Source: Nitrososphaerota archaeon
Lineage (GTDB): Archaea; Thermoproteota; Nitrososphaeria; Conexivisphaerales; UBA164
Length of the DNA: 38,908 nucleotides
Assembly (NCBI GenBank): GCA_023381255.1
Contig: JAMCTX010000007.1
Span: 1-38,908, forward strand
Direction: 5' to 3'
Shown here: one piece after another, positions 1 to 38,908 of the stretch
Layout of the letters: the number at the start of each line of letters is the position of its first letter
Position numbering within the stretch: the stretch's first letter is position 1
Made by a program: the position numbers and the translations under genes
Notes under the pieces: generated by a model
What the model was told of the DNA's origin: nothing
The model's database searches: none
Seen by the model: the letters and a program-made list of their open reading frames with translations, nothing else

Positions 1-72
1 CCCAACTTCTTCAACTAAATTTGAATCGGGGTTAAAATATTAAATGCTTTTAAGTGCCGGTTTGATCAAACA

Positions 73-420
73 ATGGACATGGAAAGTTCGATAAACGAAT
101 TGGAAGGGTTGAAATTTATGTTACAGGAATACAGGGAAGCCTTAAGGCTAGCACTTAATAATACCGATTCAAATTTAGTTGAAGAAGTTGGGCTTATTAT
201 AAACCAATGCACCGAAACTATGAACATTATAGATAAAAGGAAAAATGAAGAAGATGACCTAAAAAGAATAAAGAGTTTTATTGAATCTATTGTTGAAAGG
301 TTCAATAAAATATCAGAAATTTTATCTGAAGATCATGAATCTTCAGAAGAATATGACTTAAGCTTTCTGAGTGATTTCCTTTACTATGCCGGCCGCAACG
401 GTTCTTCCAGAATCTCTTAA
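73..420 (+). CDS. Hypothetical helical acidic protein, 115 aa
   Basis: I do not recognise this family. The predicted protein is rich in Glu, Lys, Leu and Ile with heptad-like spacing, so it is probably alpha-helical or coiled-coil. There is no signal peptide or membrane segment. A TATA-like TTTTAAG at about 47-53 lies roughly 24 nt before the ATG, which fits a leaderless transcript. The last 63 nt overlap the 3' end of EF-1alpha on the other strand, so the final ~20 residues are antisense to EF-1alpha and probably carry no conserved function. It could be a lineage-specific gene or a chance reading frame. Confidence 0.55.
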
Positions 421-1679
421 TGCAAATCTTCCAAGCTCTGGAAATTCCTTGTATGTTTCAATACACAGCGGTGTAAGCGGCGGCTTTAATCTAACCAGTG
501 CGGCGTCTCCCGTCTTTATTGTCTTTGGATGGTCCTCCACCACCTGCCCTGTTCTTGGGTCTATTTTGCTTATTATCTCTGATATAGAAGTGGCTATTTG
601 AGCAGTATGTGCGTGAAGAACTGGTGTGTATCCTGCTGCTATGGCAGTTGGATGGAATACTACAAATATCTGAGCAATAAACTCCTTTGATACAGTTGGC
701 GGATTATCTGGATGCCCCAATACCATGCCTCTTTTTACATCCTGTTTGGCTATTCCCCTGACATTAAACCCGATGTTGTCTCCTGGCTCGGCCTTTTCAA
801 CTCCAGTGTGGTGCGTTTCTATGCTCTTCACTTCCCCCTTTAAAGCTGGGGGCATTACAATTATAGTTTCACCTACTTTCATAACGCCAGTTACCACTCT
901 GCCCACCGGCACAGTGCCTACCCCAGTAATTGAGTAAACATCCTGTATGGGTATTCTGAGCGGCTTGTCTGTTGGCTTCGGCGGTACCTGTAAATTATCA
1001 AGCGCTTCAAGCAAAGTCGGGCCCTTGTACCATGTTATGTTGGTTGATTTTTCGCTCAGGTTATCTCCCGTCCAGCCTGAAACCGGTATTATTGGCAACG
1101 TATCAACTTTATAGCCTACTAACTTTAATAGGTCACTGGCCATATTTTTAACCTCATCAAATCTTTTTTGACTGTATGGTGGCTGTGTAGCATCCATTTT
1201 ATTGATCAAGACTATTAACTGATTAACGCCCAAAGTCTTAAGCAGGAATGCGTGCTCCCTTGCTTGACCGCCTTCGGATAAGGCAGTTTCTGTTTCCCCT
1301 TCCTTGGCTGAAACAACAAGAATTGCTGCGTCTGCCTGGCTAGCCCCTGTTATCATGTTCTTTACAAAATCCCTGTGGCCTGGGGCATCAATTAAAGTGA
1401 AAAAGTACTTTTTGGTTTCAAATTTTTGGAAAGCTAGGTGAAACTATAATTGTAATGCCCTATGGTGACACCCCTTTCCCTTTCCTCTTTCAACCTGTCT
1501 AAAACCCAAGCATACTTAAATGAATCGCCAACTCCCAGTTTTTCAGATTCTTTTGCAAATTCTTCTACTTCCCTAGGATCTATTACGCCAAGATTAAATA
1601 GAAAATGCCCTAAAGTAGTTGATTTGCCGTTATCTACGTGCCCCACCACGACTAAGTTCAGGTGAGTTTTTTGTGACAT
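358..1679 (-). CDS. tuf: Translation elongation factor EF-1alpha (aEF1A), reading frame interrupted
   Basis: GTPase that delivers aminoacyl-tRNA to the ribosome. The N-terminal part (1434-1679) has the P-loop GHVDNGKST and reads to ERERGVTI. The C-terminal part (358 to about 1434) has DAPGH (G3), NKMD (G4), VSGW, and complete domains 2 and 3 ending KEITQKA. The two parts are in different frames, and the first meets a TAG at 1434-1436. Removing the 20 nt at 1440-1459 restores [17 protein letters not shown], which is the expected archaeal sequence. Everything else looks intact and under selection. An essential gene should not be dead, so the break is an intron-like element, recoding, or an assembly error. 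The usual archaeal partner S10 is not adjacent; it lies at 38.4 kb. Confidence 0.93.
1440..1459 (-). other. 20-nt extra segment in the EF-1alpha switch I region
   Basis: In mRNA sense the gene reads ...ACC ATA G, then these 20 nt, then AC CTA GCT TTC. Exact removal joins ATA GAC CTA GCT (I-D-L-A). The segment is flanked by similar sequences TCACCATAG and TCACCTAG. GGUG upstream can pair with the second CACC and GGAAAG with CUUUCC, which gives part of a bulge-helix-bulge shape. Cutting at those bulges, however, would also delete the conserved Thr-Ile of switch I. I could not fit a canonical bulge-helix-bulge at the 20-nt boundaries. Confidence 0.55.
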
Positions 1680-1846
1680 ATTTTATAACACCTTCAACCA
1701 TGAAGGGGTTCGTTCTGATTATTTAACGTTTTTGGCTAAGTATTTCGCAAATCATTAACTAACAATGATGTTTAACAGCATATTTTAATATATTTACTGT
1801 ATTTTTTTACGAAACACGATAATTATATAAAGAATATTTAACATAT

Positions 1847-2290
1847 TTAGTCTCTTGAGTATGTACCCATGATCTCTCCTGAATCCAGTATTTTATTTTT
1901 CATTAACTCCCTAAGCTTTGGCGCGCTGATGCCGTTCATGATAGGGAGCGTGCCATTTAGGGCATAAATTTTAAAAAAGTACCTGTGGCTGCCATTTCCG
2001 CGTGGGGGGCACGGCCCGCCATAACCTGTTTTGCCAAAGTCGTTCTTCCCCTGAACGCCGATTGACGAGTTGGGCTTGATTCCCTCTTGCACCTGCGTAT
2101 CAACAAGATTATAGATGACCCAGTGAACGAATGTGCCGCCGGGAGCATCAGGGTCTTCTGCAATAATTGCGTATGTTAAAGCACCATTGACCCTACTCCA
2201 GCTAATTGAAGGAGAAACGTTTTCACCTTCACACGTGTGCTTCCTAGCTATTCTTGCACCGTTTTCAAAAGAAGCTTTCAAAATATTCAT
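1847..2290 (-). CDS. PEBP / YbhB-YbcL family protein
   Basis: Phosphatidylethanolamine-binding-protein family, 147 aa, the normal length for prokaryotic members. It shows the ligand-pocket signatures EDPDAP (about residue 45), HWVIYN, the GYGGPCPP loop and HRYFFKIYAL. There is no signal peptide, so it is cytoplasmic. The biochemical role in archaea is unknown; small anionic ligand or phosphate binding is likely from the fold. It stands alone between EF-1alpha and the acyl-CoA synthetase, with an AT-rich TATA-like stretch upstream of the ATG. Confidence 0.92.
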   Translation of the reverse strand: MNILKASFENGARIARKHTCEGENVSPSISWSRVNGALTYAIIAEDPDAPGGTFVHWVIYNLVDTQVQEGIKPNSSIGVQGKNDFGKTGYGGPCPPRGNGSHRYFFKIYALNGTLPIMNGISAPKLRELMKNKILDSGEIMGTYSRD

Positions 2291-2326
2291 GTGCTATTTT
2301 TAAGATAAACCAAAAGTTAAGCTTTT

Positions 2327-4314
2327 CTAAAATACTATCCTGACGTCAACCGCGAAGGCACCTTCCTGATTCACTATGAGCGGATTGATATCCATTTCTT
2401 TGACATCCAGATCAACTATCATCCTTGAAATCCTGCTGAGCGTTCTGAGCACCGCGTTAATATTATAATTTCTCTTTCTTGCCGTGAGCATGTCGTATAC
2501 CTTGCTTTCCTTCAGCATCTGCAATCCTTCCTGCTCAGATACAGGTGAAAGCCCGTAGCTTACGCTTTTAATTACTTCAACATAAACGCCGCCCATTCCC
2601 ACAAGTATGGATGGGCCGAATGTCGCATCCTTGAGCCCTCCTATAAAGACCTCTACGCCGCTGAGCTGCTTCTGCAAAAGTATTCTTTTCGATTTTAGCG
2701 CCAGCTGATTAAATACGTTTTCCACGTCTTCCTTTTCCACGTTAGTCATAACCCCGCCAAGCTCAGTTTTGTGTCCGGGTTCATCAAGCGAGATTTTCAT
2801 AACTAAGGGGAACCCTATTCTTTCTGCCTCCTTTTTTGCTTCGTCCAAATTAGATACAACGGCCCAGGCAGGCACCCTTATGCCGTAGATTTCCATTAAC
2901 TTGAATGCTTCGTAATCTTTAAGAGTTGTCTTCCCTTCAACAAGTTCTTTGGCTCCCATTATGGGTTCAGCTATCCTCATCTTCTGCATTGGTTCCCTTT
3001 TATCTGTATAGTATCTTATTGCCCTAACAGCTTCTTCTGGGAACCTGAATGATGGAACGTTGGCTGAATCTAGTGTTCTTGCTGCTGCATCTTCGCTTAG
3101 CCCCATTACCACGCCAACAAACCCCTTTCCCTTAAAGTTTAGCAGGGCTTTGGCAACTTCCACACAGCTTACCGTTGCAAGTGATTGGACAAGGACAAGC
3201 TTTGTGCAGTCAAGCCCCTGAATGATTTTAAGTGCTGTTATATATCTATCAAGGTTGGCGTCCCCGCCGAGATCCAGTGGATTTCTGGGCTTCTGGGCGA
3301 TGCATGTGGCGGAAGCACCATTTCAAGTGTAGACTGCACCTTTGGTGGCAATTTGGTTAAGCTGAGCCTGTTTCTTTCTATTTCATCCACTGTTAATACG
3401 CCGTGCCCTCCCGAGTTTGTAATTATAAGTATGTCCCTCTTGATTGGTTCTTCCGATGATAGAATCTTTGCCAGATTTAAAAGATCAGTTAAATTCTCAA
3501 CAAATATTCCCCCAACCGTCCTTACAGCCGACCTGAACAGTTCATAGGATCCTGCAAGGCTGCCTGTATGCGTGCGTATTGCCTGTTCACCTGCGCTGCT
3601 GGCGCCTCCTTTCAGGAAAACTACGGGTTTCTTAACGGTTATTTCTGGCATTTCATTTAAAAACCTGCTGCCGTCCGATATTCCCTCCATATAGGAAAAA
3701 ATCGCCCTTGCCTGTGGGTCATTTGACAGAAACTCGAAAACATCTATTTCCTTTATATCAGCCTGGTTTCCCAAACCCACAAAATAACTCAAGCCTGTTC
3801 TGGTCCTCTGGGCCCAGTTCAGCATATAAGCCCCCATACCTCCCGATTGGGCAACGATTGCTATATTTCCCTGTTTAACGTCTGCAAAAGTAAAAGTTGC
3901 ATTGAATGTGGGGGTCATTATACCCATTGTGTTCGGGCCCAAAAATCTCATTGAATATTTTGAGGCAGTTTTCACCATTTCATTTTCAATCCTTGCCCCT
4001 TCTTGGTCCCTTTCCCTAAATCCTGCCGTTATCACCACGGCCGCCTTTATTCCGGCTTTGCCAGCTTCCTCCATTGCTTCAACAATCTCCTCCCTGGGAA
4101 TGCTGAATATTATCAGGTCGACTGGCTCCTTAATATCTGATATGCTTTTATAGCACTTTAATCCCTCTAGCTCCTCAGCCCTGTTGTTCACAGGGTATAT
4201 TTTTCCTGTATATGTAGATATTATGTTTCTCAAGATTATGTTTCCGATTTTTTCCCTGTTTCTTGACGCCCCAACTATAGCTATGCTTTTAGGGTAAAAT
4301 AGCTCCTCTAACAT
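2327..4314 (-). pseudogene. acdA: ADP-forming acetyl/acyl-CoA synthetase (fused alpha-beta), frameshifted
   Basis: This enzyme family makes acetate or another acid plus ATP from acyl-CoA, ADP and phosphate. The alpha part (3238-4314 frame) has a Rossmann CoA-binding domain (SIAIVGASRNREKIGN) and the phospho-histidine motif THTGSLAG. The beta part (ATP-grasp, from the 2327 end) has SLDEPGHKTELGGV and ends DINPLIVNQEGAFAVDVRIVF. The frames switch at a perfect 8-bp tandem repeat (3283-3298). With one copy the protein reads ASPRNPLDLGGDANLDRY, the family consensus, and the whole gene gives about 660 aa. As written, alpha ends in an unrelated tail at 3238 and beta has no start of its own except internal GTGs. 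It is either a recent frameshift or a sequence error. It lies 34 bp after L31e on the same strand. Confidence 0.88.
3283..3298. repeat. Perfect 8-bp tandem duplication (2 x TTCTGGGC)
   Basis: TTCTGGGC occurs at 3283-3290 and again at 3291-3298. It lies inside the synthetase gene and adds 8 nt (2 mod 3), which explains the frame change exactly. Deleting either copy restores a continuous reading frame with a consensus sequence. Confidence 0.95.
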
Positions 4315-4348
4315 ATCAATAGCTTATTCCAGGCCTGTTAATAATGAT

Positions 4349-4651
4349 TTATGATTGACCAGCTGAAGCGCTCTGCGGCTGTTCCTTTGGTTTTGGATGC
4401 TCAAACACATCTGCCGTAGCCTGGCTGTTTTCTTCATCGATTGTAACTTTCATTTTTATGCGCCTAATGTTAAGATTTTGGCCCCTGCCCCAAATTTCAG
4501 CATTTAAGTCATTAGTTATAATCACCCTGTCGACCTTGGTCATTTTCTTGATTTTGCTCTTTAGATATTCTATAGCCTTGTTTGACCTTTGATAGTATTG
4601 CTTATAAAATATTCTTGAAAATGAAATCGTTATGGTTTTCTCTTCTGTCAT
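4349..4651 (-). CDS. rpl31e: Ribosomal protein L31e (eL31)
   Basis: Large-subunit protein near the exit tunnel and SRP binding region. The core aligns with the family: an ISFSRIFYKQYYQRSNKAI-type N-terminal half, then VDRVIITNDLNAEIWGRG, followed by IRRIKMKV. The total is 100 aa with a Glu/Gln/Ser-rich tail. The start ATG overlaps the TGA of L39e (ATGA), so the two are translationally coupled in the S19e-PDCD5-L39e-L31e operon. Confidence 0.96.
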   Translation of the reverse strand: MTEEKTITISFSRIFYKQYYQRSNKAIEYLKSKIKKMTKVDRVIITNDLNAEIWGRGQNLNIRRIKMKVTIDEENSQATADVFEHPKPKEQPQSASAGQS

Positions 4652-4809
4652 TTGCTATCACCTATTTTTTTATGCCGCCAGTCCCTCCTTTTGAAATTAT
4701 ATGTAAAGCTTCTGTTTGTCTTTAACACAGCCCATGAGGGAACAGGCTTGTTTTTCCTAATGGCTGAAACAAATCTTTTTTTCTCCTTAGCGCTTTTATT
4801 TGAACCCAT
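4648..4809 (-). CDS. rpl39e: Ribosomal protein L39e (eL39), 53 aa
   Basis: Small basic tunnel protein, found by reading the minus strand from the ATG at 4809. It begins MGSNKSAKEKKRFVSA, continues with KNKPVPSWAVLKTNR, and ends RRDWRHKKIGDSK. This is a full-length match to L39e in both sequence and length (usual 50-53 aa). It sits 6 nt after PDCD5, and its stop overlaps the L31e start. Confidence 0.97.
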   Translation of the reverse strand: MGSNKSAKEKKRFVSAIRKNKPVPSWAVLKTNRSFTYNFKRRDWRHKKIGDSK

Positions 4810-4815
4810 TTTATA

Positions 4816-5100
4816 TCACCATACTATTTTAAACTCCCTTTTATTAGCTTGCATTTTGGAAAGGAGGTCCTTTAATTCCTCGTCACTTATCTGATGATCC
4901 AACTTTCCATTTACCGCAAGCTCGAAAATTTTATCCTCCAGTATGCTGGCCGTCTCATTGCCCACCAATTTCAGATTATTTAACCTGTATCTTGCTTCGG
5001 GTGTAAGGTAAACCCTGAGGTATTTTTCCCTTAGCTCCGCTAATTCTTTCTTTTTACGGTCTTCGTCTGCAGAATAGGGAGCTGCCATTTTTCTGTTCAC
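4816..5100 (-). CDS. PDCD5 / TFAR19-family DNA-binding protein
   Basis: Small helical nucleic-acid-binding protein, conserved in archaea next to S19e. It shows a charged N-terminal helix (DEDRKKKELAELREKYL), the signature LTPEARYRLNNLKLV, and the end SDEELKDLLSKMQANKREFKIVW. The first possible start is a GTG at 5100 that overlaps the S19e stop. The ATG at 5088 (MAAPYSADED) is an equally good start and would give 90 aa. Confidence 0.94.
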   Translation of the reverse strand: MNRKMAAPYSADEDRKKKELAELREKYLRVYLTPEARYRLNNLKLVGNETASILEDKIFELAVNGKLDHQISDEELKDLLSKMQANKREFKIVW

Positions 5101-5555
5101 CCGATGCCCAGCTTTTCTACTGCTTTTACCTTAGCCTTTAACCCGTCAAATATGTCACTTGATATCTTGTCAACCGTTGATATTCCTTTTCCAGTTAACT
5201 CCCTGCCAGCTTTTGTCTTTTTAATCAGCCCAGCAGCTTCCAGATCAAGCAGTATCTTTCTGATATGCTTCATTCCTGCTGGCTGAGAATGCGCCAAATA
5301 GAATCCTCGCTGCTTTCTTCCTCCATAATTTTTAGAAAGGTCCTTTACGCTTAACGGCCCGTAAATATAGATTTTTCTTAATATTGAGGCGGCCCTGTAA
5401 AAATACCAGTCAGAATCAAACGGTGGCCTTTCGGCCTGCGATCCGGTCTTTGAATAATTTATAAAAGGTGGTACATTAATTATGCCTGACTTTTTCAGGT
5501 AATCCTTTAGCCCATCTATCAGGCTCCCCGCTGGCACATCATATGCTGTTGGCAT
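5097..5555 (-). CDS. rps19e: Ribosomal protein S19e (eS19)
   Basis: Small-subunit head protein with a winged-helix fold. The chosen ATG at 5555 gives MPTAYDVPAGSLIDGL, the usual archaeal N-terminus. A TTG at 5624 in the same frame would add 23 residues with no family counterpart. The body has DWYFYRAASILRKIYIYGPL, GGRKQRGFYLAHSQPAG and RKILLDLEAAGLI, all typical. A TATA-like element at 5643-5652 would place the RNA start near 5622, leaving a leader of about 67 nt. It is the first gene of the S19e-PDCD5-L39e-L31e operon. Confidence 0.95.
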   Translation of the reverse strand: MPTAYDVPAGSLIDGLKDYLKKSGIINVPPFINYSKTGSQAERPPFDSDWYFYRAASILRKIYIYGPLSVKDLSKNYGGRKQRGFYLAHSQPAGMKHIRKILLDLEAAGLIKKTKAGRELTGKGISTVDKISSDIFDGLKAKVKAVEKLGIG

Positions 5556-5642
5556 GACATTGAATTCCACTATATGTGACCATTTAAACTTATCGTTGTC
5601 TTCTTTGAAAAAGGTTTCTTGCAACTCTAACAGTTCATAAAC

Positions 5643-5652
5643 TTTTATTAAA
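5643..5652. promoter_or_regulatory. Shared TATA-like element between S19e and the MetRS-beta-like gene
   Basis: TTTTATTAAA on the plus strand (TTTAATAAAA on the minus). It is 23-32 nt before the plus-strand ATG at 5675 and about the same distance from a plausible minus-strand RNA start near 5622. It may serve both genes. Confidence 0.5.
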
Positions 5653-5674
5653 CGGACGATTTTAATTTATCAGC

Positions 5675-6001
5675 ATGAGCCTAGTAGAATTTGATGCATT
5701 CCAAAAGCTGGATTTGAGGGTGGGTAATATTAAGGAGGTTTACCCGATAGAAGGTTCAAGAAAGCTGCTGAAGGTGATTATTGATCTTGGTGATTCACAA
5801 AAGCAGGCTATAGCTGGCATAAGTAAATACTATAACGCGCAGGACCTTGTTGGCAAAAGGGTAATTGTGGTGACCAACCTTGTTCCAAAGCCCATTATGG
5901 GATACGTTTCTGAAGTTATGCTTCTAGCCGCCTTTAATGAAGCGAACCTCTCTTTGCTCACTACTGATAAGGATATGCCCCCCGGCACTAAAATATCATA
6001 A
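5675..6001 (+). CDS. Methionyl-tRNA synthetase beta-like tRNA-binding protein
   Basis: A free-standing OB-fold tRNA-binding domain (EMAP-II / MetG C-terminal type), 108 aa. Signatures are FDAFQKLDLRVGNIKEVYPIEGSRKLLKVIIDLG, then KQAIAGISKYY, and LVPKPIMGYVSEVMLLAA. This matches the usual length of archaeal MetRS beta subunits, which bind tRNA and assist a separate catalytic subunit. The transcript appears leaderless, with a TATA-like element about 28 nt before the ATG. The catalytic metG is not in this window. Confidence 0.9.
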   Translation: MSLVEFDAFQKLDLRVGNIKEVYPIEGSRKLLKVIIDLGDSQKQAIAGISKYYNAQDLVGKRVIVVTNLVPKPIMGYVSEVMLLAAFNEANLSLLTTDKDMPPGTKIS

Positions 6002-6010
6002 ATGTTACAA

Positions 6011-6020
6011 AAATTTAAAG
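6011..6020 (+). promoter_or_regulatory. TATA-like box ahead of the candidate RNA gene
   Basis: AAATTTAAAG lies about 25 nt before the point (near 6040) where sequence composition rises from AT-rich to GC-rich. It fits an archaeal TATA box for a plus-strand transcript. Confidence 0.35.
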
Positions 6021-6039
6021 ACTGTATGCCATCTTACAA

Positions 6040-6373
6040 TTTGTGAACTACGTCGCGCTAAACCGCGCCGCGTCCCGCTTCAATGGAACCAGCTTGCTCT
6101 CCATGAAGGTTACCCTCCATGAAGCGTAGAGGTCATTTCCTCTGCGGGCATTCTGGGTCTTTTTAAGACCCATGGGCTTATGTTCCCCCATCTCCACATG
6201 GGAGACATCGCTTATTCTGGAACCAGTGAGTACGGGAGCCGATGCGCTGCACGCGAAGTTCTGCTCACTTTCCTGTTGCGTCTCACTCATTCCGTTATTA
6301 TTATACAAAAACATGTATTTGACTGCCATTTTTGACAATTCATCCTTTGCTTAAAAGCAAAGGTTTTCTTGTC
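6040..6373 (+). ncRNA. Candidate structured non-coding RNA (family not identified)
   Basis: This 330-nt stretch is much richer in G+C than the adjacent intergenic DNA and has strong inverted repeats: GGGTCTT/AAGACCC (6155-6161 with 6165-6171), TCCCCCAT/ATGGGAGA (6184-6191 with 6198-6205, one G-T pair), a 12-nt stem with a central mismatch (6219-6230 with 6282-6293), and a tetraloop-like TAGAGG/CCTCTG element near 6127-6142. The plus strand has a TATA-like box upstream and ends in a hairpin followed by T-rich sequence. I looked for the conserved motifs of SRP RNA (GGAAGGGAGCA) and RNase P RNA (GAGGAAAGUC, CGGCUUA) and found no convincing match. A 96-aa minus-strand frame (6048-6338) exists but is not a recognisable protein. 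Confidence 0.4.
6334..6373 (+). terminator. Long hairpin with T-rich 3' flank
   Basis: CCTTTGCTT at 6344-6352 pairs perfectly with AAGCAAAGG at 6355-6363, and GACAA (6334-6338) pairs with TTGTC (6369-6373). On the plus strand the inner stem is followed by TTTTCTT. This would work as a transcript end for the candidate RNA or for the MetRS-beta-like gene. Confidence 0.5.
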
Positions 6374-6519
6374 ACATAATCAATAAAACCGGCTACAGAA
6401 CCAGTCAGGAACTACGATGCATCTTTGAGTTAATGCCAGCTATTTTCTGAATTATTTCTTGCCGAACGATGCCAAGCCATTCCTCTGCTTAAGTATTGCA
6501 GAATTAATGCGTCCCCTAA
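6374..6519. other. Intergenic stretch, nothing recognised
   Basis: There is no reading frame of note, tRNA or strong repeat between the hairpin and the end of the 78-aa Zn protein gene. Together with 6002-6373 it makes a gap of about 520 bp between protein genes. Confidence 0.4.
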
Positions 6520-6756
6520 CTATAATTGTTCCTGCAATATTGAATCGTCTCCAGATTCAATTATGTATCTAGCTACGTCTGCAGCCCACACTCCAGTATC
6601 CCTATTTTTTATGATGCTATGCAGATATTCTTCAAAACTTATATTAAATGCGTTTTTCCAAACATTATAGTTTTCCACAAGGTTTTTTGCCGCAGCGGCA
6701 TGTTTAAAACAGAGCTTACCGCTATTTGCATAAAATCCGCATATTACGCAGCTCAT
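6520..6756 (-). CDS. Conserved small zinc-binding-type protein, 78 aa
   Basis: The N-terminus has Cys3-x2-Cys6 and Cys16-x2-His19 (CVICGFY...CFKH), a likely zinc knuckle. A helical part follows, ending RYIIESGDDSILQEQL. The start ATG overlaps the stop of topoisomerase I, so it is co-translated with it. The function is unknown; position suggests a partner of topA or of tRNA/ribosome genes in this cluster. Confidence 0.75.
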   Translation of the reverse strand: MSCVICGFYANSGKLCFKHAAAAKNLVENYNVWKNAFNISFEEYLHSIIKNRDTGVWAADVARYIIESGDDSILQEQL

Positions 6757-8708
6757 TTCTTTTTACCTGGACAAGCTGGATTTGGACAAAACACCCATCT
6801 CCCTCGTCGCATAAGGGGCCAACCGCAGGATTTACATGCGGTCTTTGTTGGGGTTATTAGCCCCCTTGCCGGCATGGGGGCAGAGGCGCCGCATTTTTCA
6901 CATCTTAAAAATCTTTTTCCATTAACTGATCTATGGAAGATTAAATCCCCAACGCCGCAAACAGGGCACTTTCCGAAATTGGCTATTTTTTCTCCCCTCA
7001 AATACAATTTAAAGTATTCAGAAAGTTCTTCACCTTCTCTGCGCTTCTGAATTTCTTCAAACAGCAAATTGATTGATTGCAACATTACTTTCTCAGGATC
7101 CATTGAACCGTCTTCTATTTTTTCTAAACTGATTTCGAGGTTGCGAGTCATCTCAACAGTAATTATTGGAGAATTTATAAAGAACCTAGTGACGCCATAA
7201 CCTAAATTTGTAAGCTGCATCCTCTGGCCGTCTACATAATTCCTCTTATAAAGCGTTCTTATTATTTCACTTCTGGTGGCCTTGGTGCCTATATTGTTTT
7301 TTTCCATCCATTCTAGTAATGAAGATGGATTGTATCTGGGCGGGGGCTTGGTATACTTGCTTGATATATTCACCTTGCTTATTATAGCTTTATCCCCTTC
7401 TTTGGTATCAGGCAGTTTCACTTCGCTTAATTCCTTAAAATGATAGACATTGACCCACCCTCGTGATATAATCTCCAGCCCTTCTGCAGTAAAGCGGACT
7501 CCTTCAACATTTACCCTGAGCATTTTTTTCCTAGCAACAACATCGTCCATAAAGCACGATATAAATCGCCTTGCAACAAGGTCATAGACGCTCCTTTCGT
7601 CCTGAGTTACGACCCTGCCTTCGCCTGTTGGATATATTGCAGGATGAGCCGAATCAGTCATCCTTCCTTCTGCTGGAATGCCCCTTCTTGTACTTCCTGC
7701 CTCCCTGTAACTAACCGCAAGCTTACCAAGAATTTTCTTATAATTTATACTTGCAGGCAATTTCTGGGATGACGTACGGGGATATGATATTGCAGCTTTT
7801 AGGTAAAGGCTTTCAAGAATAGAAAGCGTCTTCCATGGGCTCATTTTAAGTATTCTGTACGCTTCCTTCTGCACCTCAGCAAGATTAAAAGGTGGAGGAG
7901 GCGGTATCCTTTCAACATAACTTTTTGCCAATTCAACTGAACCGCTTTTTCCCTCAAGCTTTTTTATATTCACAGAATCGTTTTGAGAATATACTGTGGG
8001 ACCAGCCATGCTAATTTCCTCTCCATTGATGTTCACCTGCGCCACGGTCTGCCAGTATGGCCTGGGAACAAATGCATTTATATCAAACTCCCTTCTGTAA
8101 AGCTCAAGCAACGTCGGTCCCTGAACCCTGCCGGTGCTAAGGTTTGCATATCTTATGTGCCTTACTTCATCGCTCACCAGCCTTGAAAGATTTATTCCCC
8201 ATAGATAGTCTATATAGTGCCTTGTCCTCCCCGCTTCAGCCATATTCCATTTCTCCCGTTTAATCAGGGAACCAAAGCTCTGGCGCAGGTCTTCGCTGGT
8301 AAGCGTTGAAAATTTTGCCCTGTAAAGTTTTTTATCAATACTGCCACAGTATTTGACAATGTTATAGCCTATGGTTTCACCTTCAATATCGTAATCGCAG
8401 GCAATTATAATCTGCTCCGCATCCCTGAGCAGCCTCGTTGCAAGTTCTGCTATGCCTCCTGTATCTAAATATTTTTTATTTATGCTGCTCAGGGGTTCCC
8501 ACTCCAGGTCTGTTACGGGGTAAATGCGCCTGTTTTTTACATCACTATTTAACCCAAAAATATGTCCCCTTGCTGGAAGAATTGTTGCATCTTTATCTTC
8601 AAACCTTATCCTGTAAATCTTAACTCCACTTACATTAAATGCTTTATAATCACTATCCAATGCAATGGCAATTCTTTCTGCTGCATCCCTCTTTTCTGCT
8701 ATAATCAA
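6753..8708 (-). CDS. topA: DNA topoisomerase I (type IA, archaeal)
   Basis: Relaxes negative supercoils by cutting one strand. The protein shows a TOPRIM start (LIIAEKRDAAERIA), the metal motif ACDYDIEGETIGYN, LSTGRVQGPTL, the active-site Tyr in AAISYPRTSSQ, and two C-terminal zinc ribbons (CPVC...CEKC and CKSC...CPNPAC). There is no helicase domain, so it is not reverse gyrase. The open frame runs upstream through the tRNA-Val gene to 8816. The real start must lie after the tRNA, and the TTG at 8706-8708, 8 nt past the tRNA 3' end, gives (M)IIAEKRDAAERIA and 651 aa. Confidence 0.93.
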   Translation of the reverse strand: MIIAEKRDAAERIAIALDSDYKAFNVSGVKIYRIRFEDKDATILPARGHIFGLNSDVKNRRIYPVTDLEWEPLSSINKKYLDTGGIAELATRLLRDAEQIIIACDYDIEGETIGYNIVKYCGSIDKKLYRAKFSTLTSEDLRQSFGSLIKREKWNMAEAGRTRHYIDYLWGINLSRLVSDEVRHIRYANLSTGRVQGPTLLELYRREFDINAFVPRPYWQTVAQVNINGEEISMAGPTVYSQNDSVNIKKLEGKSGSVELAKSYVERIPPPPPFNLAEVQKEAYRILKMSPWKTLSILESLYLKAAISYPRTSSQKLPASINYKKILGKLAVSYREAGSTRRGIPAEGRMTDSAHPAIYPTGEGRVVTQDERSVYDLVARRFISCFMDDVVARKKMLRVNVEGVRFTAEGLEIISRGWVNVYHFKELSEVKLPDTKEGDKAIISKVNISSKYTKPPPRYNPSSLLEWMEKNNIGTKATRSEIIRTLYKRNYVDGQRMQLTNLGYGVTRFFINSPIITVEMTRNLEISLEKIEDGSMDPEKVMLQSINLLFEEIQKRREGEELSEYFKLYLRGEKIANFGKCPVCGVGDLIFHRSVNGKRFLRCEKCGASAPMPARGLITPTKTACKSCGWPLMRRGRWVFCPNPACPGKKK

Positions 8709-8716
8709 TACAGAAG

Positions 8717-8791
8717 TGGGCCGGGCCGGATTTGAACCGGCGACCCCCGCCATGTCAAGGCGATGTGCTGACCAAGCTACACCACCGGCCC
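8717..8791 (-). tRNA. tRNA-Val (anticodon GAC), no intron
   Basis: The acceptor stem GGGCCGG pairs with CCGGCCC, followed by discriminator A at 8717. The anticodon loop is UUGACAU with stem UCGCC/GGCGG, and the T arm contains GGUUCAAAUCC. CCA is not encoded (the next bases are CTT). The gene lies 8 nt after the L40e stop and 8 nt before the topA start, so it seems to be cut out of a shared transcript. Confidence 0.96.
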
Positions 8792-8799
8792 TATAGGAT

Positions 8800-8967
8800 T
8801 TACTTCTTTGCACCAAGTTCCCTGTTCTTTAATCTAAGGGCATGACTACCACATTTTCTGCACTTTACTGCGTCAATGGGGTTCTTGGCTCCACACTTCA
8901 TGCATATTTTGAACATCAATCGCCTTTGAACGGCTATCTGACGCTTAACTGGGTCTGCTATTGGCAT
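8800..8967 (-). CDS. rpl40e: Ribosomal protein L40e (eL40), 55 aa
   Basis: Small zinc-ribbon ribosomal protein. Reading from the ATG at 8967 it begins [19 protein letters not shown], has the Cys pairs C22-x2-C25 and C36-x2-C39 ([18 protein letters not shown]), and ends [11 protein letters not shown]. Length and sequence match L40e. A TATA box at 8990-8997 is 23-30 nt upstream, so this is the head of the L40e-tRNA-Val-topA transcript. Confidence 0.96.
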
Positions 8968-8989
8968 ATTTACGCTTGCCTGTGCCTCA

Positions 8990-8997
8990 TTTATAAA
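8990..8997 (-). promoter_or_regulatory. TATA box for the L40e-tRNA-Val-topA cluster
   Basis: TTTATAAA, centred about 26 nt before the L40e ATG, as for a leaderless archaeal transcript. No other clear TATA box separates L40e, the tRNA and topA. Confidence 0.65.
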
Positions 8998-9086
8998 CTT
9001 TACAAAAAATATTAGCTGTTGGTCAAAATTGGCTGGTTAGTGCTCGATCACATATTTATATCTGCGCAATTATAGGTTGAACCGGC

Positions 9087-10148
9087 TTGCTGTACATAGT
9101 GCTTACCACTGGCGCATGTAATCTCAACTGCAGCTACTGTGGCGGATCGTTTGACCAAATGGTGGTGCCCTGGAAACCCAAGTACGACCTAAATAAATTA
9201 AAGAAAATTATCGAACGCGATAATGAAGCTACAGTGATTTTCTATGGCGGGGAGCCGCTAGTTAATTATAAATACATAATTGAAGTAATGGATTCGGTTA
9301 AAGCAGCTAGGTGGGGCATTCAAACAAATGGCACGTTGACATACAAGATTCCTGAGGCGTACTGGAAAATGATGGATGTTGTTTTGATATCAATTGATGG
9401 CAGGAAGCAGGTAACTGACAGGGCCAGAGGTCCCGGGGTATATGACGCAGCACTAAAGTCATTAAGTTACCTTAAAAAAATGGGGGCAAAAAGGATAATA
9501 GCCAGGATGGCGGCCACTGAAAATACTGATATTTATACTGATGCCATGCATCTGGTGAATCTTGGGTTTGACCTTGTGCACTGGCAGCTCAATGTAATAT
9601 GGAGTGAACGCTGGAATTTTGTCAAGTGGGCCAACGAATCTTACAAGCCGGGGATATCAAGACTTGTCAATGAATTTATGGAAGAAAGCAAGAGTGGAAA
9701 AGTTATCGGTCTGGTGCCTATATTGGGTGTGCTAAGCGCTTATCTGTATAAACCGTTCGAGGGCGTTCCATGCGGCGCAGGATATAATGCTGTTGCAATA
9801 TCCACGGATGGAAGAATACTGTCATGCCCAATTGCTGTATCCGAAAAATGGGCCAATATTGGCAATGTTGAATGGGGGTTTAAAACAATGGTTCCAACTA
9901 TCTCTTCCATGTGCAGTGGTTGCGATGTTTTACCATACTGTGGAGGGAGGTGCCTTTACTCCATTAACGAGGGGTTAGATTACTGGGGAAGGCAGGGAGT
10001 AATGGAAGTTGATGAGGTAACTAAATTTACGGTTCACGAAATAATAAAAATTGGTCCTGCAATAAAGAAACTTATTGATGCGGGAACAATAAAGGGGGAA
10101 CAGATATTTTATGACCCGCTTCTTGATTCAACCGAAGTTATACCCTAG
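9087..10148 (+). CDS. Radical SAM / SPASM peptide-modifying-type enzyme (AF1577-like)
   Basis: The radical SAM cluster motif CNLNCSYC is at residues 11-18, followed by FYGGEPL. The C-terminal SPASM-type region has CGAGYNAVAISTDGRILSCP and then CSGCDVLPYCGGRC, which should bind one or two extra Fe-S clusters. Such proteins usually modify a peptide or protein by radical chemistry. The short N-terminus and overall pattern resemble the AF1577 family of putative peptide-modifying enzymes. The start is a TTG at 9087 with TATTTATA about 30 nt upstream. No obvious precursor peptide lies next to it on the same strand, so the substrate is unknown. Confidence 0.85.
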   Translation: MLYIVLTTGACNLNCSYCGGSFDQMVVPWKPKYDLNKLKKIIERDNEATVIFYGGEPLVNYKYIIEVMDSVKAARWGIQTNGTLTYKIPEAYWKMMDVVLISIDGRKQVTDRARGPGVYDAALKSLSYLKKMGAKRIIARMAATENTDIYTDAMHLVNLGFDLVHWQLNVIWSERWNFVKWANESYKPGISRLVNEFMEESKSGKVIGLVPILGVLSAYLYKPFEGVPCGAGYNAVAISTDGRILSCPIAVSEKWANIGNVEWGFKTMVPTISSMCSGCDVLPYCGGRCLYSINEGLDYWGRQGVMEVDEVTKFTVHEIIKIGPAIKKLIDAGTIKGEQIFYDPLLDSTEVIP

Positions 10149-10243
10149 AACGCATTGGTCGTTATTTTCTGTAAATTAATTATCCAAAAAAACGAATGCC
10201 GCTTAACATATAAGCCGATTAAATGGATTCACGATTGTTGGGT

Positions 10244-10483
10244 TTAATATGGGCCCTTGTCTCCCGCGCAGTGAACTACCCCTCTGTATCTTCTAATAAA
10301 AGACTGGCACTGATAACACACTATAAATGGCACCTGTTCTTTTGCAACCGGGCAGTCAACGTACTCTTTTTTCATAGATGATAGTAACTTTCCGCTCACT
10401 CCCCTTAAGCTGTCAATCTTATCCTTGGGAATCTTCAGCGCCTTTGGGGCCATTTTTATTTCAACATCATATTTTTTATCCAT
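10244..10483 (-). CDS. Small four-Cys protein in the Cdv cluster, 79 aa
   Basis: I do not recognise the family. Cys44, Cys56, Cys59 and Cys72 (CPVAKEQVPFIVCYQC...HC) suggest one zinc site. The N-terminal 40 residues are Lys-rich, and the tail is CAGDKGPY. The ATG lies 14 nt after the stop of CdvC on the same strand, so it is probably the last gene of the cell-division operon. Its 3' end faces the radical SAM gene across 95 bp. Confidence 0.75.
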   Translation of the reverse strand: MDKKYDVEIKMAPKALKIPKDKIDSLRGVSGKLLSSMKKEYVDCPVAKEQVPFIVCYQCQSFIRRYRGVVHCAGDKGPY

Positions 10484-10497
10484 ATTGTGTAACCACC

Positions 10498-11667
10498 CTA
10501 AAGTGCCTTAAAGCTTTCGCTCCACTTGATATATGTTTTTAACATTTCTGGGCTGACGCTTGGCCTTCTTTGCTTTACAACATTCTTGAAGTCCTCGATG
10601 GTTATTTGCCTGGGCTTTGAACCCAAATTTAATGCGTCCCCAGAATCAAACAGCTCCCTTACAACATTTAGCTGCACCGATTGTGCGATGTCTTTTATGT
10701 CGCTTCCAGTGTACCCTTCGGTTAATTTGGCAAGAGCCTCAAGCTTGACGCTTGGGTCAAGCATTAAGGGCTGCGTATATAGCTCAAACATGTTTTTCCT
10801 TGCTGGTTCATTTGGCAGATTTACAAATATTCTCTTTTCGAATCTCCGTAAAAATGCGGGGTCAAGCGACCACGGTTTATTTGTTGCTGCTAAAATATAT
10901 ATGGGAACCTTTTTGCCCTTTTCCGTTATGCCGTCAGTTTCCTTTAAAAACTGGTTTCTGACCCTTATTTCTCCACCCACTTCCTGAGACCTTGTGCCAA
11001 ACAGTGAATCGACTTCATCTATGAATATTATCACAGCCTTATTTTCTTGCTGGGCTATTTCGCGCGCCTGCTGGAATAGTTTCATGACGTTTTTTTCTGC
11101 TTCCCCCAGCCATTTGCTCATAATGCTTGCAGCATCTACGGATAAAAATACCGCATCAATCTCCGCTGCAGTTGCTGCAGCCAGCATGGTTTTTCCACAT
11201 CCAGGTGGCCCATAGAACAAAATTCCTCGCGGCCATCCAAGGGGAAAAAGGTCCGGCCTCTTATTTGGAAAGATTATAGCTTCTTCAAGTGCTCTTTTCG
11301 CTTCGCTTAACCCGATTACCTGATCAAATTTAACGTCCGGCTTTTCCTTTAAGACCAGGTCGTCAAAATTTGCCCTTAGTGTTTCCACCCTCCCTTCACC
11401 GTCCTTGGGCTCCACACCCGCTTCCTCCCCTATTCCTCTCGCTCTTTGTATAGCCTTTATCCTTTCCCTGTATGCAATTGCGCGCTGTGTATAAATCTGG
11501 TTTAACTTGTAATCTGGATATAGGTTTATCAGTTTCATTAGCGTTTCTATGGACTTCTGGTACATCATTATTGCCTGAGGGTAACTTCCCTGGCTGTCCA
11601 ACCTTATTGCTTCGTTTGCATATTTTATTGCGATGGATTCTAACTCTCCTGCCGCCTGGTAACTCAT
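10498..11667 (-). CDS. cdvC: CdvC: Vps4-like AAA ATPase with MIT domain
   Basis: Remodels ESCRT-III polymers during archaeal cell division. Residues 1-75 form a three-helix MIT domain (AIKYANEAIRL...YPQAIMMYQKSIETLMKLI). The AAA module follows, with Walker A GPPGCGKT, Walker B IIFIDEVDSLF, the sensor AATNKPWSLD and arginine-finger region FLRRFEKRIFV. The C-terminal PSVSPEMLKTYIKWSESF resembles the Vps4 C-terminal helix. Length is 389 aa. The start ATG is 2 nt from the stop of the upstream ESCRT-III gene. Confidence 0.96.
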   Translation of the reverse strand: MSYQAAGELESIAIKYANEAIRLDSQGSYPQAIMMYQKSIETLMKLINLYPDYKLNQIYTQRAIAYRERIKAIQRARGIGEEAGVEPKDGEGRVETLRANFDDLVLKEKPDVKFDQVIGLSEAKRALEEAIIFPNKRPDLFPLGWPRGILFYGPPGCGKTMLAAATAAEIDAVFLSVDAASIMSKWLGEAEKNVMKLFQQAREIAQQENKAVIIFIDEVDSLFGTRSQEVGGEIRVRNQFLKETDGITEKGKKVPIYILAATNKPWSLDPAFLRRFEKRIFVNLPNEPARKNMFELYTQPLMLDPSVKLEALAKLTEGYTGSDIKDIAQSVQLNVVRELFDSGDALNLGSKPRQITIEDFKNVVKQRRPSVSPEMLKTYIKWSESFKAL

Positions 11668-11669
11668 GA

Positions 11670-12257
11670 TTAAGCAACCTCTGCAACCAGCTGACCGTCT
11701 TTAGCTGCCTGTAAAATTATTTCTTTTACTCCTGTATCTACATCTGTTTCTCCCAGCGTAAAGTCTATGGCATTATTGAGCACATTCTCCGCATCTTCGT
11801 CTAACATTGGAATTGATATTCCAGCTGTCGATATAGATACGGTGCCCATTTCCTGCATCGCTTCATTTAACTGACCTATCAGCAGACCATAAGTGTCAGA
11901 AATTCCCGCCAAATATGGCTTTAGCTTATTCAGTGATGTTGATGCTTCCTGCAATGCCATTATAAGAGATTTAAATTCTATCAAGCTCTCCAGCCTTAGG
12001 GAAAGCTTCAATAAAAGCAAATCGATTCGGCCTACGAGGAGTGAAACCCGGGCCAGTACCACATATTCATTTGCAAGGATCTTTGCCTCATCTTTATTGC
12101 GGTTCATTGTTGATAGTTTTCCCTCCATTATCTGCATTTTGGATTTTATCCTGAGATCCAGATTAGCTAGGTTATAGCGGTATAAGGTAAGTTCCCTTAG
12201 GGCTTTCTTAAGCTCGTCCCCCTTCTTTTTCCTAAACGGACTAAAAATAAATTTCAA
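11670..12257 (-). CDS. cdvB2: ESCRT-III (CdvB paralog), 195 aa
   Basis: An Snf7-type helical protein with a basic N-terminus (FSPFRKKKGDELKKAL), long amphipathic helices through residue ~120, and a C-terminal acidic stretch with MLDEDAENVLNNAID. It lacks an obvious winged helix. It begins with a TTG at 12257 with GAGGTG 6-11 nt upstream. It lies between CdvB and CdvC and is likely a second polymer subunit of the division ring, as CdvB1/B2 are in other archaea. The paralog name is tentative. Confidence 0.85.
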   Translation of the reverse strand: MKFIFSPFRKKKGDELKKALRELTLYRYNLANLDLRIKSKMQIMEGKLSTMNRNKDEAKILANEYVVLARVSLLVGRIDLLLLKLSLRLESLIEFKSLIMALQEASTSLNKLKPYLAGISDTYGLLIGQLNEAMQEMGTVSISTAGISIPMLDEDAENVLNNAIDFTLGETDVDTGVKEIILQAAKDGQLVAEVA

Positions 12258-12342
12258 TTATATACACCTCTTCGCATTTGACCAATTTATTAATCAAAGT
12301 CAAAAAAAATTAACAAAAAGAAAAAATTATATTAGCGCACGC

Positions 12343-12993
12343 CTAGATTTGGTGTTTTTCCCCTTCTGAAATTCCCAGCGTTCCAAGATCTGGAAGTTTT
12401 TCCTTCATTCTTGCTTCGGCCAAAGTGCTTGCCTCTGCCAGTATCTTTTCTGCATCTTCATTTGCACTTTCAAAGTTTAGTGTTGTTCCACTCATTTGCC
12501 CTGCATCTACCAGTATGCTGCTGAGCATTGATGATATTTCTGATATCTCACCTTCTGCCGCTGGCATTACTTGCGTTAACCCGGTTTTTACGCTTCTTAT
12601 TACCGACATTGCCGGTGCCAGTGTCACAACTACATCTCCCAAGTCCGTTACTGTGGAAAGTCTTGTTACTATCTGTTCAAGCGCAAGCCTTGCCTGGCTT
12701 ATCATTTTATACATCTTCCTTATTTCTGCCAGCTCATTTGCATATACTGTAGCGTGGTCTGTATCATGCTTCTGAAGGTAATTTACAATTTTTGAAAATG
12801 TTGCGTTATCCTTCTCCTTTAGCTTGTTTGCTGTATTATCCAGCTTGGTTATCTGCATCTGCAGCTGCCTCGTAGCTTGTTCAATTCTTGGCTTCAGTGG
12901 CCCTTCTGGCCTTACGGCTCCCTTGATCCTTTCCCCTACACCTTCTCCCTGTGGCGAACTCCATCTTTTAGCAAAATCGCTCATTGTACCCAT
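12343..12993 (-). CDS. cdvB: CdvB: ESCRT-III homolog, 216 aa
   Basis: Snf7 domain: MGTMSDFAKRWSSPQGEGVGERIKG, then PLKPRIEQATRQLQMQITKLDNTANKLKEKD, typical of CdvB proteins. Alpha-helical regions follow to about residue 185. The C-terminal tail (KEKLPDLGTLGISEGEK) has a Pro/Leu-rich segment that may be an MIT-binding motif for CdvC. The start was taken at the ATG at 12993; the frame stays open to 13059 but the extra 22 residues are Cys-rich and unlike the family. CdvA is not in this window. Confidence 0.92.
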   Translation of the reverse strand: MGTMSDFAKRWSSPQGEGVGERIKGAVRPEGPLKPRIEQATRQLQMQITKLDNTANKLKEKDNATFSKIVNYLQKHDTDHATVYANELAEIRKMYKMISQARLALEQIVTRLSTVTDLGDVVVTLAPAMSVIRSVKTGLTQVMPAAEGEISEISSMLSSILVDAGQMSGTTLNFESANEDAEKILAEASTLAEARMKEKLPDLGTLGISEGEKHQI

Positions 12994-13138
12994 AGTATCT
13001 TGGATTTTAATTTTACCATTTTGTAACTTGGTTGATATGTAACCGCAGTAACAGCACATGCCAGTGACATATTTTTGAGATAAAGGTCAAAAATAGTTGT
13101 CATATTGAATTATAGCGTTATGTTATAATAGATTTTAT

Positions 13139-14338
13139 ATGTCAGAGTTAATCAAAATGGTAGGGAAGCTTAAGGAGCTTGGCCTCACGGAGTACGAGGC
13201 CAGGGTTTATCTTACGCTTATAACTAAGGGTTCGCTACAGGGCGGTGAACTTGCGCTTAATTCCGGGGTGCCTAGGACGAAAGTCTATGAATCTGTAAGG
13301 GGATTAATCAAAAAAAAGCTTGTTGAAGCTTATGGCAGGCCAAGGAAGTTCTCTGCTGTGTCCAGCCCAGAACCGTTTGAAATCATTATAGAACAGGAAG
13401 AAAGAAAGTTCAGGGAGCTAAAATCACTTATAGGTGAATTAAGGTCCATGAGCCAGAAAACTGGCGTCAGTTCCGTAAAGGGATCATTCCAAATTATAAA
13501 CGGTGGAGGCATTGAAAGCGTGGTTAACGACATGATAAGCAAAACCCGGGATAAAATAACATTTATTGTTAATTCCAATACCTTTGGAATAATAAAAAAA
13601 TATGAGCGGCAGTTGATGTCGATGAGACTTTCTGAAGTGAAGGTCAATGCGATTGTTTCTCCTAAGGACAGTGAACTGGTAAATGATGCGTCAACTTCTC
13701 TTTTACCCATGCTTGTAGGCAATACCATCGATGGTCGTAGCGCAATTGTCAGCGACGACAGGTACTTGCTCCTTATAAACGAAGACAGCGGGACGGGGGT
13801 GCTTGTAATGCTGCCCCAGCTTATAGGCCTTATTGACAAGTATGTTGTTGATCCCCTGATTTCAAGTTCGATTGATATAAAAAGCTACATAAGGCTGATA
13901 AACACCGGGTCTGCGGAGGAGTTTTTCAATTTAAAAAACGACAAAAGCATTTTCGAAATTCTTTCGCAGGCCGCGTTTGAGAGGTTGCCTGAAGATGTGC
14001 TTTGGCAAATTGGAGATGAAATGGTTGATATTTTTAAAACAAGAGTGCCCGCTCAGTTCGTTACATCTGAATTTAACTTGGCCATACCCGTTTTTATCGA
14101 GTTGATTTCTTCAGATATAAAGGACGGCACTGTAAAATATGATGAACTAACAAAGATAATTAACATAGAATATGCAGGCAAGGAGGGCAACCTACCAGTT
14201 TCGCCGTGGCTTTTGATGTTAAAGGGATATCTTAAATCAATAGGGCGGGACCTTCAGGTGGTTGGCCGCTTTCAAGTAGAGGACAAAACTATAATTCAAA
14301 TCAGGCTGCCGTGGGAATTCCAGACAATAACGTTGTAA
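13139..14338 (+). CDS. TrmB-like transcriptional regulator, 399 aa
   Basis: The N-terminal winged helix spans about residues 8-75 (LKELGLTEYEARVYLTLITKG...SGVPRTKVYESVRGLIKKKLV), the classic TrmB arrangement. A short coiled coil (EREFRELKSL region) and a ~200-residue domain with Asp-rich strands follow. The far C-terminus is an extra domain I do not recognise. It is divergent from cdvB, and TTATAATAG is about 15-20 nt before the ATG. It may regulate itself or the neighbouring division genes; that is inference from position. Confidence 0.87.
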   Translation: MSELIKMVGKLKELGLTEYEARVYLTLITKGSLQGGELALNSGVPRTKVYESVRGLIKKKLVEAYGRPRKFSAVSSPEPFEIIIEQEERKFRELKSLIGELRSMSQKTGVSSVKGSFQIINGGGIESVVNDMISKTRDKITFIVNSNTFGIIKKYERQLMSMRLSEVKVNAIVSPKDSELVNDASTSLLPMLVGNTIDGRSAIVSDDRYLLLINEDSGTGVLVMLPQLIGLIDKYVVDPLISSSIDIKSYIRLINTGSAEEFFNLKNDKSIFEILSQAAFERLPEDVLWQIGDEMVDIFKTRVPAQFVTSEFNLAIPVFIELISSDIKDGTVKYDELTKIINIEYAGKEGNLPVSPWLLMLKGYLKSIGRDLQVVGRFQVEDKTIIQIRLPWEFQTITL

Positions 14339-14528
14339 ATCCAAACTCAACCGTTGGCTGTCTAATTGCAGGATGCATCCGTATATTGTTAGTTTCATTA
14401 CAAGTTCGCAAATCTTGATAAGACATCATATTGATAGGTTCTGTTGCCCCCCGAAACAAAAATAAGCGTTTAGTAAAACGCTATATCAAAGGAAGGTTTA
14501 GAAAATCCTTATGCCGAGCAAGAAACTT
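14339..14528. other. Intergenic stretch with no recognised gene
   Basis: 190 bp between the convergent TrmB-like and EF-1beta genes. I see no tRNA and no plausible reading frame. Confidence 0.4.
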
Positions 14529-14792
14529 TCACAGTTTTGTCCTGGCATTACTTACGCCTATAACTTCCATTTCGCTTATCAATTTATTTGTAAGTAGTGC
14601 CTGTTCTAGCGGGTCTGTCCCACCTTCAGCATCATCAAGCTCAAAGTCCGCTATAATGGCATTAAGCCCAAATGCAATTGGTTCAACCTGATATTTTATT
14701 AGCTTGAATCCGCTTATGCTGTTTAATATAACATCCGGTTTGGTTGCTATGTCTTTGGGTAAAATCTTGACTCGCGCTATAACCTTTGCCAT
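14529..14792 (-). CDS. ef1b: Elongation factor 1-beta (aEF1B)
   Basis: GDP/GTP exchange factor for EF-1alpha. At 87 aa it is the usual archaeal length. It begins MAKVIARVKILPKD and carries PIAFGLNAIIADFELDDAEGGTDPLEQAL, the conserved core. It follows a zinc-ribbon gene by 11 nt, a standard archaeal pairing. Confidence 0.95.
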   Translation of the reverse strand: MAKVIARVKILPKDIATKPDVILNSISGFKLIKYQVEPIAFGLNAIIADFELDDAEGGTDPLEQALLTNKLISEMEVIGVSNARTKL

Positions 14793-14803
14793 TTTATATC
14801 ACC

Positions 14804-14983
14804 TTACGGGCCCTCAAAACCGCAGTTGTCACATTTATAAGATCTCGAGAACACCCGGCATTTATCACATCTCCAGATCAATACCTTGCCACAGTCTGGA
14901 CAGTAAAATTTTGTATAACGCTCATTAGGGGATATTGGCTTATGACAGCTGGTGCATACAGGCAGATTTAGATTTGCTGGCAT
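14804..14983 (-). CDS. Zinc-ribbon translation-associated protein (COG2888-like), 59 aa
   Basis: Reading from the ATG at 14983 the protein contains four Cys pairs or near-pairs: CTSC, CPDC, CDKC and CDNCGFEGP. This matches small archaeal Zn-ribbon proteins found just upstream of EF-1beta and thought to bind RNA. GGGGAGATAAGGT lies just before the ATG, and TTTTTATATTCC is 25-31 nt upstream. Known function is limited to the genomic link with translation. Confidence 0.9.
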
Positions 14984-15103
14984 TACCTTATCTCCCCAAT
15001 GTGGAATATAAAAACATTATTAGTTATATTAAAGCCGCTTGAATAGTATAATTGTTGGTATCACCAAAACGATTTTAATGGTGGGTGATTCTGTTTGACC
15101 TAT

Positions 15104-16108
15104 ATGACGACAGTAAAGCTTGAAATTGATGAAAAGACAGCAAATAAACTCAAAAATGCTCATTATGGGGTATTTGGGCATTCGGCAGTTGAAATTTGCC
15201 ACTGGACCAAAACTGCCATTAAAGAAAAACGCGGCTGCTATAAAAACAAATTTTACGGGATAGAAACCCATCGCTGCATGGAAATGACGCCTGCTGCAGT
15301 TTTTTGTGAAAACCGCTGTATTCATTGCTGGAGACCGACTGAATTTTATAAGATGCTCAAGATGCCTGAGGGCGCCGTGGATGAGCCCAAAGCAATTGTA
15401 GAGGAGCTGACGGAGTCTAGGCGCAAGCTTCTGATAGGATTTATGGGAAATTCAAAAATAGATAAACAGTGGCTGGCTGAATCCCTGACACCGTCACACT
15501 ATTCAATATCGCTGTCTGGAGAACCAACGCTTTACCCACGCCTGCCAGAACTTATTTTATTTCTCAAATCTCTGCCCAACACAAAGAGCATTTTCCTGGT
15601 TACCAACGGGGAAGAACCGGAAATGTTGGAAGAACTGATAACGAAAAATGCTCTGCCCACCCAACTCTACCTTTCTATGAATGCATATAATAGGGAAGAA
15701 TATCAGATGATAAACAGACCCATGTACAGGGATGGATGGGAAAGATGGTTAAAATCACTATCGCTGTTGTCACAAACTCCAACCAGAACTGTGATAAGGA
15801 TAACGCTGATCAGGGGGTATAATGATTCATATGATAAATTAAATGAAGCGACAAGGCTGATCAGGGTTGGTAACCCTGATTTTGTTGAGATAAAATCTTA
15901 TATGCACGTAGGATCATCAATGAGCAATCTTACTGAAAGGCACATGCTTTCAATGGAAGAAGTCAGAGCATACACCAAAAATATGCTTGAATTTCTTAAC
16001 ACATATAACTATATGGATGAAATGGAGCCGTCCAGAATATCAGTTATAAAAAATGCTAACAAGAGCACAGATAGATGGATCATACCAGAAGGCTCTTACA
16101 CGGCGTAA
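15104..16108 (+). CDS. taw1: tRNA 4-demethylwyosine synthase (Taw1/TYW1)
   Basis: Radical SAM enzyme that makes the tricyclic wyosine base at G37 of tRNA-Phe. It has CMEMTPAAVFCENRCIHCWRPTEF (the CxxxCxxC cluster motif with the W that follows it), an extra upstream Cys set for the second cluster, ISLSGEPTLYP, and LSMNAYNREEYQMINRP. The ATG at 15104 was preferred over the TTG at 15095, with GGTGGGTG 18 nt upstream and a TATA-like GATTTTAATG. Length of ~334 aa is normal. It is followed 15 nt later by the pyrophosphatase gene. Confidence 0.95.
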   Translation: MTTVKLEIDEKTANKLKNAHYGVFGHSAVEICHWTKTAIKEKRGCYKNKFYGIETHRCMEMTPAAVFCENRCIHCWRPTEFYKMLKMPEGAVDEPKAIVEELTESRRKLLIGFMGNSKIDKQWLAESLTPSHYSISLSGEPTLYPRLPELILFLKSLPNTKSIFLVTNGEEPEMLEELITKNALPTQLYLSMNAYNREEYQMINRPMYRDGWERWLKSLSLLSQTPTRTVIRITLIRGYNDSYDKLNEATRLIRVGNPDFVEIKSYMHVGSSMSNLTERHMLSMEEVRAYTKNMLEFLNTYNYMDEMEPSRISVIKNANKSTDRWIIPEGSYTA

Positions 16109-16123
16109 AGGCGGTGGCCTTCT

Positions 16124-16684
16124 GTGTTAAAAGTATTGTTTGTGACCGGAAATAAAAACAAGGTAAATGAGGCACTTGAAGCGCTAGCAGAATACCCAAT
16201 TAAGCTGGAACAATCGGAAATACCTAAACCGGAAATCCAAGATGATAACATCGAAAACATTGCGCTTAATGCCGCTGTACAAATTTCAACCAAAACTAAC
16301 GATCCTTTTGTTGTGGAGGATGATGGATTGTTTTTAAATGAGTTTGGGGGCTTCCCTGGGCCATACACTTCATACGTTTTAAAAACCATTGGAATTTCAG
16401 GCATTCTTAAATTATGCAGTTTTTGCACTTCAAGAAGGGCTCAATTCCGGTCGGCGCTGGTCCTCTATAAGGATGGTCGAATAAAATTGTTTAATGGAAC
16501 AGTTTCAGGTACCATTTCCATGGCCCCCCGCGGGAACATGGGTTTCGGATTTGACCCTATTTTTATTCCTGAAGCTTCTGATAAGACGTTTGCGGAGATT
16601 AGTCCAAAAGAAAAATCCGGGATTTCACACAGGGCTATGGCATTTAGAACCATGGCTAACTATCTGATGAACTATGATATTTAA
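16124..16684 (+). CDS. rdgB: XTP/dITP pyrophosphatase (HAM1/RdgB family)
   Basis: Removes non-canonical purine nucleotides. Signatures are VLFVTGNKNKVNEAL at the N-terminus, the acidic VVEDDGLFLNEFGGFPGPYTSYVL, and RGNMGFGFDPIFIPEASDKTFAEISPKEKSGISHR. The length of 186 aa is usual. The start is GTG at 16124 with GGCGGTGG 8-15 nt upstream, so it is probably translated from the taw1 transcript. Confidence 0.95.
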   Translation: MLKVLFVTGNKNKVNEALEALAEYPIKLEQSEIPKPEIQDDNIENIALNAAVQISTKTNDPFVVEDDGLFLNEFGGFPGPYTSYVLKTIGISGILKLCSFCTSRRAQFRSALVLYKDGRIKLFNGTVSGTISMAPRGNMGFGFDPIFIPEASDKTFAEISPKEKSGISHRAMAFRTMANYLMNYDI

Positions 16685-16819
16685 TTGAGTTTATGATCTT
16701 AGAGACATCCTTCACAGGCTAAACAGTCGGTCTAACTTTTTTGTTGGTTCCCGGATAACTTGAAATATCGTTAGCTTGGTTTGCTCTATTCAGGATAAAG
16801 CGGCGGTTAACTGCTGCAT

Positions 16820-18166
16820 TCAAATGCTTAATATTAGAGGAACAACTAAACCTGCTATAAGTAAAAATAAACCAGATATGATTATTGTACTGTTGAGCTT
16901 GCTGAAATCTGCCTGGGCATTGCCGTCTGCATATATTTGCTGAATTATTTTAACATAATAAAACGCCGATATTACGCTGTTTATTATGGCGATTATTGTG
17001 AACCAAGGCACTGGCCCTATAAAGAATATGCTGAGCGCTGGATTTGAAGCAGACATAAATATTAGTAACTTCCCCCAAAATCCCAATAGAGGTGGCAGCC
17101 CGAGCAAGTTTAATAAGGAAAGGGAAAACATCGCTGAATTTGCGCCATATTTCAAACCTGCTCCCCTTAGCGATTCTAGTTTCCTGTCAGAGAAGCCTCT
17201 GATGTAAGTGAATGCGTTGGTTTTAGATATGGAATAAGAGAAGAAATACACAAATATGCCTATTAGAGCAAAGTAGTAGTTTATGCCATAATAGTATGAG
17301 GCCATAGCCACCACGAGCCCCATTAATATGAAGCCTACGTGCGAGATGCTGCTGTAAGCCATTATCTTTTGAACGCTACCCTGCACTGTAGCTGCTACGT
17401 TTCCCCAAGTCATTGTCAGCACCGCTATTATAATTCCAATAAGTAGCAACGTATTTACCGCTTTTGGGGATAGGCCGGCGGTCACATAAAACATGATTCT
17501 GAGCACAAGTGCAAGCGGCCCAAGTTTCATGATGGCTGAAAGAGTTGAAACTGCTATTGGGTCTGAAGTGCCATAAACGTCCGGAAGCCACATGTGAAAC
17601 GGAACTGCGCCGACCTTGAATCCCGTGGCCACAAGCAGTATTGCAAAGCCAAGCATCGCCGCAGCTGCCAGCGTGCCTGAAAAAATCAGAAAAATGGCAA
17701 TCAGTAAAAACTGTAGCGAAAGGCCCCCCATAAATGCGTATTTAAGTGAGTTGGCTAGGGATTTTTTGTCCTTGGGTATTGCTGCAATTCCATAGCTGGC
17801 TATCGACAGCAGCCCCCACGACGCAAGTATCACGAGCGGATTAAGCGTTGAAGCCACAAGAATTGTTCCGAGTATGCCTATCAGAAGCATTGATGAGGCT
17901 ATGTTAGACCTGCCTTCAAGCCGCCCATAGGATAATGCTATCACCGCTCCTGCAAAGAGCGATGCTATTGCTACAACTTCAGTTAGGTGGTCTATTATGA
18001 AAGTCCCGGAAACGAACTTCATTGAAAAGGCGCTGTATGCCCAGTATGCGGCTAGGGCGGCACTTATAGCGGCCGTTATATAAGGTACCTTTTTTGATTG
18101 CACAAAGGGAAGAACCAATGCCGAAGCTATGATCACAATTATGGTTGCTACAAGCAAATCATACAA
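16820..18166 (-). CDS. nuoN: NADH-quinone oxidoreductase-like subunit N
   Basis: Antiporter-like membrane subunit of complex I. The 448 aa contain about 14 hydrophobic segments. Conserved features include FHMWLPDVYGTSDPIAVSTLSAIMKLGPLAL and KIMAYSSISHVGFILMGLVVAM, plus the late LLGLPPLLGFWGKLLIF. It is the last gene of the nuo operon, and its start overlaps the end of nuoL by 8 nt. Confidence 0.94.
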   Translation of the reverse strand: MYDLLVATIIVIIASALVLPFVQSKKVPYITAAISAALAAYWAYSAFSMKFVSGTFIIDHLTEVVAIASLFAGAVIALSYGRLEGRSNIASSMLLIGILGTILVASTLNPLVILASWGLLSIASYGIAAIPKDKKSLANSLKYAFMGGLSLQFLLIAIFLIFSGTLAAAAMLGFAILLVATGFKVGAVPFHMWLPDVYGTSDPIAVSTLSAIMKLGPLALVLRIMFYVTAGLSPKAVNTLLLIGIIIAVLTMTWGNVAATVQGSVQKIMAYSSISHVGFILMGLVVAMASYYYGINYYFALIGIFVYFFSYSISKTNAFTYIRGFSDRKLESLRGAGLKYGANSAMFSLSLLNLLGLPPLLGFWGKLLIFMSASNPALSIFFIGPVPWFTIIAIINSVISAFYYVKIIQQIYADGNAQADFSKLNSTIIISGLFLLIAGLVVPLILSI

Positions 18167-20159
18167 CTGATATCACCCCAATTGCTACGATAAGTATTAT
18201 TAAAAGTATGGCTCCACCTATAATCATTGTTGATATGAACTTGCCAATGTTGCCCCTTTGGTAATTTTTAAGCCTTGACCCAAGCCCGGTTACTGCCCTC
18301 GGAACCAGCGCGTGGTAGAACTTGTCAAATGCGCCCCATTCGATGTGTCCGTACATCCAGCTGGATATCCTAGCTGTGCCATTTACAAATATTCTGTAAT
18401 ATATTGCATTTATGTACCACCTATCATAAAGGAACTTTTGAATCCCAAGCATAAATGGCGACCTGATGTTAAGTTCCCTGTTTTTCGCATATAGATACAG
18501 AGCAAGCCCTATGCCAGCAAGCGCCACAATTACCGATATTGCAGAGAGGCTGGCATTTATTGTTACCCCTGACGCTGTCATGAATGATGGCCATGTAACT
18601 ATGGAGTTATAGGTCATTAGCCGGTATATTATTTGGGAAAGGCCCCCGTATGGAAAGTACCAGAATATGCCAAATACTAAGCTCAGGACTCCCAGCAGCA
18701 GATATGGATAAAGTTCTATAGGATGGGCCTCCTCAACTTCTTTTGCATTTTCGTTCTTGTTTATAAATACCAGTTTGAATGCGCGAAATATGTAGAATGC
18801 GGTGAGGAAGGCGCCTGCTATCCCGAGTGCATATGCGATCAAATTGCCTGAATATAGTGTAACATCAAGTATCAGGTCTTTGTCCCAGAATCCTGAAAAT
18901 GGGGGTATGCCTGATAGCGAAAGAGCGGCGAACAGGAAAGCTATGCCTGTGTATTTCATGTTCTTCCATGCGTTACCCATATTCTTGATGTATCTGGAGG
19001 AGTATTCATGAATCAGAACGCCAGCTGCCATGAACAGAGCGGCCTTAAATATGGCCTGGCTTATCAGGTGGGACATGGATGCAAATATAGCAACTGTGGG
19101 CACCGCAAAGTAGGCAGCACCAATTGCCATGAACATGTATCCGAGCTGCGATGATGTAGAGTATGCAAGAATGAGCTTGAGTTCGTTAGAGGACACCGCC
19201 ATCGATGCCATCATGAAGGCGGTTAACGCTCCAATCAACAAAATATATGTGAAAAACGACGATATGGGGGCATACATGCCTGCAACATAAGCTGCTGTTA
19301 TGATTATAGGGGTAAACCTGAGCAGGAAGTATACCCCAGCATTTACCATTGTGGCTGCGTGTATCAGGGCACTTATGCTGGTTGGGCCTGTCATTGCTGT
19401 TACAAGCCATTCATGAAATGGGAACTGCGCCGACTTGCCAAAGGCACCAAGAGTGAACGCTATCAAGAAAGGTAGGAGAAGCCCCCTGCTATAAAGAACA
19501 CCCAATATATGCGGCATTGCATTCAATATTCCAAGTATGCTTATGGTGCCAGATGCATAGTAAAGCATCCCTATTCCAGTTATGAATCCTACGTCGGCAA
19601 GTGAAGTAAAGACCATGGCTCTGATGCCGGCGTGGCTTGGGCTTGTTGACATATCTACGTTCCAGGCTTTTCTATTCGAGTCCCCGACCCACCTTTCAGG
19701 TTCATCAGTGTACCAGTGGCCTATCAGCGCATAGGAGGCCAGCGTTGTGCCCTCCCAGCCCACCAGCATAACCACTAAGTTGCTGGCATAGATCAGCATC
19801 ATCATGGAACCAACAAAAAATGTGAAGAAGAACCAGTATCTTGTCCATCCCCAATCGTTCTCCATATACTTATAACTGTACACTGATATCAGAAAAGACA
19901 CAAGCGCTACTGTGGTGCCCATTACTATTGAAAGGCCATCAAACAGCATCCCCATTGATACATTATCCCCAAGGAAGCTGAACCAAGGAATCCTTACGAT
20001 GTATGGCATTTTGCTCATAAATGCTGAAAGCAGGGACAGCACAAACGATACAAATATTGACCCTACCGACAGAAACGGCGCTAGTTTCTTCGATGTTAAT
20101 CCCAGTGCGGCCGCAACCATGGGCAGCCCCCATATTAAAAATAATATATAATTTAGCAT
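18159..20159 (-). CDS. nuoL: NADH-quinone oxidoreductase-like subunit L
   Basis: Distal antiporter-like subunit with a lateral helix. Length is 666 aa. Signatures: VGWEGTTLASYALIGHWY, GKSAQFPFHEWLVTAMTGPTSISALIHAATMVNAGVYFLLR, LAYSTSSQLGYMFMAIG, and SGIPPFSGFWDKDLIL. The C-terminal extension with RSPFMLGIQKFLYDRWYINAIYYRIF is the usual NuoL end. Its position after nuoM and before nuoN is a lineage-style order. Confidence 0.96.
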   Translation of the reverse strand: MLNYILFLIWGLPMVAAALGLTSKKLAPFLSVGSIFVSFVLSLLSAFMSKMPYIVRIPWFSFLGDNVSMGMLFDGLSIVMGTTVALVSFLISVYSYKYMENDWGWTRYWFFFTFFVGSMMMLIYASNLVVMLVGWEGTTLASYALIGHWYTDEPERWVGDSNRKAWNVDMSTSPSHAGIRAMVFTSLADVGFITGIGMLYYASGTISILGILNAMPHILGVLYSRGLLLPFLIAFTLGAFGKSAQFPFHEWLVTAMTGPTSISALIHAATMVNAGVYFLLRFTPIIITAAYVAGMYAPISSFFTYILLIGALTAFMMASMAVSSNELKLILAYSTSSQLGYMFMAIGAAYFAVPTVAIFASMSHLISQAIFKAALFMAAGVLIHEYSSRYIKNMGNAWKNMKYTGIAFLFAALSLSGIPPFSGFWDKDLILDVTLYSGNLIAYALGIAGAFLTAFYIFRAFKLVFINKNENAKEVEEAHPIELYPYLLLGVLSLVFGIFWYFPYGGLSQIIYRLMTYNSIVTWPSFMTASGVTINASLSAISVIVALAGIGLALYLYAKNRELNIRSPFMLGIQKFLYDRWYINAIYYRIFVNGTARISSWMYGHIEWGAFDKFYHALVPRAVTGLGSRLKNYQRGNIGKFISTMIIGGAILLIILIVAIGVISVV

Positions 20160-20161
20160 TT

Positions 20162-21646
20162 TTACATCATCAACCCCAAATATGCTCCCTTAAAAAATTC
20201 GTTTATCGGCCCCATTATAGCTCCAGGAAACATGAATGTAATTATTCCCACGAAGGCTATTATGGCCATGGGCACAAGCATGTACATGCTTCCTTCCCTT
20301 CCCTTGATGCTTCCAGCGCCAAAAAATATTCTTTTCATGGCAACAAAAGAATATGCCGGTGTTATCCCGAAGCCTATAAGCACAAAGACCAGGACTATTA
20401 TGCCTGCTGTGCCAAGCTTTACAAGCTCTGACCCAACGGCTATGAGTATGAAAAGCTTGCTGAAAAACCCGAAGGTTGGAGGAAGCCCGGAAATATCCAT
20501 AAATCCAACCATTGCAAAGGTTGAGGTGTATGGCATGGACTTCGCTAGCCCGCCCATCTTTCTAATATCTCTCAGGTTATCATTTTCGGTTATAAGCACA
20601 CCAGAAGAGGAGAACAGCATCGATTTGCCCACCGCGTGCGAGAAAAACTGCATTAACGCCCCAAGTATGCCCAGCGGGGAAAGGGTTGCTATCCCCATCA
20701 GCATATATCCCATCTGTGCTATGCTGGAATAAGCAAGCAGGCGCTTGAAGTCAGTCTCCTTCAGAGCCATCATTCCTCCGTATATTATTGTTATAAGCGA
20801 AAGGGCAAGCAGTATCCACTGCCCGCTTACAAGATAGGAGGGAAACATCACATAAAGGATCCTGATTATGGCATATCCCCCTATGCCGATCATGGCTGGA
20901 GAAAGCAATGCAGAAACCGGGGTTGGAGCTTCGGCATGAGCATAGGGCAGCCACATGTGCACACCAAAAACCGCCATCTTTATCAGAAGCCCGAGTATAA
21001 CAAGCACCACTACAATTGAAGTGAGTGGCCCCAAAAGCGATATGTTTACAGGAACTGGATAGAAGTTGAAGGTGCCAAGCGTGAGCCCATATATGAATGC
21101 ACCTGTCAGGAAGAGAAATCCTCCCAAATGCGTCCATATAAGGTAAATTACGGATATTCTGGAACGGTTTCCGTAGCCATAGAATGCTATAAGAAGGAAA
21201 GATGCTATAAGCGCCACCTCTAGAAATATGTAGAATAATATAAAGTTGTTTGATTCAACTATGCCCAACATAGCCACGGAGAAAAATGCGTAAAGAAAGT
21301 AATAGATTCCCCATTCGTGTTCCTTTCCCATTTCCTTCATCCTTACTTTCATATATGGGTAGGAATACACGGATATCACGGCCGTTACAAGTCCTATGCC
21401 GGCTATTATTGGCCAGTTCAAACCGTCAATTATTAAGGAAAATGATCCAAGCTTCCCAAGGTTCACTATTATTGACATGTATGAACCATATGCATAAAGC
21501 AGAATGCTGTCAACGGCGGTCACCAAAACAAGAGATGCAGCCACGGCATATGCCCCTATTGTGGGTTTAATCTTTTTATTGAGAACAAGCAGGATTGCCC
21601 CCACAATGAACGGTGTTAGCAACGCATAAATGGCAATATAATTCAT
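20162..21646 (-). CDS. nuoM: NADH-quinone oxidoreductase-like subunit M
   Basis: Antiporter-like membrane subunit, 494 aa. Characteristic NuoM parts are FILFYIFLEVALIASFLLIAFYG (E in helix 5), KMAVFGVHMWLPYAHAEAPTPVSALLSPAMIGIGGYAIIRI, and LAYSSIAQMGYMLMGIATL. It overlaps the end of nuoK by 4 nt and is 2 nt ahead of nuoL. The E in FLE and K in IKMAVFG are the expected proton-channel residues. Confidence 0.95.
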   Translation of the reverse strand: MNYIAIYALLTPFIVGAILLVLNKKIKPTIGAYAVAASLVLVTAVDSILLYAYGSYMSIIVNLGKLGSFSLIIDGLNWPIIAGIGLVTAVISVYSYPYMKVRMKEMGKEHEWGIYYFLYAFFSVAMLGIVESNNFILFYIFLEVALIASFLLIAFYGYGNRSRISVIYLIWTHLGGFLFLTGAFIYGLTLGTFNFYPVPVNISLLGPLTSIVVVLVILGLLIKMAVFGVHMWLPYAHAEAPTPVSALLSPAMIGIGGYAIIRILYVMFPSYLVSGQWILLALSLITIIYGGMMALKETDFKRLLAYSSIAQMGYMLMGIATLSPLGILGALMQFFSHAVGKSMLFSSSGVLITENDNLRDIRKMGGLAKSMPYTSTFAMVGFMDISGLPPTFGFFSKLFILIAVGSELVKLGTAGIIVLVFVLIGFGITPAYSFVAMKRIFFGAGSIKGREGSMYMLVPMAIIAFVGIITFMFPGAIMGPINEFFKGAYLGLMM

Positions 21647-21954
21647 TTTTCATCATCCTCTATTTCATCCTGATCCAGTTCATTTAGCATTTTCATCTTG
21701 AACATATAAATCAGCACGCTAAGAATTATAGAAATCTCCCCTATGGCCAAGACTATCGAAAAGAACACAAGTGAACCCGCAAGCTGGGGCCTGAACAGCA
21801 TCCATGAAATGTAAAGAACAAGCAGGATTGCCCCATTAAAAGATACTTCCAGAGACAAAAGCATCTTAACCAGGTTTCTGTTGTACACGAGACCTGCTAT
21901 CCCAAGCTCAAGGACAAAAACCCCTGCTATAAGAATAACTGTTATGCCGTTCAT
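21643..21954 (-). CDS. nuoK: NADH-quinone oxidoreductase-like subunit K
   Basis: Three-helix membrane subunit, 103 aa, with the conserved LVKMLLSLEVSFNGAILLVL (E36-like) and FSIVLAIGEISIILSVLIYMF (second conserved Glu). The acidic tail DQDEIEDDEK is an addition. It starts within the stop of nuoJ (ATGA). Confidence 0.95.
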   Translation of the reverse strand: MNGITVILIAGVFVLELGIAGLVYNRNLVKMLLSLEVSFNGAILLVLYISWMLFRPQLAGSLVFFSIVLAIGEISIILSVLIYMFKMKMLNELDQDEIEDDEK

Positions 21955-22433
21955 TGTTGGTCCTCCCTTATTGCAATAGAAATTGACGCTATAAGAGCAA
22001 CAGAAAGCACCGCAATAAGAACAAATATTGATATTTCGCCATTTGACACAATGTACTGTAACAGGCCCTGCACGCTAACATAACCTGTTGATGCTGGAAC
22101 TATTCCGATTGAAACCACCAAAGCTACAGCAAAGGCTATTATAAAAACTGCCAACGCCACCTCGTTGCCGGCGTTCACCCTTGCTACCTTTGGTTCTTTC
22201 AGCATGCTAACTGCTATAATTATAAAAAGTACACCAGAACCCACATAAATTATAATCTGTATAAATGCAAGCAGAGGAAACCCCAGAATATAAAATACTG
22301 CCGCATTTGTAAGCCCCAAAAACGCCAGAAATACAGCAGAATAGACTAGAGACCTGTGAAACACGGTCATTGCTCCGAACACTACAAGCATTACTGCCAG
22401 CACAATAAAAACAAGGTCAAGGAGCAGGCTCAT
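21951..22433 (-). CDS. nuoJ: NADH-quinone oxidoreductase-like subunit J
   Basis: Five-helix membrane subunit, 160 aa. SLVYSAVFLAFLGLTNAAVFYILGFPLLAFIQIIIYVGSG-type sequence is typical, with the pi-bulge helix region IQIIIYVG. The start overlaps the end of nuoI by 17 nt. The tail is hydrophilic. Confidence 0.93.
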   Translation of the reverse strand: MSLLLDLVFIVLAVMLVVFGAMTVFHRSLVYSAVFLAFLGLTNAAVFYILGFPLLAFIQIIIYVGSGVLFIIIAVSMLKEPKVARVNAGNEVALAVFIIAFAVALVVSIGIVPASTGYVSVQGLLQYIVSNGEISIFVLIAVLSVALIASISIAIREDQQ

Positions 22434-22971
22434 ATTTTATTCCCCTCTTCATATCAGGCCTTGGAACCACTTTCTTGGATTTCTTCACCGGATCCTCAGG
22501 CAGCTTGAGGTACCCCTCATAACTTGGCCTGTAATCAGCATCATTATAATAAGCTAAATCATGCACGTTTGAGCGCACGAAAGCATCGACAGGACATATA
22601 TCAAAGCAGAAATAGCAGTAAATGCACCGCCCCCAGTTAACGACCGGCCGCTTTGTTTTTTTTGCTGGTTTTGCTCCTGCTTCCTGGCTTGCACCCTCCT
22701 GCACTGGCAAAGTCTCGCCTGTAGGGGATACCACTCTTGGAATCATTGTTATGGCTTCAGGTGGGCAAACCATTTCACACATGCTGCACCCGATGCATTT
22801 TTTGTCATCCACCGTAAAAAAACCCCTATAGTTTGGTGCAAGCTTCATTGATTCAACTGGATAGTCCAGTGTCATTCTGTTGGGTTCCACCAGATATTTG
22901 AATCCTGTGGCCAAGGCTCTTGCATTGCCTTCAACATCGCCCCTCAGTTTCCTTTTTTCCTTATCTTTCAT
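22417..22971 (-). CDS. nuoI: NADH-quinone oxidoreductase-like subunit I (8Fe ferredoxin)
   Basis: Carries electrons through two 4Fe-4S clusters: CIGCSMCEMVCPPEAI and CIYCYFCFDICPVDAF. About 42 residues separate the two motifs and include an Ala/Lys/Gly-rich insert (near EGASQEAGAKPAKKTK), longer than in the common form. The start ATG at 22971 (MKDKEKRKLRGD) overlaps the nuoH stop; the frame is open further upstream, but that part is antisense to nuoH. Length is 184 aa. Confidence 0.95.
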   Translation of the reverse strand: MKDKEKRKLRGDVEGNARALATGFKYLVEPNRMTLDYPVESMKLAPNYRGFFTVDDKKCIGCSMCEMVCPPEAITMIPRVVSPTGETLPVQEGASQEAGAKPAKKTKRPVVNWGRCIYCYFCFDICPVDAFVRSNVHDLAYYNDADYRPSYEGYLKLPEDPVKKSKKVVPRPDMKRGIKYEPAP

Positions 22972-23984
22972 ATTATAATCACCTCTAATATCGAAATTAT
23001 AACAGCAATAATGCCAAGGTAAATTATGCGCTCCCACCCCGACCGGACAGCTTGGTCCACCCTGTACCTGGGATATACTGCTCTTAGAAAGACTAGGACC
23101 ATCATCACTATGAATGCCTTGATTATAACTATTATGCCCGGCAGGAAAAGCCCTGCAAGGAGGCCGGTCGCATGAATTGACACAGGCCACCATCCGCCCA
23201 GGAACAGCAGCGAGAATATCAGGCTCAACGCATAAAGCTCAATATATGGCGTAGCCATTCCTATGCCGAAAAACAGCGCGCTGTACTCTGTATATAATCC
23301 CATTATGAGCTCGCTGTCAGCTTCAGTAATGTCAAATGGAAACCTGCCGGTTGACCGTATAGCTACAATAATAAATACAAGCGCGGCTATAGGGTTAAGT
23401 ATTATGCCGGGAAGATGCGTTTCCTGAAATGCAACTGCTGGTATGTAGTTCAAAGTCCTGTAAACTATCACCATGGCGATCACAGAAAGCAGCAATGGTA
23501 TCTCATATGAGATTACCAGAAATGCCTCTCTCAGGGAGCCTATAAATGAAAACTTGTTGTCACTTGCCCAACCAACTATTATAGCGTAAATTGGAGTTAT
23601 CGTTATCAGCGCAACCGAAAAAAGTATTGTCAGCGTGCTAGGGAAAAGGTATGAGTAATAGGGACCTACTGGAATGAAGATAAGAGGCATCATGGCAAAG
23701 GCAAACATGAATCCCGGAGCCATCAGAAATGCAATGCTGTCGCTTCCAATAGGCAATATGAATTCCTGAAAACTGAACCGCAGCAGGTCAGATACTGACT
23801 GCAAGGCACCGCCAACTTTCCTGGATACATAGAGCGGACCGTACCTCATTTGCACCTTTGCGGCAATTTTTCTTTCAAGATATATCAGCAAGATCACCAG
23901 CACCATTGCAACAACCAGCCCAGGAAATACTATAAGGTACAGAAGGTCCTGAATAAGCCAGATTATTAAAAGTAAAATGCCCAT
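22968..23984 (-). CDS. nuoH: NADH-quinone oxidoreductase-like subunit H
   Basis: Membrane subunit that forms the quinone channel, 338 aa, about eight helices. Conserved parts: LLIYLERKIAAKVQMRYGPLYV, PFDITEADSELIMGLYTEYSALFFGIG, and GWASDNKFSFIGSLREAFLVISYEIPL. The E residues of the channel are present. nuoD and nuoH overlap by one base. Confidence 0.96.
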   Translation of the reverse strand: MGILLLIIWLIQDLLYLIVFPGLVVAMVLVILLIYLERKIAAKVQMRYGPLYVSRKVGGALQSVSDLLRFSFQEFILPIGSDSIAFLMAPGFMFAFAMMPLIFIPVGPYYSYLFPSTLTILFSVALITITPIYAIIVGWASDNKFSFIGSLREAFLVISYEIPLLLSVIAMVIVYRTLNYIPAVAFQETHLPGIILNPIAALVFIIVAIRSTGRFPFDITEADSELIMGLYTEYSALFFGIGMATPYIELYALSLIFSLLFLGGWWPVSIHATGLLAGLFLPGIIVIIKAFIVMMVLVFLRAVYPRYRVDQAVRSGWERIIYLGIIAVIISILEVIII

Positions 23985-25201
23985 TACCTGTCAGCCTCTG
24001 GAGGAAAATAGTCTATACTGCCATAAATTGCTGGTAAATCAGCAAGCCTGTAGCCTACTGCAACATCGGAAAAGTAAGCCAAGTTGCGGAATGAAGGTGT
24101 AACCCACCTGAACCTGTACGGGTATTTGTCACCGTTTGTCTTAAGGTAAAAGAAAATTTCTCCCCTGCCGGCCTCAACCCTTGCGATCGATTCAGCTGCG
24201 GCCGGCCTCATTTGATTGAAAAATGCGGGAAACATTACTCTCTGCTCCTGTTCGAACACCTTTTTCATAACTGGATTTAGCTGGGAATAAATGCTGTCTG
24301 CAATTATCTTCCCTTCAGGCATGTCCTTTAATATCTGCCTGATTATTCTGATGCTTTGCTTGATCTCCTCGATCCTTATCAGAAGCCTGTCATAGGAGTC
24401 CCCGTGATTCATCTTGGGAACCTCGAAGTCAATATCCTTGTAAGCCGCATAGGGCGACGCTTTTCTTGTATCATAATCCACCCCCGACGCCCTCAAATTA
24501 GGGCCAACAACACCAAGGCTTATTGCCCTGTTCCTGTCAACAACCCCCACGTTTACAGTCCTGGCCTCCACCACGGGATTCTTTGCCCAGATATCGTTAT
24601 AATCATTAAATCTGTTTTCCATGTATTGGAGAGTTGACTCCGCCTTTTCCTTGAATCCCTTTGGCATTTCCCACCTTACTCCCCCTGGCACTATATATGA
24701 ATTAGTTATCCTGGCGCCAGTAAGCATTTCCATCAAATCAATAAATGGCTCCCTGTCACCAAAAGCCCACATATATACCGTTGAAGACCCTAAAAATATC
24801 CCGAAAATTCCTATTCCATAAAGGTGACTGGTTATTCTGTTGATTTCTGCGGCTAGGCTCCTCAGATACTGTGCTCTGGGGGGCGGCTCAATGTTAAGTA
24901 TTTTCTCCAGCGCAAGCACATATGCAAGGTTAGCGTGAACCGTGTCAGGAAGCATTATCCTTTCCACTATGGGAATTGCCTTTATGAACTGCCTCCTTTC
25001 ACTGAGCCACTCGCTTGTTCTGTGCACAAATCCTATATCGGCGTCAACTTTGGTAATTATATCCCCGTCCATCCGCGTCTTTATTCTCATATGGCCAGAG
25101 CCGGGGTGAGACGGTCCTATTTGGAGCGCGATTGTCCTGTCTCCTTCAGGCTCAATGCTTCCTGCCTCGCTTATATCATAAACTTTTTCATTCAAATTCA
25201 T
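23984..25201 (-). CDS. nuoD: NADH-quinone oxidoreductase-like subunit D (49 kDa)
   Basis: 405-aa peripheral arm subunit forming the quinone site with NuoB. Identified by ALQIGPSHPGSGHMRIK, DIGFVHRTSEWLSERR, LAYVLALEKILNIEPPPRAQYLRSLAAEINRITSHL, LRASGVDYDTRKA and the C-terminal PEADR. Relative to the Thermus protein, the quinone-site His (HPSTHG) is shifted and the Tyr of RMDY is replaced (RIML). The start overlaps the end of nuoC by 14 nt. Confidence 0.95.
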   Translation of the reverse strand: MNLNEKVYDISEAGSIEPEGDRTIALQIGPSHPGSGHMRIKTRMDGDIITKVDADIGFVHRTSEWLSERRQFIKAIPIVERIMLPDTVHANLAYVLALEKILNIEPPPRAQYLRSLAAEINRITSHLYGIGIFGIFLGSSTVYMWAFGDREPFIDLMEMLTGARITNSYIVPGGVRWEMPKGFKEKAESTLQYMENRFNDYNDIWAKNPVVEARTVNVGVVDRNRAISLGVVGPNLRASGVDYDTRKASPYAAYKDIDFEVPKMNHGDSYDRLLIRIEEIKQSIRIIRQILKDMPEGKIIADSIYSQLNPVMKKVFEQEQRVMFPAFFNQMRPAAAESIARVEAGRGEIFFYLKTNGDKYPYRFRWVTPSFRNLAYFSDVAVGYRLADLPAIYGSIDYFPPEADR

Positions 25202-25685
25202 ATTTTATCCCGCTTTTGTTAAATGTAAAGTCCTTCCTCATTGGCCACTTGCCATAAAAATCCTCTGGTAGCAGTATCTGCCTCAAATCAGGGTGACCCT
25301 GAAAATTAACCCCAAACATCTCATGTGTTTCACGCTCATGAAATTCTGCGCTCTTCCATACCTCCACAAGCGATGGCACTTCGATCATTGGCGCCCGGTA
25401 TTTAGGGTCGGGTACAAGCTTGCTGGTATCCACGTCAATTCTAAGCTGTACGACATGCCCCTTGTATTCATCGTTACTATAACTTGAAACATGCCATATA
25501 ACTGACATCCTGGACCGGTAGTCTACACACGTTACAGATAAACAGTGGTCAAATCCCATTTTGCTTAAGGATAAAGCTACATTCTTCAGCGAATTAACGT
25601 CTGTTACAAATACATCAATTATCCCCTTTTTTTCATCTTCATTTATCTTGGCTGTTTTGATTATATCCTCATTGTTTATGATCAT
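25188..25685 (-). CDS. nuoC: NADH-quinone oxidoreductase-like subunit C (30 kDa)
   Basis: 165 aa. The signature EVWKSAEFHERETHEMFGVNFQGHPDLRQILLPEDFYGKWPMRKDF is standard NuoC. The N-terminal half is less conserved. It overlaps nuoB by 4 nt at its start. NuoC is separate from NuoD, not fused. Confidence 0.95.
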   Translation of the reverse strand: MIINNEDIIKTAKINEDEKKGIIDVFVTDVNSLKNVALSLSKMGFDHCLSVTCVDYRSRMSVIWHVSSYSNDEYKGHVVQLRIDVDTSKLVPDPKYRAPMIEVPSLVEVWKSAEFHERETHEMFGVNFQGHPDLRQILLPEDFYGKWPMRKDFTFNKSGIKYEFE

Positions 25686-26215
25686 TTGTCTCCCCCTGTC
25701 TTTATCAATTCCTGCCTTTCCCGTCTGATCTTTTCTTGTAGCATCAATACCCCCTGAGCTAGCGCTTCAGGCCTCGGGGGACATCCTGGCACATATACAT
25801 CAACTGGTAAATAATCTCTGACAACTATGGTATTATAGCTGTCAAAAAATATCCCGCCATCCATGGCGCAGGCGCCCATAGCAATAACCCACTTCGGTGA
25901 AGGCATTTGCTCCCAAGACCTCTTTACTATTCTTGCCATTTTTATGGTGGTGGTGCCCTCTACCAATATGAGGTTAGTCTGCCTTGGGCTTCCGAATGGC
26001 AGGAAACCAAGCCTCTCCAAATCAAATCTTGGCGAGGAGGCAGCGGCCAGCTCCGCGCCGCAGCATGAAGTCATAAGATGCGCTGGCCACAAAGAATAAT
26101 CGACGCCCCAGCTTACAGTCTTTGTAAGCAAGTCTTTTTTTTTCAAATAATCAAGCGATTTTTTGGCTATTTCCTCAAGGCTACCAAACCACGCTAATCC
26201 TTGTTGATCATCCAT
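25682..26215 (-). CDS. nuoB: NADH-quinone oxidoreductase-like subunit B (cluster N2)
   Basis: 177 aa. It binds the last 4Fe-4S cluster: TSCCGAEL (two adjacent Cys), AMGACAMDGG, and VPGCPPRPEAL, the four standard ligands. DYSLWPAHLMTSCC and DLERLGFLPFGSPRQTNL are typical. Its start lies inside the end of nuoA (22-nt overlap). Confidence 0.96.
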   Translation of the reverse strand: MDDQQGLAWFGSLEEIAKKSLDYLKKKDLLTKTVSWGVDYSLWPAHLMTSCCGAELAAASSPRFDLERLGFLPFGSPRQTNLILVEGTTTIKMARIVKRSWEQMPSPKWVIAMGACAMDGGIFFDSYNTIVVRDYLPVDVYVPGCPPRPEALAQGVLMLQEKIRRERQELIKTGGDK

Positions 26216-26565
26216 TTTTTAATCTCCCTCGCAAGCATTGTCGAAAACATCAACGCTGGAACATATATCAATATCCCAAAAATAAAAATGGTATAAGAAA
26301 CATAATTGAAAAGCAACAAAAACACAAAGAGTATTACAAAGGCAGGCTCAGAGGCCATAAATATTAATGCGTATGAATAATACTGCATCATAAACATCCC
26401 CCTTCCTCTTCCCTCCTCTTTATTGCCACTTTCAAACCTTTTCCTTTTATCTGCGTAATTCCCTCTGTATAGAGTCGCTCCAACCACATAAGATAATACA
26501 GGTACGGCTAAACCTATTAACAGAGTAACTACTATATCCAGGTAAACGCCGCCCCACCCTGTCAA
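26194..26565 (-). CDS. nuoA: NADH-quinone oxidoreductase-like subunit A
   Basis: Small membrane subunit, 123 aa, three helices. It has KRKRFESGNKEEGRGRGMFMMQYYSYALIFMASEPAFVILF, where the E of ESG and MASEPAF follow the family pattern. The first plausible start is TTG at 26565, since no ATG lies before the first helix. It is the first gene of the operon, with TATTTTTATAACATTT about 50 nt upstream. Confidence 0.93.
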   Translation of the reverse strand: MTGWGGVYLDIVVTLLIGLAVPVLSYVVGATLYRGNYADKRKRFESGNKEEGRGRGMFMMQYYSYALIFMASEPAFVILFVFLLLFNYVSYTIFIFGILIYVPALMFSTMLAREIKKWMINKD

Positions 26566-26692
26566 TTCTACAATAATCTACCAGAGTGCATTATTAAGCT
26601 TTGTTTTTAAAATGTTATAAAAATACCCCTAAAATATACATATAATTTAAAATAAATTAACTGATAATGTGCAATATTCTTAAAACTGCAGT

Positions 26693-27574
26693 TTAAACTT
26701 TTAACGCTGTGCCATCACTGATTATATTATCTATTGCGCGTATTTCACCCAAATACTCGTGATAATCATTTACTGGCGTTTCAAGTATCAGGGGAAGATT
26801 TGCAAACGTTAAGTCTGACAGGATAAGTTTGAATCCTGACAGGATAAGTTTGAATCCTTTAGCGCCAATATATCCCTGGCCTATTTTTTCATGCCTGTCA
26901 AGACCACCGCCCAATCTGGATTTGGAATCGTTTAAATGAACTAATTTTATTCTGCCTAATCCTATATATTTATTTATTTCATCAAGCATAGAATGCAGCC
27001 CGGGGGCGTTTACTATATCGTAACCTGCTGCATAAGCGTGACATGTATCCAAACATATACCCACTCTTTTATCGTCAATTGAACTCAATATATCACCCAA
27101 ATCGTGAAATCTTGATCCTACACTGTTGCCCTGTCCAGCCATGTTTTCGAGCAACACATTGCACTTACATTCGGCATTGTCAATTGCCATTTTTATGGCG
27201 GCAGCTACCCTGTTTTTACCAAAGGCCAATCCTTTTCCCAAGTGACTGCCAGGATGCAATACAACGTGATTTAATTCCAAGGCGGCTGCAGTTCTTAGCT
27301 CCTCTTTAAGTGATTCTATTGACATTTTATAGATGCTTTCTGTGGGCGAGGCAAAATTAGTTAAATAAGGCATATGGGAATTTACTGATACATATTTGTC
27401 GTCCTTTAAGCTCTTAAACTGGTCAATGCTCTCCCTGCTTAATTTTGTGCCAGACCATCCTCTAGGCGACCTGGTAAATATCTGAAATGCTGGCAAACCG
27501 AGTTCTGCAGACCTGCTTACAGCAGCACTTAGCCCCCCTGCAATTGGCATGTGAGCGCCGACTATAAGTTTCAT
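26693..27574 (-). CDS. nfo: Endonuclease IV (AP endonuclease) with a 7-residue duplication
   Basis: Repairs abasic sites; TIM-barrel with three zinc ions. Metal-site motifs are HMPYLTNFASP, NHVVLHPGSHLG, LLENMAGQGNSVGS, GICLDTCHAYAAGYD, KLVHLNDSKSRLGGGLDRHEKIGQG and PLILETP. After IGAKG the sequence FKLILSG is immediately repeated (G-F-K-L-I-L-S twice), the product of a perfect 21-bp tandem repeat. The frame stays open. It stands between the nuo operon and the ribosomal operon, with TTTATACTG about 20-28 nt before the ATG. Confidence 0.95.
   Translation of the reverse strand: MKLIVGAHMPIAGGLSAAVSRSAELGLPAFQIFTRSPRGWSGTKLSRESIDQFKSLKDDKYVSVNSHMPYLTNFASPTESIYKMSIESLKEELRTAAALELNHVVLHPGSHLGKGLAFGKNRVAAAIKMAIDNAECKCNVLLENMAGQGNSVGSRFHDLGDILSSIDDKRVGICLDTCHAYAAGYDIVNAPGLHSMLDEINKYIGLGRIKLVHLNDSKSRLGGGLDRHEKIGQGYIGAKGFKLILSGFKLILSDLTFANLPLILETPVNDYHEYLGEIRAIDNIISDGTALKV
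26815..26856. repeat. Perfect 21-bp tandem duplication inside nfo
   Basis: The 21 bp at 26815-26835 are repeated exactly at 26836-26856. Because 21 is a multiple of 3 the frame is kept. The identity between copies suggests a recent event or an assembly duplicate. The extra residues lie near helix alpha-7/8 of the barrel, between the HEKIGQG and LETP metal motifs. Confidence 0.95.
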
Positions 27575-27607
27575 ATTAGATGAGAAATAATTTCAGTATA
27601 AATTGTT

Positions 27608-28021
27608 TTACCTGTAAGATTTTTGCTCTCTTCTTCTTGCTCCCGGTCCGCCGAACTTCTTCGGTTCTTTCTGGCGCGGGTCACCAATCAATAAATGCCT
27701 ATCATAAGATAAAATTGCGCTTCTTATCTTTTCATCATCTTTAAAATAATCTGATAGTGCCCTAGCTAAGGCTATTGATGCGGCATATGCCTGACTTACT
27801 GCGCCTCCACCCCTTGCGATTATGTGGGCGTTAATTTTAAACCTCTTATCCCCTGCAAGTTTGACTGGCACTGTTATTAAGGACTCTAGCTGCGATGGTA
27901 ACGCTTCGACCAACATTCCATTGTATCTTATTATCCCAGTGCCTGGCTCAATCGAAACAAACGCATTGGCCTTTTTTCTTGAACCGAAATACACTTTTTC
28001 TGAATCGCTTTTAGCTGGCAT
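27608..28021 (-). CDS. rps9: Ribosomal protein S9 (uS9)
   Basis: Small-subunit head protein, ending in the P-site-contacting KKFGGPGARRREQKSYR. The start MPAKSDSEKVYFGSRKKANAF at 28021 fits the family. The 39 nt before it in frame overlap L13 and are not used. IIARGGGAVSQAYAASIALARAL is the conserved core. It is the last gene of the S13-S9 operon; rpoN/rpoK, which often follow in archaea, do not. Confidence 0.96.
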   Translation of the reverse strand: MPAKSDSEKVYFGSRKKANAFVSIEPGTGIIRYNGMLVEALPSQLESLITVPVKLAGDKRFKINAHIIARGGGAVSQAYAASIALARALSDYFKDDEKIRSAILSYDRHLLIGDPRQKEPKKFGGPGARRREQKSYR

Positions 28022-28460
28022 TTTCAATACTCCACCCCAGTTCTTTGCTAAGGTCAGCAAGTTTTATATAGTCCATTTCAAACCCCTTTGCAACAGCTTT
28101 ATCCAATTTTAACATTTTAATGCTTTTAAATTCTTCTGGTACCCCATGATAAACCTTTAGGTTCCTGAACGCAACCCTTCCTTTTGGTTTATCCCTGGGC
28201 AGCATGCCCCTCACTACCCTTCTGAATATCCTATCGGGTCTTCTGTAGTGTGGTGGCGTATGCTTTGGATTTATCCTGCTTTGTATCTCAAGCTTCTTTT
28301 TCCACTGTTCAATTGTAGATCTCTTATTGCCAGATATTACTATTTGTTCCGTGTTAAAGACATAAACCGATTTACCTTCAAGAAGCATTTTAGCAACCAA
28401 ACTGGCCAGCCTGCCCATGATTAATCCCTTTCCGTCTAAATATACAACTTCACTTGACAA
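28011..28460 (-). CDS. rpl13: Ribosomal protein L13 (uL13)
   Basis: 149 aa, begins with a TTG at 28460 that overlaps the L18e stop. GLIMGRLASLVAKMLLEGKSVYVFN and RGMLPRDKPKGRVAFRNLKVYHGVP are the conserved parts. Its end overlaps the S9 start by 11 nt. Confidence 0.96.
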   Translation of the reverse strand: MSSEVVYLDGKGLIMGRLASLVAKMLLEGKSVYVFNTEQIVISGNKRSTIEQWKKKLEIQSRINPKHTPPHYRRPDRIFRRVVRGMLPRDKPKGRVAFRNLKVYHGVPEEFKSIKMLKLDKAVAKGFEMDYIKLADLSKELGWSIENAS

Positions 28461-28788
28461 TTATTATACCACTCTTGTTCATATATTTTTTGACAAAATC
28501 TGTCAACAGCATCGCTTCTCCGCCAGCATTATTTATTTTTTCCTTTCCAGACGCAGAAAACCCAAGGGCGCCAACGGTAATTTTTTTGCTAATGCTTCCC
28601 CCTCCCAAAATCTTCCCGACGAAAATTATTGCTGACCCATCTGGCACCAGCTTTTCTATTTTTGATACATTCATCGTCCTCGGCCTACCCGGTTTTATAA
28701 TTTCCTCGCTTACCCTCTTCCATATCTGCTGTTTAGTGCTCTTGTAAGCGTCATTTAATTCCTTTGTAGTCACCTGGTCAACTATCAA
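28450..28788 (-). CDS. rpl18e: Ribosomal protein L18e (eL18)
   Basis: 112 aa, usual archaeal length. GRPRTMNVSKIEKL, IFVGKILGGGSISKKITVGALGFSASGKEKI and AGGEAMLLTDFVKK match L18e. It sits between RpoD and L13 as in most archaea, and starts within the RpoD stop (ATGA). Confidence 0.95.
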   Translation of the reverse strand: MIVDQVTTKELNDAYKSTKQQIWKRVSEEIIKPGRPRTMNVSKIEKLVPDGSAIIFVGKILGGGSISKKITVGALGFSASGKEKINNAGGEAMLLTDFVKKYMNKSGIIIVK

Positions 28789-29579
28789 AGTGCCATCACC
28801 TTTTCCATCAATTCCCCTAAATCCCTCTGAATTAAATCTATCCCCATCATTAATACATCTCTGGCTTCATGCTGCCCTATGCTTTCTATGCTCAATATAT
28901 AAGAGTTGTACTTCTCTTTGATTTCAACGGAAGCCGGGTCTACCTTTATACACTCCATACAGAATGTGCATGCATCTTCATCAGCTACTGCCAATTTTCC
29001 ATCCTTTACATAAAATACGTTACGCGGGCATACTTCCACTATTTCTTTCATTTTATCAGTGGAGTCATTAATTACGTTAACTAGTGGAGATGGCTTTACA
29101 GTTGCCTTTGATACGGGTGAAAATTTCGAGTGGCGTTTGCCACTGCTGAGCCGGGCGTAAGCTTCTATTTTAATCGATTGACCTTTAGCAAGTTTGAGCA
29201 GCGGAATTTCTGTGGAAATAGGGTAAACCTCTTTATCTTCTACTGAAACCAGCTCCCCTGAATAAACTGTTCTGGTTCCTTCCTCAGCTTTTGCATCCAA
29301 AACCATCATAAGTTGAACGCCTGCCTGTTCAAGGTACTTTTTTGGCGTTTTTAGCGGCACAAGCCCTAAACGGTGGGCGATAATTTCATCATAAATTAGC
29401 GACGAGTTTTCAACAACTACCACATCTTCTATTGCCAGGGTGGGCACCTCAGACATAATGTATCTCCTTATCGCGTTTGCATAATTTAAATCATATTTAT
29501 CTATCCTGATTGATAATCCGCCTTTTTGGGACTCAAGCAATTCTACAGCCAATTTAAGTTCTTCTCCCTCTTCTCCCAC
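28785..29579 (-). CDS. rpo3: RNA polymerase subunit D (Rpo3) with Fe-S domain
   Basis: 264 aa, alpha-subunit homolog. The dimerisation domain has [20 protein letters not shown] and [11 protein letters not shown]. The inserted ferredoxin-like part has four Cys (CPRNVF ... CTFCMEC), enough for one 4Fe-4S cluster as in the Sulfolobus enzyme. It starts with a GTG that overlaps the S11 gene by 26 nt. The C-terminal part ([15 protein letters not shown]) is normal. Confidence 0.96.
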
Positions 29580-29991
29580 CGGGTGGTCTAGTTGAATCGT
29601 GCGGTACGGGAGTCACATCTTCAATCCTTCCTATCCTAAACCCTGCTCTTACGAGGGCCCTTATTGCTGCCTGTGCGCCTGGTCCTGGCGTCTTTGCACC
29701 AGTTCCCCCTTCCCCACGAACATAAATGTGTAATGCGTTTATCCCCTTATCCTTTGCCGCCGCGGCAGCAGCAGTAGCAGCTTTCATTGCTGCATATGGA
29801 GAGCCCTCCAGCCTGTCTGCCTTTACATGCATTCCTCCGCTGCTAAATGAAATTGTTTCAGCACCTGATAAATCAGTCACATGTACAATTGTGTTATTGA
29901 AACTGCTGTAAATGTGAGCGATCCCCCATCTCTCTCCCTCCTGCTTTTCTTCAGGTTGAGCTTCATTCTCTTTTTCTTTGTCTTCACTCAA
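29554..29991 (-). CDS. rps11: Ribosomal protein S11 (uS11)
   Basis: 145 aa, TTG start overlapping the S4 stop. [31 protein letters not shown] and the end [19 protein letters not shown] are typical. An acidic N-terminal extension of ~20 residues ([16 protein letters not shown]) precedes the core. Confidence 0.96.
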
Positions 29992-30464
29992 TGTTCATTC
30001 ACCTTTATCAGCCCCTCCTCCTTAACCGGCACAAGATAACCTGGCCTATTAACGATGGAATTTCCGATCAATACTTTTTTATGAGATACAATCTGCCTTG
30101 CTTCGTAAACGGTTTTAGCTAATCCCTTACGCCAGAGCATTGTCTGAAGCCTTCTTTCGAGTAGATCCTCTACCGTCAAATTTAAAATATAATCCAAATT
30201 CAACTGTTCTTCTTTAAGAAGCCCAAGTTTATGCAAACTGTTTATCAGGTTTTTTTCCTGCTGCTCCCTTGCTTCAGCTGTTGCACCAAGGAGCATCCTT
30301 GCCTGCCTTCTTATATTTGATATGATTGTTGATGCTTTCCATAACTCCCTTTTGTTTTTAAGGCCATACGTTCCTATTAGCTGCAATTCACTATCAAGGC
30401 GTACCTTATCCCAAGGGTTTCTTGGTGTGGTGTATGATTTTTTAGGTTTCTTAGGGTCGCCCAT
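29988..30464 (-). CDS. rps4: Ribosomal protein S4 (uS4)
   Basis: 158 aa from the ATG at 30464, chosen over the GTG at 30470 because AAGGAGGT lies 8-15 nt upstream at an ideal distance. [49 protein letters not shown] and [18 protein letters not shown] identify S4. Confidence 0.96.
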
Positions 30465-30466
30465 TG

Positions 30467-30976
30467 TCACTTACCTCCTTCCTCAGTTTTTGTTTCAGGT
30501 TGAGCCAGTGCTTGCCCTGCCTGCTGTATAAGAGCTTTCTTTCTAACACCTACGGTCATTCCCTTGCGACCGGTTGTCCTCGTCCTCTGCCCTCTTACCT
30601 TTAAACCAAGCGTGTGCCTCATGCCTTTCCAGCTGTTCATTAACTTTTCTCGCTCTATATCTTCCTTAACCTTAAATGAGAGATCGCTTTCCAGCAAATG
30701 AATGTCTTCGCCTGTCTCAATATCCTTACGCCTGTTTAACAACCATGCCGGCGCATTTAATGCCTTTGGATTAGATATTGCCTTTTCTAATGACTGTAGC
30801 TGGCTTTCATTTAATTTTCCTAACCTGATAGACGGATCCAATCTAAGCGACCTGATTACTAACATTGCTGTGCTGAAATTTATGCCTCTTATATCTCTAA
30901 GGGCAGCGATCAATGGTTTGTTACCATTAATATCCCGGCCCGAAATCCTAATAATAGCCCTAATTGGTGTAGACAT
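30467..30976 (-). CDS. rps13: Ribosomal protein S13 (uS13)
   Basis: 169 aa from the ATG at 30976 (MSTPIRAIIRISGRDI). It has ALRDIRGINFSTAMLVI and SWKGMRHTLGLKVRGQRTRTTGRKGMTVGV. It heads the S13-S4-S11-RpoD-L18e-L13-S9 operon. The TATA box at 31001-31010 is ~29 nt away. The tail (AQPETKTEEGGK) is acidic and variable. Confidence 0.96.
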   Translation of the reverse strand: MSTPIRAIIRISGRDINGNKPLIAALRDIRGINFSTAMLVIRSLRLDPSIRLGKLNESQLQSLEKAISNPKALNAPAWLLNRRKDIETGEDIHLLESDLSFKVKEDIEREKLMNSWKGMRHTLGLKVRGQRTRTTGRKGMTVGVRKKALIQQAGQALAQPETKTEEGGK

Positions 30977-31000
30977 TACGCATCGGTAAAAAGATTTCAT

Positions 31001-31010
31001 ATTTATAAAT
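31001..31010. promoter_or_regulatory. Palindromic TATA box shared by S13 operon and geranylgeranyl reductase
   Basis: ATTTATAAAT reads the same on both strands. Its centre is 29.5 nt from the S13 ATG (30976) and 28.5 nt from the reductase ATG (31034), the expected distance for leaderless archaeal mRNAs in both directions. Confidence 0.65.
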
Positions 31011-31033
31011 ATGACTGTATATTGGTGAATGAT

Positions 31034-32152
31034 ATGGTAAAAAAATACAACCTGGCAATCAAAGGGGCTGGACCAGCAGGGCTGCTGGCTGCCAGAGAAG
31101 CAGCCAGAAGAGGGGAAAGCGTTGTTATATTTGAAGAAGACAGAGAAATAGGGGTACCAGAGAAATGCGGCGGATTAATATCACTCAATGGATTAATTGA
31201 AATGAAAGTATCGCCCATTGGAAAACTAGTTAATGAACAAGTAAAGTCCGGGCAGGTTGTATTCGCAGAAGGCAAAAGGTTTGAATTTGATCTGTCAGAA
31301 TCAAATCTAATTGTATTAGACCGAGAAGAGTTTGATAAACAGCTTGCGGTGGAGGCAGTCAAAGCCGGTTCTGAAATCAAAATAGGCACCCGCATAGAGG
31401 CGTATAATGAGTCAAACGATGGAGTTTCCTTAAAAACTACACGCGATGAATATAGAAGTGATCTATTAATAGATGCCGGCGGCGTAGCGGGATATGCCAA
31501 TAAGGAGGGGTTGCTTCCTGCGACGCAGTTTGTATATGCCGTTAAGGATGGGTTCTATGACGGTATCATGGTATTTATAGATAAGAATTTATTGCCTGAC
31601 TTCTTTGGCTGGTACATCCCACTTGGTGATGGGTTGGCAAAGGTTGGCTCAGCAGGTGACCCGAACTTTGCACTTAAATTCATGGAAAAAAACCTGCAGG
31701 CAGTTAACATTAGCGGTTATCCGGTAAAAACGATATCTTCATCGCTTGTTGTTGGAGGGATAAGCAAAAAGGCAAACAGGCGCACTTTAAAGGTGGGAGA
31801 TGCCGGCGGGCAAACTAAACCAACTACCGGGGGCGGAATAGTGTCTGGCGGCCTAGGAGGAATGCTTGCTGGCGCCGAATCTGTTAAAGGCACATTTGCT
31901 GATTATAATAAAAGCTATGATGGCTTGTTTGGTTCAGAATTAAAACGACAGTTGACCCTAGCCAATGTATATAAAAAGATGCCCAATGATGAGATATTAA
32001 AAATCATATCAGAAATACACGAAATAAGCAATAAGTTAAGTGGCAAGGAATTTGACTTTCATTCTCATTTAGTTAGAAGGTTGGCTTTAAATCCAACCAC
32101 GCTAAAAATTATGGTGGAATATATTCCTGACTTATTGAGGGAACTCGTCTAA
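31034..32152 (+). CDS. Geranylgeranyl reductase family flavoprotein
   Basis: Saturates isoprenoid chains of archaeal lipids or quinones with FAD. Dinucleotide motif IKGAGPAGLLAAREAARRG, CGGLISLNGL, FFGWYIPLGDGLAKVG and LKVGDAGGQTKPTTGGGIVSGGLGGMLAG are all family features. The ATG at 31034 is preferred over TTG/GTG a few codons earlier, being at the leaderless distance from the TATA box. 372 aa. The exact substrate (lipid or menaquinone) cannot be told from sequence. Confidence 0.9.
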   Translation: MVKKYNLAIKGAGPAGLLAAREAARRGESVVIFEEDREIGVPEKCGGLISLNGLIEMKVSPIGKLVNEQVKSGQVVFAEGKRFEFDLSESNLIVLDREEFDKQLAVEAVKAGSEIKIGTRIEAYNESNDGVSLKTTRDEYRSDLLIDAGGVAGYANKEGLLPATQFVYAVKDGFYDGIMVFIDKNLLPDFFGWYIPLGDGLAKVGSAGDPNFALKFMEKNLQAVNISGYPVKTISSSLVVGGISKKANRRTLKVGDAGGQTKPTTGGGIVSGGLGGMLAGAESVKGTFADYNKSYDGLFGSELKRQLTLANVYKKMPNDEILKIISEIHEISNKLSGKEFDFHSHLVRRLALNPTTLKIMVEYIPDLLRELV

Positions 32153-32390
32153 ATGGTTACCAATGGGCAGATGCTCTTTAACAGACCTATACGTCAGCTT
32201 GCGGCATCTACCTGTAATTCATCGGGGACGTTATGCACATGCAAAACGCTGCTGCGCTTGTTTAAAAATGCTGTTGTATTCCACTAAATTGTGCAAAACA
32301 CCGCCTGTTTGTAGCTGGATCCTAACTTCCTGTTACCGTTGGCTCACGCGTTGCGGAGACAGCCCAGAAGCACCCGATGTTTTTAAGGAG
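32153..32390. ncRNA. Candidate structured RNA region (family and strand uncertain)
   Basis: About 240 nt with higher G+C than nearby intergenic DNA and no recognisable protein. The longest frame (32163-32435, plus) is Cys-rich and unlike any family I know. UGGGC (32164-32168) can pair with GCCCA (32362-32366), and AGATGC (32169-32174) with GCATCT (32204-32209). For the plus strand a TATATT near 32120 and T5 at 32378-32382 could bound an RNA. For the minus strand TTTAAAATAG and TATATTG near 32402-32418 could be a promoter. I found no SRP or RNase P hallmark. Confidence 0.28.
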
Positions 32391-32458
32391 AAACAACTTA
32401 CAATATACTATTTTAAACTGATTATGAACCGCTAGAAACACTGTTTAAAACGCGGCAT

Positions 32459-32986
32459 TTAATTGAGCCTTTCAACACGTTTACCTCTTTCTTGTGGTAT
32501 TACCCTAATTTTTGCGTTTTCAAAATATAACTTAAATTCAACTTCATTATTGAGTTTATCTAAAAATACTGCAAGCGCAGCTACCTCTGAATGCGGTTGA
32601 TTCCCTATTGCAACGTTGTAGTCTGCTAGCCTATACACTTCTCCAGGAACCTTTTCGCTGCCAATTATTACCATTATTTTTTCCAATTGGTGTATTTTGT
32701 CCATAACCCCAGGCAGCGGCATCCCATACATCGTTAAGTGTATTACTGTACCACCCTCGTTTTTCCATTTTTTTATTTCGCTTTTCCAGCTGTCAGTAAA
32801 CCTGGCGCTGAAATTGCCGCCCCAGTTTTTTGTTACATCAACAATAGAATTTATCAGGTTCTCATCTTTTTCTCCGTAAATTATTATGCAGTCGGCGCCA
32901 AAGGCTCTTCCTACCAATCCGCAGTGCGTCGTTATTCTTTTATCCCGGTATGGCCTGTGGCCTATTCTAAGTATTGCTATCTTCAT
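32459..32986 (-). CDS. trm56: tRNA (cytidine-56-2'-O)-methyltransferase (Trm56)
   Basis: SPOUT methyltransferase that modifies the T loop. Conserved: [32 protein letters not shown] at the N-terminus, [18 protein letters not shown] and [39 protein letters not shown], which form the SAM knot. 175 aa. Overlaps the upstream Zn-ribbon gene. Confidence 0.95.
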
Positions 32987-33305
32987 TATTTTCACTGCTC
33001 AACTTCTTTAATTCAACAAGAGTTTTAGTGTAATATAGCAGAGACTTTGAGACAAATAGATCGCTTTCTTTGCTGGCCAATAACTCCTTTATTTTTGTAA
33101 TAATCTGCCGCTGTATCGTTGCTATATCATTATCCTTTCCCGCTGATTCAATTTGCTCGATGCTTGTAATATTATCACATTTTGGGCAGAATGTTTTGCC
33201 CTTATATTTAACCATAAGCCCACCACATTTGGGACAAGGTTCGGCTAGGAGCGTGCCGCCCTTACGCATTATTTCAGCAATTAGTTTATTTGTATCTTTT
33301 TCCAT
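32967..33305 (-). CDS. Sjogren autoantigen p27-like zinc-ribbon protein
   Basis: 112 aa. The zinc ribbon [20 protein letters not shown] follows [12 protein letters not shown], the pattern of the archaeal p27 / UPF0148 family. The C-terminal half is helical and charged. TTTTATATTGG is ~20-28 nt before the ATG. The cellular role is unknown. It overlaps trm56. Confidence 0.88.
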
Positions 33306-33489
33306 GCACTATAATTTAAATTTCCAATATAAAAGCAGCTCTCAGCAATAACCCCCAGATTTTAATGTAAGCGATCGTGATTTACCTTTGTTATGGCCAT
33401 TTTTTATGTGTCCTGGATGGCGGCCGGCAGATGCCCAAGCAATGTTCAATTTGCTGGGGGAGAGTTTGGTAAAACTAATTGCCATTTGT

Positions 33490-34503
33490 TTATTCCACAT
33501 CTTGCCAATTTATATTTTTTTTACCAAGAAATCTTAACGCATCTATTAATCCTTCAGAATATGCTGCCTGCATTAATGCCGTTTCTTCTTCTCCCTTAAT
33601 TAAAAATTCACTGGCATCCTTTAAGTACAGTTCGGAATTTCTAATCAGATCTGTTATTTCGTTGTCTGTTGTTAAGCTGTCAATTGCTTTTGTTGTTTTA
33701 TAAATTATCTGTTCCGTTCGTTGTCTGAGCAATGTTTTTACAGTGTTTCCAGATGGATTTCCTGTTGCCACTGTATGCAAGCTTTCTTCTTCTGTAAAAT
33801 GTAACTCTGCCGGCACGACTATTACAAATATTCTATGGTTATATTCTATTTGCCCCAAATCCTTAATTTTTCCCGTTATTATTTCTTCTTCTTCTTTACC
33901 TAAATCTCCTGCGATGATTAATTCAGCGCTGGGTCCAAACACACCTTCCTTATAATTGCTTTCGGCACTAATTAGTAAACCTAGTGCCTCCTTTAAAGTT
34001 AAGTCATTGTCACCGGAATAAACCAATAATATAGAGTGCCTTCCTATCTCTAACGACCTTTTAACATTTCTATAAATGTATAGCGCTGAAGGTTTATCGT
34101 TTGCTAGCAGCGTCCCTATAAAACCAATTTTATATATATGTAAACCAGTTTCTCCTAAAAGGGCGTTTAGAAAACTGGAAGCGTATATAGATTTTACCGC
34201 TACGGCCCTCTTTATGGCCTCAATTTTTAATGCCAGATGAGTCGTGGCTATAAATGGGTCCCCATAGATGTAAATGCAAATGTCCTGATTTTTTGCCAAA
34301 TTGATTATTTTGTTAAAATCTTCCAGCGTTGATCTGCCTGCTGGCTCTGCACCCAGTTGTTTTTTTAATTCATCAACCAGCTTCGAATCAATTTTAGTCG
34401 TATAATTATCAAGGTATTTTATGGCGCACTTGTCGGAAAGCTTTACCCCCTCCCACGGAATTGTATAGGGGGGGTTTAATCCTAACCCTATAAAATATAT
34501 CAT
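33490..34503 (-). CDS. dphB: Diphthine synthase with C-terminal DUF357-like domain
   Basis: Methylates the modified His of EF-2 in diphthamide synthesis. N-terminal MIYFIGLGLNPPYTI, IYIYGDPFIATTHLAL, IGFIGTLLANDKPSALYIYRN, LLVYSGDNDLTLKEAL and VPAELHFTEEES match Dph5. Residues ~255-337 are additional: a helical region (LLRQRTEQIIYKTTKAIDSL...DASEFLIKGEEETALMQAAYSEGLIDALRFLG) with the DUF357 pattern. The fusion is probable; the DUF357 assignment is from pattern memory. GTTTTAAACG lies ~25 nt before the ATG. Confidence 0.88.
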   Translation of the reverse strand: MIYFIGLGLNPPYTIPWEGVKLSDKCAIKYLDNYTTKIDSKLVDELKKQLGAEPAGRSTLEDFNKIINLAKNQDICIYIYGDPFIATTHLALKIEAIKRAVAVKSIYASSFLNALLGETGLHIYKIGFIGTLLANDKPSALYIYRNVKRSLEIGRHSILLVYSGDNDLTLKEALGLLISAESNYKEGVFGPSAELIIAGDLGKEEEEIITGKIKDLGQIEYNHRIFVIVVPAELHFTEEESLHTVATGNPSGNTVKTLLRQRTEQIIYKTTKAIDSLTTDNEITDLIRNSELYLKDASEFLIKGEEETALMQAAYSEGLIDALRFLGKKNINWQDVE

Positions 34504-34589
34504 AAATTTTTTTAATAAAGTGCGCGTTTAAAACTATTTGGTTAGTCTGTTTTTTATTGTAACGTTTTCTTCAGTTAATAATTAATTGC

Positions 34590-34820
34590 CTATTCCATCA
34601 CTATCATCGAAAGAGTCGACCGCACCTTTTCTAGCCTTCTAACCTTCCACGTTATTACTTCTTTTACTTGCTCCATTGTTTCGGCTTCTACCTTAGCTAT
34701 TATATCATAAACACCATATACAAGGTATGCTTCATTTATTCCGCTAATGTTTTTCAGTTCTTTCAGTACGTCGTTCTCCGATCCCATATCAGCATTTATT
34801 AATACATATGCAGTTGCCAT
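34590..34820 (-). CDS. Lrp/AsnC ligand-binding (RAM) domain protein, no HTH, 76 aa
   Basis: MATAYVLINADMGSENDVLKELKNISGINEAYLVYGVYDIIAKVEAET is a stand-alone RAM domain. A frame open upstream to 35003 is antisense to the next gene and was not used. Such proteins bind amino acids and may modulate Lrp-type regulators. No HTH is present. Confidence 0.9.
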   Translation of the reverse strand: MATAYVLINADMGSENDVLKELKNISGINEAYLVYGVYDIIAKVEAETMEQVKEVITWKVRRLEKVRSTLSMIVME

Positions 34821-34859
34821 AACTGTTTTATATATTTTTTTTATTATAAGCTTTACGCT
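34821..34859. promoter_or_regulatory. 39-bp divergent promoter region
   Basis: Between the ATG of the RAM protein (34820, minus) and that of RNase P p30 (34860, plus). It contains TTATATATTT and ATTATAAG, usable as TATA boxes in both directions. Confidence 0.6.
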
Positions 34860-35417
34860 ATGATCCAAGAAATAGATGAAAAAATGAACCGTGCAAATAT
34901 GCTTCCTATTGACCTGTACATAAAGAAAATAGATGAAGACATTCTTAAAATGGCAACACTTTTTAATTTTAAAACGCTGGTATGCAACTGCGCGGGCATA
35001 CAAACAGTTGCGCCCCCCGCGATTACCATTTACAAATACAAATACAACCCAGAGAAGGACTTTAAGGGACCGTTGGTAAAATTAAATTCTGAAAATTTGG
35101 AAGCTCTAGCTGATTATGTAAAGAGTCACCCTAATAAAATACAGGGGATAATACTTGATTTTAATGAGTTTAGGGATAAACGCATTGACTATTCTCTTTT
35201 AAGCTATAAATTGCCCTTTTTTCAGATTCATGACATTCCCATAGTTTTTGGTTCTGGTGCAAGCAGTTCAGACCAAGTTGTGCCGTCGGTTACTTTGCGA
35301 GCAGCAGTTAAATATTTCACGCCTGTAAGGGACCCAGACAACAGTAAGGCGTATAAAAAGTTTTATAAAAATCTAATGGCAATTCTGGTGCAAGGTAAAT
35401 ATTTTGAAACCCACTAA
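34860..35417 (+). CDS. rnp3: RNase P protein component 3 (p30/Rpp30)
   Basis: 185 aa. MLPIDLYIKKIDEDILKMATLFNFKTLVCNC, then IQGIILDFNEFRDKRIDYSLLSYKLPFFQIHD and SSDQVVPSVTLRAAVKYF fit the p30 TIM-barrel family, though the sequence is divergent. The strongest support is the next gene, a Pop5-like protein starting 13 nt before this stop. Both belong to the RNase P holoenzyme that trims tRNA 5' ends. Confidence 0.78.
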   Translation: MIQEIDEKMNRANMLPIDLYIKKIDEDILKMATLFNFKTLVCNCAGIQTVAPPAITIYKYKYNPEKDFKGPLVKLNSENLEALADYVKSHPNKIQGIILDFNEFRDKRIDYSLLSYKLPFFQIHDIPIVFGSGASSSDQVVPSVTLRAAVKYFTPVRDPDNSKAYKKFYKNLMAILVQGKYFETH

Positions 35418-35703
35418 AAGATATATCAAAGTTGAGCTGCCGGAACATGACTTGAAAAGGGGGGAAATAGATGGGTCATTAAAAAGGGCTATATTTGAAC
35501 TTGGGGGTTATGCGCTGATTTCTAAAATACAGTTTAGGTTAATAGAAATAAAAGGAAAATATGCCATTATAAGATTTAAATTGTTTGATGTCGATCCTTC
35601 GCTAATATTTTTAATAGTTCCTTTGGCCAAGGTCAGGAACTCTTGGTTGATCCCTCTTGCCTGCTCTGGGGCTCTGAGCAATATTAAATTGAAAGATGAG
35701 TGA
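35404..35703 (+). CDS. rnp2: RNase P protein component 2 (Pop5-like)
   Basis: 99 aa: TKRYIKVELPEHDLKRGEIDGSLKRAIFELGGYALISKIQFRLIEIKGKYAIIRFKL is compatible with the Pop5 ferredoxin-like fold, with a conserved C-terminal SGALSNIKL. It overlaps the p30 gene (35404-35417). Confidence 0.75.
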   Translation: MKPTKRYIKVELPEHDLKRGEIDGSLKRAIFELGGYALISKIQFRLIEIKGKYAIIRFKLFDVDPSLIFLIVPLAKVRNSWLIPLACSGALSNIKLKDE

Positions 35704-35755
35704 TTGGTTATGTATTTATATCCGAAAAGCTCAATAACGCAGCTAAAAAACTAGA

Positions 35756-36277
35756 ATGCTAATGGTTTATCTTTACGTTATCAAATTAGATGAAGATGAT
35801 CCTAAAAAATGCACTGCAGTTAGATTAAGGCACTTTAACCTTGTTAAATTCGTCAGGCATCCTGTAGGAGTAATGTTAACTCCTTTCTCAGATATGGTAT
35901 TAAAGCAAACTTCCCGAGATTTTTCTATAGTACAACTAAAAGGAATAACCGCTCTTGATGCCAGCTGGAATAAGCCGTATAGCTGGAAGGATCGTTATTT
36001 AAACAAGGAGTCGCGGCGGCTGCCTTTTTTAATTGCTGCAAATCCCATAAACTTTGCCAAACCGGGAAAGCTTTCCACCGTTGAAGCATTAGCCGCTTCC
36101 CTCTATATATTGGGTTTTGTAGATGACGCAATTAAGATATTATCAAAATTCAAGTGGGGGGAACAGTTCATAAAATTAAATAAAAGGGCACTTGAAGCAT
36201 ATAGATCAGCTGATGATATTTTATCTCAGGAGTCTTATGTTATTAATAATTATAGTGAAATTTTCAAAATAGATTAG
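35756..36277 (+). CDS. tsr3: Tsr3-like rRNA aminocarboxypropyltransferase (DUF367)
   Basis: Adds the acp group to hypermodified small-subunit rRNA. MVYLYVIKLDEDDPKKCTAVRLRHFNLV (start could be the ATG at 35762), IVQLKGITALDASWNK, RRLPFLIAANPINFAKPGKLSTVEALAASLYILG are diagnostic. 173 aa. TATTTATATCC lies 35-42 nt upstream. Its stop overlaps the 3' end of the DUF711 gene by 4 nt. Confidence 0.95.
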   Translation: MLMVYLYVIKLDEDDPKKCTAVRLRHFNLVKFVRHPVGVMLTPFSDMVLKQTSRDFSIVQLKGITALDASWNKPYSWKDRYLNKESRRLPFLIAANPINFAKPGKLSTVEALAASLYILGFVDDAIKILSKFKWGEQFIKLNKRALEAYRSADDILSQESYVINNYSEIFKID

Positions 36278-37644
36278 TTTCTGTGCGAAAAGGTTGGAGG
36301 AGGAGCGTTTCCTCCTCTTTGGACAAATTTTGCTGATGAAATATTAGGTACGCTCATTACTACTGCCTTTCCAAATAACCCTCCCAGTTCTACTATATCC
36401 CCAGGCCTGGTTCCCGGTATAGGCAATACTCTAACGCCAGTAGTTTTGTTAGTATACACCCCAATTGCAATTTCATCCATCATAATTGCTGCTAACGTTT
36501 GCCAGCTTATGTCCCCTGGAACGGCAACCATATCCAGTCCAGTAGAGCAAACTGAGGTCATGGCTTCCAGCAACTGGATGTTTATGCTGCCCCTTCTAGA
36601 TGCCCTGATCATCCCCAAATCTTCACTTACTGGTATAAATGACCCGCTATATCCGCCAGCTATGGATGCCCCCATTAAGCCGCCCTTTTTTATGGCATCA
36701 GTCAAAATGGCCAGAGCTGCTATGGAACCTGCTCCACCCATCTTTTCTATTCCCATATTCTCTATTATTTCTGCTATGCTTTCACCTTCCTGCGGTGCTG
36801 GGGCCAGTGAGAGATCTACGCTTCCCATCTTTACCTTGCCACCCATTGTGTGCGCTATTTCATTACCAATGAGCTGACCCACACGCGAAATTTTAAACGA
36901 CGCTTTTTTTATTTCTTCAGCAAGCTCGTTAATGGTCAGAGCGTTTCCCCTCTTTATTATTGATTGGATTACGCCTGGGCCGCTTATGGCAACGTTAATA
37001 CTTGATTCACCCTCTCCCAAGCCGTAGAACCCGGCTGCCATAAAAGGAATATCGGTTGGTGCATTTGACAGCACTACAAATCTGGCGTTACCTACACCGC
37101 CAGTTAAAATTGATGTTTCTTTTACTGCTTTTGCAGCCATATTTATGGCGTCTACGTTTATCCCTACAGTTGTTTTACCTACCTCTAAGGACGAACATAC
37201 ATGTGTAGTTGCCGATAATACTTTTGGTATGCTTTTAATAAGGGCATCACTGCCTTGAGAAATCCCTCTAGCAACCAAGGCCGTGTATCCTCCTACCAAA
37301 TCTATGCCCGATTCCCTGCAGGCATTGTCTAATGTAAGGGCAATTTCCAATCCGGCGCTATCAGCCTTGTCAGAAAAGGGCTCAAGCAATAGGGCAATGG
37401 GGGAAACCGTTAGCCTTTTGTTTATTATTGGCACGCTAAATTTTTTTTCAATATATGAAGCGGTCTTTATAAAACCGGGGGCATATTCCAAAATTTTGCG
37501 CTTTATGCATTCAGTTGTTTCCCTTATATTGCCAGAAGCGCATCCTAATATATTTATGCCCAAGGTTACCGATCTGATGTTAAGTTTTTGCTCTGAAATG
37601 ATTTCTATCGTCTCTAAAACTTCGTCTATACCTATCTTACTCAA
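36274..37644 (-). CDS. UPF0210 / DUF711 family protein
   Basis: 456 aa. Starts TTG at 37644, with TTTATAAAG 18-26 nt upstream. Conserved Gly-rich parts include ISGPGVIQSII, MGGAGSIAALAILTDAIKKGGLMGAS, AGGYSGSFIPVSEDLGMI and a C-terminal KTTGVRVLPIPGTRPGD, NAPPPTFSH. The family is conserved in bacteria and archaea but the reaction is not established. Confidence 0.93.
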   Translation of the reverse strand: MSKIGIDEVLETIEIISEQKLNIRSVTLGINILGCASGNIRETTECIKRKILEYAPGFIKTASYIEKKFSVPIINKRLTVSPIALLLEPFSDKADSAGLEIALTLDNACRESGIDLVGGYTALVARGISQGSDALIKSIPKVLSATTHVCSSLEVGKTTVGINVDAINMAAKAVKETSILTGGVGNARFVVLSNAPTDIPFMAAGFYGLGEGESSINVAISGPGVIQSIIKRGNALTINELAEEIKKASFKISRVGQLIGNEIAHTMGGKVKMGSVDLSLAPAPQEGESIAEIIENMGIEKMGGAGSIAALAILTDAIKKGGLMGASIAGGYSGSFIPVSEDLGMIRASRRGSINIQLLEAMTSVCSTGLDMVAVPGDISWQTLAAIMMDEIAIGVYTNKTTGVRVLPIPGTRPGDIVELGGLFGKAVVMSVPNISSAKFVQRGGNAPPPTFSHRN

Positions 37645-37765
37645 CTACTCAATAAGAAATCCACGTCTTTATAAAAATTTTAGAATTGATTAATCTTCAA
37701 TTTTCTTTTGATAGCGTAATAGTATTTATTTTAATTATAAAAAATTTCATATAAAAAATTTGGCC

Positions 37766-37867
37766 TTAAAATTCTTCCTCTTCATCCCAGTCTTCGTCAT
37801 CCGTGTCCTCTTCATCCCAGTCTTCGTCATCTAAATCTTCTTCATCCAAATCTTCATCTTCAGACAT
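37766..37867 (-). CDS. Very acidic 33-aa protein with DDEDWDEE repeats
   Basis: Reading from the ATG at 37867: MSEDEDLDEEDLDD, then two DDEDWDEE units 10 residues apart, and the end EEEEF. Nearly all residues are Asp or Glu, with two Trp. TTTATAAG about 30-37 nt upstream gives a proper promoter, so it is probably expressed. DNA repeats at 37777-37800 and 37807-37830 (24 bp each) encode the repeat. I know no family for it. Acidic Trp tails like this occur in proteins that bind basic partners; that is speculation. Confidence 0.65.
   Translation of the reverse strand: MSEDEDLDEEDLDDEDWDEEDTDDEDWDEEEEF
37777..37830. repeat. 24-bp direct repeat with 6-bp spacer, inside the acidic peptide gene
   Basis: The same 24 bp occurs at 37777-37800 and 37807-37830, a period of 30 nt, so each step adds 10 residues in frame. 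It matches the DDEDWDEE units. Confidence 0.9.
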
Positions 37868-38062
37868 AATAGACCGCGTTTAGAGTTGGCAGATTAGGCT
37901 CTTATAAACATTACGGTCAAAAGGGCCTGCAATGAAACGGCTACATAGGAATTATTTGGTGCTTTAACCATATAAAAATTGTTATGTTAAATCATGACTC
38001 GAACCCGACAATTTCAAGGATAAGATTTAAAATATAGCTTTCCTAATACTGACAATTGAACT
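37868..38062. other. Intergenic stretch with divergent promoters
   Basis: 195 bp: TTTATAAG near 37895-37905 on the minus strand for the acidic peptide, and TTTAAAATATAG near 38025-38037 on the plus strand for NAC. The ACTCGAACCCGAC at 37997 resembles a tRNA T arm but no other arms are present. Confidence 0.4.
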
Positions 38063-38428
38063 ATGATGATGCCTAACAACAGAGAAATGAGAAGAATGCT
38101 TCAAAAGATGGGTGTAGAAGTCAAGGAAGTGCCTAACGTTAAACTGGTCAAGATAGTCACTGATAGCTCTGAAATCACGATAAGCGAACCTTCAGTAAGT
38201 CAAGTTTCCATGCAAGGCACAATGACTTTTGAAATAGCCGGAGGAAAAATTGAAACCAAACAGGGCGCGATTAATACGGGAGAGGCAGAAATCAAAGAAG
38301 AAGATGTTATGCTTGTAGCTGCTCAATCTGGAGCATCAAAGGAAGAGGCACAAAAATCCCTTAAGGAAAGCAATGGGGATATTGCGTTAGCCATATTGAA
38401 ACTTCAGGAAAAGAAAAGATTTACTTAG
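38063..38428 (+). CDS. nac: Nascent polypeptide-associated complex protein (archaeal NAC)
   Basis: 121 aa. NREMRRMLQKMGVEVKEVPNVKLVKIVTDSSEITISEPSVSQV is the N-terminal NAC domain and EEDVMLVAAQSGASKEEAQKSLKESNGDIALAILKL the C-terminal UBA. It binds nascent chains at the ribosome exit. Three ATG codons in a row start the frame. It overlaps S10 on the other strand by 8 nt (convergent). Confidence 0.95.
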   Translation: MMMPNNREMRRMLQKMGVEVKEVPNVKLVKIVTDSSEITISEPSVSQVSMQGTMTFEIAGGKIETKQGAINTGEAEIKEEDVMLVAAQSGASKEEAQKSLKESNGDIALAILKLQEKKRFT

Positions 38429-38735
38429 AAATAAACCGGATTTCAATATTCACGGCCTGAGGTATGTTTATTCTGGTAAGTTGGGCCATGGTTCGCTCAT
38501 TGGCCTCCAAATCTATGATCCGGCGATGCAACCTAAGTTCCCATTTATCATATGTGTGTGTTCCTTCACCAGATGGCGCCTTTCTGGTTACTACTGTAAG
38601 TCTTTTTGTTGGTAAAGGTATTGGGCCTTTTATAGCTACACCCATCTTATCTGCCATCTCCTTTATAGATTTACATACACTATCTATATCTTCTAATTCA
38701 CTCGAAGTTAATCTAATTCTAGCTATTTGAGTCAT
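38421..38735 (-). CDS. rps10: Ribosomal protein S10 (uS10)
   Basis: 104 aa from ATG 38735 (MTQIARIRLTSSELEDIDSV). GPIPLPTKRLTVVTRKAPSGEGTHTYDKWELRLHRRIIDL is the conserved core. A longer frame to 38759 lacks support. In many archaea S10 follows EF-1alpha; here they are 37 kb apart within the window. Confidence 0.96.
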   Translation of the reverse strand: MTQIARIRLTSSELEDIDSVCKSIKEMADKMGVAIKGPIPLPTKRLTVVTRKAPSGEGTHTYDKWELRLHRRIIDLEANERTMAQLTRINIPQAVNIEIRFISK

Positions 38736-38862
38736 GCGCAAAGTATCTATAAATGCCAATATTTAATGGTTTTTATAATGCTGCTGTGTCCAATTACTTG
38801 ACTATTTTGTAATCAAAATTTGACATTATAATGTATAAACAAGTTGCCTGGCTTTTATTTAT

Positions 38863-38908
38863 ATGCCTGAAATGCGCAGGTGGGGAAAGAATTACGTGGA
38901 CAAGAGGA
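38863..38908 (+). CDS. Start of a gene cut by the window end
   Basis: ATG at 38863 begins MPEMRRWGKNYVDKR and runs off the window. TGTATAAAC 25-33 nt upstream is a good TATA box. The short N-terminus with basic residues resembles the start of some archaeal transposases, but 15 residues cannot settle that. Confidence 0.45.
   Translation, partial: MPEMRRWGKNYVDKR

Follow-up and report, generated by a model that had tools for sequence, protein, structure and literature searches.

The window analysed here, a stretch of 38,908 nt comprising all of contig C7 in a genome draft of 25 contigs and 85% completeness, carries on its minus strand an EF-1alpha gene with a broken reading frame (Table 1). 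Reading from 1679 to 358, 20 additional nucleotides at 1440-1459 separate two intact parts that lie in different frames, the minus-strand context being ...GTC ACC ATA G followed by the insert, GGCATTACAATTATAGTTTC, and then by AC CTA GCT TTC..., with the frame of the C-terminal part open directly after the insert. When these 20 nucleotides are left out, the restored frame reads GVTIDLAFQKF, identical to that of relatives. A first-pass annotation of this DNA, made from its letters, had described both the break and its repair by deletion, and both descriptions hold; as possible explanations it had offered a short intron, recoding or an error.

Table 1. Features of the EF-1alpha locus and of the adjacent contig end (window positions)
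Feature	Position	Strand	Remarks
EF-1alpha (aEF1A/TuF-type elongation factor)	358..1679	minus	two frames, single copy in assembly
20-nt insert, coding GGCATTACAATTATAGTTTC	1440..1459	minus	inverted copy of 851-870; in no aligned relative
Recipient arm of 26-nt perfect inverted repeat	1435..1460	+	outside insert: TAGGT (5 nt) + C (1 nt)
Donor arm GGGCATTACAATTATAGTTTCACCTA	850..875	+	codes VGETIIVMP on minus strand; collinear with relatives
Terminal fold-back tail of C7	1..29	+	exact inverted copy of 164-192
Donor of C7 contig-end tail	164..192	+	

EF-1alpha was sought in 40 relatives, the closest of which are MAGs of the Conexivisphaerales and Nitrososphaeria. One full-length open copy is present in 35 of them and a contig-edge fragment in one further genome, while four incomplete genomes yielded none; the gene is single-copy in 36/36 relatives where it was found. 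The first-pass annotation had also proposed alignment to relatives and a search for a second EF-1alpha. The alignments revealed the 20 nt in none of the relatives aligned, and in the same-genus MAG DRTY3_bin.13 (Nitrososphaeria), in which EF-1alpha is intact and 95% identical at the protein level, the alignment runs through the insert site with a clean 20-nt gap. The search recovered no second EF-1alpha in the 85%-complete assembly, the remaining matches being distant GTPases that score below 50 bits. Relative to the 95%-identical same-genus gene, codon changes in the N-terminal part number 20 synonymous and 4 non-synonymous, against 110 and 18, respectively, in the C-terminal part. The codon changes indicate that purifying selection acts on both halves, and their mostly synonymous nature implies that function was lost only very recently, if at all.

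Taken as its reverse complement, the insert is identical to 851-870, a stretch within domain 2 of EF-1alpha itself that lies 589 bases off in the downstream direction; this inverted copy was missed by the earlier annotation. With flanking microhomology the inverted arms extend over 850-875 and 1435-1460, are complementary at 26/26 positions and stand 559 nt apart. The chance of encountering such 26-nt arms within 1 kb is about 2e-9; within the genome they are confined to these two sites, no further genomic match to the insert exists at up to two mismatches, and dinucleotide shuffles of the window yielded no such inverted pair. At the priming joint the microhomology consists of ACCTA (5 nt) and then CTTTC past a 1-nt bulge, so that the TAGGT preceding the insert also adjoins the donor and an additional GAAAG pairs beyond the bulge, and at the opposite joint a single C is held in common with the donor. 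The collinearity of 851-870 with the relative means that the donor is original and 1440-1459 the copy. Furthermore, the insert agrees with the donor of its own genome rather than with the diverged donor of the relative, and neither insert nor donor displays later substitutions. The near-repeat TCACC(A)TAG, to which attention had been drawn at the two ends of the insert, is indeed there, but it is a by-product of the inverted copy, with TTTCACCTA belonging to the donor. The inverted arms are the signature of one polymerase fold-back rather than that of an element for splicing or bypassing.

This origin bears directly on the proposal of a very short archaeal mRNA intron, cut out by the tRNA splicing endonuclease. 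Removal of the 20 nt would give exactly GVTIDLAFQKF, and archaeal pre-mRNA introns are known in cbf5 (PMC2738675), where they likewise form a non-coding stretch within a conserved archaeal gene. Unlike the cbf5 introns, the EF-1alpha insert is devoid of a bulge-helix-bulge, is unconserved, no relative carrying it, and comes from the gene's own reverse strand; a splicing element would have no reason to reproduce domain 2 of its host gene in this way. In a bulge-helix-bulge scan of six cut positions, the central 4-bp helix attained 0-3 pairs and the outer helix 0-2/5, and at the frame-restoring cut that gives GVTIDLAF there were 0/4 central pairs. An intron is, on these grounds, next to inconceivable, and the same can be said of ribosomal bypassing or frameshifting across the 20 nt. 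A -1 slip at the Phe codon (TTC to TTT) ahead of the TAG stop would enter the downstream frame, but switch I would then contain seven residues too many, while bypassing of the T4 gene 60 type is opposed by the lack of matched take-off and landing codons, the two ATA codons differing in frame with respect to the C-terminal part. The local mRNA fold that had been put forward for testing around the insert proved no more stable than that of shuffled sequence (z = -0.2). The absence of matched codons, of a distinctive fold and of the insert from any relative, together with at least ten other inverted copies in the assembly (see below), thus tells against recoding. That the insert is truly genomic, with EF-1alpha still made by removal or skipping of an inverted self-copy in the mRNA, is on the whole very improbable.

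Similar inverted copies are found elsewhere in this assembly. The genome was rebuilt from its stretches and then scanned for inverted copies, and at least ten were detected besides the EF-1alpha insert, mostly at contig ends. At 7/50 contig ends (on C1, C4, C7, C12, C15, C21 and C25), as well as at the right-hand border of the C2 N-gap, the sequence is an exact inverted copy, 16-29 nt long, of sequence no more than 3 kb off. By comparison, 1/3778 random internal positions reached an inverted copy of at least 13 nt (Fisher p = 3e-13). The tails are up to 29 nt long, a length of which part may be natural microhomology. The tail of the window itself is not collinear with the relative, the alignment beginning only at about base 30-40. 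The end of C4 is a perfect 46-nt palindrome, and Illumina adapter remnants are present at the end of C15 (12 nt, CTCTTCCGATCT) and at the start of C20 (23 nt, CCTACACGACGCTCTTCCGATCT). Contig overlaps of exactly 127 nt mark this as a K=127 short-read graph assembly, in which two 10-N gaps represent scaffold joins. As it is the assembler and not the cell that determines where contigs end, the tails stem from chimeric reads, and we infer a common origin for them and the EF-1alpha insert.

The 20 nt are therefore very probably a fold-back (snap-back) chimera that arose in library preparation or sequencing and was kept in the contig, rather than a part of the organism's EF-1alpha; of the explanations initially offered, it is the error that gains support from the inverted self-copy and the assembly-wide signature. 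A 3' end finishing in ...GGAAAGCTAGGT would anneal by TAGGT to the TACCTACTTTC region of the same DNA near 875, with the GAAAG pairing across the 1-nt bulge adding to this annealing, and would then copy about 20 nt backwards, from 870 to 851. The resulting chimeric read might have been joined to the genuine sequence where coverage was thin, near the contig end, the second joint of the insert presumably being closed by the assembler. This explanation is favored by the exact inverted identity, the microhomology at both joints, the absence from relatives and the contig-end signature, and also by the fact that a fixed frameshift is unlikely in an essential single-copy gene under purifying selection. 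Comparable products have been described: in MDA, >85% of rearrangements are inverted chimeras in which priming relied on 2-21 nt of complementarity (PMC1855051, Lasken and Stockwell 2007), and inverted-repeat chimeric reads occur in sonicated and enzymatic libraries (PMC10908179, Chen et al. 2024). The EF-1alpha insert resembles such MDA and end-repair fold-back chimeras in being a nearby inverted copy with microhomology at the priming joint, formed intramolecularly over a short distance. It differs from most of them, which have one junction, in lying inside a contig with two joins, and the workflow used for this sample may be a different one. Counting against an artefact are this internal position, 1.4 kb from the contig end, the 85% completeness of the assembly, which would allow for a second EF-1alpha copy, and the cleanness of the insertion, which neither lost nor duplicated a base where the copying returned, a result that an artefact need not give and explains less easily.

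It is in this last respect that the main rival, a real template-switch mutation, has its strength. Under it, the nascent strand would have folded back on itself during replication, templated 20 nt from its own inverted sequence and resumed at the place it had left, which broke EF-1alpha in this lineage; the cells would be kept alive by a second copy among the 15% of the genome absent from the assembly, or by the population being mixed. A return to precisely the original position is more easily explained in this manner, and the microhomology at the two joints of this clean insertion, 5 nt (10 nt with the bulge) and 1 nt, fits the mechanism of template switching between inverted repeats (PMC8604942). 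The event is also akin to in vivo quasi-palindrome mutations in being a short, inverted, templated insertion with microhomology, but the classic events have close arms, whereas 559 nt separate the arms in EF-1alpha, and contig ends, on which no mutation process can act, bear the signature as well. Such a mutation would inactivate an essential gene that is single-copy in every relative where it was found. The insert is, moreover, missing from the same-genus relative, no later substitutions have accrued in it or its donor, and an equal signature is frequent at contig ends and at an assembly gap, which are non-biological positions. We consider a template switch unlikely, and a fold-back chimera of the library or sequencing process remains the preferred reading.

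Comparison with relatives also identified three more internal inverted patches in this assembly, of the same kind as the insert and in favor of an artefact; that they replace sequence without a change of length is a property that a template switch would account for. At C24:5628-5652, about 25 nt have been replaced by a copy of 5828-5852, with the length unchanged, creating a TGA stop late in an ORF fragment that belongs to a conserved ATPase gene; the counterpart in the relative is of equal length and has an open frame. At C19:7234-7254, 21 nt have been replaced in frame, the same-genus relative having unrelated sequence. Close to where a hemL-like gene ends, at C1:70767-70789, the 23-nt arm is unlike the sequence of the relative, in an alignment that is gapped and weaker. 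Two further candidates were left out as probably natural, namely C22:44586, where 35-nt terminal inverted repeats flank an IS-like transposase, and C10:55065, the flanks of which are imperfectly matched. Control assemblies likewise favor the artefact, with tailed ends numbering 0/42 in G001, of the same genus, and 1/33 in G009. G001 does contain some natural-looking inverted pairs, but in 114 kb of alignment no inverted patch on its side emerged from 269 mismatch clusters, the four matches on the side of the present assembly (G000) being loci included deliberately. This result argues against a template switch, and inverted patches as a lineage-wide mutation process were rejected for the same reason. 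The single tail in G009, a 34-nt fold-back at the end of its C1, belongs to another MAG of the family, and suggests that this type of artefact is not confined to the present assembly.

The 20-nt insert is thus almost certainly not a real feature, and it would matter as biology only if confirmed by reads. Its wider interest is as a caution, in that short fold-back chimeras inside MAG contigs can break essential genes and mimic micro-introns or recoding sites. A quick screen would compare an insert with the reverse complement of its neighborhood and look for an equal signature at the contig ends.

Elsewhere in the window, an Rfam scan detected only a tRNA-Val gene, at 8716-8791. The mechanically called start of a topoisomerase-like ORF (6753-8816, minus strand) crosses this gene, and the overlap in the 8716-8816 region suggests that the true start of the topoisomerase-like gene lies downstream.

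Follow-up and report, generated by a model that had tools for sequence, protein, structure and literature searches.

A PATE-like derivative of a tnpB transposon keeping a putative omega/reRNA scaffold in a Nitrososphaerota archaeon

The closest described elements are the palindrome-associated transposable elements (PATEs), which are transposase-free IS605 derivatives in archaea, some of them carrying 3' sequence of tnpB (PMC3119063). That description is older than omegaRNA, and no omegaRNA was examined in PATEs there. TnpB binds an reRNA from the transposon 3' end in which ~16 nt of flanking DNA are the guide, and it cleaves targets adjoining the target motif of the element (PMC8612924). It is also able to make reRNA out of its own mRNA (PMC10278001).

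The DNA analysed here, termed the window, is a stretch of 38,908 nucleotides (contig JAMCTX010000007.1, assembly GCA_023381255.1) from a genome of 1.28 Mb in 25 contigs that is 85% complete and that its ribosomal genes and RNAs mark as archaeal. The original prediction had placed a candidate new RNA gene at 6011-6373. From its sequence, the region at 6043-6382 on the minus strand was assigned with high confidence to a non-autonomous, internally deleted element of the IS200/IS605 superfamily (IS1341, TnpB-type), a PATE that keeps an omega/reRNA scaffold. This kind of element is already known, and the RNA aboard is absent from RNA databases. The region very probably encodes a structured RNA, as had been proposed, but this RNA appears to be the scaffold of a mobile element, read from the minus strand, and not a new host class.

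The extent of the element was deduced from its copies. A BLAST search of its own genome gave 11 matches, of which 6 were almost complete and 83-100% identical; no match was obtained in 60 relatives or in a search of plasmid and viral contigs. The copies comprise six full units (326-355 bp) and one diverged unit, all at unrelated loci. When these were aligned with their flanks, the similarity ran from GTGAACTACG (the plus-strand left boundary, 6043) to ...CACATAATCA (6382) and was abruptly lost outside, giving sharp ends common to the six copies and a whole element of 340 bp in the window, with its left end at 6382 and its right end at 6043 (minus strand). The six full copies, with ends so defined, are too short for a transposase. 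Past GTTCAC at the right end, the flank was different in every copy compared. The only similarity outside the unit was a motif adjoining the left end, TTTAT in five of the six full copies and TTTAC in the sixth (minus-strand reading), which lies at 6383-6387 (minus strand) in the window and is presumed to be the target or TAM; the flanks differ beyond it, and no duplicate is present at the other end. Target duplications were looked for in the flanks of the copies, and none were found. No empty site was found at the base level, the flanking genes lying on different contigs in the same-genus genome. Since several copies are 98% identical, they probably represent recent insertions. Two further loci, L018 (at ~2662-2723 of that locus) and L019 (at ~2860-2901), hold left-end fragments only, of ~40-60 bp with TTTATTGAT on the outer side, and are apparently truncated or decayed copies.

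The parentage of the element was deduced from a 1359-bp element on contig C10 (L017) that was reached via partial matches. It carries tnpB in two overlapping frames, equivalent to one frameshift, and the product matches Cas12f1-like_TNB and OrfB_IS605 (PF07282, PF01385). Over ~90 bp, up to a TATAATA box, the left ends of L017 and the window element share 88% identity; the left-end palindrome CCTTTGCTTTTAAGCAAAGG is also present in L017 with one loop base different; and the right end GTAGTTCAC is common to both. The layout of the right end is likewise shared, being CGCCCAGTTTTAACTGGGCG-TAGTTCAC in L017 and CGGCGCGGTTTAGCGCGACG-TAGTTCAC in the window, where the stem sequence is different and still complementary. 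TTTAT also adjoins L017 and three left-end fragments. Because both ends and the TTTAT motif match this 1.36-kb tnpB transposon of the same genome, the window element is considered an internally deleted, non-autonomous derivative. It has lost almost the whole coding sequence of tnpB and retains the palindrome of the left end, a TATA-like box, the omega/reRNA scaffold of TnpB, and the hairpin of the right end. In several further genomes from this order, tnpB genes or their remnants have a similar hairpin series and the terminus GTAGYTCAC at their 3' ends.

Subterminal palindromes are present at both ends of the element. On the left, CCTTTGCTTTTAAGCAAAGG occupies 6344-6363 (minus strand) within a larger imperfect hairpin at 6333-6374, the DNA fold at this end giving z = -4.7, and on the right the hairpin occupies 6051-6070. 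The left-end structure (6333-6352/6355-6374) had originally been taken for a terminator hairpin; the hairpin exists, but as the palindrome at the left end of an IS605-type transposon. Similarly, the TATA-like box proposed as a promoter, AAAATTTAAA, is present at 6010-6019 but falls beyond the repeated unit, in host DNA. Within the element, a TATA-like box recognised by eye is TGTATAATAATAA at 6295-6307 (minus strand), about where the 88% homology to L017 ends, with TATAATA in both elements; it is presumed to be a promoter retained from tnpB.

The structured core was assigned to the TnpB omega/reRNA scaffold, read from the minus strand and ending exactly at the right end. Compared with shuffled sequences, the minus strand folded with z = -4.7 for 6020-6345 and with z = -3.5 for the 136-nt 3' core at 6043-6178, and the plus-strand fold was weaker (z = -2.7). 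A covariance model (R1) built from eight sequences matched the core at 6043-6172 (minus strand) with 126 bits and also matched tnpB 3' ends. Within its own genome, R1 found 10 strong copies, three linked to tnpB and seven without a tnpB gene. Outside the training set, it scored 62 bits at the 3' end of an intact 426-aa tnpB of another genus (G004).

All helices are given on the minus strand from 5' to 3'. Helix H1 (6154-6172) is a perfect 8-bp hairpin (6154-6161/6165-6172). It is followed by the 5' arm (6144-6148) of a helix that encloses H2 (6128-6143) and the 11-bp H3 (6099-6124) and that closes with its 3' arm at 6074-6078. The terminal right-end hairpin H4 (6051-6070) then leads into the terminus TAGTTCAC (6043-6050), which occurs likewise as TAGYTCAC in tnpB elements from several genera of the order. 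Immediately beyond the right end on the 3' side, the host sequence AAATTGTAAGATGGCATACA (6023-6042, minus strand) is copy-specific and is presumed to be the guide by analogy with the ISDra2 TnpB (PMC8612924). The stems on which the original prediction relied are real; besides H1, they comprise a 12-bp helix at 6219-6230/6282-6293 (83%) and a hairpin in the area of 6184-6205.

The covariation check that had been suggested gave the clearest support for H4. In 16 sequences, including TnpB-linked relatives, 90.6% of the cells were paired and 30 were double-changed, none of 500 shuffles scored as high, and slid versions reached at most 50% pairing. For the helix around H2 and H3, 81% were paired against at most 40% in slid versions, which is weaker support than for H4 and points in the same direction. 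The arms of H1 covaried as well, with 65 of 66 cells paired, a value not reached by permuted arms, although these arms had been chosen as hairpin-forming. The covariation term of RNAalifold on the sequence alignment was almost nil, which we put down to the middle part being poorly aligned.

Upstream of the scaffold, the copies without tnpB carry a 5' domain at 6219-6293 (minus strand) that is closed by a 12-nt helix. In copy C8, this closing helix shows two compensatory changes and four broken pairs. The 5' domain (~100 nt) was found in no tnpB and had no convincing match in 300 genomes of the class; two weak matches were rejected as its source. Descent from tnpB leaves this ~100-nt domain unexplained, and this counts against the main reading. 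The domain shows weak complementarity to the right end, and a long rod in which the two are paired was considered as an alternative fold. The local scaffold fold was preferred because the inverted similarity was modest (2 of 1000 shuffles) and no compensation could be seen by eye in copy C22.

The minus strand also contains a 96-aa frame (6048-6338), which was interpreted as the tnpB leader fused to the scaffold rather than as a conserved protein. The original prediction saw no fitting protein family for the region, and no Pfam family was found for the frame. The frame was rejected as a protein gene on this ground together with its start in the tnpB leader (MSKMAVKY versus MSKMTVLKY) and its broken frame in copies C23 and C8. 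The indels in copy C12 are multiples of three, which was judged not to outweigh the evidence against coding.

The fold, the GC-richness, and the intergenic position of the region would suit a housekeeping RNA of the host, either a new one or a diverged form of RNase P or SRP RNA. As the original prediction anticipated, both known RNAs exist in the genome, and both exceed the Rfam cut-off elsewhere, the archaeal RNase P RNA at C22:11095-11392 (190 bits) and the SRP RNA at C10:79153-79461 (139 bits). The covariance models for these RNAs (RF00373 and RF01857, respectively) gave no match in the stretch, nor did the proposed Rfam search find any family at E<=5. With both RNAs located elsewhere and the sequence belonging to a multicopy mobile unit, the housekeeping reading is therefore refuted and retains practically no probability. 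Among ordinary RNA genes, the window holds a tRNA gene at 8717-8791 (minus strand), immediately followed by a topoisomerase-like reading frame. The tnpB element L017 (G000:C10, ~79153-80907) lies ~90 bp upstream of the SRP RNA gene, and its would-be guide therefore falls in the SRP upstream region.

What the scaffold does in copies that have no tnpB was considered next to the conservation of its parts. In a comparison of the most diverged full copy, C8, with C21a, the scaffold was 95% identical, against 85% for the 5' domain and 68% for the left end. The 135-nt scaffold segment was the best conserved, with a Fisher p of 3e-5 for the C8 scaffold against the rest of the element. This is suggestive of constraint on the scaffold in TnpB-less copies, and only suggestive, because it comes from a single copy. 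A tentative reading, possible if somewhat doubtful, is that these copies are working stand-alone guide-RNA genes, that is, a mobile omegaRNA family with an added 5' domain that would be served by TnpB in trans. With every insertion, a guide directed at the empty site of that copy would arise, so that the family could persist with no nuclease gene of its own. Under the main assignment, the retained box would drive a minus-strand transcript through the scaffold into the flank, and the TnpB of another element, if present, would trim and bind it, with the first 16-20 nt of the flank as the guide. Such a guide would match the TTTAT-flanked donor joint left by excision, so that cutting this joint would promote restoration of the element by copying. 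Mobilisation would come from a Y1 transposase (TnpA) supplied in trans, through folding of the subterminal hairpins of the element in single-stranded DNA. We infer expression, TnpB binding, and trans-mobilisation by analogy with the described systems.

The same element could instead be an inert PATE whose scaffold is kept solely because transposition needs the right-end DNA and hairpin, with no working guide RNA, and this is a serious contender, although still short of probable. In IS605 elements, the terminal hairpin and the right-end terminus are also substrates of the transposase. Decay of the scaffold points the same way, as C23 is without one H3 arm and the window copy (C7) has one mismatch in H4, and so does the state of tnpB in the assembly (85% complete), where only frameshifted or truncated genes of the matching clade were found and none intact. 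Against inertness, H1, H2, H3, and the enclosing helix reach inwards past the terminal hairpin, as far as 130 nt from the right end; the 135-nt scaffold segment is the part of C8 that changed least; and the TATA-like box has been retained. A further reading, that a host non-coding RNA family was domesticated from such elements and regulates via its guide-like 3' end, is very unlikely. It would accommodate a structured, multicopy RNA whose scaffold outdoes the ends in conservation in one old copy and whose extra 5' domain occurs in TnpB-less copies only. It conflicts with the unrelated loci and unrelated 3' flanks, with the 98% identity that marks several copies as recent, and with the absence from 60 relatives, and no shared target was seen.

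For the proteins that would act in trans, the sole match to a Y1 transposase in the same 85% complete assembly has an internal stop, leaving no intact TnpA, and a scan of GTDB contigs with TnpB yielded nothing confirmed. The damaged tnpB genes and TnpA match, like the scaffold decay in C23 and C7, count against the main reading too. In the matching TnpB clade, across several genera, Gln replaces the catalytic Glu of RuvC-II (FQDD/YQND/TQKD motif), and the Asp residues of RuvC-I and RuvC-III are retained; such proteins are encoded by L017 (1567-2427, minus strand), L031, L033, L034, L043, L044, and L074. Two residues further along, a conserved Asp may stand in for the RuvC-II Glu, and the Gln-bearing enzyme could be rearranged or inactive. 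In a genome of the same genus (G001), 57 TnpB matches were spread over many contigs, and many are short C-terminal pieces, which suggests that this genome is heavily loaded with decayed elements of the IS605 type.

With this assignment, a precise annotation takes the place of a false "new RNA class". Since Rfam missed this omegaRNA, other archaeal stretches like it may be mistaken for orphan non-coding RNAs. The genome, in which seven gene-less copies occur together with a tnpB element that matches them, also provides a defined case for asking whether guide RNAs outlive the nuclease gene and work in trans.

In comparison with known systems, the window element resembles MITEs in being short, non-coding, multicopy, and presumably trans-mobilised, and it differs from them in having neither terminal inverted repeats (its ends are TGAT... 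and ...TTCAC) nor target duplication. Like the archaeal omegaRNAs and sotRNAs (PMC12558985), its RNA belongs to an archaeal IS200/IS605-associated locus, although those RNAs are transposase-linked and come with expression data, whereas the window element is gene-less and its RNA is a predicted one. As in the omega/reRNA of ISDra2 (PMC8612924, PMC10278001), the scaffold shares sequence with the 3' end of tnpB in relatives and stops at the right end, followed by a variable flank. Unlike ISDra2, the window element has lost its tnpB gene, and any TnpB that serves its predicted RNA must therefore act in trans. The closest likeness is to the PATEs of Haloquadratum (PMC3119063), which share a transposase-free IS605 origin, near-terminal palindromes, no target duplications, and a homogeneous expansion of copies. 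HqIRS71 is especially close in that it retains part of the tnpB 3' region (PMC3119063). Compared with these PATEs, the window element belongs to another archaeal lineage and another sequence family, and it adds a 5' domain.
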